In this document: positions 1-51,738 of the stretch, in pieces | Position numbering within the stretch: position 1 is the stretch's first letter | Layout: each line of letters opens with the position of its first letter | Assembly (NCBI GenBank): GCA_035968315.1 | Contig: JAVYIN010000001.1 | Span: forward strand, 1 to 51,738 | Length of the DNA: 51,738 bases | DNA from: Nitrospira sp. | GTDB taxonomy: Bacteria > Nitrospirota > Nitrospiria > Nitrospirales > Nitrospiraceae | Direction: 5' to 3' | Position numbers and translations under genes: made by a program | The notes under the pieces: generated by a model | The model's database searches: none | Seen by the model: only the letters and a program-made list of their open reading frames with translations | Told to the model about the DNA's origin: nothing

Positions 1-81
1 CTTGCCAAACGCCACCGCGATCGGCAACCCGACATACCCCAGCCCCACTACCGCCACTCGACGCGCCTGCGCTGTTTTCAT
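1..81 (-). CDS. Nucleotide-sugar dehydrogenase, 5' end (continues off the left edge)
   Basis: Only the first 27 codons are present. They begin with MKTAQARR and run into an NAD-binding glycine-rich motif, VAVVGLGYVGLPIAVAFG, at about residues 9-26. That motif is typical of the N-terminus of UDP-glucose/UDP-N-acetylhexosamine 6-dehydrogenases (UDP-GalNAc or UDP-ManNAc dehydrogenase type), which oxidise C6 of a UDP-sugar to a uronic acid with two NAD+. The ATG at 81 is preceded by a GGAG (plus-strand 88-91) at good spacing. The substrate cannot be told from this fragment. A piece of the same enzyme family, its C-terminus, lies at the other window edge. Confidence 0.8.
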   Translation of the reverse strand, partial: MKTAQARRVAVVGLGYVGLPIAVAFGK

Positions 82-463
82 ACCATTCTCCACGTTCACG
101 CCTGCCTCACCATGGCAGACCCCTCAGAGCCCGTCAAGAAAACTGACGGCTTTGGCTTCCCGGTTGACAAATCACGTCCAAATCCCCGATGGCCTCTTGC
201 GCTCAAAACACCCGCAGACTCCCTTTGAGAAATGCCGTCCCCATCAACGTTCGGCAATACGGCAAAGAATCTCTTTGACTGGCCGGCCCGCCTCGCCCCC
301 GTCTCGTTCTAAGAGGATCTCGCATCGGACACCGCTCCCCAACGTCCATTTCCGCACATCTCTCTCATTCCTACGATCATCTTGCTGAAAAGATTACCAG
401 CCTTCACACGCCTACACCGCCGAACAGCACATGGAAACTCGGCTCAACACAATCTGGGCCTGC
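82..463. other. Intergenic stretch upstream of the left-edge dehydrogenase
   Basis: This 382-base gap separates the 3' end of the acyltransferase gene from the dehydrogenase start. On the minus strand there is a TTGACG about 40 bases before the dehydrogenase start region, but no convincing -10 at 17 bases, so a promoter is only suspected. Short open frames here have no recognisable protein features. I saw no terminator hairpin followed by a T-run. Confidence 0.3.
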
Positions 464-1612
464 TCAATCACCAGATGTTTTGCGAATCGCCAGACTCTTG
501 GACCGGGAAGGTGCCGCACAAAGGGCATCGGCCGTATCATAGGGAAAGAATCGTTTCAGGCTATTAATGGGCAACTCTATTAAATGCCACGACAGCGAAG
601 CGACACCAAGCGTGAGCATGGTCGAGAAAACAAAATTCGCGGCCCCAGGCACCGGCAACGGAATTCCAACCATTTCAAAAATCGGAATAAGCAGCAACGG
701 CATGAACGCATGATACACATACAAACCATAAGAAATTTTACCTAGATACCGCAAAACTGAGCACTCCAACACCATTCCCGCGACCCCGGCAAATCCCCTG
801 CCTGCCCTACTTACGAGAGCCGCACACATTACTGCCACGAAGAGGTCTCCGACTGTAAAGAAAATCCCAGGATGGACCCGATAGTGATAGAGCACCAGGC
901 ACAGTGTATAGAGCATACCCGCCACTGGAAGAACTATCGTCGTTAAATAACGTTGCAGTGTCGCTTGAGGCACGTCCGAATGCCACAGGATTGCAAGCAA
1001 GGCACCGATGCCGAGACTATCGAAGTGGGCGACAGTAAACGTTGCGGCCTTGAAGTCCATCGTATCCATATTAAACTCGAAATGCCGATAGGCGTAGAAC
1101 CGGTACACAGAACTCAACGGTATAATCAACAAAAGAGTTCGAAGCAGCCATTTGCGGGAAGCAAATAAGACGATCCAGGGCCACAAGAGATAGAACTGCT
1201 CTTCTACAGCCAAGCTCCACAAATGCCCCATCTTCCCTATCCATGCATTGTGTATCGTTATATAGATATTCGTTGTAAATGTGACCATCCAGGGCCAGAT
1301 GTCGTCCGCAGGCTGGACGCCCAATACGACGAGAACGGCTATGAGTATATAGTAGATAGGAAATATCCTAAGAGATCTTCTGGCATAAAATTGCCGGATA
1401 AAATACATCGGTGACTGCCGTGAATCATCCGCCAGCCTTCTGCAGTCCAGAAGAATTCCGGTGATAAGGAAACCGCTCAGGACAAAAAACAGGCGCACGC
1501 CATTGCCGGCCCAATCTACGTCTCCCAGCAAACGAGAGTCCCAATTGTGTGCAACCATCACTCCTAGAACGGCAAAAAATCGAAGACTGTCCAACTGCGG
1601 CATCTGTTTCAT
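464..1612 (-). CDS. Acyltransferase-3 (OafA/NodX-type) membrane protein
   Basis: The 382-residue product starts LDSLRFFAVLGVMVAHNWDS. It has the conserved early His (VAHNW) and the RLFFVLSGFLI segment of acyltransferase family 3, followed by about ten hydrophobic segments and a VEEQFYLLWP motif that is characteristic of the family. Such proteins move acyl groups, usually acetyl, across the inner membrane onto a sugar hydroxyl. No SGNH domain is fused to the C-terminus. It is the last minus-strand gene before the left-edge dehydrogenase and lies 102 bases after the flippase gene, so it may have its own promoter. Acetylation of the glycan made here is an inference from context. Confidence 0.85.
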   Translation of the reverse strand: MKQMPQLDSLRFFAVLGVMVAHNWDSRLLGDVDWAGNGVRLFFVLSGFLITGILLDCRRLADDSRQSPMYFIRQFYARRSLRIFPIYYILIAVLVVLGVQPADDIWPWMVTFTTNIYITIHNAWIGKMGHLWSLAVEEQFYLLWPWIVLFASRKWLLRTLLLIIPLSSVYRFYAYRHFEFNMDTMDFKAATFTVAHFDSLGIGALLAILWHSDVPQATLQRYLTTIVLPVAGMLYTLCLVLYHYRVHPGIFFTVGDLFVAVMCAALVSRAGRGFAGVAGMVLECSVLRYLGKISYGLYVYHAFMPLLLIPIFEMVGIPLPVPGAANFVFSTMLTLGVASLSWHLIELPINSLKRFFPYDTADALCAAPSRSKSLAIRKTSGD

Positions 1613-1714
1613 GAGAATAGAAGTTTCAGCTGAGTGCGAAACGCGATTACTTAGACTATACTTGCGTACTTAGAAGCCGTGGGGCGCCATCACTTTAGGC
1701 ACTCGCGGGTCCCG

Positions 1715-3277
1715 CTAAGCCCGATTGAAGCAAGATCCGGCAACGCTCTTTATGTTCACTACCATACTCCGGCATGTCTGGCGCTCCATTTCGCTGGCGC
1801 TAAAAGTCATATATGTCGCCACATAGACCGTAACCCCAGCTCCGGCTACGGCCATAATCGAAAACAACGATGATGGTTCAAAAATCTTATCTAACAGGTA
1901 CAGCGTGCTTCCCATCGGAATAACCGGCAGCCAGGCGGGCAAGAACACCTGTCTCATCATCTGAGCTTTCTCAACTCCTATCGCATGCATCGAGTACGGC
2001 AGCATGAACCCTAGACAGGCGACCATCGTGGGAACGAGCGTCCCCATTGCAACGCCCGTGAGCCCGAAAGCACGCACAAGTGCCATCGACAAGGCGACAT
2101 TAGCAATCCCTGCTCCGATCGAGATTAATGCGAGTGGTCGATGGCGTGCCACCCCTTGGAGGATTGATCCGGCCGGCCACTGGCTCGTATCAATAAGGCT
2201 CGCAACGGTCAGGATGGTGACGAGATACGCATAGTCGGCATACTCGGCGCCAACCCACATGGTGAGGATAGGCGGAGCCAGCACGATTAGCGAGCATCCC
2301 ACTGGCAAAAATATCGTGAGGGTTAAACGTGTGCCGATGATATAGATCGATCGGATGCGAGCCTGGTCATTCTCGGCATTCAACCTGGAGGCAAGCGGCA
2401 AGAGGACTCGCATGAACTGATCGGTCAAAATCTGCGCCACTTCGCTTAACTTTCTCGCGATGGCATAAGGCGCCACCGCACTGATAGGCAGAAAGGCGCT
2501 GATTACGATTTCGTCCGTCTTATTCTGGAGGCGGTCGCCTGCATCAATCACAAATAACGGCCAGCTAAACGACATCACAGTTCGAACTAAAGCACGGTTG
2601 GCGCCTCGCCATCCAAACCGCAGATCAGGCGCGAGGCGGTTAATGAACCAGACGGTCGGAACTTGCATCAGAAGGGTAACCAGGATGCTGACCGCCACCA
2701 TACCCAGCACGCCTCCTCCAAGGAGCAACACGGCGACGATTCCGGCGGCCGTCAGTATCGTGCCAGCGACATTGAGGAAGTTGCTGGCGTCGAACCGTTG
2801 CAACCCCCAGAGAACCGCCGTGGCCGTCGCGCACGGGATGGAGATCCCAACCCCCAAGCCCATAAGACGCACCAGGGAAATCGCCGTGGATCGCTGTTCT
2901 GGCAGAACATTAAATACAAGGGGAAACAGGGGGGCGATGGCGAGGCTAATGGCGATCGCGATCAGCCCTAAGACTGAATAGAGACAGAGGGCGGTCGCCA
3001 CCAGACTGGCGGCTTGCTGACTCTCACCCTTGGCACGGTGTTCCGCCACATACTTGATGACGGCGCCTGAAATCCCGAAATTGAGCAGCGTGCCATACGC
3101 CGTCGCCGACCCGACGACAACCCATAAACCGTATCCGTCCGGTCCAAGCTGATGCAGGATGAACGGCGTCAGAAGGAACCACGTGCCAAGCATGATGACC
3201 TTCGCCCCGTAGTTGCTGACGGTGCTGCGGAGGATATGCTGCCGGATGAGCACATCCTTCTCGATCTCCTTCACCAT
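1715..3277 (-). CDS. Polysaccharide/oligosaccharide flippase (Wzx-like, MATE/MOP superfamily)
   Basis: The 520-residue protein has some 12-14 hydrophobic segments. It opens with the pattern typical of polysaccharide flippases: a short cytoplasmic start, then LRSTVSNYGAKVIMLGTWF, a Pro-rich loop (LTPFILHQLGPDGYGLW), and the first helix pairs. Such proteins translocate undecaprenyl-linked oligosaccharide across the inner membrane. AGGTCTGA precedes the ATG at 3277 at a sensible distance. It follows the GT2 gene at 3388-4311 with a gap of about 110 bases. A second, clearly different flippase lies at 34271-35743, so the window may carry two assembly systems. Confidence 0.88.
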   Translation of the reverse strand: MVKEIEKDVLIRQHILRSTVSNYGAKVIMLGTWFLLTPFILHQLGPDGYGLWVVVGSATAYGTLLNFGISGAVIKYVAEHRAKGESQQAASLVATALCLYSVLGLIAIAISLAIAPLFPLVFNVLPEQRSTAISLVRLMGLGVGISIPCATATAVLWGLQRFDASNFLNVAGTILTAAGIVAVLLLGGGVLGMVAVSILVTLLMQVPTVWFINRLAPDLRFGWRGANRALVRTVMSFSWPLFVIDAGDRLQNKTDEIVISAFLPISAVAPYAIARKLSEVAQILTDQFMRVLLPLASRLNAENDQARIRSIYIIGTRLTLTIFLPVGCSLIVLAPPILTMWVGAEYADYAYLVTILTVASLIDTSQWPAGSILQGVARHRPLALISIGAGIANVALSMALVRAFGLTGVAMGTLVPTMVACLGFMLPYSMHAIGVEKAQMMRQVFLPAWLPVIPMGSTLYLLDKIFEPSSLFSIMAVAGAGVTVYVATYMTFSASEMERQTCRSMVVNIKSVAGSCFNRA

Positions 3278-3387
3278 TCAGACCTAATCCAATCCCACTT
3301 TTAAAATCTATGCGTATGAGCCATTCACCACTACATGGACACTCAAGCACGGAACCACGCCCAATGTGCCAACACCCATCGTTCAGC

Positions 3388-4311
3388 TTATTCTGACGCT
3401 CGCGGCCTTCCTCGCCTCAGCCACAGGAAGGCTCCATACAAAATGCCAACAACATATACACAATCCCCGCAGGCCCGACGAGGTTGCGTGCAAAACCTGT
3501 ACGGAAAAATGCCGATACGATGAACAATGTCCCACACCATTCGTCGTAGCATGTACGGATCTTTCAGGCTCCAGTACTTGGTGTAGAATCCTCCTTTGCC
3601 TTTCCCGTAATTCCACCGCATCGCGAGATACTCCCCCTTGCCACGCCACGCGCGATGATACACAACCGCCTCCGGCGCGTACACAATGCGAAACCCCGCC
3701 TCAAGCAATCGGAACCCCAGGTCATTGTCATCAGCAGCCGGGAAATCGGCCCCCGCACCAAGGCGCTCATCGAAGGCTCCGACTTCGTCGAAGACGGCGC
3801 GATGAGCGGCCATATGGCCTCCTGCCAGCACATCGGCACCGATACGGCCCGCATACGTTGCGGATGCATCGCTCAGGACCAGCGCTGGAACGAACCCGCC
3901 CGGGACTTCGGCTTTCGTGGGGAGTACGCGCCCCGTCACGACCGCGCGCGAGCCGCTATTGAGCAGCGCACGGATCAACGAACCGAACCAATTCGCCGCC
4001 ACGTACATATCGTCGTCAATGATAGCCAAAATGTCGTGCCGCGCAGCCGCGAGCCCGCAATTACGGGCTCGGCTCAGGCCAACGGTATAAGTCCGCACAT
4101 ACCGAACCTCGCAGGAGCGGCTGGTTTGTCGCTCCGCCAGGCCGGGATTCGCTGCATCGCTCTGATCGACAATCACAAGCTCAGATGGCACCTCATCACC
4201 CTGGAGGACCGACTCTATCGTCTCCATAAGGAGCTTCGGCCTATTCCGGGAACAGATGATCAATGAGGTGGATGGCAGCGGATCTTGACCGGTGATGGGC
4301 ATGATTGGCAT
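3388..4311 (-). CDS. Family 2 glycosyltransferase
   Basis: The 307-residue protein has a GT-A fold start (SLIICSRNRPKLLMETIESV), then VDQSDAANPG and a DDD metal/nucleotide-binding motif at about residues 99-101 (LAIIDDDMYV). Downstream it has GAFDERLGAGADFPAADDND, the acceptor-side ED/DD region of GT2. The C-terminal part is hydrophobic and Arg-rich, suggesting membrane association. It resembles the GT2 at 5128-6012 (shared VDQS, DDD and GAFDERLGAG/GGHDERLGAG patterns), so the two are probably paralogues flanking the methyltransferase. An ATG nine bases further in is an alternative start. The sugar donor is unknown. Confidence 0.88.
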   Translation of the reverse strand: MPIMPITGQDPLPSTSLIICSRNRPKLLMETIESVLQGDEVPSELVIVDQSDAANPGLAERQTSRSCEVRYVRTYTVGLSRARNCGLAAARHDILAIIDDDMYVAANWFGSLIRALLNSGSRAVVTGRVLPTKAEVPGGFVPALVLSDASATYAGRIGADVLAGGHMAAHRAVFDEVGAFDERLGAGADFPAADDNDLGFRLLEAGFRIVYAPEAVVYHRAWRGKGEYLAMRWNYGKGKGGFYTKYWSLKDPYMLRRMVWDIVHRIGIFPYRFCTQPRRACGDCVYVVGILYGAFLWLRRGRPRASE

Positions 4312-4323
4312 CTTTTCGGATGA

Positions 4324-5055
4324 CTACGGTGCGCTGTCCTGGCGCTTGACCGCACGAACCGAGATGATGAGCGGAACATTCTCATCGTGTTCATCAAGTT
4401 TTTTCTGTGCTATTTCATCGTAGGCCAATCCCATTAAAAATCCCACGGCGGCTGCCACATTCCCATGGGACCGGACGGTTATGTTATCCGAGCCAAACAC
4501 TTCCCCGAACAGCGCGGAACAGGAGGCCACAGTAAACCGCCAGTAATCCGCCCGTAGACTGCATAGCGAACTGACCGCCGGCACCGTGACGAGTAGCACC
4601 CCGCCCGGCCTGAGAATCCGGTACGCGTGCGCAATTGCGGAACGCACCTCATAGATCAGCATAAGCGTTTGACAGAGGATGAAACAATCAAAGGTATTGG
4701 AGGAAATGGAGTCCGCAGTGGCCAGATCCGCCACGATCGTCGCCTGACGATTCGCGGAATCGATATCCAACACATCCCGTCGGTCAACGGCCAGACCAAA
4801 CCGGTCCGTGTAGTGACTGTCTTTTACTTCCAGGACGTGACCGTGGATATCGCTGCAATGCTGTTGCAGGAACCGCTCGATATAGTACCGATCAACCGGC
4901 GTACCGCGGTCGTAGCCAAAATCGTCGCTCACCGCAGTGCCGCAAACCGACGCCCACCATGCCGGACGAGTGAGACGACGAAACCGCTGAGCCAGATACT
5001 TGCGATGCGCGGCAGGAATCTTTCCAAGAATATTATTTAAAAAGTGCGGCTGCAT
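4324..5055 (-). CDS. SAM-dependent methyltransferase of polysaccharide loci (degenerate motif I)
   Basis: The 243-residue protein has a Rossmann-type methyltransferase layout. Residues following GTPVDRYYIERFL read VLEVKDSHYTDRFG where motif I normally has a Gly-rich loop. DVLDIDS then follows, and later FDCFILCQTLMLIYEV and YRILRPGGVLLVTVPAVSSL (motifs IV-VI of type 11 methyltransferases). GGAAGGCGACT precedes the ATG at 5055. It lies between two related GT2 genes, with 12 bases to the downstream gene, so it is probably part of the same operon. A role in O-methylating a glycan residue is an inference; the altered motif I is as seen. Confidence 0.8.
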   Translation of the reverse strand: MQPHFLNNILGKIPAAHRKYLAQRFRRLTRPAWWASVCGTAVSDDFGYDRGTPVDRYYIERFLQQHCSDIHGHVLEVKDSHYTDRFGLAVDRRDVLDIDSANRQATIVADLATADSISSNTFDCFILCQTLMLIYEVRSAIAHAYRILRPGGVLLVTVPAVSSLCSLRADYWRFTVASCSALFGEVFGSDNITVRSHGNVAAAVGFLMGLAYDEIAQKKLDEHDENVPLIISVRAVKRQDSAP

Positions 5056-5127
5056 AGTCGCCTTCCGGTGCCTTGGCTCATCGCACAGGTAAAGAATGTC
5101 GCCGATACATATCCGTCACTGTGTCAT

Positions 5128-6012
5128 CTAGCGTACAAAAAGGCCATAGATAAACCCGCGCGCGGTCCCACCGAGACTCAGCAATACATTGCCCGTCTTT
5201 CCCCATTGCAGCCGCACACTTTCCAGAATCAAATGCCAGATATGCCAGCCTAGCCAGCCGCCGAACACACGGGCGGCAAACACATCCCCGCAGCGAACGC
5301 GCAAGCCGCAAAAAGCGCCGGCACCATAACCATAGCTCCAATAGCTTGCGCGGCGCCGGTCAATGCTCTGCCGCTCATGATAGATGACTGCTCCCGGTTC
5401 GTAGCGAATCCTCGCTCCCGCCTCCAGCAGCCGATAAAATAAATCGGCATCCTCCGCCGCCATGCCTGGGGATCCTGCGCCCAAGCGCTCATCATGGCCA
5501 CCGATGCGGTCAAACCATTCCCGTTTCACCGCAAAATTCCCGCCGCTGCCGATCAGCCAGGGAACGACTTTCCTTTGAAATGTTCTCGAAACGGGACTGT
5601 CACGACTGGAAACGGCATAGAAACCAGGCACCTCTGGCCCTAGCGGCAGAATACGGCCGGTCATCGCGTCCGGCGCCGCTTCAGAAGAAAACGTCTTTTT
5701 AACCGCGGATACCCATCGGTGATCAGGCACACAATCGTCATCGGTCGCGGCCACAATGGGACAGCGTGAGTGGAGAAACGCCTCATTTCGCGACGCGGAG
5801 AGGCCACGCCGTGCTTGACGGATATAGCGAATCGGGACACCGCGTTGCCCGCATTGCTCGACGATGCCCCGTGCGTTCTCGTCTTCGCTTTGATCAACCA
5901 CAATGACCTCATCGGGCAAGCATTCACCGCTCAAGAGCGCATCCAGACAGCGCGCTAGCCCGTGAGGGCGGTTCAGAGTCGCAATAGCGACGGTAAGACG
6001 TACGGAAGTCAT
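5128..6012 (-). CDS. Family 2 glycosyltransferase
   Basis: The 294-residue protein starts VRLTVAIATLNRPHGLARCL, has VIVVDQSEDENARG, and a DDD at about residues 91-93 (VAATDDDCVP). The second half holds GGHDERLGAGSPGMAAEDAD, which supplies the acidic pair expected around the acceptor site. TCAGGACCGA precedes the ATG at 6012. It sits between the GT2-deacetylase fusion upstream (14-base gap) and the methyltransferase downstream. It is a likely paralogue of the GT2 at 3388-4311, with the same motif layout. The product linkage and donor cannot be read from the sequence. Confidence 0.88.
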   Translation of the reverse strand: MTSVRLTVAIATLNRPHGLARCLDALLSGECLPDEVIVVDQSEDENARGIVEQCGQRGVPIRYIRQARRGLSASRNEAFLHSRCPIVAATDDDCVPDHRWVSAVKKTFSSEAAPDAMTGRILPLGPEVPGFYAVSSRDSPVSRTFQRKVVPWLIGSGGNFAVKREWFDRIGGHDERLGAGSPGMAAEDADLFYRLLEAGARIRYEPGAVIYHERQSIDRRRASYWSYGYGAGAFCGLRVRCGDVFAARVFGGWLGWHIWHLILESVRLQWGKTGNVLLSLGGTARGFIYGLFVR

Positions 6013-6025
6013 TCGGTCCTGAGGC

Positions 6026-7729
6026 CTAACATTTTTGTCCCGGATGATCCATGGCTAGCTGGGGCTCGAACCAGCGGCGAGGCAAAACATGTGTGCGTCC
6101 GAACCAAAGCGCCAAGGCAAAACGCATGAGGGAATACGTTCCACGAATCTCTATGCGCCGCAGTACATACGGCGGCGTGGCAGGATCATTCACGCCAAGA
6201 TGACTGCTGCAGGCTCCTGCGAAGCCTGCCCGTTCCACGGCCGCTTCACTCGTATTGTCGTGCCTCCCGTTGGGATAGGCGAAACTGAGAATCGGACCGC
6301 CCAGCTCGCGCTCAATCTGCACACGGGAGCCCTTGACCTCTTCTTCAATTTGAGGTAACGGCGCATCAGCAAGAGGAATATGGGTCTTCGTGTGCGACCC
6401 AACCGACATACCGCCATGCGTCATTTCCTTCAGATCTGACCATTTCAAGAGAGGACGCCCCCGAAGAAGCCCCTCGGTATCCCACATATTCCGGCCTCCC
6501 ACCATCTCCGTGACTACAAAGATCGTGGCGGGAAACCCATGCCGGCGCAGAATCGGATAGGCAATGGCTCGATTATCGGCATACCCGTCGTCGAAGGTAA
6601 TAACGATCGAACGGGGCGGTGGCAACCGATGCTCCCGATGATACTGCAGAAAGGCCTCCAAACTGAGCACAGGACGGCCCGTCCATTTGAGCCACGCCAT
6701 CTGCCGAGCAAAACGATTTCCCGGGATCACATAGAGGCTCGCGTGTTCCCCCGGATGTCCGCATGCGTGGTACATTAAAATGGTCGTGCCGAACACAAGG
6801 CGCCGCCACATCTCGCGTGGCACAACCGCGCGGACCCCTCGCCAATAGCAGTAGTCCCGGAGAAAGCGATACCACGCAAGCTTCCAGGATGGATGCTTCA
6901 AAGATGGGCCAATAATCGCAAGCGGGAGAAGGGGGCCGCTGAGAGCCAGCAAACAGCGGCGCAACAGGAGCGCGCAACGGCTCATATTGTTAAACGCTCC
7001 TAGCGCCATCGTTGAGAGCATGGGGGGATGACGGCGGTAGAGTTCGATGCTGGCTGCCCCGGCCCTCTGGATTCGGTCGGCAGTCTCGCGAAAACCTCCC
7101 TGATATTCCTGCGTGACAACCGCCTCAGGGATATAGGAAGGAACTAATCCGTCACCTGTGAGACGATAGGCCAACTCAATGCTTTCGCTGCCGGATAGGT
7201 CGAACGCGAAGCCTCCGGCCTTGAGGATCGCCTCACGAGGCAGCGAAAGGTTGCCGCTGCCGCAGTCGGCGTACGAAGGGCATTCCCCTTGGTCCAGCTT
7301 GGCATAACGATCCCGCCTCTCCTGGGCCACATACCTCGCCAATCCATCGGCGCCCTGCGGCAACGCCAGAAGAATCTGCCCTATTCCGATCACTCCTCCA
7401 CCTTGGCGTTGACGTTTCAGATGCTCGGCTACCAGACGGGGGTGTGCCATGACATCGTCGGCCAGGAAAAGGCAATAGCGCCCAGACGCCGCTTCCACAC
7501 CGCCATTAAGGGCCACGCCGAAGCCACGCCTATTCGCCCGGACGCCGCACAGCTTGTATGGAACGGCAAGATCGGACAGCGTATCATCAGTATCGTCGCT
7601 CGAACCCGAAAAAACTACGACGACTTCATAATCCTCCGCTGGCTGCGTCTGCCGGCAAAAACTTCCCAAACAGCCACGCAAGCGGTCGGCGTGGCCACCT
7701 GCCAGAATAATGATGCTCACTTCCGTCAT
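6026..7729 (-). CDS. Bifunctional GT2 glycosyltransferase - polysaccharide deacetylase fusion
   Basis: The 567-residue protein joins two domains. Residues 1 to about 290 are a GT2 domain (MTEVSIIILAGG, then LFLADDVMAHP with an acidic pair at 91-92). About residue 370 onward is a NodB-type deacetylase with motif 1 TFDDGY (378-383), motif 2 SHTKTH (445-450) and motif 3 FAYPNG. NodB deacetylases remove N-acetyl groups from GlcNAc-type residues using a metal bound by the Asp and two His. I chose the ATG at 7729 because it has an AAGGA just upstream and lies after the stop of the previous gene; the open frame continues upstream but would overlap that gene. One enzyme may add a sugar and trim its N-acetyl, which is an inference. 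Confidence 0.85.
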   Translation of the reverse strand: MTEVSIIILAGGHADRLRGCLGSFCRQTQPAEDYEVVVVFSGSSDDTDDTLSDLAVPYKLCGVRANRRGFGVALNGGVEAASGRYCLFLADDVMAHPRLVAEHLKRQRQGGGVIGIGQILLALPQGADGLARYVAQERRDRYAKLDQGECPSYADCGSGNLSLPREAILKAGGFAFDLSGSESIELAYRLTGDGLVPSYIPEAVVTQEYQGGFRETADRIQRAGAASIELYRRHPPMLSTMALGAFNNMSRCALLLRRCLLALSGPLLPLAIIGPSLKHPSWKLAWYRFLRDYCYWRGVRAVVPREMWRRLVFGTTILMYHACGHPGEHASLYVIPGNRFARQMAWLKWTGRPVLSLEAFLQYHREHRLPPPRSIVITFDDGYADNRAIAYPILRRHGFPATIFVVTEMVGGRNMWDTEGLLRGRPLLKWSDLKEMTHGGMSVGSHTKTHIPLADAPLPQIEEEVKGSRVQIERELGGPILSFAYPNGRHDNTSEAAVERAGFAGACSSHLGVNDPATPPYVLRRIEIRGTYSLMRFALALWFGRTHVLPRRWFEPQLAMDHPGQKC

Positions 7730-7739
7730 CACAGTTCCT

Positions 7740-8984
7740 TCAGGACTTCGCCGGCAGAGAAGCCACCTCGGAGCGCGGCAGCAGGCTCTCATATAGCGTT
7801 TCATAAGCCGCGATAGATCTATCCCAGCCCAGATTGCGTTGCGCCCACGCCCCGGCGCGATCCGCCAGTGCCGCACGTTCTTCCGGATGAGAAAGAAGCT
7901 GCACAACGGCGTCGGCAAATTGCTCATCGGTCTCAGCCAACACGATATCCCTTTGATGCACCACGTTGAGCCCCTCAACAGCCAGCCGCGACGCCACCAC
8001 CGCCTTACCGGCGGCAAGCGCTTCTACGACTTTGACCCGCATCCCGCCGCCCATGCGCAGCGGCACCACCACAACCGCCGCTCGATGGAGATAGGGAATC
8101 ACCTCCGGCACGCGGCCCGTGACCCGGATAGCGTCCGATGCGAATTCCCGCATTGAAGCGGTCGGTTGGTCTCCCACGATATGAAGCCTTGCCGCCGGAA
8201 CATGTGCCTGCACTCGTGGGAAAATGCCGCTCGCAAGGCGGATGGCGGCATCGCTATTGGGCGGATGTTTGAAATTCCCGACAAACAGCAGGTCCAACGG
8301 TTCCTCGCCTAGCCTGGTGCCCGGCAGATTCGAAAGCGTGGGGCCGAAAGGAACAACGGTAATGGGTGTGTCCGACACCACTTCTGACACCGCACGTCTG
8401 TCGCGCTCCGTAAACACGACGATGGCCTGGACGCGTTTGAGAATGGCACGTTCAAAACGCTCCCACGCGAGCATATCCCAATAGCGGATGGCTCGCATAA
8501 TGCCGTGGCTGAATTGCGACCGGTCTCTAGCCGCCGCGGTGCCCGGCTCATGCTGCGTCAGCACACAAGGCGCCGGGCAACCATCAAGCGCCAACAGGTA
8601 TTGGCCCATGACATGGAATTCAATTTGCACGATATCCGGCCGCCATGTTCGGGTGAGGGCTTTAACCTGAGCGCTGAATGCGGACACCGAGCACCCGGCA
8701 ACCCACAAAGGCCAGCCGCGAAGGAGCGACATACCTCGCGCCCATCCTGCGGCAAGTGAAAATCCTGGATTGGGCCGCATGACTTCCTGCGCCACTTCAC
8801 AACGGTTCTGCAACACTGGATCCAGCGGAGGGTCCACGGGGGCGCGAAGGTAGAGCAATGCAATACGATGGCGCACCGACAGCTGAGCAAGCAACTGCGC
8901 GGCGATTCGGCCTCCCCCGTCTGTGGCGTCCAAGCGAGGCGGGAAGGGAAGGAGACACAGAAGCCGTAACCGCTTATCGCTCAT
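7740..8984 (-). CDS. Family 4 glycosyltransferase (GT-B fold)
   Basis: The 414-residue protein has a GT4 N-terminus (LRLLCLLPFPPRLDATDGGG) and a C-terminal Rossmann half with LLFVGNFKHPPNSDAAIRL, IVGDQP and VVPLRMGGGMRVKVVEALAA. The last of these is the E-containing loop that binds the nucleotide-sugar phosphate in GT4 enzymes. The start at 8984 overlaps the stop of the upstream gene as ATGA (8981-8984), which argues for translational coupling and against the longer frame. Together with the phosphotransferase-like gene upstream it forms a tight pair. Donor sugar unknown. Confidence 0.88.
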   Translation of the reverse strand: MSDKRLRLLCLLPFPPRLDATDGGGRIAAQLLAQLSVRHRIALLYLRAPVDPPLDPVLQNRCEVAQEVMRPNPGFSLAAGWARGMSLLRGWPLWVAGCSVSAFSAQVKALTRTWRPDIVQIEFHVMGQYLLALDGCPAPCVLTQHEPGTAAARDRSQFSHGIMRAIRYWDMLAWERFERAILKRVQAIVVFTERDRRAVSEVVSDTPITVVPFGPTLSNLPGTRLGEEPLDLLFVGNFKHPPNSDAAIRLASGIFPRVQAHVPAARLHIVGDQPTASMREFASDAIRVTGRVPEVIPYLHRAAVVVVPLRMGGGMRVKVVEALAAGKAVVASRLAVEGLNVVHQRDIVLAETDEQFADAVVQLLSHPEERAALADRAGAWAQRNLGWDRSIAAYETLYESLLPRSEVASLPAKS

Positions 8985-10528
8985 GCGTGAACCCACCGGC
9001 AGAGACTCGCCTTGTTCTGCGACAACCATTGAACGAGCTGTAGAAAGGGACGGGGCTCGGAAGAGCCCGTCGAGCGCTGTTCGTTGGCGGCATGATGCAG
9101 CCAGCACGCGTGAAAACAGAGGCCCACCATTTCATCAGGCACTTGAACGACCCGTCTGAGACGCATCAGATATTGACTAAGCAGCGATTGGCACGCTCCA
9201 TCCACCGCGAAACATTCCTTGAAGGCCTCGAGCCGGCTTCCGCGAGCCCTCGCCACAGCCACGGCATCGGTCATCGCGTAGAAAAAATCTACAAACGGCA
9301 AGGCGCATTCTCTAGCGGATTCCCAATCGATAATTCCAAGGCTTCGGGGCTCCGACAGCATGATGTTCCACATCGTCAAATCATTGTGCGTTGATACGAG
9401 CGGGCTCGGCACCCCGATCACTTTCGCACAGCGCTGCATGAGCTCATTTCGATATTGTTCACCGTATTCGAAGAACGGGGCGAGAAGAGCGGCGCGGTTG
9501 AGAAGCGCTTCGTCCAAGAATGGCCTATCGACTGTCCGTGTCACCATGGTAGCGCTATTCCAGCGCTCAAGCCACGAGACCAGCGCGTCCGTTATGCCGG
9601 GCAGACGGTGCGGCTGCGCGGCGAGCAGTGAGGACAAGGGCTCCCCTTCTATCATGGTTTGCAATAACACCGGACACCTCTGAATTGGCTCCAATGACAG
9701 CCGTTCCGGAACCCGGGCACCAGCGGTGCGCGCGTGGGGGCCCAACCGGTCAAGGCATTCCGCCTCACGGACGAGCCGTCGAAATAATTGCTGGCTCATC
9801 CCGACTTTGCCAACGGCTGAAGGCGACTGCTCACCCTCCATAAACCGGTACAGTATGACAGCCCCGTTACGGCCTCTCCAGCCGCGGCGAATGATTACGC
9901 TGCCGGATCGGTCCGCCTGGCCATCCAGCCTGAAGAGCCATTCACACAAGGGGCGAGCGCCAGGACGACAGACGACCAAACCGACTGCCGGCCAGGCGCG
10001 CATAAAGAATTGATCCCCTTGGAAGAATTGGAATCCGAAGGTGATCGCCAGCCGTCCCCACCGGGACACTGGCAGGACTTTTGAAAAGAACGATCGAATC
10101 GAAATAGGATCAAGAGGCAGGATATACCGACTTGTCTCTTGGCCTGGCAAGTGCATCAGGGCCTGGTTGCTGCACAGGCCCTGGTCTGCCAACAACTTCC
10201 TCACTTGGGCTCGCAAGCGCGGAGGCACAAGGATATAGGCAATACCTTGCTCGTGCAGCTTTTGACTAATGGTCTGAACAGCCCCGCGCAACCAACCAGG
10301 AGTACGGCATTCGCTGGCCGAGGGAACGGCAAGTATTAAATCGGCAACGTCGCCAGTCCCCAGAGGAGACGCAGGCTCCAAGGACGACGGACACCCACTG
10401 CCAAGCACCAGCGCTTGCGACGCAAATCCGTCCGGATGAAGCAGCTCCAGTAGAGATAAATCGCGAGCCGACTGGCAGCCTTCGCCGCTCGTATTCATGG
10501 ATGAAGGCCTTGGAGTGTGCTCAGGCAT
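8981..10528 (-). CDS. Aminoglycoside-phosphotransferase-like (APH/choline-kinase fold) protein
   Basis: The C-terminal half of this 515-residue protein has the small-molecule kinase signature HNDLTMWNIML (catalytic Asp and Asn) followed by LGIIDWESARE (metal-binding Asp). This is the APH/choline-kinase pattern. The N-terminal 200 residues have no match I can name; a stretch near LILAVPSASECR and IAYILVPPRLR could be a degenerate methyltransferase-like fold, but I am not sure. Kinases of this kind in glycan loci are thought to phosphorylate a sugar or to act on a lipid/phosphate substituent; no substrate is evident. ATGs at 10528 and 10498 are both possible starts, each with a weak ribosome site. 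It is coupled by ATGA to the GT4 gene downstream. Confidence 0.7.
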   Translation of the reverse strand: MPEHTPRPSSMNTSGEGCQSARDLSLLELLHPDGFASQALVLGSGCPSSLEPASPLGTGDVADLILAVPSASECRTPGWLRGAVQTISQKLHEQGIAYILVPPRLRAQVRKLLADQGLCSNQALMHLPGQETSRYILPLDPISIRSFFSKVLPVSRWGRLAITFGFQFFQGDQFFMRAWPAVGLVVCRPGARPLCEWLFRLDGQADRSGSVIIRRGWRGRNGAVILYRFMEGEQSPSAVGKVGMSQQLFRRLVREAECLDRLGPHARTAGARVPERLSLEPIQRCPVLLQTMIEGEPLSSLLAAQPHRLPGITDALVSWLERWNSATMVTRTVDRPFLDEALLNRAALLAPFFEYGEQYRNELMQRCAKVIGVPSPLVSTHNDLTMWNIMLSEPRSLGIIDWESARECALPFVDFFYAMTDAVAVARARGSRLEAFKECFAVDGACQSLLSQYLMRLRRVVQVPDEMVGLCFHACWLHHAANEQRSTGSSEPRPFLQLVQWLSQNKASLCRWVHA

Positions 10529-10573
10529 GCTCTACGACCGTGAATCGTGCAAAGGCGGGACGGCCCGCCTGCA

Positions 10574-11857
10574 TCAGACGTGATCGGCTGCGCATGGCGC
10601 GGAACTGTTCTTGGCCCAATGTACCACATAGCGTTTCCATATCCGGGCAAGCGCATCGGCGCGTACGGCATCCTTCGCCTGAGTGGTATCAATGATTTCG
10701 AGATCCGAGATGCGGGTTTGCAAAGCGAGATAGTAGCGTCGCCACTCCTCCAGCATTTCCGGCGTGTACTCGCCTTTCCGGGCATGCATAACTTCACCGG
10801 GCGCACTCAATATCAGCACAAGATCAGGCCCGGGACACGCACGACCATCCATCCAGCGTGAGACACGGCGCAGCCAGTTGAGGCGTTCCGGATGAGGCAC
10901 CATAGCATCATAGATATAACGATCATAAAGCACTAATCTCCCTAGTGCTTGGTGATACTGCGCACGAAGATACCGGCACCAAAATACAGCGAAACGACTG
11001 ATACGCACCAGGCCGGGAAGATGAAGATAAGAGATATACCGCAGGAGCCCTCCAGTGAGCCCCATATAGACGGACCGAACCGGAAGAATAAACGAACTTT
11101 GCAGATTGCTTATCAGAGTCGTTTTCCCGGCACCATCCGGCCCAAGCACCGCGACACTTAACCCTCGATAGGACCGGGCATGAAGGATATACGAGATCAA
11201 ATTGCCGCCTCGACGGGCTAATATTTTCCATGGGGCAACCGCATGATGCCGCTCCCATGTTGCCGTAAGAGAGGCCGCCATCCCTTCCAAAGCCGTCCAA
11301 TCTCCCTGAACCGCGCACGCCACCATTCGCTCAAGCGACCATCCGGCTGGACACAAAGGCCGGATCTCCTGCGCCACCGGTCCGTCAGTGCGCGCCGCCC
11401 CCGCTAACGCCTTCAACTTCGGCATATGATGAGACGCGATCACTCCTTTATCCAAAATACAGTGCATCAACAACACCCAAAATTCATCGTCGGACGCCAA
11501 GGTGGGGACAGTCCCATGATATTCACGCCTGCTCAGGCAAACGCTCTCCACACCGGTTTGCAACGCATTATGGCGGCCGAAGGAGAGTTCGGTGACGAGA
11601 TCCAACCAAATCCAGCAATCGGTTGGCGGATGATACGTAAGAAAATGAGCATGTGCGCCATACCGCTGAGGGCGAAGCTGGACAAGCCCTAGCGCGCCAA
11701 GAATGTGACGGACGCGGCGCATATCCGCTGGCTCAACGAGCACATCGACATCGCCGCCATTGGGTGATCCGAGATTATGAGGAGTACGGAGGAGGCACCA
11801 ACGTATGTCCGATTGCTCAAATGAGCTAAATACAGATTCCAGGACCGGATGCATCAT
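10574..11857 (-). CDS. Nucleotidyltransferase-like domain fused to a thymidylate-kinase-like P-loop kinase
   Basis: The N-terminal third has RWCLLRTPHNLGSPNGGDVD followed by VLVEP, a GG...DxD pattern typical of nucleotidyltransferase folds. A Walker A motif GPDGAGKTTLISNLQ follows in the middle (about residue 240), then LVLYDRYIYDAMV, the DR(Y) motif of thymidylate/nucleotide kinases. The C-terminus has DLVLILSAPGEVMHARKGEY, resembling the lid region. Proteins with this layout occur in capsule loci with unknown substrate. A TTG at 11863 lies six bases after an AGGAG and the ATG at 11857 twelve bases after it, so the exact start is open. It precedes the APH-like kinase gene by about 45-75 bases. 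Confidence 0.72.
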   Translation of the reverse strand: MMHPVLESVFSSFEQSDIRWCLLRTPHNLGSPNGGDVDVLVEPADMRRVRHILGALGLVQLRPQRYGAHAHFLTYHPPTDCWIWLDLVTELSFGRHNALQTGVESVCLSRREYHGTVPTLASDDEFWVLLMHCILDKGVIASHHMPKLKALAGAARTDGPVAQEIRPLCPAGWSLERMVACAVQGDWTALEGMAASLTATWERHHAVAPWKILARRGGNLISYILHARSYRGLSVAVLGPDGAGKTTLISNLQSSFILPVRSVYMGLTGGLLRYISYLHLPGLVRISRFAVFWCRYLRAQYHQALGRLVLYDRYIYDAMVPHPERLNWLRRVSRWMDGRACPGPDLVLILSAPGEVMHARKGEYTPEMLEEWRRYYLALQTRISDLEIIDTTQAKDAVRADALARIWKRYVVHWAKNSSAPCAADHV

Positions 11858-11885
11858 CGACAACGGCGGCTCCTATTCAGCAGGG

Positions 11886-12935
11886 TCATTGAGATAGGGT
11901 TCTGACTGAGGCCTTCCACTGAAGCACTGTTTTGCATGCGGCGATCTTTTGGGAAATCACCTCACGCTTCTCAACGTCATGCGTCCAAATAAGTCTAAGC
12001 GTACCGCCGATCCACTGAGCCAGCATGAGACCGTTGATAATGCCGGTCACAAGGAACGTCGTTACGGGAGAGCTATGCCGCTGATAAAACAAATGGGTGC
12101 TGCACAGCAGTTGCGCCGCCATATCGGCACGGACCTTTTCAGTGCTCCGTCCGCCCGCGTGAACGATAGTCGTCACAGGGGCAAAGTGAACTTCCCAGCC
12201 GGCCTTCTTCATGCGGCAGCACAGATCAGCGTCCTCGAAATACATAAAGAATGACTCATCAAATCCGCCTACGGCGTGAAAAGCTTCACATCGAATGGCT
12301 AAGGCGGCCCCTTTCACCCACGGAACGATGCGTTGGGAATCATGCGACCACGTCCTCAAATACAGCCTCCCGATGCCGGGAATATACCGCCGAATGAGCC
12401 GTCCTAGGACAACGGCCCACCGGCTGTTTTCGAGGAAGGTATCGAGCGGCTGCGGGAAAGGATAGCAGGTTGCTTGTAACGTCCCATCAGCATTGACTAC
12501 ACGCGGGCCAACGATGCCGGCCTTCGGATGCTGGTCAAGATAGCAACATAAGAACTCGACCGCTCCTGATGGCACCAGTGTATCGCTATTGAGCAGCAGC
12601 ACATACCCCGTCCCGCACTGTGCAATGGCCTGGTTAGCTGCGGCACCGTACCCGCGGTTCACCTGATTGGCAGAGAGAGTAGCCCAGGGATACTTCTCCC
12701 GCACCATCTCTGCGCTTCCATCAGAGGAATGATTATCAACCACGACGACCTCGCGTGCCTCTGCACGCGGGATCGAACTGAGACAGGCATCGAGGTCTTC
12801 GCGAGTATTGTAATTTACAATGACAACGGTACACTGTCCATTACCGTCAGAATGCACGGCTGGTATCCCAATCTGCTTATGCGGCTCACCATCACGCGGC
12901 CTACCGTGATCGCCTTTCTGCCCCCCCACACCCAC
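11886..12935 (-). CDS. Family 2 glycosyltransferase (rhamnosyltransferase-like)
   Basis: The core begins TVVIVNYNTREDLDACLSSI and continues VVVDNHSSDGSAEMV, then LLLNSDTLVPSGAVEFL (SDT in the DxD position). Later come GIVGPRVVNADGTLQ and FDESFFMYFEDADLCCRMKK. This set is typical of the WbbL/RfbF-like rhamnosyltransferase group of GT2, whose members use dTDP-L-rhamnose, but donor choice is inferred only. The frame opens at a GTG (12935) with a long odd N-terminus containing a G7 run. A GTG near 12857 would start closer to the conserved core, so the start is uncertain. It is the first gene of the left-hand operon, facing the plus-strand acyltransferase. Confidence 0.85.
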   Translation of the reverse strand: MGVGGQKGDHGRPRDGEPHKQIGIPAVHSDGNGQCTVVIVNYNTREDLDACLSSIPRAEAREVVVVDNHSSDGSAEMVREKYPWATLSANQVNRGYGAAANQAIAQCGTGYVLLLNSDTLVPSGAVEFLCCYLDQHPKAGIVGPRVVNADGTLQATCYPFPQPLDTFLENSRWAVVLGRLIRRYIPGIGRLYLRTWSHDSQRIVPWVKGAALAIRCEAFHAVGGFDESFFMYFEDADLCCRMKKAGWEVHFAPVTTIVHAGGRSTEKVRADMAAQLLCSTHLFYQRHSSPVTTFLVTGIINGLMLAQWIGGTLRLIWTHDVEKREVISQKIAACKTVLQWKASVRTLSQ

Positions 12936-13253
12936 CCCATCCTGAAGTCTTCAGAAGATCGCGCCGCTACAACGCGCCATTTCGAGCGCAAATAGAAGGA
13001 ATAATTACATTTCGTGTCGCATATATAGCACACAATGGACCGGTTCACCATACCACATTAGCAGTATATATCCCGTTTGGAGAGCCCTCCAGGCGGCCTA
13101 ACGACCGACCTATCGCAATAACTGACAGCGCACTCCCCGGGAACAACCCGCAATAGCTCCTCAGAGGAGGTATTGCGTGGAGGAAGCCATGTAAACTAAT
13201 GTCGGGAGTATTCTGAAGACAGATCCATAAATCTAGCAGGGCTGCTGATAAAC
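12936..13253. promoter_or_regulatory. Divergent intergenic region, likely holding promoters for both sides
   Basis: This 318-base gap lies between a minus-strand GT2 gene and a plus-strand acyltransferase, so transcription must start here in both directions unless it reads through. AT-rich stretches (the TATATA regions near 13022 and 13065) are possible -10 elements for the minus direction, but no clean -35 was seen. It also holds the 29-base palindrome at 13149-13177. No convincing protein-coding frame is present. Confidence 0.45.
13149..13177. repeat. Near-perfect 29-base palindrome in the divergent promoter region
   Basis: The arms are 14 bases (cgcaatagctcctc / gaggaggtattgcg) with one mismatch and a single central A at 13163. 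There is no T-run on either side, so it does not look like an intrinsic terminator. A dimeric regulator binding site is one explanation; a structured leader for the downstream plus-strand acyltransferase, about 75 bases away, is another. Confidence 0.55.
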
Positions 13254-14510
13254 GTGCAGAACGAACCCACGCGGTTAATTCCATTGGAGGCTTGCAGGGG
13301 CATCGCGGCCTTCATAGTGCTCATCGAGCACTACTTCCTGGCGTTCTCACCACTCACCACAGGCACCGACCCTCATGCGAGGACGGCTGAGAGCCTCATC
13401 GGACAGCCCTATTTCGCGCTGTTTAATGGAACCGGCGCCGTGGCGTTTTTCTTCACGCTTTCCGGATTCGTATTGAGCTGGTCTTACTTCCACCACGAAA
13501 CCAGGCGGCATTTATTGTCGGCCGTTCTCAAACGATTACCCCGATTGGCGGGCACTGTCACCGTCACAACGATTGTGAGCTATGGTCTGTTCAAGCTGGG
13601 CCTGTACTATTTTGAGGGGGCGGCACAGCTTAGTTCGAGTCTGTGGCTGGCACGATTCGGTGGCGGTACTTGGACCCCGGATTTTCAACCCAGCTTCGTT
13701 ACCGCCCTCTTTCAAGGGCTCACAACGTTTTTCACCGGACAAGCCGATTACAACACAAACTTGTGGACGATGAAGGCCGAGTTTTTCGGCAGCATGCTGG
13801 TGTACATGCTCGCATGTTTCATTGCCATAATCCTTCGTTACCGTCATTTTTCGTATACATTTATCATCTTTTCTCTGCTGGCCCTCAGCTACGATCGGCA
13901 CCTGTTCCCATTCGTAGTTGGAGTCTACTTGGCGTCGTCTTTGGCAAGGAAGACGGTAGAAATATCCACTCCCACGGCGATCGTACTGATCACTTCAGGG
14001 CTTTACCTGCTGGGATTTATGGCACCGGAAAAGGCCTATGCCTGGGTTAATTGGCTCCCGGGGATTGGACAAGGAGTGTTTCAAACCGGCTTCCATACAT
14101 TGGGATCAATAATTATTATCTTTGCCACCATGGCGAATAAGACCGTATTCCGCAATCTGAATCGACGCTTTTTCAAATTCGTGGGGCAAATGAGCTTCCC
14201 CTTGTATCTCGTTCACGCTTTAGTCCTATGCTCCATTTCCAGCTATGCCTATCTGCATCTGACGCACAGCAAACTTGATGCTCACGTAACGTTAATCGCG
14301 GTCTTTGCGATAACTGTTTTCGTTTCTATCGGAGCATCGCTCCCGCTCCATCGATTTGATCAGTGGTGGGTTAAGGAAGTACAGTGCCGAACGAATCAAT
14401 TCCTCGAGCTGTACCACAAAGAATCTGCCGAAGAGCCATCCGCTAAATTATTGGCGGCAGGCGAAACAGGCGTGAAGACTGGCGGCACAACGAATCCCGG
14501 GACACAATGA
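13254..14510 (+). CDS. Acyltransferase-3 (OafA-type) membrane protein, only plus-strand gene
   Basis: The 418-residue protein starts at a GTG and reads IPLEACRGIAAFIVLIEHYF, with the family's conserved Arg and His. FFFTLSGFVLSWSYF follows and then about ten membrane segments. The last 40 residues are hydrophilic and no SGNH domain is present. The family transfers acyl groups to sugars. The gene stands alone on the plus strand between two minus-strand blocks and converges with the GT-C-like gene downstream (34-base gap without a visible terminator). Its base composition and codon choice look somewhat more AT-rich than the neighbours, consistent with separate acquisition, but I did not calculate this. 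Confidence 0.85.
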   Translation: MQNEPTRLIPLEACRGIAAFIVLIEHYFLAFSPLTTGTDPHARTAESLIGQPYFALFNGTGAVAFFFTLSGFVLSWSYFHHETRRHLLSAVLKRLPRLAGTVTVTTIVSYGLFKLGLYYFEGAAQLSSSLWLARFGGGTWTPDFQPSFVTALFQGLTTFFTGQADYNTNLWTMKAEFFGSMLVYMLACFIAIILRYRHFSYTFIIFSLLALSYDRHLFPFVVGVYLASSLARKTVEISTPTAIVLITSGLYLLGFMAPEKAYAWVNWLPGIGQGVFQTGFHTLGSIIIIFATMANKTVFRNLNRRFFKFVGQMSFPLYLVHALVLCSISSYAYLHLTHSKLDAHVTLIAVFAITVFVSIGASLPLHRFDQWWVKEVQCRTNQFLELYHKESAEEPSAKLLAAGETGVKTGGTTNPGTQ

Positions 14511-14544
14511 AGGCTGGCGAAACCAGGTGCGGACGCGCTTTGCC

Positions 14545-16500
14545 TCATCGGATGATGCGATAGAGGATCTCGCTATCATACGGAGCTGACTCATCGCGGA
14601 CATGCTCGTAAAGCACCTCGCGCTTCACCTCGTCCCCCAACGTCCATTTCTGACCGGTGTCGTAATAGACATACTCAACTCCCCACTTTCTGAGGAAATC
14701 ATCTCCGATAACGGTGACAGGGGCCGGCTCGATGAGCGCACGGTCCGTGATGACTCGATTTTGCCAGTGCCGGCCAAACAACGGATAGTTCTTCATTTCA
14801 TCCGACGCATTGAGGATCACGCTTCCGGCCGGCAGTTCGTCGATGAGTTGAGGGATTTTGTAGTATCGGCTGTGTGACCAGTTCTGGTGAAATACGCGGC
14901 TGCCAAGAGCCTCTATCGGCTTGGCCGCCAGCAACACTCCATTGGCGATCATCGCGCATACAAACAAACCATATGCGACTCGCTGTGCCTTGCGCGATAA
15001 CGTTGCGATGCCGAACGCCACAAGCACAAAGAGTATGCCCATCACGGGTAGGATCGAACGGGCTATCGTGAACAGCTTCAGCCACCAATAGGCGAGAAAG
15101 ACGGCTGCGACCAAGAGCAGAATATGCAGCGGCTGAACCTGCCTTCGACGAACCAGCGCGGCAAGGCTCAGAAAGACTGCCGCGATCGACATCACAGGCA
15201 CAAACGCCGTAAAGACCGCGCCCAATCCCCAATTTTCAGAATAATGATCCAGCCCGGCAATCCAGCAGTCTTCCCATGGCGCCATCAGCCAATGGGTCAC
15301 CGTATGATCGCTGGCAACGAGACAGAAGCCTGGGTCTTGAACCCTTGGCACGACAATTCGCGAATACTCTGAAAGCGCCTTCGTAGAAACCTTAATACCC
15401 TGCGCCCCCACGGAAAACTCTAACGGATACATGGGATTCCCGGTGCCCCCCCAATTTCGTATATACCAAAATGCCGAAGGCAGGAGGCTGCCGGCCACGA
15501 ACGTCCCCGTCGTGAGAACGGCTCGTGTCCATTTGCCGCCACGAAGCGGCGCCAGACCGGTCAACGACAACAGGACACAGAGTCCCGTCATCAACAAAAA
15601 CAGCGGAACATAGATATACCTTGCTCCAAGCCCCAATCCAAACGCGAGTCCGGCAATGCCCCCTAATAACAGCCTGGCTTCACACGCCTGCGGCTCCTGT
15701 TGATACAAAGCCAGCAGAAAAACGACTGAAACAAGGAAAAACGAGGCCGCAAATATGTCCACCCCGACACTGAACGTATTGTAAAGCACGATCGGCATCG
15801 TGCCGAATCCCAGCGCGGCAAGCAGCGCCCCTTCGAATGAGCCGAGCGCGCGCCAGGCCAGACTATAAACCGCAAGCATGGCCAGTACCGCAAATGGCAA
15901 ATTGGCAAGAGAGAGCAACCGCTCATTACCGAAATACGTAAGAAACAGGGGAAACAGCTCTCCGTTCGACGGCATCTGAAACTTCCAGGACTCCTCGATG
16001 AACGCCAATGATCCTCGCTGGAGCCATTTCATTGCCAAGGGGAGGTGATACACCATCGCATCCCATCCTTCGGGCGGTCTCGTGGCCGTTTCCAGGAGAA
16101 ACAGCACACCGATACTCCCCGCGGCCAGGGCGCTCCATCGGACAAGCCGATCGACCGATCGCAAGGCGTCATGCATCCCTCGCCACGCTCCGGCATAGGA
16201 AAGCATTCCCGTCTCCCGCTGTAATCCCAGCAGCAGTCGGTCAACACTCCACAGCACTGCAAGAACTCCGGTCACCGTTGCTATATGAACGAGAGGATAT
16301 CCCGTTGCCAATGCGGCGGCTCCAGCCGCATGAAAACTCACCACCAGCCCGCTAAAAAAGATCACGAAATAGATCATCCAGGCATCGGCAGGGCAAAGAT
16401 CCTCCGCATGCGAGCAGGCGCGCGCGGCCAACCGTCGGCTCAAGCTATGGAGCAACCCACACGCCAGGAAAGCACACGCCACATTGGCCACGAAGCTCAT
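14545..16500 (-). CDS. Large GT-C-like membrane glycosyltransferase or polymerase candidate
   Basis: The 651-residue protein has roughly 11-13 membrane segments and a soluble C-terminal domain. After the first helices it has ATRPPEGWDAMVYHLPLAMK, resembling the catalytic first loop of GT-C (ArnT/PMT/GT39-like) proteins with an acidic residue after a Trp. The C-terminal domain holds ILNASDEMKNYPLFG. Such enzymes use lipid-linked sugar donors at the periplasmic face. I took the ATG at 16500, which has an AGGA at good spacing; a longer frame from 16551 would overlap the small gene upstream. It could instead act as a Wzy-type polymerase; the sequence does not decide. Confidence 0.65.
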   Translation of the reverse strand: MSFVANVACAFLACGLLHSLSRRLAARACSHAEDLCPADAWMIYFVIFFSGLVVSFHAAGAAALATGYPLVHIATVTGVLAVLWSVDRLLLGLQRETGMLSYAGAWRGMHDALRSVDRLVRWSALAAGSIGVLFLLETATRPPEGWDAMVYHLPLAMKWLQRGSLAFIEESWKFQMPSNGELFPLFLTYFGNERLLSLANLPFAVLAMLAVYSLAWRALGSFEGALLAALGFGTMPIVLYNTFSVGVDIFAASFFLVSVVFLLALYQQEPQACEARLLLGGIAGLAFGLGLGARYIYVPLFLLMTGLCVLLSLTGLAPLRGGKWTRAVLTTGTFVAGSLLPSAFWYIRNWGGTGNPMYPLEFSVGAQGIKVSTKALSEYSRIVVPRVQDPGFCLVASDHTVTHWLMAPWEDCWIAGLDHYSENWGLGAVFTAFVPVMSIAAVFLSLAALVRRRQVQPLHILLLVAAVFLAYWWLKLFTIARSILPVMGILFVLVAFGIATLSRKAQRVAYGLFVCAMIANGVLLAAKPIEALGSRVFHQNWSHSRYYKIPQLIDELPAGSVILNASDEMKNYPLFGRHWQNRVITDRALIEPAPVTVIGDDFLRKWGVEYVYYDTGQKWTLGDEVKREVLYEHVRDESAPYDSEILYRIIR

Positions 16501-16547
16501 AGCAATGTCCTGAATTGATTCATCACGATTCGATGGACGAGGATCAA

Positions 16548-16700
16548 TCAACGGCCCAGAATCACGGTCAGTTTTTCAAGGAGCCTCACATAAAGCCCCC
16601 CATACTTTTCCGCAGCCCGGCCATGCAACAGATACATGAGAAACGACGCCAGGCACAGCCCCACGAGGCTCCACTCCATCCATTTCGGCATCCGCATCAT
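16548..16700 (-). CDS. Small (50-residue) single-pass membrane protein, function unknown
   Basis: The ATG at 16700 (second ATG right after) follows GGAGCGGGAC, a good ribosome site. The product starts MMRMPKWMEW, has one hydrophobic helix (WSLVGLCLASFLMYLLHG) and ends with a charged/amphipathic tail ending TVILGR. It fills the gap between the GT2 gene (34 bases upstream) and the large membrane protein gene (its stop is about 48 bases before that start), as expected for an operon member. I recognise no family. The helix, basic start and spacing support a real gene; conservation is untested. Confidence 0.6.
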   Translation of the reverse strand: MMRMPKWMEWSLVGLCLASFLMYLLHGRAAEKYGGLYVRLLEKLTVILGR

Positions 16701-16733
16701 GTCCCGCTCCGGCTCCACCCTCATCCGCTCGAT

Positions 16734-17756
16734 TTACTTGCGGCCCGGCGCCACGGCGCCGCGTGGCCCCCAACATAAATGGGCCAGCCACATCAGAACA
16801 AACGTGACCCCGCTGTAAACGAAGTAGAACCCGTGCATCGGAATCGTCATGGCCGAAAACACCACCCCTCGTCGACGCAGGAAAAACGCAAACAGATCGC
16901 GATTCAAGAGCACAAACAGGCACAACAGAAACAAACACCCGTAGGCCAACGAAGGCACCACGAGAGTCCCTGGCAGCACCGCCAGAAAAAGTCCCGCGAC
17001 CCCGGCGCTGGCCCGTTGCGACATTTTCAAATTGAGATCGTTCACCAGGCCCTGCCGTTCGAGAATCAGCCTCGACCAGGGGATGGCACGATAACAAATC
17101 TCCGCGCGTAAGAGCGACACCAGGCGCCACTCCTTCAAATGGGTGGCGTGAATCGCTTTATCCAGGCAGATCCGATACCCCTGGCGATGGAGGCGGCCAC
17201 CAAGCTCGATATCCTCAATGGATGGCGTGGGATATTTCTCCTGATCGAATCCCCCGGCCTTTACAAACACATCTTTGCGGATCGCCCCGCATCCAGCCCA
17301 AAACGTAGTGGCCTGGCTCTTCGCCTGTTGGTGCACAAAATGATGCAGCAGATTTTTATACTGCGAAAGGAAATTCTGCGCCGCCGGCCGGTCATCGTAC
17401 GACCCAAAGACCGCCGCCAGATCCGGATCCGCTCCAAACCTGTCCGCGACCCGGTCGAGGACATCGTCGTGCACCACGACATCGGCATCCACAAACAAGA
17501 GAATCCGCCCCTTGGCCAGATGCACGCCCACATTGCGGGCGGCACCGGGACCGCTGGGACCTGGGCAATGCGCCACCACTGCGCCATAGGCCTGCGCAAT
17601 CGCCACGGAATCGTCCGTTGAGCCATTATCGACCACAATGAGCTCATAGTACTGATACGATGACTGCCGGATCCCCTCCAGGCACTGCGCCAAGCACCAT
17701 CCCCCATTGTAGACCGGCACGATCACGCTGATCGCCGGTTTCTGAGCCCTCTCCAT
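16734..17756 (-). CDS. Family 2 glycosyltransferase with C-terminal membrane segments
   Basis: The 340-residue product starts ISVIVPVYNGGWCLAQCLEG and has LIVVDNGSTDDSVAIA and ILLFVDADVVVHDDVLDRV, the DxD of GT2 (VDADV). GGFDQEKYPTPSIEDIELGG follows, holding the ED pair typical near the acceptor site. Two to three hydrophobic helices at the C-terminus anchor it in the membrane. I chose the ATG at 17756, with GAGAGGCGCAG just ahead of it and located 13 bases after the stop of the methyltransferase; upstream ATGs would overlap that gene. Donor unknown. Confidence 0.87.
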   Translation of the reverse strand: MERAQKPAISVIVPVYNGGWCLAQCLEGIRQSSYQYYELIVVDNGSTDDSVAIAQAYGAVVAHCPGPSGPGAARNVGVHLAKGRILLFVDADVVVHDDVLDRVADRFGADPDLAAVFGSYDDRPAAQNFLSQYKNLLHHFVHQQAKSQATTFWAGCGAIRKDVFVKAGGFDQEKYPTPSIEDIELGGRLHRQGYRICLDKAIHATHLKEWRLVSLLRAEICYRAIPWSRLILERQGLVNDLNLKMSQRASAGVAGLFLAVLPGTLVVPSLAYGCLFLLCLFVLLNRDLFAFFLRRRGVVFSAMTIPMHGFYFVYSGVTFVLMWLAHLCWGPRGAVAPGRK

Positions 17757-17769
17757 CTGCGCCTCTCGC

Positions 17770-18807
17770 TTACTTGTCATCCGCACACACGACAATATTG
17801 AACGACGGCCCGATGAGATACAGCACGAGCCGCAGCCCCGGCACCCGCTTCACGGCGTTGAAAACCGCCACCTGCATGCGCTGGACAGCGGAGAGTTGCC
17901 GAACTTCCTCCGGAGACACCGACGGCAGAAGCGCACGATAATTCAGCAGCCGGCACCTGCGCAAGAGACGCCGCAACTCCATAACCGACAACACTCTGAT
18001 ATGCCCATAGGGAATCCCCCGGAAATATTGCACATACCGGTCCGCCCATGCCCGTGGCATAAACCCGACCCCCCACAAATGCACATGCGGCTCCGGGGCG
18101 ATGGCAAAACGGTTGGCCGTTGCAAAAAACGCCACGCCGGCCGAGGAGAGAACACGGCGGCACTCGTGAAGGGTCTCCTCCTGGCTCCTGACATGCTCCA
18201 GCACCCCCTCCGCAATGACCAAATCGTGCGAATCATCTGGGAACGGCAGATACTCCGCACAACAGCATACGACCGGAACCTGCGCCCCGCACTCCTCCAG
18301 CCGCTTCCGCGCCACCACCAGCCACCGGAATGCGATGTCCGTCCCGACCACCCGGGCATAGCGCCGCTTCGCCGCAACCAGAAATCCCCCCGTCGCGCAA
18401 CCGACCTCCAGCACACGCGTGCCGGCGCCAAGCCGTCCCGGCTCTACCGAAGAGTCGATCGTCTTCAAGCAGGCCTCGCCCTTTTCAACCAGCAGCGCCG
18501 TACGGGCGATAAACCGCTCCGCCCGATCCGGCGACACCTCCGGAGTAATCTGCCAATAGAGCCGCACCAGTCCGAGAAAATCGAGGCGATCGGCACGCTC
18601 GGCAAGAAACGCCCCCTTCTTATGATCGGCTTCGATCTCGATGTAGGGATCGGGGAAAACACGAAAGTCCGGAATGCCCAGCACGATCGGATAGCGCCTC
18701 GCGCAAGCCGGACAGCCATACGATGCCGGCTCCTCGCTGAGAGCCCCCTTGCAGAGAGGGCAACAGAACTGGATGGCCGGCCGATCCATGCCGCTCGTCC
18801 GTCCCAT
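17770..18807 (-). CDS. Zinc-ribbon (Trm112-like) plus class I SAM methyltransferase
   Basis: The 345-residue protein opens with a Cys cluster, FCCPLCKGALSEEPASYGCP and a further CARR (two C-x2-C knuckles), the Trm112-like N-terminus. This is followed by a methyltransferase with motif I VLEVGCATGGFLVAAKR, VVGTDIAFRWL and LVIAEGVLEHV. The Zn-ribbon plus Methyltransf_11 layout is common in glycan and lipid loci. The ATG at 18807 overlaps the upstream deacetylase stop as TGATG, supporting coupling. Methylation of a sugar or lipid carrier product is inferred from position only. Confidence 0.83.
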   Translation of the reverse strand: MGRTSGMDRPAIQFCCPLCKGALSEEPASYGCPACARRYPIVLGIPDFRVFPDPYIEIEADHKKGAFLAERADRLDFLGLVRLYWQITPEVSPDRAERFIARTALLVEKGEACLKTIDSSVEPGRLGAGTRVLEVGCATGGFLVAAKRRYARVVGTDIAFRWLVVARKRLEECGAQVPVVCCCAEYLPFPDDSHDLVIAEGVLEHVRSQEETLHECRRVLSSAGVAFFATANRFAIAPEPHVHLWGVGFMPRAWADRYVQYFRGIPYGHIRVLSVMELRRLLRRCRLLNYRALLPSVSPEEVRQLSAVQRMQVAVFNAVKRVPGLRLVLYLIGPSFNIVVCADDK

Positions 18808-19556
18808 CAGCGATGCCTCACTGCCCGCATCGCGCGTCTGACGCCTAAGTACCAATCCATCATTCTCGTATCAAGCGACTCCATGAGCCACTGCGAAGAG
18901 AGGTAATACATATCCACCCTGGGCAAGAAAATAGGATCGTCATGCAACGAGGCCTTTCCTAGCACCGTCGAGCAGGCTCCGCTGAAATGCTCCCTCGCCA
19001 GTTCAACCGTCCATGGGGCGTACTGCCCGTAGGGATAGGCAAAGACCTCGACTTCGCGACCCAACCGGTCTTGAATCGTGTGTTTCGACTCCCGCATCTC
19101 CCGCTCGGCTTCGCCACGCGTTACGACCGCCAAATCAGGATGCGTCACCGTATGGGAGCCAAACTCGACCCGGTGCCGCGCCATGTCTTCAATCTGTGGC
19201 CACGAGAGCAATGGCTGCTCACCAACCGGCGACACATGGCCGGGCCAGGAATTCTGCTTGCCGCAATAGCCGGTAATCAGGAAGACCGTGGCCGTGAAAC
19301 CGAACTCCTGGAGAACCGGGAACGCCTCCCGATACACATTTTCATAGCCATCGTCGAAGGTCACTACACACGTCCGCTCCCGGAAAGGCTGCCCGGCCCG
19401 CACGAGACCTGCCGCTTCGGCCAGAGACAGCGTCTGAAACCCCTTCCGATACAGCCACTCCATCTGCCTCCTGAAAAGAGACGGCGCGGTCGAAATCACA
19501 GACCCGCTGGAGTCCAGGGAATGATAGGTGAGAATGGGAAGCCGGTACGACGTCAT
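18807..19556 (-). CDS. Polysaccharide deacetylase (NodB homology)
   Basis: The 249-residue protein has LPILTYHSLDSSG at the start, then motif 1 VVTFDDGYENVY, motif 2 FGSHTVTHPDL and motif 3 FAYPYGQYAPW. It therefore keeps the catalytic Asp and the metal-binding Asp/His/His set of carbohydrate esterase family 4. It likely removes acetyl groups from N-acetylhexosamine in a lipid-linked or nascent glycan. There is no signal peptide, so it acts in the cytoplasm unless attached otherwise. AGGTCGCG precedes the ATG. It is coupled by TGATG to the methyltransferase, and 87 bases separate it from the lipoprotein gene upstream. Confidence 0.88.
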   Translation of the reverse strand: MTSYRLPILTYHSLDSSGSVISTAPSLFRRQMEWLYRKGFQTLSLAEAAGLVRAGQPFRERTCVVTFDDGYENVYREAFPVLQEFGFTATVFLITGYCGKQNSWPGHVSPVGEQPLLSWPQIEDMARHRVEFGSHTVTHPDLAVVTRGEAEREMRESKHTIQDRLGREVEVFAYPYGQYAPWTVELAREHFSGACSTVLGKASLHDDPIFLPRVDMYYLSSQWLMESLDTRMMDWYLGVRRAMRAVRHR

Positions 19557-19643
19557 CGCGACCTATGGACCACTAGAGAGATCACGTTAGCTATCAGTGC
19601 CCCAGGTGAACAGCGATTAGTGTCCCTCTTTTTCCGTGAATTA

Positions 19644-20849
19644 TCAACGTAATATGCGTCTCTCGTACCAGATCTGGAATTTCCCCGTTCGCTCGTCGAG
19701 CCAGATGACGTGCAGATAATGCGTCGTCGCGGCAAGCAGCGGAATGCCCGCATGGCCGCCGCTCTTCGACACATTCTCCTCCGGCGACCAGGTCGTGCCC
19801 CTATCGTTTGAATACCGGTAGTAGACTTCGCCGATGCCAGGTTCCCGTTGATCGCGCCATGCGAGATGGACAACATCATCCGCCGCAATCAACGAACTAT
19901 GCTCGGACACACCAGGCGCGTTCGACAGCCGGATACTCGGCTCCCAGGTCGTCCCCCCATCAGGGGACCGCAGCAGATGCTGCTCGTGTGATTGGTTGTC
20001 GTCGCTGTCCTCATCGTAGCTCACCAAGACCGTACCTGACAGAGCCGCGATGTCCGGCCGTCCAGAAAATGGCGGATCGAACGTCAATCGAGTCTGAGCA
20101 CTCCAGCTCTCCCCCCCATCGGTGGAGCGAAGGTAATAGACTTCCGGACACTGCCGCATCGTATAGCATGGAGGCTGCTTGTCCCGGTCATCCATCCAGA
20201 CAACGTGGATCGACTCCCCATCGCTCGCCACTTGCGGCCGATTGGTCTCATAGTCCCAGGCTGGCACGAGCCGCCGCTCAGCGTCCCACGTCATACCGGC
20301 ATCGCGAGAACGGAGGTAGTAGATCTCCCACTTGCCGCTGCGAAAATCGCTCCAGACCAGATCGACCCTCCGATCCGTCGCAGCCATCGAGAGGCGAAAC
20401 GCGCCGGCGCCACGGGTCAGCCGCTGTTCGGACTCCCACGTCACCCCGCCATCGGCCGAGCGGCGCACATAGATATCTCCCAGGGTCCTGGGACAACACC
20501 AATCATTCGCCATGTGGAGATTGCGCAGATAGACGATATACACGTTGCGGCCCGACGCAACGATCGGATCGGTCAAATGCAGTTCTCCATAAGAGGCCAC
20601 CGGCAAATCCTCGCTCCACGTTGCCCCCTCATCGCTCGATTGCCGGTAGAACAGCTCGGAGTTGGCCCCCCAGACGAGATGCACCGTCTTCCCGCTCGCC
20701 GCGATGGCGTTCTGCCAGACCCCTTCACGTTCGTCGGTCATTTGCGGAGAGGAGGGTCGCGGCGCCTTGGTGTCCAGGGTGAGCTTCGCGCAACTCACAG
20801 CCGTGAGTGCCAGCAATGCCACGGCAGGAACGAGCATCGGCTTCATCAT
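19644..20849 (-). CDS. Asp-box (BNR) repeat lipoprotein, sialidase-like beta-propeller
   Basis: The 401-residue protein starts MMKPMLVPAVALLALTAVSC, a signal peptide ending at a Cys (lipobox-like). Six Asp-boxes follow: SSDEGATW, SADGGVTW, SRDAGMTW, STDGGESW, SPDGGTTW and SNDRGTTW, at roughly even spacing, as in a six-bladed beta-propeller of the sialidase clan. The catalytic Arg triad of true sialidases was not identified, so glycan binding or structural roles are as likely as hydrolysis. AGGAGG sits six bases before the paired ATGs at 20849, which makes the start clear. It follows the acyltransferase-3 gene by about 40 bases and is likely exported to the envelope. Confidence 0.83.
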   Translation of the reverse strand: MMKPMLVPAVALLALTAVSCAKLTLDTKAPRPSSPQMTDEREGVWQNAIAASGKTVHLVWGANSELFYRQSSDEGATWSEDLPVASYGELHLTDPIVASGRNVYIVYLRNLHMANDWCCPRTLGDIYVRRSADGGVTWESEQRLTRGAGAFRLSMAATDRRVDLVWSDFRSGKWEIYYLRSRDAGMTWDAERRLVPAWDYETNRPQVASDGESIHVVWMDDRDKQPPCYTMRQCPEVYYLRSTDGGESWSAQTRLTFDPPFSGRPDIAALSGTVLVSYDEDSDDNQSHEQHLLRSPDGGTTWEPSIRLSNAPGVSEHSSLIAADDVVHLAWRDQREPGIGEVYYRYSNDRGTTWSPEENVSKSGGHAGIPLLAATTHYLHVIWLDERTGKFQIWYERRILR

Positions 20850-20889
20850 ATCGGCCTCCTGAACGCTAGCACCGTTTCCTCTGATCGGG

Positions 20890-21969
20890 TCAAGGATTTC
20901 GCCGGGCGGCCGGAATTGGCGCCACGCATAACGCCGCAAACCGGTTCACCATCGGCGCCAGACAGAGCGTGACGAGCACATAGGCTCCATATTCGGCGAT
21001 TCTGCCCGTATTGAGCCGGCTCTCGACCGCTCGCGGCATCGCCTCCTGCAAGATAACGGGAAAGGTTCGGAAAATGACGAGGTGGAGAAGAAATATTTCT
21101 AGGCTGTACCTCCCGCAAAAGAGAACACAGGCTCTGCCGCTGCTCAGAATCGACGAGCTGGGCACATACTCGTCTATCCGCTCATACAAGTATGCGATCA
21201 ACAGACAGAGCGGATAGGCCAACAACATAAACGGATACCACCAGAAGCCATAGCGCCACCTGGTGTCGGGCACAGTCAACGAGAGCACCAGACTCAGGCA
21301 CACAATACCCGACAAGCCAATGACGCCGTTGACCTTCGCGCTCTCGAACCACGGCTGATCCTGTTGATGCACATACACATACCCCGCATATATGCCAAGG
21401 ACGAACACGGGGAGTCGCAGCGTAAAGATGAGCAGATAGCTGAATTCGGTCGCCGTGATGGCCAGTGAAAGAAGCAGGGTGGCGAAGAGAGCCACTAGAA
21501 CATTTCCTGCGAGATGGCGGGTGCCCGTATTGAAACGGATCCAACGGACAAGAAACGGAAACAGCAGATAGCACGCAACGATGGCAGGAACAAACCAAAA
21601 GAATTTATCGTTATACAGGTAAAAATTCAGGCCTGTGGCCATGGCGGCCACCCGTACAATTGAAACCGTGCCGTTGGAGAACCACTCAATGCCGTAATAC
21701 AGCGCAACGGCAATCCAATAGGTCGGCAGGATCCGCATCAACCGGGCCGTATAAAACTCGCGGACCGTACACCCCTTGGACCAGCTGCAAAACAGTCCAA
21801 AGCCTGACAAGAAAAAGAAGAGATCCACGGCCCCATAGCCAAGATCTTTCACGAACTGCACAGGGAGGAACAACGCGCTCGGGAAATCGATGCGTGCATG
21901 AAACAGCACGACCCACAAAATCGCCATCCCCATGATCTCGGTCCGATAGCGGCTAATTTTCTGCAGCAC
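20890..21969 (-). CDS. Acyltransferase-3 membrane protein paired with SGNH hydrolases
   Basis: The 359-residue protein starts at a GTG after AAGGATCATC. It carries MAILWVVLFHARIDFP (conserved His) and VDLFFFLSGFGLFCSW, then about ten membrane segments. No SGNH domain is attached. The start overlaps the end of the frameshifted SGNH gene by 17 bases, so the two are translationally linked. In OafA-like systems acyl transfer needs an SGNH domain in the periplasm; here three separate SGNH genes are adjacent and may supply it. That pairing is an inference. Confidence 0.85.
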   Translation of the reverse strand: MLQKISRYRTEIMGMAILWVVLFHARIDFPSALFLPVQFVKDLGYGAVDLFFFLSGFGLFCSWSKGCTVREFYTARLMRILPTYWIAVALYYGIEWFSNGTVSIVRVAAMATGLNFYLYNDKFFWFVPAIVACYLLFPFLVRWIRFNTGTRHLAGNVLVALFATLLLSLAITATEFSYLLIFTLRLPVFVLGIYAGYVYVHQQDQPWFESAKVNGVIGLSGIVCLSLVLSLTVPDTRWRYGFWWYPFMLLAYPLCLLIAYLYERIDEYVPSSSILSSGRACVLFCGRYSLEIFLLHLVIFRTFPVILQEAMPRAVESRLNTGRIAEYGAYVLVTLCLAPMVNRFAALCVAPIPAARRNP

Positions 21970-23564
21970 GATGATCCTTCGCCGCGCTCATGACAACAGG
22001 CCGCAGCTTGGCAAAGATGGTTTCGGAAGCCAGCGCATGACCGGCCACTGACCAGTGCATATCATTTTGAAGGAAGAGGTCGGATGGCTTCGCTTGACGT
22101 GCAAAGTCTTTACGCAAATCAATACAAGGAACATCGTGCTCTACGCACCAGGCATGAAACAACGCCTGCGGCCGCCCAAAGTCATACAGCTCATCGCGAA
22201 TGGAAAAAGCCGCAATGAACTCTTCACGAAGCAATGGATCGACCTGAATTTGATCTGGGATCAAAATAACTATAAGTGGAATCTGGCGATCCCGCAGATA
22301 GCCGGCCATGCGTTCAAGACTTCCTTTCACATGCCTCCAACTGGCCTCAATATTCGACGGCCATTCTTTCAGGTATATTTCACTGCGCGACTCCAGCTCT
22401 TGGAGATACCATTCCCGGCTTCTACCGAGGGGAGAGGTCTCCTGGCTGGTACGGGGGGGGGGGCGTACCCGCCAAGGCCTGCTTCACCCGCAACGCTCCC
22501 ACAGTCAGCACGTAATTGACATCATGATAGAGAAACCACCTTTCAGGCCCAACATGGTCATGCACCCAGTTCCCGTTCGCATGCACATAATAGCTTTGCC
22601 CGGCGACCATCATGATCGGTTGCTCGACCTGAGCACCGCGCCGCCGGATGATGTCGTTTCCGACAAATACATTTAGCAGCACTGCATCTGGCCGAAACTG
22701 CACGCCGTATGCTTGCAGTAAATGGAACTCCTCAGGAGGCGACCAGCCCGGCACACCTAGGTTAATAATCTCGGCATTCAGCGCCTCACGCTGCAACAAG
22801 GTCTCCATCACTGCTACAAAACCTTCTTCGTACCGAACACCGCTCCCCCAGACAAAGGAATCCCCTAACGCCACGAGACGAAGATGATGATCGGAATTCT
22901 CTATAGTCCGTTCTCGATCTTTGAATCCTTGTGAGTTGGAATAGCGAATGGAGCCCAACACTTCCATATGCGGGGTCAGTTCTGCAGGCGTCTGCTTATT
23001 TCCAAACAATCCTGCCTTGGCAAGAAAAGGATCTGCCAGGCGCATGATCCCTTCACCGCACAAGGCCAGCACGACAACATTAACCAGTGCGACCTTTGCC
23101 AAACCAAACACTCTTGAATTGAGAAATCTCTGCAACGAAAGCGGGGCCAGCAAAACCCAGCCACCCCACATACTCGCGAGCACCAATGCCAAGATGATGA
23201 TCTCTGTGTGGCGCCCGTGAGGAGGAAGCGGGTAAAACACAAATCCAAAGTACAGCGCCAGCACCGCATACAACAGCCCATACCCCATCGACCAGGATGC
23301 GACGATGGTGCGATGCTGAACATTGCGTTGAATACGCACGGCGGACAGCAACAACACCAGGCCCGACAAAACCGCGACACCTCCCAAGAATATAAACTTG
23401 CCTGTCTCCCGTGGAAAAGCAAGAGCCCCGTTCGTCGGAGGCCGCAGAAATTCTAGGAGGATATCGCACGCCAACAATGCGCTGGCCACACTGCCTGCGA
23501 AACACACGGTCGAAATCAAGTTCACGGACCAATGACCTGGAGCAAGCCGAGCTGTTCGCGTCAC
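21953..23564 (-). pseudogene. SGNH-hydrolase-like gene split by a frameshift at a C11 tract
   Basis: The first part (23564 down to 22422, 380 residues, GTG start after GAGGAAAAATTC) has about five N-terminal hydrophobic helices, then ALGDSFVWGSG (catalytic Ser block) and VFVGNDIIRR (Asn block). It then hits a run of 11 C (coding strand) and soon a stop. In the next reading frame the protein continues uninterrupted from the tract to 21953, including FLQNDMHWSVAGH, the Asp...His block. Removing one C joins the frames into about 536 residues with all catalytic blocks in order. So this is one SGNH gene out of frame: phase-variable, a real mutation, or a sequencing error at the homopolymer. The downstream acyltransferase overlaps its end. 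Confidence 0.8.
22448..22469. repeat. G11/C11 homopolymer flanked by 6-base inverted repeats
   Basis: On the plus strand 22453-22463 are eleven G. GGTACG at 22448-22453 and CGTACC at 22464-22469 form an inverted repeat around the run. Runs of this length slip during replication and are also hard to sequence. It sits exactly where the SGNH reading frame breaks. Confidence 0.85.
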
Positions 23565-23574
23565 GAATTTTTCC

Positions 23575-24738
23575 TCATCGATCTGCTCGATTAAAGGGTT
23601 TCTCCTCTACCATACCAACCGGCTTGAACCAGCCCGCCTGCTCCAAGGCATCAAACCAGATTTGCGCCATGAGCTGCTCTCCCTTGGCGGTGAAGTGGCA
23701 CCAGTCCGTATGAAACTCCGGCGTGGGGGGAACCTGTTTGGCCGGTTCAGCCAACGGAAGGCCTTCGGCGCGAGCAAGGCTGCGGACCATGTCATTGTAG
23801 AGCGGGAAGCTTCGGCGAAGCCCCTGCGGACTCAGATTGTCAAACCACCGCCCTACAGCCGGCACACCGAGGGCCGTTTCGTCGGCATTGTACTGTTCTG
23901 GCTTCCCCGCCTCATCGAGGCCATGAGAAAAGGTCCCGATGGCGACCTGCACCTTCGCGCGGCGGGCTTCGGCAATGAGGCCTTGCAGATTCTGCTCCAG
24001 CATCTTGAGTGCGGCCGCATCGACGTCGTCCCGCTTGACTTTGGAAGACCGACTGACAAGGTTGATCCGCGACCGGATTTCCATCAGCACATACGAGTGA
24101 TCGACCATCCGGTTATACCAGCCAGGCGCGGAAATGCTTTCCCCTCGCGCGTATATCAGTTTGGTTTGAAGATCCGGCACCCATGACCAATTCAGATCGT
24201 TGTTCCCGTGATAGATCAGAATCGCGTCCGGCTCCAGATGGGACACACGGAGCATAAAGTTAATGCGCTGCTCGATGGACGTATATCCGGGCACACCGGC
24301 GTTCACAACCTCAAATGTCCGGTCCGGATAGGCGGCCCGCAATTTCGCTTCCAGCAGCGCCGGCCAGGCCTCGTCGTGCGACCGCACCCCCTTCCAGCCA
24401 AACGTGGTGGACTCGCCTAACGCGAAGATGCGAAAGACGCCTTTCGGTTTCGGCATGGCAATCTCGGGGCCGCGAAACCCCAAACTGTTGACTTCGACGC
24501 GAAAGGGGCCGGACTGAAACTGCAAGCCTGGAGGCAGTGCTGTCCGCAAAAATGGATTGCCCACAATATAGCCGACCGCCCGGCGGGGCATGTACCCCGC
24601 GTATTGCTCCAGCAACCGGCCGGCAACTTCCCCCAAGGTCAAGACGACGACAGCAGGAATGGCAAGGGCCACGGCCCGCTTCCACATCGGCCATGCCGCG
24701 AAGCGCGTCCGCATGTCTTGCCCGTCCTCACGCTCCAT
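23575..24738 (-). CDS. SGNH/GDSL hydrolase-like protein with N-terminal membrane anchor
   Basis: The 387-residue protein has one N-terminal hydrophobic helix (AVALAIPAVVVLTLGEVAGR). After NSLGFRGPEI it has FRIFALGESTTFGWKG (GES in place of GDS, with the nucleophile Ser), AGVPGYTSIEQR, ILIYHGNNDLNWSW (Asn block) and FHTDWCHFTAKGEQ (Asp..His block). It therefore keeps the catalytic set and is likely anchored with its active domain in the periplasm. The ATG at 24738 follows AGAGG; an upstream GTG is less likely. It is the second of three tandem SGNH genes and probably acts on O-acyl groups of the glycan. Confidence 0.83.
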   Translation of the reverse strand: MEREDGQDMRTRFAAWPMWKRAVALAIPAVVVLTLGEVAGRLLEQYAGYMPRRAVGYIVGNPFLRTALPPGLQFQSGPFRVEVNSLGFRGPEIAMPKPKGVFRIFALGESTTFGWKGVRSHDEAWPALLEAKLRAAYPDRTFEVVNAGVPGYTSIEQRINFMLRVSHLEPDAILIYHGNNDLNWSWVPDLQTKLIYARGESISAPGWYNRMVDHSYVLMEIRSRINLVSRSSKVKRDDVDAAALKMLEQNLQGLIAEARRAKVQVAIGTFSHGLDEAGKPEQYNADETALGVPAVGRWFDNLSPQGLRRSFPLYNDMVRSLARAEGLPLAEPAKQVPPTPEFHTDWCHFTAKGEQLMAQIWFDALEQAGWFKPVGMVEEKPFNRADR

Positions 24739-24792
24739 CAATCCCACCTCTCACACCTCCGGCATCGCTCAAAATATGCGGCCCCCTCTTCT

Positions 24793-25917
24793 TTACGGAT
24801 TCCTCACCGGCACAGTATCGCGGGGAAACCGTTTCGCCATCTCTTCCGCCGCGACGCGATGAGCCAACGCATTCCAATGCGAATCGTTTTTAAACCGATA
24901 TATCGGCTCGCCACCAGACCCGGCATCGAGTAAAGACAAAATATCTATACACATGACATTCTTTTCTCTGCACCAAACCAACACACGCTCGTTGACCTTC
25001 TTCTGTGCAGCAGAAAATGTTCCATCTGCCGCTTGACCTGCTATTGGCACGATCACTAGCCGTGCCATTTTTTCTTGCGTAAAGACCCGAAGCACCTCAA
25101 GCTCATCGAGCAATAATTGGAGATGGCCATCATTCGCCACTGCTGACGGCTCAGGCTGAGCAACCGGCAATCCGGCTCCGACATGGGAGGCCTCCCCCCA
25201 CGCTTTATACAGTCCCTTCCAAAGATAGGAGCCGAAACAACAATGCTCATCAAACCAAAAGTCCATCCCTTTCATCCATGGCCGATACATTGGCGAAAAT
25301 AGATAGCCTTCTGTGGTTGCGCGAAGGTGGGGAAGAGAGCTTTCGCGCACAAGAATCCCATTGAACAGAACATAGGGATCACGAAGCCTATCGATAGCCG
25401 CTACTGCAACCCCGACCATCAGAACTCGAGGGTGCAATTCATCAAACTCGCTCATGGCAAATTGCCTTATTTGACGCATGCTGTAGCCCGAAACACCGGC
25501 ATTGACGACCAACGGGCCAGATCCATTGGCCTGGCCTGCATTAAGGCTACGTTCCAATTGAGCAGGCCAGGCTTGTTCATATTGAACTCCCCATCCAACA
25601 GTTAGAGAATCCCCGACCGCTAATACAATTGGCCTAGACCGATCCAGTGGATTTCGAGACTCTCCGACTCGCAATCCTTGCTCATTGGTCTTCACGATTA
25701 TGGTAAAGTCATCTCTGCTCATCGTCCCGGTAAAGTTCTGAGAATAAGTATAGCCACGTACAGGATGTTCAATCCATAATCCTGGCAGATCATCCGACCC
25801 ACGAGCGACAAACCCCAGTCGTGGCAATAGCAGCCGACAAGCGATCTCAGCCAATGCAAACGATAACACCAATGAAACAATCGCAATGATCGCATTAAAT
25901 TTTGTTCGGCGAGACAT
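24793..25917 (-). CDS. SGNH hydrolase-like protein with N-terminal membrane anchor
   Basis: The 374-residue protein begins MSRRTKFNAIIAIVSLVLSF, a single membrane anchor. It continues with a RGYTYSQN region, VLAVGDSLTVGWGVQYEQAW (GDS Ser block), NAGVSGYSMRQI and, near the end, IYRFKNDSHWNALAHRVAAE (Asp..His block, DSHW). The Asn block is less clear (LMVGVAVAAIDRL), so block III may be altered. The ATG at 25917 has AAGGAATTGAGC ahead of it and overlaps the GT4 gene by 23 bases. It is a paralogue of the two SGNH genes downstream. Base composition looks more AT-rich than the GT4 gene next to it. Confidence 0.8.
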   Translation of the reverse strand: MSRRTKFNAIIAIVSLVLSFALAEIACRLLLPRLGFVARGSDDLPGLWIEHPVRGYTYSQNFTGTMSRDDFTIIVKTNEQGLRVGESRNPLDRSRPIVLAVGDSLTVGWGVQYEQAWPAQLERSLNAGQANGSGPLVVNAGVSGYSMRQIRQFAMSEFDELHPRVLMVGVAVAAIDRLRDPYVLFNGILVRESSLPHLRATTEGYLFSPMYRPWMKGMDFWFDEHCCFGSYLWKGLYKAWGEASHVGAGLPVAQPEPSAVANDGHLQLLLDELEVLRVFTQEKMARLVIVPIAGQAADGTFSAAQKKVNERVLVWCREKNVMCIDILSLLDAGSGGEPIYRFKNDSHWNALAHRVAAEEMAKRFPRDTVPVRNP

Positions 25918-27160
25918 GCTCAATTCCTTTCTGCCGACTAATCCGGTCAATTAGCGCGAGATACCGGTCGAGATGCTGCTCCGCGGTCCACTCCTGCCGA
26001 TAGGCCTCGTACCCTCTGGCGCCCAATTCCGCTCTCCGCGCAGGATTCGCGCGCAGCGATTCGATCGCCGCGCCCAGCTCCCGGCTGTTCCGATAGAGCA
26101 GCCCCCCCCCGCTCATCGTCACCAGCTCCGACAAGGCGCCGATGTCACGCGCAATCACAGGCGTCTTCAAGGAGAAGGCTTCCGCGACCACCTGCCCGAA
26201 GGTCTCGTAGCAGAGCGACGGCACGACCACCGCCGCCGCACCGGTATACAATTGCCGCAACCGCTCAAACGGCAGGGAGCCAAGAAACTTCACGCGCGGA
26301 CTGTCTTGGGCCAGGCGTTTCAGCTCGGCCTCATACTGACCGGCCCCTGCCACCCAAAGATCGGCCCGGTCCTGCTGTGTAAAGAAGGGAATCACCTCTT
26401 GCAGACCCTTCAGCTTTTCCAACCGCCCGACATAGAGGAAATAGGGCCGTTCCCCGCTCATTGGCTGCATGGGTAGGGAGTCAACGGGCTGGGTGTTGAC
26501 CGGCTGTGAGGGGATGAACATCGGAATCACGGTCTTTTCGACCGTTGCGCCCATATGCCGATGGGCATCGGACGCGAATTGGCTGGGCGAGATCACGGCA
26601 TCGAGATGCCGGAGCGCCCGATCCAGCATGCTCGTATAGCGCCAGAGCTGCGGAGGCCGCCGATAGGACAGCTGGCAGGTCAGGCAACTCGGTTTCGCAC
26701 AGGCTTCCTGGTTGAACTTAAACAGCACATGCGTCGGGCACAGCAGCCAATACTCATGCGTCGTGTAGAGCTTGATGGCCCGGCCATATTCGAAGACTTT
26801 CGGCCCCCCCACCAGCGAGACATTGTGGTAATGGATCACGTCGAACCGGCCTTCGCCGAGAATCCGCTTAATCTTTCCGGCCTTCAAACCGGGAATGCCC
26901 AACTGCTGGGTCAGGAGCGGCGACAGAATGCCGGCTTTGCTTTTGAGGCTGTGCAGCGTGATGCGGGGATGGCTTGGCCACTCGCCGGCCGGCTCCGCGG
27001 GATGCTGCGCATAATAGGCGTCGCGGCAATGAATCACGTCCACGGAATGGCCCCGCTCAGCCAGCAGGTTGGAGAGACGATACACAAACATGCCGTCCCC
27101 CCCAAAACTATAGGGAGGATAGAATGTGGTGACCATGCAAAACCGCAGGGACGGCCCCAT
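25895..27160 (-). CDS. Family 4 glycosyltransferase with a Cys-rich insert
   Basis: The 421-residue protein starts RFCMVTTFYPPYSFGGDGMF and has a Cys-rich loop after the acceptor half (EACAKPSCLTCQ). The C-terminal half has YFLYVGRLEKLKGLQEVIPF, VKFLGSLPFERL, AAVVVPSLCYETFGQVVAEA (the PS..E.FG motif) and VIARDIGALSEL. These are the standard GT4 donor-binding features. The start overlaps the upstream GT4 stop as TGATG at 27160. A C9 run at 26102-26110 lies in its coding region and is in frame (Gly-Gly-Gly). Donor unknown. Confidence 0.9.
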   Translation of the reverse strand: MGPSLRFCMVTTFYPPYSFGGDGMFVYRLSNLLAERGHSVDVIHCRDAYYAQHPAEPAGEWPSHPRITLHSLKSKAGILSPLLTQQLGIPGLKAGKIKRILGEGRFDVIHYHNVSLVGGPKVFEYGRAIKLYTTHEYWLLCPTHVLFKFNQEACAKPSCLTCQLSYRRPPQLWRYTSMLDRALRHLDAVISPSQFASDAHRHMGATVEKTVIPMFIPSQPVNTQPVDSLPMQPMSGERPYFLYVGRLEKLKGLQEVIPFFTQQDRADLWVAGAGQYEAELKRLAQDSPRVKFLGSLPFERLRQLYTGAAAVVVPSLCYETFGQVVAEAFSLKTPVIARDIGALSELVTMSGGGLLYRNSRELGAAIESLRANPARRAELGARGYEAYRQEWTAEQHLDRYLALIDRISRQKGIEHVSPNKI

Positions 27161-28395
27161 CACCGAACCTCGTTGAGCACCCGGTCAAACAGCGCCCTCG
27201 TGGACTGCGCCGCCAGCTCCCACGTAAACAACTTCGACCGTTCAAGCCCGGCCCGGCTCATCCGGTCTCTGGCTGAGTCACTGCCCAACACATCGCGAAG
27301 ATGCGCCAGGAGCTGATCCGGACGTCCCGGATCGAAAAACACACCGGCCTCCCCCACCACTTCCGGCAATGATCCCCTGTCGCTGGCAATCACCGGGGTC
27401 CCGCAGGCCATCGCTTCGACCGCGGGAAGCCCAAATCCCTCTTCCAGGGACGGCAGCACTAACGCCTGTGCCAGATTGTATAGGACCACGAGTTCGCTGT
27501 CCGGAACGTACCCGGTAAACAGCACTCGATCCGCAAGATCCAACTGGTCGATTTTGGCTTGTAATGCAGCGTAATGGGAGAAAAACACGTCGCCCTTATA
27601 GTCGCCCACCAGCACGAGCTTGTGCTGTGTAAAGCGAGCGTCCGCCAAGAGCTGATGGAAGGCCTCGACCAACACCCCTAAGTTTTTGTGCGGGCTGATG
27701 CCTCCGACATAGATCAGAAAGGGTTCATCGGACTGCAATCCATATGTCCGCAAGATCGTGGCGGCCCCGTCCAGGCTCGGCAAACGGACGAACGCATCGT
27801 TTGGACCTTCAGTGGTCGTTTCGACCAGCGCCGCAGGGATTCGGCAATAGTCCACAATCTGCAGTTTGGCATGGTGGGAGACGGTCAGAATCCTGTCCGA
27901 TTGCCAGAGCGCGATCTTCTGCTTGAGCTTCCAAAACAGAAGCGATTTCCGGTTGGGGAACACGCGCTCGGGATGATGGTCCGCAATCATGTCGTGAATC
28001 GTCACGATCACTTTGCAGCGGTTCAGGATCGGAAAATAGGAATAGACCGCGGGAAAGAAAAACAGATCGAGCGGCTCCTGTGACACCACGCGGGTCAACG
28101 CCCATAAATCCTTGAGCGAGCGGTTCCCCGAGGCGGCGGCGGCGACGGTCGGAGAGACGTCTGTCGATGCCACGACCAGCCGGACGCCTGGGGGAAACTC
28201 GCTCGCACGGGCCGTATCTCCATCCACAAAGAAGATGTACTCGCGCTCCCGATCGGCCGCCACCAGCGCCGTCAGCAATTCCCTGGTAAACCGTCCGAAC
28301 CCCCGGCGGTTCGACCAGCAGCAGGCATCCACGCCGATGCGCACCTTTCGCGCAGAAGTCCCCGCGCCTGACGATCCGGATGGCGCTATGCCCAT
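27160..28395 (-). CDS. Family 4 glycosyltransferase
   Basis: The 411-residue protein reads [20 protein letters not shown] near its start and has the GT4 C-terminal set: [60 protein letters not shown] and [15 protein letters not shown]. The ATG at 28395 (MGIAPSG) lies just before the stop of the GT2 gene upstream (10-base overlap); a longer frame would overlap that gene more. It is the first of a coupled GT4 pair. The glycan position it builds is unknown. Confidence 0.9.
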
Positions 28396-29297
28396 TGCCG
28401 CACACTCTCCCCTTCTCCGCACAAATAGCCCATCAGCTCCCCACAGGCCCAACTCGTCATGAACAGCACCAGATAAGGCATGGCGGCCGTCAATTCCCGC
28501 AGATGCCGCCCCCGCCGAAGAACCACCCGCGCGATGCGCAACGGGAGGATGACAGGAAGCAGCATCGAGCCGGCCGCATACCCCAGCCTCGTCAGGACCG
28601 CAGCCGCAGCCATCCGTCTCCCGGCATAGTGGCGGCCATGATGAAAGGTCTGCCGGAGGACAGTGCCTGCCCGATAGTTCAGATTGTGATAGACCACGGC
28701 ATCGGGAGCCAAATGCAGCCTATGCCCCCGGCCGCGCAGCCGCTCATGGAGAAAGGCCTCAAAAAACCCATCGCGATACTCATCTTGAATCTGTTCCAAC
28801 ACCGTCCGCGCATAGGACACGTTGTTCCCGGAGAGGGTCGGGCTCGCGCCTTCTATGCAGGGCAGCATATATTTTCCATATTCATAGAAGTACACGGCCC
28901 AATCCAGGGCCCGATGCCTGCCCACCCGCTCCACCGCTCCGCCGACGATCTCGTGCCCGGCTTCGTGAGCCCGCCTGATGGCGCGGCACCAGGCCGGCGC
29001 CACTATACTGTTGTCCTCCAGCAACGCCACGATTCTGCCCGATGCGGCCTGGATGCCCATCGTGCGTAAGGCCGGCACGGTCGTGCCCGGAGGCGCCTCG
29101 ATCAACCGGACAAAGGGAAACGAGGCTTCAATCGAACGGCCGGCGCCGCCACAACAATTACTGACTGCGATGACCTCGATCTCTCCACCTGCACCCTGCT
29201 CGCGTAGCGAAGTCAGACAGGCCTCCAGACCGGCCCGCGAATGAGCCGACGCGATAACCACAGAGAACTCGATACGCCTTGTCTGCGACTGGCTCAT
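28386..29297 (-). CDS. GT2 glycosyltransferase, fourth gene of a tandem array
   Basis: The 303-residue protein has FSVVIASAHSRAGLEACLTS, a Cys-pair motif (SNCCGGAGRS), and LLEDNSIVAPAWCRAI, with ED at about 94-95 in place of DxD. A shared block follows: DWAVYFYEYGKYMLP, then SGNNVSYARTVLEQI and FFEAFLHERLRGRG. The last segment is basic and hydrophobic. It is paralogous to the three genes upstream in transcription and overlaps the previous one by ATGA (29294-29297). The GNN and EYG blocks set this group apart from the other GT2 genes in the window. Confidence 0.87.
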   Translation of the reverse strand: MSQSQTRRIEFSVVIASAHSRAGLEACLTSLREQGAGGEIEVIAVSNCCGGAGRSIEASFPFVRLIEAPPGTTVPALRTMGIQAASGRIVALLEDNSIVAPAWCRAIRRAHEAGHEIVGGAVERVGRHRALDWAVYFYEYGKYMLPCIEGASPTLSGNNVSYARTVLEQIQDEYRDGFFEAFLHERLRGRGHRLHLAPDAVVYHNLNYRAGTVLRQTFHHGRHYAGRRMAAAAVLTRLGYAAGSMLLPVILPLRIARVVLRRGRHLRELTAAMPYLVLFMTSWACGELMGYLCGEGESVRQWA

Positions 29298-30190
29298 TCA
29301 ACCTCTAACAGACTGTCACCGGATCCCAGGAGATAGCCGACAAATTCTCCGGCCGCATAACTCACCATGAACGCCGCCTGTAACGGCAGTGTTCGCAGAA
29401 ACGTGCCGACCTGCTGCTGTTTGTTCAACACCTGGCGCGTCATTCTCCACAGCATGAGTCCCGGAAGCAGCGGCGACGCACAACAGTACACCAGCCGGAC
29501 GGGAAGCGACGTGCGCTTCCGCCGCATGCCCGCGAACGACCGTGAATAGTAGTAGCGCTGAGCCATGAAGTACCAGAAACCAAACTCTTTCTTATGGCTG
29601 ACCACGATCGACGGCGCGGAAAGAAACGTAACGCCCTGCTTGCTCAGTTCCTGGTGCAGGAAGAATTCCCAACATTCCTTCTTCACCGACTCATCGACCC
29701 GATCCAGGATCGCCTTGCGGTACGACACATTATTGCCGGTAATGCCGGACACCTCTCCGTCCGGGATGGGCGGCATGACCCCGCTGTACTCGCAGAGGAA
29801 CACGGCCCAATCGATCAAGCGCTCGACACTCCCGTTAACCACCGTTCCGCCGACCGCCTGATACCCCCTGTCATGGGCCTTGAAGATCTCGCGGAACCAT
29901 CCGTCCTGCACGATGCAATGGTCTTCGATGATCGTGACGATCTCCCCCGTCGCGCGGGCCATCCCGATCGCGCGCAATTCCGGAATGCCCAATCGTTTCT
30001 CAAAATGGACCAGCGTGACGTCCGGGAAATGCTTGGCCACATGCGCGGCTGTGCCATCCTGGCAGCAACAGAGCACCAGGATCTCCACCTGAAAGCCCTT
30101 CCGTTCCCGCTCCAGGGCAGTCAAACACTCATGAATCGACGGCAGCCGGTTGACGCAGGCAATGACGACAGAGATGGTTCGGTTAGTCAT
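29294..30190 (-). CDS. GT2 glycosyltransferase, third gene of a tandem array
   Basis: The 298-residue protein starts MTNRTISVVIACVNRLPSIH. It has LVLCCCQDGTAAHV, then EIVTIIEDHCIVQDGW with ED(H) at about 89-90, then DWAVFLCEYSGVMPP, ITGNNVSYRKAILD and WEFFLHQELSKQGV. It matches the neighbouring arrays block for block. I chose the ATG at 30190; the longer open frame upstream overlaps the previous gene and lacks similarity there. The stop is shared with the next gene's start (ATGA). Confidence 0.86.
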   Translation of the reverse strand: MTNRTISVVIACVNRLPSIHECLTALERERKGFQVEILVLCCCQDGTAAHVAKHFPDVTLVHFEKRLGIPELRAIGMARATGEIVTIIEDHCIVQDGWFREIFKAHDRGYQAVGGTVVNGSVERLIDWAVFLCEYSGVMPPIPDGEVSGITGNNVSYRKAILDRVDESVKKECWEFFLHQELSKQGVTFLSAPSIVVSHKKEFGFWYFMAQRYYYSRSFAGMRRKRTSLPVRLVYCCASPLLPGLMLWRMTRQVLNKQQQVGTFLRTLPLQAAFMVSYAAGEFVGYLLGSGDSLLEVE

Positions 30191-30215
30191 CGGTATGAAT
30201 GCTCCAGTGAAAATG

Positions 30216-31130
30216 TCATCGAATCCACTCACCACTCCGGCCTGGTCCTGCCAGATACCCGCAACACTCTCCCCATGACCAACTGGCAACCGCTACGATT
30301 GAAACGGGCAATGACCGGATGAATTGAGGGAGATACCGCCGCTTCCGCATGATCGGCCCGGCCATCCTCCACATGAAGAGAACCGGCAAGACCGGAGTTC
30401 CCAGTGCATACAGAAAGCGCATGCCCGGCGAGAGCTGCGTCCATCTCATGCCGGCAAAACAGCGGCCATGATGGTAGCGCCGGATCAGGAAAGGCACGAG
30501 CCGATAGGACTTCCTGTCATAGACCACCATCGACGGCGCCGACCGGAGCTGCACCCCTTCATCTTGCAGCGACCGGCACCAATAGGTCTTCCAGAATCCC
30601 TGCTCGATAAATTCAGTTCCCCGGCTCAATGCCGCGCGCTTGAACGCAATGTTATTGCCGGGAAGCTCCGAAACATTCCCGCCGGGAAGCGGCAACATGA
30701 ACTGGCCATATTCACAGAAATACGCGGCCCAATCGACCAGACTGCGCTCCGGCGACGGATCCACCGCTCCACCAATGACCAGATCGGGCGACTCATGAGC
30801 GGCCAGAATGGAAGCGGCCCACCGACGGTCCGGCACCGAGCAGTCGTCGAGAATAGCGATCAGCGCGCCGCGAGACTGTCTGATCCCCGCGCCCCAAAGG
30901 ACGGGCAGTGTCGTGCCCTGCGGGAATTGCAGCGTCATGATCCCCTCGTCCTGCCCCCTCGAATGACGGTCCGCCCGATCGCCCGACCCGTCCGCAACAA
31001 TGATTTCCAATGCCTCTGCACCTTCCTGGGCGCGAAGCGAGGCCAGCACTGGCATGAGATCCCGGTGGGTATGCGTGCAGGCCACAATCACGGACAGCCG
31101 AGGACTCTTGAACGGCTCCCCTCCGCTCAT
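30216..31130 (-). CDS. GT2 glycosyltransferase, second gene of a tandem array
   Basis: The 304-residue protein has RLSVIVACTHTHRDLMPVLA, LEIIVADGSG and LIAILDDCSVPDRRWAASIL, with DD at about 95-96. DWAAYFCEYGQFMLP, LPGNNIAFKRAAL and WKTYWCRSLQDEG follow, then APSMVVYDRKSYR. It follows the array's shared pattern. The ATG at 31130 overlaps the previous gene's stop as ATGA (31127-31130), fixing the start. The longer frame with MHGLCGADG would intrude into the upstream gene. Confidence 0.86.
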   Translation of the reverse strand: MSGGEPFKSPRLSVIVACTHTHRDLMPVLASLRAQEGAEALEIIVADGSGDRADRHSRGQDEGIMTLQFPQGTTLPVLWGAGIRQSRGALIAILDDCSVPDRRWAASILAAHESPDLVIGGAVDPSPERSLVDWAAYFCEYGQFMLPLPGGNVSELPGNNIAFKRAALSRGTEFIEQGFWKTYWCRSLQDEGVQLRSAPSMVVYDRKSYRLVPFLIRRYHHGRCFAGMRWTQLSPGMRFLYALGTPVLPVLFMWRMAGPIMRKRRYLPQFIRSLPVSIVAVASWSWGECCGYLAGPGRSGEWIR

Positions 31131-32041
31131 GCCCGAGGCCCCGTCGGCGCCACATAGCCCGTGCATTCACCGGCGGCCCAGCTCGCGAGAAATAGCAGCG
31201 TCACCGGCATCGCCAGCAGCAGCTGTGCCCTATGCCGTTTCCGGCGCAACACCTGGCGTGCGATGCGCGACAGCATGAGAAACGGGATCAGTGGCGCCGC
31301 CACAATATGCACCAGCCGCACCGCGGCAGGCAGCCGCCTCGCATTGGACGACCCGAATTGCCGGCCATGCCAGAATCGCTGCCGCATAAACGCTCTGAAC
31401 GTGAACGAACGCATGTGGCGCACGCCGATGCGCGGCGTCATGAGCAACCGGCAGCCGTCCGCGATCAGTTTGGCATGGACGTCCGGCTCCCAAAACCCGC
31501 TCACACGCACATCCGTGCAACGATCCAGCGCCCATCGTTTGTAGGAGGCATTGTCGGCGGGAATATCGTGAATATAATAGGGCGCAAAGGGTTTCATATA
31601 TTTGGCATAACGGCAGAAGTAGACCGCCCAATCGACAATGCCGGAAGAGGCCTCGTTCTCGATCGCGCCTCCGATTCCGGCCGCATCGCTCTCGCGATGC
31701 GCGGCGAGGATTTCGGCCATCCACTCGCCATCCGGCACGCAATGGGCCGTGGTGAGCGCGATAATAGGCCCCCGGCTTGCCCGAATGCCGGCTTCCCACA
31801 ATTCAGGCACCCACTGCTCAGGAGCCGTGGACAAGAGCCTCACACCGGGAAACTGGGCCGTCACGATGGCGGTGGTTCCATCCGTCGAATTATCCACCAC
31901 GATGATTTCGGCTCGGCCTTCCGCGCATTGCTGCTGCATGGCATCCAGACAGGCCGCAACGCTGGCCTCGGCATTGTGCGACCCGATGACGACCGAGAGC
32001 TCCGGAAGGACCTGTGCACCCGCGCCCGACGACGTTGCCAT
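31127..32041 (-). CDS. GT2 glycosyltransferase-like, first gene of a tandem array, acidic motif altered
   Basis: The 304-residue protein has ELSVVIGSHNAEASVAACLD, EIIVVDNSTDG, and then IALTTAHCVPDGEWMAEIL. Here residues 97-100 read TTAH where its three paralogues have ED or DD. DWAVYFCRYAKYMKP and IPADNASYKRWALD follow, with ADN rather than GNN. So the region that binds the metal-nucleotide lacks its acids; activity may be lost or shifted. The start ATG (32041) overlaps the upstream oxidoreductase stop as TAATG, and the end is coupled by ATGA to the next array gene. Confidence 0.84.
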   Translation of the reverse strand: MATSSGAGAQVLPELSVVIGSHNAEASVAACLDAMQQQCAEGRAEIIVVDNSTDGTTAIVTAQFPGVRLLSTAPEQWVPELWEAGIRASRGPIIALTTAHCVPDGEWMAEILAAHRESDAAGIGGAIENEASSGIVDWAVYFCRYAKYMKPFAPYYIHDIPADNASYKRWALDRCTDVRVSGFWEPDVHAKLIADGCRLLMTPRIGVRHMRSFTFRAFMRQRFWHGRQFGSSNARRLPAAVRLVHIVAAPLIPFLMLSRIARQVLRRKRHRAQLLLAMPVTLLFLASWAAGECTGYVAPTGPRA

Positions 32042-33120
32042 TATGGATGACTCACGGCTGCGCGACCGTTATGGGTCTCGCCTTGCATCAGAAGGTCGCG
32101 GATCCGAGCCACATTCAGCATCGCCTCCGCGCTGACGGGTGAACGCCCGCCGGTTCGTGCCGCTTCGTACAATTCGGCAACCAGCCCCGTCAGGCCAGGA
32201 TAGGCAGGCTCACGCATAAAGGCTCTCCTGCCCAGGTTCACCGAAGCCGCGACCCCGCGCCTGACGGCCAGATCAAATGGCCGCAGGATTTTTCTTTCTT
32301 TCGACACTGCCCCAGGCTCGATGAACGCATAGCCGTGAAAGAGATCGAGATGAATGGTTCCCGATGCGCCAAAGATCTTCACGGTGCTTTGGGTGGGACG
32401 AGCCTGAAGGCTAATCATGACAGACACCGTAACGCCACCCGCCTCCGTCATCGCGCGAAACTCTCCGGCTTGCGGACGGATCCGCAGCCATGAATCTGGC
32501 ACCATGCCGCCTGGAAGAAAGGCCTGCGCCAGGGACAGCGGATGGGGCAAAATCTCGGCGACAATCGAGTCGAGTTCACGTTCCTGCCGCCCGGCTCCCC
32601 CTGCCGTGCAAAACGCCGCGTCCAGATGCAGGACCCGGCCGATGCGGCCTAACAGCCGCCGGGCCTTGATCACTCCCCGTTGAAACACGAACTGATGAAC
32701 CGGGCAGATCAGCACTCCACGACTGGCCGCCAACTGGATCAACCGTTGCGTCCCAGCTGCGTCAGGGGCCGCCGGTTTCTCGATCAGCACATGCTTGCCT
32801 GCCTCAATCGCAATCCCGGCAATCTGTTCATGCGTCTCCAGCGGGGTGCAGATATGGATCAGATCGCAGGACACCCGGCGCAATAACTCTGTGATGTCGG
32901 CATAGGCGTCACGGCCTCCACACGCTCCGGCCAACCGCGTCGCGGCGTCGAGATTGCGGTCGGCAATCGCGACAATCTGGCCCCCTGCCTGCTTGGCGGC
33001 ATGGGCATGCCACCGGCCCATGAGGCCGGCGCCAACGATCCCAACTCTGAGTGGGCGGCGCGCGGCAGCCGACGTCTTTTGCGATTCAGCGTCCATCATC
33101 GTCTTGGACCCTCTGATCAT
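32041..33120 (-). CDS. Gfo/Idh/MocA family NAD(P)-dependent sugar oxidoreductase
   Basis: The 359-residue protein has the Rossmann start LRVGIVGAGLMGRWHAHAAK, VAIADRNLDAATRLA, LIHICTPLETHEQIA and VLIEKPAAPDA, the last with the EKP motif whose Lys takes part in catalysis. Family members oxidise or reduce sugar or sugar-nucleotide positions; this substrate is unknown. The stop overlaps the next gene's start. Another ATG at 33099 or so is possible. Another Gfo/Idh/MocA gene lies just upstream (gap of about 9 bases), so two steps on one sugar are likely. Confidence 0.88.
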   Translation of the reverse strand: MIRGSKTMMDAESQKTSAAARRPLRVGIVGAGLMGRWHAHAAKQAGGQIVAIADRNLDAATRLAGACGGRDAYADITELLRRVSCDLIHICTPLETHEQIAGIAIEAGKHVLIEKPAAPDAAGTQRLIQLAASRGVLICPVHQFVFQRGVIKARRLLGRIGRVLHLDAAFCTAGGAGRQERELDSIVAEILPHPLSLAQAFLPGGMVPDSWLRIRPQAGEFRAMTEAGGVTVSVMISLQARPTQSTVKIFGASGTIHLDLFHGYAFIEPGAVSKERKILRPFDLAVRRGVAASVNLGRRAFMREPAYPGLTGLVAELYEAARTGGRSPVSAEAMLNVARIRDLLMQGETHNGRAAVSHP

Positions 33121-33129
33121 CCCACCGTC

Positions 33130-34221
33130 CTATCGCGGAACGGTTCCGTCCAGATAGGGAGCCAGGGCGATGGCCCGTCCGGACTCCGCCGCATCGTAGG
33201 CGGCCAGGGTCAAGGCCAGAGTGGCCTTGTGATCCGCCGCAGTTCCTGCCGGCGCCACGCCCTTCTCGATCGCGGACAGGAAGTGTCCGACCTGGACTGC
33301 GGTGGCGGACGCAAAGGGATTCATCCCATCCGTACCGATCACTGTCGCCCGTTCAGCCTGTTGCAGCACCGCTTGCCCGCCTTGCACAACATGCATCCCC
33401 ATAAACGGCTTCCGCTGGCGCGTATGCATCCCGACCTCGAACCGCAGCTCCCCGCCGATGGAGGTATGAATGGCCGCATGTTCCCCGTCGAGCCGCATCT
33501 CCAAATACCGCTCGGGGCCTTTGCTCAACCGGTCCAGGAGAATGGAGGCGGCCCGGCCATCCGGGAATTCCATCGCCATGATATTGAGCGATTCGGTGGT
33601 GGAGCCGGGGATCGGCCTGGGCATATGCGCCCACAAGGTGGACGGCGTCGCGTCAAAAAAGTAGCGAACCAGTTCAAAGACATGCACGCCGAATTCGAAA
33701 CATAACCGGCGCTTCATGCTGGCGCGCCACCCGGCTTCCGTGTCGGCGGTGGGCCGGAACGTTTGCCAGGCGTGCAAGAACAGCAGCCGGCCAAACTCCG
33801 GTGAACCGATCCGTTTCTTGGCGGCCTGGTACATCTTCATATTCGGGAATTGGCTATTCACGACGACCGACCGTTGCGCGCGGGCCGAGGCCCGGATAAT
33901 CTCGTCGGCATGAGTGAGGCTTTCCGCCAGGGGTTTTTCGCAAAACACGTGACACCCCCGCGCAAGCGCATCAAGACATTGGCTGTGGTGCAGAAACGGC
34001 GGGGTGCAGATGCTCACCATATCGGGCTTCGTCTTGTCGAGCATCTCTTCCGGGCTCTCATAGATCGCCTGGAACGCACCGCTCTGTTCCATCGACGCCC
34101 GGGCCGCAGGATCGACATCGCACCCGCCTACGAGGGTCAGGCGATCCTTGAGCCGGCGATAGGCCGGGAGATGGATATTTTTCGTGACCGCGCCCAACCC
34201 GATGACAGCAAGCCGCACCAT
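33130..34221 (-). CDS. Gfo/Idh/MocA family NAD(P)-dependent sugar oxidoreductase
   Basis: The 363-residue protein starts MVRLAVIGLGAVTKNIHLPA, then LVGGCDVDPAARASME, DMVSICTPPFLHHSQCLDAL and VFCEKPLAESLTH (EKP motif). GGAGGGTTCTG precedes the ATG at 34221. It differs in sequence from its downstream partner, so the pair probably catalyses different steps rather than being a fresh duplication. Candidate roles are 3-keto or 2-keto sugar nucleotide reduction/oxidation, as in Wlb/WbpB-type enzymes; that is inferred from family and locus type. Confidence 0.88.
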   Translation of the reverse strand: MVRLAVIGLGAVTKNIHLPAYRRLKDRLTLVGGCDVDPAARASMEQSGAFQAIYESPEEMLDKTKPDMVSICTPPFLHHSQCLDALARGCHVFCEKPLAESLTHADEIIRASARAQRSVVVNSQFPNMKMYQAAKKRIGSPEFGRLLFLHAWQTFRPTADTEAGWRASMKRRLCFEFGVHVFELVRYFFDATPSTLWAHMPRPIPGSTTESLNIMAMEFPDGRAASILLDRLSKGPERYLEMRLDGEHAAIHTSIGGELRFEVGMHTRQRKPFMGMHVVQGGQAVLQQAERATVIGTDGMNPFASATAVQVGHFLSAIEKGVAPAGTAADHKATLALTLAAYDAAESGRAIALAPYLDGTVPR

Positions 34222-34270
34222 CAGAACCCTCCACTGGAATATGAGACAGGCTGCGCCCGCCTATCAGGGA

Positions 34271-35743
34271 TTACCACGCGCCTGACCGTACTTTGTGAGA
34301 AAAGCTCATCAAGGCAACCCTATCTTTGGCGCTCAGAAATAAGAACAACCCGACAAGCGCACCCAGCGCCACCGCGGCCTTGGACAAAAGCATGGGATAC
34401 TGCCACCCATCGTACTGTCTAAAAATGCCGCCGAGCACGACCGTCACCAGCAGGCTATACCCCATCAGCCATACCAGCCGGGCGGGCAATACAAATCCGT
34501 GCCAACGCTTAAGCCGGACAAAGGTGCCGAGCGTGACCAACGCACTGGCTGCCACGAACCCTGAGGCAGCTCCGATCACTCCGTACTGCGGCACCAGCAC
34601 GACGGCGGAACAGGCGGCCAGGATGCTTCCCAGACAGGACAGGGTTGTAAACGAAACCATGTCATCCAATCCGATCAAGAGCGCCTGATAGATACCGGCG
34701 TACATTGTAAAGGTTTGCCACAGCATGAAGAGAAACATATATTGCGCCGCGACCAGGAATTTCGGCGAGAACGCGAGGGCCAGCAAGACATGCGGGAACA
34801 GGAGCGCGGGTATGGACACAACCGTCACAATCATGGCCATCTGCTTTTGAAACTCCACGGCAACGTGAAACTTCTCTTCCTTGGGTCCGGCCCGATTCAC
34901 CCTCGGAGTGAAAAATAAACCGTTGAGCGGCGTCAGAACCGCGCTCATGAGCAGCGCCACTGCCATGCCAGCCTGGAGAAACCCCGCCTCGGCCTCGCCA
35001 TAAGTCTCAAGAACGGCATACCTCGTCACCAACAACGCCCCGGTAGACATGATCGCGCCGAGATAAAATAAAAAGCTGAAGGACACGACATTGCCCATCC
35101 GGCGGAAACCAGCCACGATGCCCACCTTGCAGTCGGCAATCGACAAGCCCAACGTGCGCCGAAGATATTCGACCACCACGACGGCCAAGACCGTGATGGT
35201 GCACACACTGGCGACATAGAGCCCGGTGATGCCTCCGGCCAGGAGGCCGAGCGTGCCGGCCACCGCCATGGCGATGCCCGTGAACACGATTAAACGCGCC
35301 GATCCGGTAGACTGTTGGGCCGCCGCCAGCACATTGGGAAACAAGCCGGCCAAGGCCGTGGCGGGAATCCCCAAAAGGCCCAGCACGAGCAGGGTCTGAT
35401 ACGGAACAATTTTGGCGGGAAACAGATCCGCGCGGAACAATACGACGCCGGCGGCCACCAATGCACCGACCGTGCTGAGAAACAGCAGGACTTTCAAAAA
35501 TACGACATAGCCATCGCGAAAGGCTTCACCTCCCTCGCTATGGGCTTTGGAAAGAAACTTCACCGCGGCAAAGGGAAGGCTGAGCGTGCAGACATGGGTC
35601 ACGAACTGAATGGTTTGATCGATGCTGCTGATAATACCAATGCCTTCGGGGCCCACCCACAGGGCAAGGACCTTCGTTCTGGCGATGTTCACCAGCATGC
35701 CAAGGATTTGCAACCCGCCTATCCCGAGAAGTATTCCAAACAT
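34271..35743 (-). CDS. Polysaccharide flippase (Wzx-like, MOP superfamily), second in the window
   Basis: The 490-residue protein reads LGIGGLQILGMLVNIARTKV and LALWVGPEGIGIISSIDQTI, the opening pattern of MOP-family glycan flippases, and has about 12-14 hydrophobic segments. GGGGAGCCG precedes the ATG at 35743. Its sequence is clearly distinct from the flippase at 1715-3277. Placed between the GT10 gene and the oxidoreductases, it likely serves the right-hand glycan assembly genes. Function is inferred from fold and locus. Confidence 0.88.
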   Translation of the reverse strand: MFGILLGIGGLQILGMLVNIARTKVLALWVGPEGIGIISSIDQTIQFVTHVCTLSLPFAAVKFLSKAHSEGGEAFRDGYVVFLKVLLFLSTVGALVAAGVVLFRADLFPAKIVPYQTLLVLGLLGIPATALAGLFPNVLAAAQQSTGSARLIVFTGIAMAVAGTLGLLAGGITGLYVASVCTITVLAVVVVEYLRRTLGLSIADCKVGIVAGFRRMGNVVSFSFLFYLGAIMSTGALLVTRYAVLETYGEAEAGFLQAGMAVALLMSAVLTPLNGLFFTPRVNRAGPKEEKFHVAVEFQKQMAMIVTVVSIPALLFPHVLLALAFSPKFLVAAQYMFLFMLWQTFTMYAGIYQALLIGLDDMVSFTTLSCLGSILAACSAVVLVPQYGVIGAASGFVAASALVTLGTFVRLKRWHGFVLPARLVWLMGYSLLVTVVLGGIFRQYDGWQYPMLLSKAAVALGALVGLFLFLSAKDRVALMSFSHKVRSGAW

Positions 35744-35789
35744 CGGCTCCCCATCCTATGCGGTCCCAGACGGCACCGCGCCCGCGAGA

Positions 35790-36911
35790 TTACAGGGCGA
35801 CCCCGGTGTCTTCGCGAATAATCGTTCTGAAGATATCCGCGAACGCCTCTTTGCTGAACGGCCTGAACTGCGGAGAGCTGAGAAAATCCCGCGCATTCTG
35901 CCGATAGGCGCGAATGGCCTGGCCGTCGAGCGATTTCAGAAACGCGCGGAGGTCCGGATAATTCGAGAATTGCCGCATGTCGATGAAACATTCGGCGGGA
36001 ATACGGTCGGTGATATTCGGCGCGCCCCAATAAATGGGGACGGTGCCGGCAAAGAAGCAATCGAAGATCTTCTCGGTGATCCATCCTGTGAGAATCATGT
36101 TTTCGAAGCAGAGCGCAAACGTGTACTGGCTGAGCGCCTCGGCTTTCGTATTGGCGCGCCCCCGGTAGACTCGGCGGGCCGCTTCGAGCAATGGATCGGG
36201 ACGTATCCGATGCCAGCGGCGAACGATCTCGCGCTGAATCCGGCGCACGGTCGCCGGCACCCAGGTCTTTCCCACACGGCTCGACGGGTCATTCCAGCCC
36301 GGCCCGTATAACTCGATGTCGTTCGTACGGGAGAAGTACTCGACCGCCTTTTGACGCTCGGTATAGAGTTCATTCACATAGAGCCGGGGCAACTTATTCG
36401 AATTGATCATCACCATGAACTTATGCCTGGGCTGATCCCACACGGCCTCGTGAACCCGGTCAAACGACTGCGGCCAGCACATCGATTCCAGCCTGAGCCG
36501 GCTCCCGACAAATGGCGCCAACGAATCGCTGTCGCTCCAGGAATAAATACGCTTAAACTCGCACTGTACGCCGTTCAAGCCTCGGTACAACGACGGCTCC
36601 ACAATCGGACATTCCATGGCAAAGAACGCGCTGGCCACCGTATCCGATCGCTTCACGATTCGCGGATAGTTTTCCAGTTGCCCCATGGACACATAGACAT
36701 TGCGGCCCGCCGAGGGAGGCGCCTCAAGCAGATAGTCCGCGGTGCGCACCGCAATGCCTTGCGATGCGAGCTGGGCTCTCAAGTGGACGTACGGGGCATT
36801 CATTTGATCGCCGTTCGGGCGGCCATCCTCAAGTTCGAACAGCCGATCACGCAAAAAGTGATGCGAGGGGGGATCGATGTAGAGCATAATGTTCGTAGCC
36901 TTATTCGACAT
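35790..36911 (-). CDS. Family 10 (alpha-1,3/4-fucosyltransferase-like) glycosyltransferase
   Basis: The 373-residue protein has the diagnostic GT10 C-terminal region, FALCFENMILTGWITEKIFD, followed by CFFAGTVPIYWGAPNITDRI and ECFIDMRQF. GT10 enzymes use GDP-L-fucose to make alpha-1,3 or 1,4 links. The N-terminal half has weaker landmarks (SMGQLENYPRIVKRSD, IYSWSDSDSLAPF). No GDP-fucose synthesis genes (gmd, fcl) are in the window; a GDP-mannose 3,5-epimerase-like gene lies about 3 kb upstream, so GDP-L-galactose could be the donor. AAAGGA lies upstream of the ATG at 36911. Confidence 0.85.
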   Translation of the reverse strand: MSNKATNIMLYIDPPSHHFLRDRLFELEDGRPNGDQMNAPYVHLRAQLASQGIAVRTADYLLEAPPSAGRNVYVSMGQLENYPRIVKRSDTVASAFFAMECPIVEPSLYRGLNGVQCEFKRIYSWSDSDSLAPFVGSRLRLESMCWPQSFDRVHEAVWDQPRHKFMVMINSNKLPRLYVNELYTERQKAVEYFSRTNDIELYGPGWNDPSSRVGKTWVPATVRRIQREIVRRWHRIRPDPLLEAARRVYRGRANTKAEALSQYTFALCFENMILTGWITEKIFDCFFAGTVPIYWGAPNITDRIPAECFIDMRQFSNYPDLRAFLKSLDGQAIRAYRQNARDFLSSPQFRPFSKEAFADIFRTIIREDTGVAL

Positions 36912-36955
36912 GGGTATGAGATTCCTTTCGAAAGGACAACTCGGCCGCTATCCTC

Positions 36956-38833
36956 TTATGCCCACTTGGCCAGCCAATGTTTCAAGACATACAGGCTGTG
37001 AATCTGGGCGGTCCCATCGGCCCCTCGCGACACTCCTGCCAGAAGATCGGCCATCAACTGCGCGCTGTCAAGGATATGATCCACGGGATTCTCGCTTGGA
37101 CCGCGTCCAAACAATTGGCCTAGGTCGCCATCCATCCATCGTTTCAACGGCATGGCAAACCCCTGCTTGGGCCGATAGAGCACGGAATCCGGCAGCCACG
37201 CTCGCAACGCCGACTTCAACACGGACTTGGCTTGATGCCGATCAGCCAATAGATGCGGAGGAATCTTGGCCGCCAAGGCCACGAGGTCCCGATGGAGATA
37301 CACAGGCCGCACCTCCAGAGAGACCGCCATGCTGGCCCGATCGACCTTGACCAAAATATCTCCCGCCAAAGTCATTTTCAGATCGACATACCGCATCGCA
37401 TTGATGAGGCCCACACGTTCGGGAGAAGCCTTGAGGAGCAACGGGCGAATCGTCTCGGCCGGCGCATAGTGTTTAAGCGCCTGGGCCAGCGGGCCGCGCG
37501 CCACAGACCGCAGCCTGTTCAGCGGCATTCCTGTTGTCAGCATATCGGTCATCATATCGGCCGTATCCATGCCGTACTGCGCCAAGGTGCGATGCCATCT
37601 GTTCGCCTCAGGAACGAGTGCATGGGCCCCATGAAAGAGCCGGCGTGCCACCGGCCGAGGAACGAACCGCTCAATATCCTGCCGCATGCCCAACCGCTGA
37701 TATTTCACGTAGCCCGCGAACATTTCATCCCCTCCGTCGCCTGACAGCGCGACCGTGATAGACTTTCTGGCCTCGCGACAGAGATAGAAGGTCGGCAAAT
37801 AGGAATAGTCGTTGAACGGCTCATCGTAATGCCACAACAGACGGTCGAACACGGACGCCACATCTTCGGCCTGAACGGTCCGCTCGTGATGCACGGTTCC
37901 GTAGAGTTGAGCCACGGCCTTCGCCCAGGGCCGCTCGTCGTAACCATCCTCCTGAAAGCCGATCGTATACGTATTCACACAGGTGCCCGCTTTGCCGAGG
38001 GCGGCAATGACCGACGACGAATCGACGCCGCCGCTTAAAAACGCGCCGAGCGGCACATCGGATATGGTCATTTCCTTGCTGGCGGACTGAAGCGTTTCTA
38101 ATATTTTAGGCTCCCAGCGGGCCACTGAATGATCGGGCGCATACTCAACATCCCAATAGGCGGCAGGAGCCTGTACCAGCGTGACGGTTCCGGATCGGAA
38201 CCCTGCGGTCATGCAATGGCCGGGAGGAAGTTTATAGCACCCTTCCCATATGCTCTTGGGATCGGCGACAAATCCGAAGGTCAAGAAATCGACTAGCGCC
38301 GGATAATGAATCCGCTTGCGAAATCCAGGCCACTGGGTCAGCGCTTTCAATTCTGAGGAGAAGATGAAACATCCGTCGAGTACCGCATAGTAGAACGGCT
38401 TTTCCCCCACCCGATCGCGGGCGCAGAACAGCTGTCGTTCCGTGCGATCCCAAATAGCGAAGGCAAACATGCCGGATAGCTTGTCCACACACTGCTGCCC
38501 CCAATAGCGAAACGCCTCGATCAGCACTTCCGTATCGGAGGTGGTTCGAAAATCTACACCTCGCCCGGTCAACTCTTCACGGACGCTCCGATAGTTGTAG
38601 ATTTCGCCGTTGAACGTGACGATGTACCGTCCGTCACCGGATACAAAGGGCTGATTGGCCTCCGGAGAGAGATCCACAATGGCCAGCCGCCGATGTCCGA
38701 GACAGACGAGCGCGTCCGGTGACAGCCAGATGCCGGCGGCATCCGGCCCGCGGTGGATCATGGAGTCGCGCATCACCTCAATGTGTTTCCGTTCAACGGG
38801 AGCGGACGACACCACTCCGACTATGCCGCACAT
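36956..38833 (-). CDS. asnB: Asparagine synthase-type glutamine amidotransferase (AsnB family)
   Basis: The 625-residue protein starts MCGIVGVVSS, so Cys2 can become the N-terminal nucleophile of the glutaminase domain; GEIYNYRSVREEL and SDTEVLIEAF follow. The synthetase domain has the PP-loop AFLSGGVDSSSVI at about residues 267-273 and GDGGDEMFAGYVKY. Length matches AsnB. In glycan loci such enzymes often amidate uronic acids of the polysaccharide, which would fit with the nucleotide-sugar dehydrogenases at both window edges; free asparagine synthesis remains possible. The start lies 41 bases inside the end of the GT2 gene upstream. Confidence 0.88.
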   Translation of the reverse strand: MCGIVGVVSSAPVERKHIEVMRDSMIHRGPDAAGIWLSPDALVCLGHRRLAIVDLSPEANQPFVSGDGRYIVTFNGEIYNYRSVREELTGRGVDFRTTSDTEVLIEAFRYWGQQCVDKLSGMFAFAIWDRTERQLFCARDRVGEKPFYYAVLDGCFIFSSELKALTQWPGFRKRIHYPALVDFLTFGFVADPKSIWEGCYKLPPGHCMTAGFRSGTVTLVQAPAAYWDVEYAPDHSVARWEPKILETLQSASKEMTISDVPLGAFLSGGVDSSSVIAALGKAGTCVNTYTIGFQEDGYDERPWAKAVAQLYGTVHHERTVQAEDVASVFDRLLWHYDEPFNDYSYLPTFYLCREARKSITVALSGDGGDEMFAGYVKYQRLGMRQDIERFVPRPVARRLFHGAHALVPEANRWHRTLAQYGMDTADMMTDMLTTGMPLNRLRSVARGPLAQALKHYAPAETIRPLLLKASPERVGLINAMRYVDLKMTLAGDILVKVDRASMAVSLEVRPVYLHRDLVALAAKIPPHLLADRHQAKSVLKSALRAWLPDSVLYRPKQGFAMPLKRWMDGDLGQLFGRGPSENPVDHILDSAQLMADLLAGVSRGADGTAQIHSLYVLKHWLAKWA

Positions 38834-39878
38834 CGCTCCGTCCCCTTTTGGCTTGATCGACTCCCGAGTGCCAGCGCCGATAACTCCACTCTGCGATGAA
38901 TCCGATTCTCGGCATGCGCGCCAGCATCTGCATCGCCAGATACAACAACATCAACCGCCCACGCTGGATCTGGTGCCCGACAAGAATCCGGCAGGCCCGC
39001 ACCTGCCTCAACATGTTCCGTGCCGCTGCGCGCTGGTCAAGGATGTAATGATTGACCGACACCATCAACAGATCTTCAGCCCGGTGCGCCTCATACTCGG
39101 CCAAGGCACGGGACGTTGCCAGCGCCTTGCCTCCATCCGCAAGATAGCGGTCCATAATCATGAAGAAATTCTCCGCCTTCTGGCGGAGATGCCGGTATCT
39201 CGACGACATGGCGGAATGGCCGCGCCGATAACGAAAGAGATACTCATCGACGACGACCAGCGGATATTTCCTGGCGATCCGAAGATACATTTCCAGATCT
39301 GCCGTATTATGAAACTGGTCCTGCCGATAGGTGCCGACATCCCGGTACACCGATGCGCGCACGAGGCAACTGGGACAACGCAAAAAGTGATTTTTGTACG
39401 TCAACAGCGCATTGAAAACGACCGGGTAACTGAGCGGATGCCCCCCTTGCACTTCCCTGGGTATCTGTAGCCTGCCGACCTCATGCCCCTCCAAATCGAT
39501 GAAGATATCCTTGCAAAAGGCTGCGCCAGCCTCGGGATACCGCTCCAGCGCTGCGACTTCTTTTTCCACGATACACGGGTCGTAGACATCGTCCGCATGA
39601 TAGATGGCAATGTACTCACCGTGCGCGGCGGCGATCGCCTCATTATCGTTCACGTATTGCCCGCGATTCTCCGGAATCCGGCGATACCGAACCCTGTCGC
39701 CATACGACGCGATAATCTCCGGCGTCCGGTCGGTCGACGCATCATCGAGCACAACGATTTCTATTCGGGGATAAGTCTGAGCCAGGATCGAGTCGAGACT
39801 CTCTCGCAAATAGTCTTCGCCGTTGAAGACCGGCACGATAATCGACACCAGCGGCGCTGTCGAACTCCCGCCTGTCAT
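38793..39878 (-). CDS. Family 2 glycosyltransferase
   Basis: The 361-residue protein has LVSIIVPVFNGEDYLRESLD, IEIVVLDDASTDRTPEII and EYIAIYHADDVYDPCIVEKE, where ADD fills the DxD slot. It continues with AAFCKDIFIDL and NTADLEMYLRIARKYP, typical of the GT2 group with an E/D-containing acceptor region. I used the ATG at 39878 after GAAGAGGTC; a longer frame would overlap the epimerase gene. Its 3' end overlaps the AsnB gene start, so the two are coupled. Donor unknown. Confidence 0.88.
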   Translation of the reverse strand: MTGGSSTAPLVSIIVPVFNGEDYLRESLDSILAQTYPRIEIVVLDDASTDRTPEIIASYGDRVRYRRIPENRGQYVNDNEAIAAAHGEYIAIYHADDVYDPCIVEKEVAALERYPEAGAAFCKDIFIDLEGHEVGRLQIPREVQGGHPLSYPVVFNALLTYKNHFLRCPSCLVRASVYRDVGTYRQDQFHNTADLEMYLRIARKYPLVVVDEYLFRYRRGHSAMSSRYRHLRQKAENFFMIMDRYLADGGKALATSRALAEYEAHRAEDLLMVSVNHYILDQRAAARNMLRQVRACRILVGHQIQRGRLMLLYLAMQMLARMPRIGFIAEWSYRRWHSGVDQAKRGRSDVRHSRSGVVRSR

Positions 39879-39906
39879 GACCTCTTCGTTTCTCGCCTGT
39901 ACCAAT

Positions 39907-40941
39907 CTACCGTTCAGTGAGCAGCACGCCCAAACGGGCCGCCACATCCTGCACGGAGTGGGTTTCGTAGTACCACTTGATGGTTCGCCGCAGTCCTTCT
40001 TCGAATTTCATCCCCGGCTCCCACTTGAGGACCGCGCGTGTGTTCGTCAAGTCGGCGGCCCGGCTATACACACCGACTGGCTTGGTTGTATCGAAATGAA
40101 TCTTCTTGGGAGTAAAGCCCGTTTGGGCAAACATCATGTTTGCCGCATCGATGATCTTCACATGCTCGGCCGTCCCGATATTCACCGGGGAGGCATCCTC
40201 TACTTTTTCAGCGGCCAGAATCATTCCGTCGACAATATCGCCCACATAGGTAAAGTTGCGATCTTGCTGTCCATCACCCCAGATTTCGTACGGATCCATC
40301 CTGATAAACGCCTTCGCGATCAATGCAATGACGGCATGGCTCTCGTTTTCCCGCTCTCCATACACCGTGAACAACCGGCAGGATACGGACTTGAGTCCAT
40401 ACTGCTTCCAATAGGCCTGCAGAGTCATTTCCCCCATGAGCTTCGCCCAGCCATATTCTCCATCAGAGCTGGCGCAACCCTCCTTGAACGGATTCGCCCA
40501 TTCCTCCTTCAGATAGACCGTATTCCCGGCCACCGGCTTCACCTGGCGCTGGACCGGATATACACAAGCCGAACTGGCGAAGCACACCTTGTCGACTTTT
40601 GCTCGCCAGGCTTCATCGAAAACAATCCCGTCGAGAACAAGATTCGACGCGCAGTCTGCAGGGTGGGTATCGATAAACCCCCGGCCTCCATGGCAGGCCG
40701 CAAGATGGAAGACCACCTGCATCCCTTCCATGCTTTTCTTCGTGAAATCGCGGTCTCGCAGATCCCCTTTCAGAAACTCGATCCGGCCGATGCTGTCCTT
40801 CAAGTTTTCCAGCCGGCCGCTGGACAAATCGTCGGCAACCCGCACCGCCGCGCCCAGGCTCACCAGCTTGTCCACCAAATGGCTCCCGATAAAAGACGCG
40901 CCGCCTGTAACCAATACCGGCTTCTTGCTCCAATAACTCAT
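39907..40941 (-). CDS. Extended SDR epimerase/dehydratase, GDP-mannose 3,5-epimerase-like
   Basis: The 344-residue protein starts VLVTGGASFIGSHLVDKLVS (NAD loop at 13-19). It has FHLAACHGGRGFI, CFASSACVYP and the YGWAK (Y163, K167) catalytic pair, then RLFTVYGE and YEIWGDGQQDRNFTYVGDIV. The SSACVYP segment with its Cys, the GG-GFI stretch and the WGDG-Q-R-FTY block resemble GDP-mannose 3,5-epimerases, which make GDP-L-galactose and GDP-L-gulose. Other NDP-sugar epimerases of the same fold cannot be excluded. AGGAGGTAGGTG precedes the ATG at 40941. Confidence 0.82.
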   Translation of the reverse strand: MSYWSKKPVLVTGGASFIGSHLVDKLVSLGAAVRVADDLSSGRLENLKDSIGRIEFLKGDLRDRDFTKKSMEGMQVVFHLAACHGGRGFIDTHPADCASNLVLDGIVFDEAWRAKVDKVCFASSACVYPVQRQVKPVAGNTVYLKEEWANPFKEGCASSDGEYGWAKLMGEMTLQAYWKQYGLKSVSCRLFTVYGERENESHAVIALIAKAFIRMDPYEIWGDGQQDRNFTYVGDIVDGMILAAEKVEDASPVNIGTAEHVKIIDAANMMFAQTGFTPKKIHFDTTKPVGVYSRAADLTNTRAVLKWEPGMKFEEGLRRTIKWYYETHSVQDVAARLGVLLTER

Positions 40942-40963
40942 CACCTACCTCCTCTTAGAAATA

Positions 40964-41090
40964 TCAGCCCTGATCTTCTTTAACGGCCTCGCGATCCAAG
41001 ATATGCCTCGTTTCCCTGGCCACAGCCTCCCAGGAAAAACGCTCGGCTCGCTCACGGCCCTGTTCGGAATACCCGTAACGAGGCACAACC
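40964..41090 (-). pseudogene. 3' remnant of a family 4 glycosyltransferase gene
   Basis: Between the epimerase gene and the reductase gene, one frame of the minus strand reads YGYSEQGRERAERFSWEAVA, then RETRHILDREAVKEDQG and a stop at 40964-40966. G..ERAERFSWEAVARET is the usual final helix of GT4 glycosyltransferases. No start codon or GT4 body lies upstream: the frame runs straight into the end of the reductase gene. So this is a truncated gene tail of about 35-40 codons, left at a rearrangement junction. It sits just before the ribosome site of the epimerase gene. Confidence 0.72.
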
Positions 41091-41091
41091 G

Positions 41092-42063
41092 CTAACACAT
41101 ATGCATGTGCAAGCACTCCTCGAGAATCGCACGAAATGTTCGCGGAACATACTCAAGCGTCCGACCGGCTTTCTCCGAACTATAATAATGGTACCGACTC
41201 GCACAGTAGTGAGTGACGTGCGTGATATACGGTCGGCGTCCTCGCAAGCGCCCCCATGGCTCCAGAATCATCGCGGCCAATGCCGTCACGAATGGCGAAA
41301 CAGGCACAAACGTTCGGCGAAGGCCCATAGCGGCGGCCGTTAGCTCCGCCAAACTCCGCAGCGTGATATTGTCACCGCCGAGAATGTATCGCTGCCCGCT
41401 GGAACCACGGCGCAGTGCCGCTTGGATCCCGCTTACGACATCTTCTACATGCACCACACATATACCGCCTGTAAAATAGGGGACAACTCTCGTTCTCCGT
41501 ACTTTCTGAAACATATCCGATCCACGATAGCTCTTGCCGTTTGGCCCAAAAATTGAGGCTGGATTGACGATTACGGCATCGAGCCCTCGCTCAACCTCAC
41601 CGAGAACGATTTGTTCGGCCTTACGCTTGGAGAAGTGATAGGGCAACTCCTTGCCGTCCAAATTAAATGAAAATTCTTCATTCGCGGGATGATCCGGCGA
41701 ATCGGGAATGCCGACCGCCGCCACGGAACTCACGTGAAGAAGTCGCTTCACCCCTTCTTGCCGACACAACTGCGCCACATTCCGCGTCCCCTCGACATTG
41801 ACCTGCTCCAACGACACTTGATCTCGCCCCCAATAGCTGAGATTGGCGGCTGCATGGATAACCCAATCACAGCCGCGAATCGCCTTACCGACGCTTGCTC
41901 GGTCGGTCACATCACCCGTGACTCGTTCTACAGGACAATCTTCAGAATAGGCCTGTGGAGAGGTGGGTCTTATGAGAATGCGAACGCAATGGCCTTCCGC
42001 TACTAGCCGGGGAACCAAATGTGTTCCCAAAAACCCTGTCGCTCCAGTAACCAAAACTTTCAT
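41092..42063 (-). CDS. NAD-dependent epimerase/reductase (extended SDR, DFR/HpnA-like)
   Basis: The 323-residue protein reads MKVLVTGATGFLGTHLVPRL (NAD-binding TGATGFLG), CDWVIHAAANLSYWG, LLHVSSVAAVG and YHFSKRKAEQIVLGE (catalytic YxxxK), then NPASIFGPNG. The pattern is of the dihydroflavonol-reductase/HpnA group. Start taken at ATG 42063, where the homology begins; the frame extends upstream without support. Its C-terminus ends ECLHMHMC next to the GT4 remnant, so the junction may have altered the last residues. Substrate unknown. Confidence 0.85.
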   Translation of the reverse strand: MKVLVTGATGFLGTHLVPRLVAEGHCVRILIRPTSPQAYSEDCPVERVTGDVTDRASVGKAIRGCDWVIHAAANLSYWGRDQVSLEQVNVEGTRNVAQLCRQEGVKRLLHVSSVAAVGIPDSPDHPANEEFSFNLDGKELPYHFSKRKAEQIVLGEVERGLDAVIVNPASIFGPNGKSYRGSDMFQKVRRTRVVPYFTGGICVVHVEDVVSGIQAALRRGSSGQRYILGGDNITLRSLAELTAAAMGLRRTFVPVSPFVTALAAMILEPWGRLRGRRPYITHVTHYCASRYHYYSSEKAGRTLEYVPRTFRAILEECLHMHMC

Positions 42064-42128
42064 GTGACCGCGCTTCCCCCTCTGCGAGCCAACCACTTAC
42101 CCTATTTGCAGCCGGAAACTGAGTGACG

Positions 42129-43655
42129 TTACAACCCCAACCGCCCCAGCGCAAACAGCATTCTGGCGATCCCGTTTGTGACCACGTCGGCGCCCGCGCG
42201 CGCTGTCCGATAGAAGATCCCAGGACGATTCGCGTCCTTGAGAATTCCAAATCGATTAATCAAGTAGCGCTCGAAGAACTTGGCGAGATGGTGGAGCCTC
42301 TCCACCTCGCGCTTGGAAAGGTTTTCATTCCCAACCGTGGCTTCATGGCTATTGATGTAGGCATACTCCGTTGAGGTAACGAGCCCCTGGCTCACGGCCC
42401 ATTCACGGAGCTTTGTGCCGATAAAGGGGGTGGCAGCCGTGAACTGAACCCAATTGGCCCGCAACTGAATGGCGAATTCGATCGTGTTCAAAATCGTCTC
42501 CCGTGTATCTCCAGGAAGGCCGATAATGAAGAAGCAAAATGTCTTGATGCCGTACTGCCGGCATATTGCCGTCATCGCGATGATCTCTTCCTTTGGAATC
42601 GGCTTTCGCCCTACGCCGGACTGGATTTCGACTTCAACGCTTTCCACGCCGAAATTAATTCCGTCGCACCCTGCAGCCGCCATGGCTTTTACGGTTTCCT
42701 CGTCCAGGCAATCCGGACGGGTTTCGCATTTCCACTTCAGCCGGAGATTCCGCCGCTGTATCTCGGCGCAGATTTCCCGCACTCGCCCTTCTTTCATCGA
42801 GAACATCGGATCGCGAAAGAGGATGTACTGAATTCCCAGGTCTTTCACGAGATGCTCAATCTCATCCACCACGTTCTGCGGCGAACGATACCGCCAGGGA
42901 AGTCCCTGCGAGACGGGATAGGGACAATAGTGACATCCGAACGGACACCCCCGCGACGTCACCATTGGCAAAAACGGCACGGCGGCAGTCGTGGAAGATT
43001 TAGGAAGGGTATACCGCCGATAGGGCAGCAACTCCCACTTCGGGAATGGAAGATCATCGAGCTTCTTCATGAACTGCCGCGGGTGAGATTCAACCCACGC
43101 ATGTTTGTCGCGATATGACAGCCCCAGGATGTTCGCTTCGGGCATCCCCGTGGCCATTTCATAAACCGTTTCGTCAGGCTCGCCTTGAATGAGATAGTCC
43201 AGCCACGACTCCTGCTGAAGGCGCACCAACACGTGTGGAACCACAGGTCCATACACGGCCATCGACGCCGCAGGGACAGCATGCTTTATCGCGCCGCAAA
43301 CCGAAAGCTCCCAGTCCAAAGCCGGCGCCGACACTCGCGCAACAACCAGCACGGGTCCGGACACGCTCGATCGAGCGATTTCCATGACCCTCCGCACCAC
43401 ATCTTCTTGCGCCAGACTTAGCCCCTGAGATTCAAGCACTTCGATCGGCACGCTCTTCTCAGCCAGATAGCTTACGAGATAAGGATAATCCAATGGAGGC
43501 ATGGTGGGAGCCCCGATCGGAAATAACTGCCCGAATCCTCCCATTGAGTCACGATTGGCGACATAACCGGGAGGGTCTGGAGGATTTAAGATTATGACCT
43601 TAGAAAACCGCATCGTCTTCGCCGTTACTTGAGGCGACATCATTACAAGATTCAT
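42129..43655 (-). CDS. Radical SAM protein with N-terminal B12-binding-like domain
   Basis: The 508-residue protein has an N-terminal B12-binding-like fold (IILNPPDPPGYVANRDSMGG, YPYLVSYLAEK), then TSRGCPFGCHYCPYP, the CxxxCxxC that binds the 4Fe-4S cluster of radical SAM enzymes. DPMFSMKEGRVREICAEI and GINFGVESVEVEIQSGVGRK follow, then the FCFFIIGLPGDTRETI region. Family members include cobalamin-dependent methyltransferases and other C-C bond modifiers in glycan and lipid loci; which applies here is unknown. GAGAGGGCGACCG precedes the ATG at 43655. Confidence 0.85.
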   Translation of the reverse strand: MNLVMMSPQVTAKTMRFSKVIILNPPDPPGYVANRDSMGGFGQLFPIGAPTMPPLDYPYLVSYLAEKSVPIEVLESQGLSLAQEDVVRRVMEIARSSVSGPVLVVARVSAPALDWELSVCGAIKHAVPAASMAVYGPVVPHVLVRLQQESWLDYLIQGEPDETVYEMATGMPEANILGLSYRDKHAWVESHPRQFMKKLDDLPFPKWELLPYRRYTLPKSSTTAAVPFLPMVTSRGCPFGCHYCPYPVSQGLPWRYRSPQNVVDEIEHLVKDLGIQYILFRDPMFSMKEGRVREICAEIQRRNLRLKWKCETRPDCLDEETVKAMAAAGCDGINFGVESVEVEIQSGVGRKPIPKEEIIAMTAICRQYGIKTFCFFIIGLPGDTRETILNTIEFAIQLRANWVQFTAATPFIGTKLREWAVSQGLVTSTEYAYINSHEATVGNENLSKREVERLHHLAKFFERYLINRFGILKDANRPGIFYRTARAGADVVTNGIARMLFALGRLGL

Positions 43656-43725
43656 CGGTCGCCCTCTCGATCATCGCCATCAATAGGACGGCAACTGAGT
43701 TGATAGATCATGGACGTCTTCCTTC

Positions 43726-44835
43726 TCAGCTCTTGCCCACACGACTGAGAACATCCATGGTTTGACGTGCAATCGAGGCCCATCCGAAATCCTGCGCACG
43801 GCGGGGACCATCCTGCCGCATCTTGGCTTGCAGATCAGCCGAACCCAACACAGCATCCATCGCTTTCACCAGCTCGTCCTTACTGCCATCCGGCGCCAAA
43901 TACGCCGTTCCTGCGGCAAACTCTAGGAAAGACGAATTCTGCAAGGTAATCGTCGGCACTCCGCAGGCCATTGCTTCCAGAACCGGGATGCCGAATCCCT
44001 CATAGGAGGATGGATAGATAAACAAGCCCGCGGCATTGTATATGTTCACGAGATCTTCGTGAGATGCGAACGCTTGATGGATCACATCCTTTTCCACGCC
44101 ATACTGCTTCGCTAAACGTGAGACATTGTGCCCCACACTATCTGGTCCGACCAGCAGCAAGCCATGAGGGATCCCTCGTGTTCGCTTCAGCTCAGCAAAG
44201 GCACTCACGAGTTCTGGGATGTTGCGCCGAGCGGAGAGCTTGCCCACAAAAAGAATATACGGTCGGTCAGGGCCAAAATACCGCTCACGGGTCGACGCAA
44301 TGATATCGCGGTCCAGAATCGGCCTAAACAATGGATCCACCCCCAAATAGATCACCCGAATCTTTTCCGGTGGAATCTTATAAAAACTCGCAATATCCCT
44401 CTTGGAAGATTCAGACACGGTAATGATCACATCCGCCCGTTGCGCACTGAACTGATAGAGCAGCCGGCTCTTCCACCGCTCAACGAGCGGGAAAGCCGAG
44501 GGCATCGCTTCATACGAGCCTAAATGCGTCAGTACAATTTTCCCCCGGCTGAGTATTGGCGCCACGTAACTCGGGCAAAAGAGCAGGCCGTGTTGTCGTT
44601 GAAGCTTTGCCAACACAATCTGTTCCCAATAGCCATGAGAAAACCTCGTCGGAACGATTCGATGCTCGATGGTGGGATATTTACCCAGATCGAGATCAAT
44701 CGCTTCCGGTGTATAGACGACGATTCGAGAAAATGGATGCGACATCGCACCCCAATGAGACAACAAATACTCTATATATCGGCCAACGCCATATCGTTTC
44801 CCAACGAGGCGAAGTCCGTTGACCGCTAATTCCAT
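43726..44835 (-). CDS. Family 4 glycosyltransferase
   Basis: The 369-residue protein starts MELAVNGLRLVGKRYGVGRY and has the GT4 C-terminal motifs YILFVGKLSARRNIPELVSA, GLFIYPSSYEGFGIPVLEAM and CGVPTITLQNSSFLEFA. I chose the ATG at 44835, after GGGAG and where homology begins, 25 bases after the upstream GT4 stop. It is followed 70 bases later by the radical SAM gene. Donor unknown; it belongs to the block with the GT4 gene upstream. Confidence 0.88.
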   Translation of the reverse strand: MELAVNGLRLVGKRYGVGRYIEYLLSHWGAMSHPFSRIVVYTPEAIDLDLGKYPTIEHRIVPTRFSHGYWEQIVLAKLQRQHGLLFCPSYVAPILSRGKIVLTHLGSYEAMPSAFPLVERWKSRLLYQFSAQRADVIITVSESSKRDIASFYKIPPEKIRVIYLGVDPLFRPILDRDIIASTRERYFGPDRPYILFVGKLSARRNIPELVSAFAELKRTRGIPHGLLLVGPDSVGHNVSRLAKQYGVEKDVIHQAFASHEDLVNIYNAAGLFIYPSSYEGFGIPVLEAMACGVPTITLQNSSFLEFAAGTAYLAPDGSKDELVKAMDAVLGSADLQAKMRQDGPRRAQDFGWASIARQTMDVLSRVGKS

Positions 44836-44860
44836 ACGCTCGTCACTCCCAAAAGAAATC

Positions 44861-46117
44861 CTAACAACTAACTGACGCCCGCCTCCCGTTGAAGGCAGCG
44901 CCTTGAAGTTGAGTCGCACTCCCTAAGGCTTCACCATACAGTTCAACCGTTTGGGCCGCCACTCGCTCCCAGGAAAATCGCTCCATCGCATAGGCTCGAA
45001 GCCGCTCAGGCTTGAATTGATCTCGGCGACACAGCATCGTTTCCATCGCCCGAGAAAGTTCATGCTCGTCCTCTGGCGACACAAGCATGCCAACGTCATC
45101 GGTCACGACATCCTCCGGCCCCCCGCATCGAGTCGCAATGACCGGAGTGCCGCACGCAAGCGCCTCCACTAACACCGCGCCGAAACTCTCACCACGGCTC
45201 GGCAGGACAAGAACCGCGCTTTCCCTCATATACCTGGCAACCTCGTGAGAGGTCTTGTAGCCCACGAACTTTACACACCCATCGAGAGCGAGTTCCTTGG
45301 CCAGCTGACGTAACTGCCGCTCTTGCCGGTTCGTGTTCCTGTAAAAGCTTCCTCCGACCAACACCAATTGAGCCTGCGGATTCACTTTTAACAGGTGGCT
45401 CATGGCTCGCAATAAAACATCGACGCCTTTATTGTGATTCAGAAACCCGACATAAAGAATTTGGTTCGGGTTAGGCCTGCTATTCGAAGACGGCCTGAAC
45501 ATCGCTCCATCTACGCCGACCGGAATCGTTTTGATATGTTCAGAAGTTCCTGTGAAGTACTCGATGCTTGCCTTCACGGAACGGCTGACGGCGATATGAA
45601 ATGTACTATTCTGAACCGCCCAGATAGCCTGACGCCTGACCAGTCGAGAATTCTCCATACGATGAGGGCGCCACAACGCATGCTCGGTAATAACCACTGG
45701 AACGCCGTATCGCCGGCCTAACAACGCCGCAACCACTCCGTCCGGATAAGTAAAATGCGCATGAATAAGATCAAAAGGAAAAGCTTCACGAAGCTTCGCA
45801 ACTTGCGACTTGATGGCCAGGTAATACATGGCCGCCTCTGTGCATTGAAACAGCATGCCTGGGCCAACCAAGAAACGCGGATGAAAAACCGACATGTTAC
45901 TATCCGAGTCCGACATCTTCGGAATCTTCCGAAAGCGATGGTAGTACTCTGGAACCGGCAGTGGGGGCACATACGGCACAGGCGATATTACCGAAAAGTC
46001 GCATTGTGCTGCGCACTGATGCACAAGACGCTTCACCCAGAGCCCTAAACCGTCAAGGACATCATTCGGATAATTCCGAGACAGCACGAGGATCTTTGGC
46101 CTGCCAGCGTCTTGCAT
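44861..46117 (-). CDS. Family 4 glycosyltransferase
   Basis: The 418-residue protein reads KILVLSRNYPNDVLDGLGLW near its start and HAHFTYPDGVVAALLGRRYG in the N-terminal half. The donor-binding half has ILYVGFLNHNKGVDVLLRAM, VLVLPSRGESFGAVLVEALA and GTPVIATRCGGPEDVV. The final region ERFSWERVAAQTVELYGEA resembles the GT4 remnant at 40964-41090. The ATG at 46117 lies just inside the end of the ferric-reductase-like gene, with only a weak ribosome site, so translational coupling is likely. Confidence 0.88.
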   Translation of the reverse strand: MQDAGRPKILVLSRNYPNDVLDGLGLWVKRLVHQCAAQCDFSVISPVPYVPPLPVPEYYHRFRKIPKMSDSDSNMSVFHPRFLVGPGMLFQCTEAAMYYLAIKSQVAKLREAFPFDLIHAHFTYPDGVVAALLGRRYGVPVVITEHALWRPHRMENSRLVRRQAIWAVQNSTFHIAVSRSVKASIEYFTGTSEHIKTIPVGVDGAMFRPSSNSRPNPNQILYVGFLNHNKGVDVLLRAMSHLLKVNPQAQLVLVGGSFYRNTNRQERQLRQLAKELALDGCVKFVGYKTSHEVARYMRESAVLVLPSRGESFGAVLVEALACGTPVIATRCGGPEDVVTDDVGMLVSPEDEHELSRAMETMLCRRDQFKPERLRAYAMERFSWERVAAQTVELYGEALGSATQLQGAAFNGRRASVSC

Positions 46118-46122
46118 CGTTA

Positions 46123-46779
46123 TCAATTCTCACTATGGTCATACGTCTGCAGGGAATGCCTCGTTACCCGAACGCCCATAGCCTGCAGTGCCCCGACAAG
46201 AAGAATTGCCATCGCAAAGAGAAGAACAAAGCTCGCCATTCTCTTTTCGAGGAACTGGTACACCGCCCCGTGCAGCACGATTAGAGCAAATCCGGCATAA
46301 TTCCATCGTTGCCACCATTTCCATCGCTGAGGCCCAAGACGCTTCACCGCTGCATCGCGTGACAAGCTCAGCAAGAGACCCAGCACGAGGGCAACTCCCA
46401 GGCCAGTGTAGTTGGCCAACCCGAACAGATCGTATCGAAAGGGAATCAGGTGACTCTCTTCACGCGGATAGAGGAAGTAAATCCAGAACCGCCCGGCCAT
46501 ATGAACTTGCAAGCCCACCACCGTATGCACGAGCCCCACGATGCCGCCCCAAATACCGATGTCTCGGCGCAAGGACGTATTCACAGGGTTGGGACGCCCT
46601 CTCAGCACATTCAGGGGGCCTATGATGAGCGAGAGTCCGATCAGCGCCAATCCGACATAGGCCGTCGCCATGCTCAATCGAAAGGTGGAGTCTTTGGCGT
46701 CCACCGCAAAAAATACCGCGGCCGTCAGCACGCCGCTGATGGCCGCAATACCGAGCTGCTGCATCGCTCTCTTGTTCAT
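46123..46779 (-). CDS. Ferric-reductase-like transmembrane protein (MsrQ/YedZ-type core)
   Basis: The 218-residue protein has about six membrane helices. Two carry histidines in the pattern of a haem-binding ferric-reductase-like core: GGIVGLVHTVVGLQVHMAGR and FALIVLHGAVYQFLE. It lacks NAD/FAD domains, so any electron transfer needs a partner. This kind of protein is unusual in a glycan locus; it could serve a redox step of neighbouring oxidoreductases or be a passenger gene. AAGGGGACGGTCGTC precedes the ATG. It lies between a methyltransferase and a GT4 gene. Confidence 0.72.
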   Translation of the reverse strand: MNKRAMQQLGIAAISGVLTAAVFFAVDAKDSTFRLSMATAYVGLALIGLSLIIGPLNVLRGRPNPVNTSLRRDIGIWGGIVGLVHTVVGLQVHMAGRFWIYFLYPREESHLIPFRYDLFGLANYTGLGVALVLGLLLSLSRDAAVKRLGPQRWKWWQRWNYAGFALIVLHGAVYQFLEKRMASFVLLFAMAILLVGALQAMGVRVTRHSLQTYDHSEN

Positions 46780-46833
46780 GACGACCGTCCCCTTGCCATT
46801 CGGCCAACGATTTCGAGGTTCAGCGCAACGATG

Positions 46834-47766
46834 TCATGCACGACAACCGGACACCAGCAAGGCCCCGGTCGGGTAGACCAATTCCCCTCCGCGAGACAGC
46901 ACCTCACGGCACGTCGCGTCAAATTCCTGCCGGACACGCGACCGAATCTCCGGAGAGGCGTCGGCAAGACGTTTTCTTGACAATGAAGAGAAGGTCGTTT
47001 GCAGATCCCAAAACTCTTCGGGCGTTTCCACGACCGTCTGCTGTCCGTGCCATTCCGAGCGAATGTCGTGGAACCCGGCGGCTCGAATCAATGCCGGCAC
47101 TGATTGCTGCATACGCCCATGTTCATGTGTCCAGCCAGCTTCTTCGTTCCTTTGGGAAGCAGGGACATAGGCTTCGACCAATCCATCGAGAAACTCACAG
47201 GCCACGAGTTGCTTCCCCTGAAAGCGGCGCACAATCTGCGGCACGAGCTTTACCCGATGAACCAAGCCCACGCCGGAAAACCATGGCGCGCTGCTCCCGA
47301 CCGCAACAACCAGCCGCCCCCCGGGACGGAGTACCCGATGCATTTCCTTTAACGCCGCATCGGGATGAGGGAAATGCCGCAGGGCAAACAGGGACAGCAC
47401 TCTATCGAACGAACCGTCCGGGCAGTCCAACAACTCCGCATCCATTTTCCGAAACTCCACGCGATCCGCAACCCCTTGGTCTGCCGCGCTTCGCCTCGCG
47501 ACCTCTAGCATACCGTCTGACAAGTCAATCCCGACCACCTTGCCAAAGGCACCCATCACCGCAGCCGCACGAAATGCGACAATTCCCGTTCCAGTACCGA
47601 CGTCCAGGACGCAGTGATCCGACGCGAGTTCAGCGGATGCGACAAGGCGAGCCGCCATCGGAGCGGACAGCCGGCTTACCAGCCGGTCAAACTGCTGCGC
47701 AACCTGGTTGTAACTCGCCGCATCTTGGATTTTGAACTCAGCATGGCCGGAATTGATGGTGGTCAT
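46834..47766 (-). CDS. SAM-dependent methyltransferase (UbiE/type 11-like)
   Basis: The 310-residue protein has motif I VLDVGTGTGIVAFRAAAVMG and VVGIDLSDGMLEVARR, with the middle block FDRVLSLFALRHFPHPDAAL and HRVLRPGGRLVVAVGSSAP, the full class I methyltransferase pattern. AGAGAGATCTACG precedes the ATG at 47766. The C-terminal third is less typical (GQQTVVETPEEFWDLQT), reminiscent of quinone/polyketide or lipid methyltransferases. Its neighbours are a sugar oxidoreductase upstream and the ferric-reductase-like gene downstream. Substrate unknown. Confidence 0.85.
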   Translation of the reverse strand: MTTINSGHAEFKIQDAASYNQVAQQFDRLVSRLSAPMAARLVASAELASDHCVLDVGTGTGIVAFRAAAVMGAFGKVVGIDLSDGMLEVARRSAADQGVADRVEFRKMDAELLDCPDGSFDRVLSLFALRHFPHPDAALKEMHRVLRPGGRLVVAVGSSAPWFSGVGLVHRVKLVPQIVRRFQGKQLVACEFLDGLVEAYVPASQRNEEAGWTHEHGRMQQSVPALIRAAGFHDIRSEWHGQQTVVETPEEFWDLQTTFSSLSRKRLADASPEIRSRVRQEFDATCREVLSRGGELVYPTGALLVSGCRA

Positions 47767-47791
47767 CGTAGATCTCTCTGCACGTGTGAGC

Positions 47792-48847
47792 CTAAATATC
47801 TTCGGCCAGCCGGATCACGCTGCGGTCCCGATGGCTTCGATACACCGCGTTCGCGATTTCCACCGCTCTGTAACCGGCCAGGCCATCCGCGATCGCACTC
47901 GGCTCCCCCCGTGTCAGACGAAGAAAATCCGTGAACTCCTGTGTAAACATACGGATAACCGACGACTGCCAGCCGGTAAACTTTTCCCGCAGCATGGTCA
48001 TCGGATACAGGCGGACTGTCCGTTTCCGGCGTCCGCCCGGCTTGTCCTGCGTAATGAGAAGATTCATCATCGGCGCATAGTAGGCACGCACCATGCCCTT
48101 GGTCCCGTAGGCCTCCAGAAAAAACCGGTACCCCTTCCACTCCGTCCAGGTCGCCTGCAACACGGCATATTTCCCCTGGGGATTTCGCAGCAGCGCAATC
48201 CCGTTGTCCTCCGAGGCACCCAAGTTCCACACCCGATTCGACGTGAATCCGTAGACCTCTTCAACCTCACCCAACACATACCGAGTGAGGTCGATGATAT
48301 GAATGCCCACATCCATCAATGCGCCGCCGCCGATGACGTTCTTGTCGTATTCCCATGGGTTCCGAAATTCTGAAAGGCCGGTGTGCCCGGCAAAAGCACG
48401 GACGTGATCCAACTCTCCGATGAGCCCCGAGTCGATCGCCTGTTTAAGGTATTGGATTTGCGGAAAGTACCGATGGTTAAATCCGGTCGCAAGTACCCGC
48501 CCGCTCGCCCTCGAGGCGGCCACCATGCGCCGGCAAGCCTCTACCGTGTTGGCCAGCGGTTTTTCGCAGAGGACATGTTTCCCGGCTTTGAGGGCGCTGA
48601 TGACGATATCCTCGTGAAACTGCGGGGGAGTCGAAACAATGACGGCATCCAGATCAGCCAGCGCGAGCATCGCGTTGACATCTTGAGCAATCTTGACGTC
48701 CGATGATGGCGCCATGGCGCGCGCGCGCGCCGGATCGACATCAGTAATGGCCGACAACGCACACCCCTCGGCTTGCGCCAGCGCTTTGGCCCGAAGCTGC
48801 CCGATACAGCCGGCCCCAATCAGTCCGAACTTCATGGGCGTGCTCAT
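47792..48847 (-). CDS. Gfo/Idh/MocA family NAD(P)-dependent sugar oxidoreductase
   Basis: The 351-residue protein reads MKFGLIGAGCIGQLRAKALA, then ITDVDPARARAMA, AVIVSTPPQFHEDIVISALK and VLCEKPLANTVEACRR (EKP motif). It also has RYFPQIQYLKQAID and GGGALMDVGIHIIDL, where the D..H pair helps catalysis. The first ATG at 48847 overlaps the upstream stop as ATGA, but the ATG at 48835 is better spaced from AAAGGA, so either start could be used. It is the third member of this family in the window and stands apart from the other two. Confidence 0.88.
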   Translation of the reverse strand: MSTPMKFGLIGAGCIGQLRAKALAQAEGCALSAITDVDPARARAMAPSSDVKIAQDVNAMLALADLDAVIVSTPPQFHEDIVISALKAGKHVLCEKPLANTVEACRRMVAASRASGRVLATGFNHRYFPQIQYLKQAIDSGLIGELDHVRAFAGHTGLSEFRNPWEYDKNVIGGGALMDVGIHIIDLTRYVLGEVEEVYGFTSNRVWNLGASEDNGIALLRNPQGKYAVLQATWTEWKGYRFFLEAYGTKGMVRAYYAPMMNLLITQDKPGGRRKRTVRLYPMTMLREKFTGWQSSVIRMFTQEFTDFLRLTRGEPSAIADGLAGYRAVEIANAVYRSHRDRSVIRLAEDI

Positions 48848-49182
48848 CCTTTCGGGTTTCTGTATTGGACGAGTTTATTGTAAATACTGCCGATCGCGGC
48901 CCCTGCCAGGGTGCCACAGGCAAACCCATACGCAAATCCGATCAGACTGCCGACAAAGGACACGGAATAGCCGAGGAAAAACTGGCTCAGCAACTGCAGA
49001 TGAGGCCCGATCAGGACATGCCCTCCCTCGGATATCTGCCCGCCTTTGAGCACAAGCCAGTTGGTGGCAATGAAGATGGTCGATCCGGCCAACAGGCCCA
49101 GCACGAGTCCGAACATTTTGCTATTGATACGAAGTATCGCATTGAACAGCTTTTCATCTTCCGATTGGGTAAATGACGACAT
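48844..49182 (-). CDS. Small membrane protein sharing a domain with the FAD enzyme upstream
   Basis: The 112-residue protein has two membrane hairpins: GLVLGLLAGSTIFIATNWLV with LKGG, and QLLSQFFLGYSVSFVGSLIG with FAYGFACGTLAG. The same sequence pattern (WLV-KGG, LQLL-QFF-GY-V, G-L-GF-YGFA-G) forms the C-terminal domain of the FAD-dependent enzyme encoded immediately upstream. So it is a stand-alone version of that domain, of unknown function. GAGGAGCCTTCGT precedes the ATG at 49182, 25 bases after the FAD gene stop. Confidence 0.78.
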   Translation of the reverse strand: MSSFTQSEDEKLFNAILRINSKMFGLVLGLLAGSTIFIATNWLVLKGGQISEGGHVLIGPHLQLLSQFFLGYSVSFVGSLIGFAYGFACGTLAGAAIGSIYNKLVQYRNPKG

Positions 49183-49207
49183 ACGAAGGCTCCTCTACCC
49201 TACAGGG

Positions 49208-51055
49208 TCAGTAGTGATCCAAAAACTTCTGGAACGACATCATCTCGGCTTCTCGTCTGGCGCGATAAATGACAAGGCCCAGCGAGAAGTTTCGGAGGTA
49301 GGCATACAGCCAGCCCCACAGAAAGCCGGTCGCGAACCCATACCCAAATCCCACCAGGGCTCCCAGCCCCGTAACGGTATAGCCGGGGAAAAACTGGTCT
49401 AACAGCTGAAGCGTTTGTCCAACGTGCTCTCCGCCTTTGATCACCAGCCACAAGGTAGCCAGCGTCAGGGTCAAGCCCGAGACCGTCCCCAATGCGGTGG
49501 CAAATGCCAACTTGTCCATTTTGGCAAACGCAAGCACGAGACGTTCGGTGCCGGAAACCGCCACCGGCTGGGGCACTAAGGGCTGCGTAGTCTCCACGGC
49601 CTTCAATTGCGCCTTCCCCTCATCAACCCGGCTTGTCGTTTCCTCATGGTATTCCTGCTCGCCGTTGACCTGCCACAGATCGTGGCGCGCACCCATGATA
49701 TTTTCAACTGCCAGCATCGCCGTCAACATCGAGTGGTCTTGATTGTTGTACCGATGCATGCCGTTGCGACCGACCACCTGAAAGTTGGCGAACTGATCGA
49801 GAAACCCTCTAAGTGTAGTCAGGGCGTCTCGATAATGCGCGTCATAGACCGGATAGGCCTTGGGCATTCTCACGACGGCCCCATCTTCGACATCCGCCGC
49901 TTTCGCGATCCCGATGCGTTCGACTTCTCGTTTGGCCAGCTCGATCAAATCCTTATCGCTCATGGACCACAACCCGTCGCCCTCGAAGCAGAAGTACTCA
50001 AGCCCCAGACAGGTTTTGCTGGGGTCGGGAACCATATCGGGGCTCCAGTTTTTAAAATTCTGAATCCGGCCGACTTTGACCTGCTCATCATGAATATAGA
50101 TCCAATTGTCAGGAAAGAGCTGCTCTTGGTTCACAATCAGCGCCACCGTGAGAAAATCGCGATACCGAAGCCGATCGGCCGCATCGCGTATGGGCTCGGG
50201 AACCGGCGGATCGAAACGCTGGATCAATTCCCTGATCGGCATGCTGCTGATGTAGTGTGCCCCACGAAGCACCTCTCGGCGGCCACGCACATCGACATCG
50301 ACACTCACAACCTGATTGCCCTGCCACGAGATCTTCCGGGCCTCGCTTTCCAGCAAGACCTCACTCCCCTCTTTTTTTACTTTATCCGCAACCGCCTCCC
50401 ACATCATGCCTGGCCCGCGTTTCGGGTAATGAAAGGAGTCGATCAGCGTCTTGACCACAGACTCGCCTGCGCCATTTTGCTTCAGCAAGGCGTTTTTCAC
50501 CGCGACCAGGAGGGAGAGCCCTTTAATACGCTGCGCGGCCCATTCTGCGGCAATCGTATGCGCCGGCATCCCCCACACTTTCTCGGTATACGTCTTGAAA
50601 AATGTGCGGTACAGGCGCTGGCCAAACCGATTGGACACCCACTGCTCAAAATTATCTTCCGGCAGCTGGGGGAAAATCTGCGCCCACACGTAACTGCAGC
50701 CGATCGAGATACTGTTCCAGACCCCCAGGCCCAAGAAGGCATTCAGCGGTTTCAGAGGATAGAAGAAAAACTTTCTATTGTAATAAATCCGTGAGAGCCG
50801 CGGCCGATGAAGAAACTCCTCGTCGGGCAGAATTTCGCGCCACAGTTTGTCTACCGCCCCAACCTTGGTAAAGAACCGGTGGCCACCGATGTCGAAATGG
50901 TAGCCACGATGGTTCACCGTCCGGGAGATGCCACCCAGAATCGAGTCCTTTTCCAAGACAACCGATTTTCGCCCAGCCTTGCAGAGCTGGTAGGCAGCTG
51001 TCAGACCAGCCGGCCCGCCACCGATAATGACCACATTTTCATCAGTCTTGCTCAT
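49208..51055 (-). CDS. FAD-dependent amine oxidase/UDP-galactopyranose-mutase-like enzyme with C-terminal membrane domain
   Basis: The 615-residue protein starts VVIIGGGPAGLTAAYQLCKA (GGGPAG at 12-17), then VVLEKDSILGGISRTV and HFDIGGHRFFTKV, typical of the HemY/UGM-like FAD fold. FFKTYTEKVWGMPAH and WIYIHDEQVKVGRIQNFKNW follow. Residues from about 530 form a membrane domain with WLVIKGG and QLLDQFFPGYTVTG, homologous to the 112-residue protein encoded next. A UGM-like mutase or a sugar/lipid oxidase role is possible; the substrate is not evident. The ribosome site before the ATG at 51055 (GAGAGCACAAT) is fair. A 546-base gap lies upstream. Confidence 0.85.
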   Translation of the reverse strand: MSKTDENVVIIGGGPAGLTAAYQLCKAGRKSVVLEKDSILGGISRTVNHRGYHFDIGGHRFFTKVGAVDKLWREILPDEEFLHRPRLSRIYYNRKFFFYPLKPLNAFLGLGVWNSISIGCSYVWAQIFPQLPEDNFEQWVSNRFGQRLYRTFFKTYTEKVWGMPAHTIAAEWAAQRIKGLSLLVAVKNALLKQNGAGESVVKTLIDSFHYPKRGPGMMWEAVADKVKKEGSEVLLESEARKISWQGNQVVSVDVDVRGRREVLRGAHYISSMPIRELIQRFDPPVPEPIRDAADRLRYRDFLTVALIVNQEQLFPDNWIYIHDEQVKVGRIQNFKNWSPDMVPDPSKTCLGLEYFCFEGDGLWSMSDKDLIELAKREVERIGIAKAADVEDGAVVRMPKAYPVYDAHYRDALTTLRGFLDQFANFQVVGRNGMHRYNNQDHSMLTAMLAVENIMGARHDLWQVNGEQEYHEETTSRVDEGKAQLKAVETTQPLVPQPVAVSGTERLVLAFAKMDKLAFATALGTVSGLTLTLATLWLVIKGGEHVGQTLQLLDQFFPGYTVTGLGALVGFGYGFATGFLWGWLYAYLRNFSLGLVIYRARREAEMMSFQKFLDHY

Positions 51056-51601
51056 ATTGTGCTCTCATACAGTCGAGAATCCACACCGCCACTCCTGCCT
51101 TCCTGGTTGCACCATGCTATTCCCTGGCCCAAACGCACCTCCGACATGGGCCTAACGGGGGCTTATTTTTATGTATATCATCGGGATACTGATTCCGATA
51201 TCCCCCTTCTGAGAACAACCTACTCCTCGAAAGTATGGCCTCTTGAGTCTTCTCACCTCTTGAGTAGCTTACCTGATCCGCCCCCCCCCTTCTCCTTTGC
51301 AGAGGAAGGCACAGGAATCATGCTCCCACCGCCAATGGCCGTCCGCCCGCCGTTTGAGAGCCCTCATAAACCCTAAATTCTTAATCTTAAAAACTGCTGG
51401 TGCTGGCATTCCCACCTGCAAGCCGGACTACGGTATGGGAACTGGGGTCCTCAATTCACCGACGATAGTACCGGTGCAAACCGATGGGATAACCCTCAGA
51501 AAGGACGAACATAGCGGAAGGGTCTATCTCAGCATTAACCGCGCTCCCAACTGAATCATCAACCGCACATGCCTTTCTCCTCAGACTGGGTTCGGACTCC
51601 C
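51056..51601. other. Intergenic stretch upstream of the FAD-enzyme gene
   Basis: This 546-base gap probably holds the promoter of the FAD-enzyme operon, but no clean -35/-10 pair was found. A C9 run lies at 51281-51289 and an inverted repeat (ATCGG / CCGAT, 10-base loop) near 51180. On the plus strand an open frame ending at 51554 has protein-like composition over its last 50 codons but no recognisable family or ribosome site; it may be a gene remnant. Nothing else is evident. Confidence 0.35.
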
Positions 51602-51738
51602 CTAGAGCCGCCAATACCTAATGCCCGCCGGCACCGTTGCCGGGTCAAAGACACTCTTCACATCGATCAGCACCCCGCCCTGCTGCGCCCGCAACGGCTT
51701 CAGCACTTCTTGGAGCCCCATGTCGAGATAGGCCCGAT
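51602..51738 (-). CDS. Nucleotide-sugar dehydrogenase, 3' end (starts off the right edge)
   Basis: The last 45 codons read AYLDMGLQEVLKPLRAQQGG, then VLIDVKSVFDPATVPAGIRY ending WRL and a TAG at 51602-51604. A D-VKS-FD...G-RYWRL ending is typical of UDP-N-acetylhexosamine/UDP-glucose dehydrogenases of the TviB/WbpA kind. It is not the same copy as the left-edge fragment: joining the edges would give only about 70 residues. The two dehydrogenase pieces therefore belong to two genes in the same orientation flanking the locus. Confidence 0.78.
   Translation of the reverse strand, partial: RAYLDMGLQEVLKPLRAQQGGVLIDVKSVFDPATVPAGIRYWRL

Follow-up and report, generated by a model that had tools for sequence, protein, structure and literature searches.

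An SGNH hydrolase gene broken at a C11 tract in a polysaccharide locus of Nitrospira: a candidate phase-variable gene

Does the poly-C run at which a glycan-modification gene of a nitrifying Nitrospira is broken work as a switch, or is the break a base-counting error or a plain loss of the gene? Genes for glycan modification form a class that is often phase variable. The gene in question lies in a window of 51,738 nucleotides, the whole stretch of DNA that was analysed (contig JAVYIN010000001.1 of assembly GCA_035968315.1). An initial annotation of the window proposed that slipped-strand mispairing at the run could turn an O-acyl decoration of the glycan on and off. Our analysis upholds the observations on which this proposal was built, namely an SGNH gene that loses its frame at a C tract in a glycan-rich setting; the tract itself is absent from the homologues. 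No papers on phase variation in Nitrospira were found in the literature searched.

Results

An SGNH gene in two frames. The gene, on the minus strand, changes reading frame precisely where the C11 run lies (Table 1). As first described, the SGNH-family Ser (GDS) and Asn (GND) blocks share one frame, which reaches a stop codon 31 nt beyond the tract, and the Asp-x-x-His block (NDMHW) follows in the next frame and is missing from the truncated product. No stop interrupts this second frame between the tract and 21953, and its first start codon comes only at 22330. The earlier estimate of about 536 residues also proves right: the gene measures 1612 nt with C11, and removal of one C leaves 536 codons plus a stop. 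By alignment through the junction, one base thus separates a truncated product of 380 amino acids from a full-length one of 536.

Both halves, one before and one after the tract, align to a single uninterrupted orthologue. The 5′ part matches Pfam Lipase_GDSL_2 (PF13472; E 1.3e-6) with 29.5 bits, which is 3.4 bits under the 32.9 cut-off and covers profile positions 1-82 of 178 only, and the 3′ part matches ALGX above the cut-off (E 2.6e-7). About five membrane helices are predicted to precede the SGNH blocks in the 5′ part, from an AlphaFold model of an orthologue that is itself modest (pLDDT 63) and has low confidence at residues 308-380, the linker region. The product is probably a membrane-anchored enzyme that attaches O-acyl groups to an exported glycan or takes them off; from its sequence we infer a putative esterase or acyltransferase activity. 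GC content by codon position in the 3′ part matches that of the 5′ part, so that coding composition is retained, and apart from the tract the gene has no second lesion and keeps its catalytic blocks in both halves. A stop check of the other 39 genes called in the window showed no break, which leaves this as the one broken gene of 40.

Table 1. Features at and around the broken SGNH gene (window coordinates)
Feature	Coordinates	Strand	Basis or remark
Acyltransferase-3 (PF01757) gene	20890..21969	-	Pfam; overlaps SGNH 3′ end by 17 nt
SGNH gene, 3′ part, other frame	21953..22465	-	Translation; AlgX/AlgJ-like half with Asp-His block (NDMHW)
SGNH gene, 5′ part	22422..23564	-	ORF, GTG start, 380 aa; holds Ser (GDS) and Asn (GND) blocks
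Inverted repeat TGGCTGGTACG / CGTACCCGCCA, tract as loop	22443..22474	.	10/11 complementary
C11 tract, site of the frame break	22453..22463	-	G11 on + strand; run count and alignment
Second SGNH/GDSL gene, intact, directly upstream	23575..24747	-	Pfam
Third SGNH gene, intact	24793..25950	-	Lipase_GDSL_2 over cut-off, weak ALGX match

Glycan locus and neighboring genes. Around the break lies a polysaccharide gene cluster that includes many glycosyltransferases, a flippase, deacetylases and two acyltransferase-3 genes; three SGNH genes are consecutive in it, and one of the acyltransferase-3 genes comes after them. Because acyltransferase-3 proteins can act with separate SGNH partners (PMC9558356), a role of the locus in O-acylation would be reasonable. 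The initial annotation had further suggested that the break could affect the overlapping acyltransferase gene by coupling. This idea finds little support, since a Shine-Dalgarno-like GAAGGA of its own precedes the GTG of that gene by 5 nt, and since the next large gene in three relatives is a carbamoyltransferase gene and not an acyltransferase gene. In 174 other genomes of the family, no match to the acyltransferase-3 gene reached E 1e-30, so this gene may have arrived recently.

Two side observations concern gene content. The SGNH orthologues of the three relatives lie close to the carbamoyltransferase gene (Carbam_trans_N and Carbam_trans_C), which suggests that the two form a conserved pair for glycan modification in genomes other than this one. 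Elsewhere in the window, an ORF of 663 amino acids at 6026-8017 scores as a fusion of a family 2 glycosyltransferase (first half) and a polysaccharide deacetylase (second half).

Relatives of the broken gene. Fourteen intact copies were collected from other Nitrospirota genomes, each a single frame with both catalytic regions; some of the 14 are possibly paralogues, at about 35% identity, and the relatives that bear names are Nitrospira and Nitrospirae metagenome-assembled genomes. The comparison proposed at the outset, of intact homologues and their C-run lengths, thus gives a divided answer: intact single-frame versions exist, and the C run is in none of them. No C or G run in these copies exceeds 7, the longest being 7 and none lying in the linker, and no tract conserved with varying length was found among them. 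Of the pattern held beforehand to make phase variation unlikely, fixed homologues without a C run, half is thereby found, namely intact copies without the run. Lineage-specific tracts can be contingency loci, so that run-free homologues lower the claim of a switch without excluding it.

The 5′ part shares 43-47% identity with intact orthologues and the C half 34-37%, compared with 31-58% in the C half among the orthologues themselves, one close pair (85%) being left out. Because the C half has kept its Asp-His block, its identity and its coding composition, the break should be young, reversible or not real. The gene was not found in 78 other genomes of its own genus, which leaves no near species for comparison, and no relatives were found among viral contigs. 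In a sister genome, G228, the same gene is a pseudogene with an internal TAG and a frameshift and no homopolymer; hence, loss of this gene happens without any switch.

Position, rarity and origin of the tract. No other C/G run in the window is as long as C11, and within the SGNH reading frame the tract exceeds the G/C instability cut-off of 7 that was applied to phase-variable genes of Campylobacter (PMC6321876). In the genome (3.11 Mb), 17 C/G runs reach at least 9 bases, five at least 10 and three at least 11; for the last class, 0.4 to 4.6 are expected, depending on the background model (all models fitted on the window). The number of such runs is ordinary and within chance; what is notable is the placement of this one inside a gene, at the break. 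It is the only C run of at least 10 inside a clear gene of the genome; one C10 run lies ahead of a porin gene or just at its start. Since the other runs of at least 10 lie outside clear genes, nothing in this genome points to a set of poly-C switches. Among other repeats in the window, none of note is capable of switching, and no other gene of the window has a comparable repeat.

Two further ideas were discarded. A genus-wide system of poly-C switches is rejected on the sample seen, because most runs of C10 or more in this genome, and most of the sampled runs of C11 or more in other species, lie outside clear genes. A mis-binned contig is unsupported (GC 0.571 versus 0.580; tetranucleotide correlation with the rest of the genome 0.90-0.93, where two samples of that rest correlate at 0.96). 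Separately, draft genomes of the same genus contain C runs of 17, 18 and 53, the first bordered by Ns and the second close to the end of a contig; these are probably sequencing or assembly artefacts.

The tract falls in the most variable, gap-rich stretch of the family alignment, which separates the GND half from the Asp-His half. CCC makes up 24% of the proline codons here, and three consecutive CCC would arise from codon choice alone with a chance of only about 1.4%, which points to growth of the tract by slippage.

An inverted repeat around the tract. The GGTACG/CGTACC repeats reported to bracket the run are real and larger than claimed: the arms are 11 nt long, TGGCTGGTACG at 22443-22453 and CGTACCCGCCA at 22464-22474, with 10 of 11 positions complementary, and the left arm includes one G of the run. 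Such complementarity arose in 16 of 200,000 trials with random flanks (8e-5). No comparable inverted repeat occurs at the 16 other C9-C12 tracts of the genome or at any other C/G run of at least 4 in the window (311 runs in all). The flanking repeat is thus beyond chance and an unexpected addition to the observation. The hairpin appears in the predicted fold of the RNA and of the opposite DNA strand; the overall fold energy is no better than that of shuffles (z -1.1).

Discussion

We tentatively favor the reading that the variable linker acquired a tract prone to slippage, which put the gene out of frame and made it, in principle, switchable. The poly-C tract would have grown by slippage in the poorly conserved stretch between the two halves of the enzyme; replication slippage at C11, possibly aided by the bracketing hairpin, would then shift its length by one base. 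In the assembled, out-of-frame state, the Asp-His half and with it the enzyme would be off, and identical slippage could put the frame back. Slippage would be the simplest cause of the break, and the break may be reversible; with no other damage to either half, a return to frame would take only slippage, and the gene is therefore a candidate phase-variable locus. It is called a candidate only, since spontaneous reversion is required before a locus is termed phase variable (PMC11868660). The proposed mechanism is of an established kind.

Comparison with known systems shows where the likeness ends. (i) The poly-G/C glycan genes of Campylobacter and Neisseria likewise have a mononucleotide C/G run of more than 7 in a glycan-modification gene, the frame of which is lost by one unit. 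However, those systems comprise dozens of loci, whereas the Nitrospira genome has one, with a single length seen, a tract that is not conserved and mismatch repair genes present; moreover, its run is of C on the coding strand, an orientation that accounts for 5% of the poly-G/C tracts in Campylobacter genes (PMC6321876). (ii) The poly-A loci wbeL and manA of Vibrio cholerae O1 share the homopolymer frameshift, the surface-polysaccharide gene and the aquatic life, but manA reversion has been demonstrated and the tracts are conserved between strains (PMC3441752), whereas the Nitrospira locus is known from one assembled tract length. (iii) The AlgX/AlgJ and PatB-type SGNH acetylation proteins, which work with a membrane acyltransferase, resemble our protein in the SGNH blocks, the ALGX-scored C half and the adjoining acyltransferase-3 gene; they differ in that the Nitrospira protein has N-terminal membrane helices, three relatives have the carbamoyltransferase gene next, and the activity is putative.

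A base-count error and a plain recent loss account for the data nearly as well as a slippage switch does, and singleton frameshifts are more often indels or sequencing errors (PMC3711429). According to the first of these, which we regard as somewhat unlikely, the consensus is one base off and the cells carry an in-frame tract and an intact gene. The coincidence of the only broken gene of the window with its longest C/G run would be explained in this way, as would the intactness of all orthologues save one, given that bases are hardest to count in long runs and that this one sits inside a hairpin. Against an error stand the C9 runs within the nitrite/sulphite reductase and glycosyltransferase genes, which keep their frames open, and the high estimated quality of the genome (99.97% complete).

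A recent slippage indel that inactivated the gene for good would instead make it a young pseudogene with no useful switching, which is unlikely. The broken G228 copy indicates that loss is tolerated in the family, and the two intact SGNH genes that adjoin the broken one fit this explanation, as do the intact mutS and mutL genes, which argue for a low slippage rate; mismatch repair lowers slippage without abolishing it. A fixed loss is harder to square with catalytic blocks kept in both halves and with no second lesion beyond the tract.

At the other extreme, the hairpin-bracketed poly-C might have evolved as a switch of glycan O-acylation in this free-living nitrifier. Phages that put the surface polysaccharide under pressure would maintain it, and the inverted repeat would make a lone tract slip more often even though mismatch repair is intact; we consider this scenario improbable.

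Least plausible, and very doubtful, is a slip of RNA polymerase or ribosome at the run that yields some full-length enzyme by the needed +1 shift at CCC-C: that sequence is known to be +1 prone (up to 1% next to a start codon in E. coli; PMC4519876), and the run is bracketed by a hairpin, but the stop lies 31 nt on and not directly after the run, the fold is no better than that of shuffles, and no homologue has a run or frame break at the same place, where programmed recoding would be expected to be conserved. The closest parallel is tssM1 of Citrobacter rodentium, also with an 11-base homopolymer, a nearby stop (28 nt on) and a frame lost by one base, which transcriptional slippage restores at about 20% (PMC4256274); there, however, the run is of A, whereas the SGNH run is of C and its slippage putative.

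The favored slippage reading and its rivals differ in what they mean for the group. If the tract length is not variable, the locus serves as a caution: in a draft genome, a singleton frameshift at a long C run is weak evidence of a switch. If tract lengths do vary in nature, this would be, to our knowledge, the first phase-variable glycan gene in nitrifying Nitrospirota, none having been found in the literature searched, and it would suggest that phages or grazers exert pressure on the Nitrospirota matrix.
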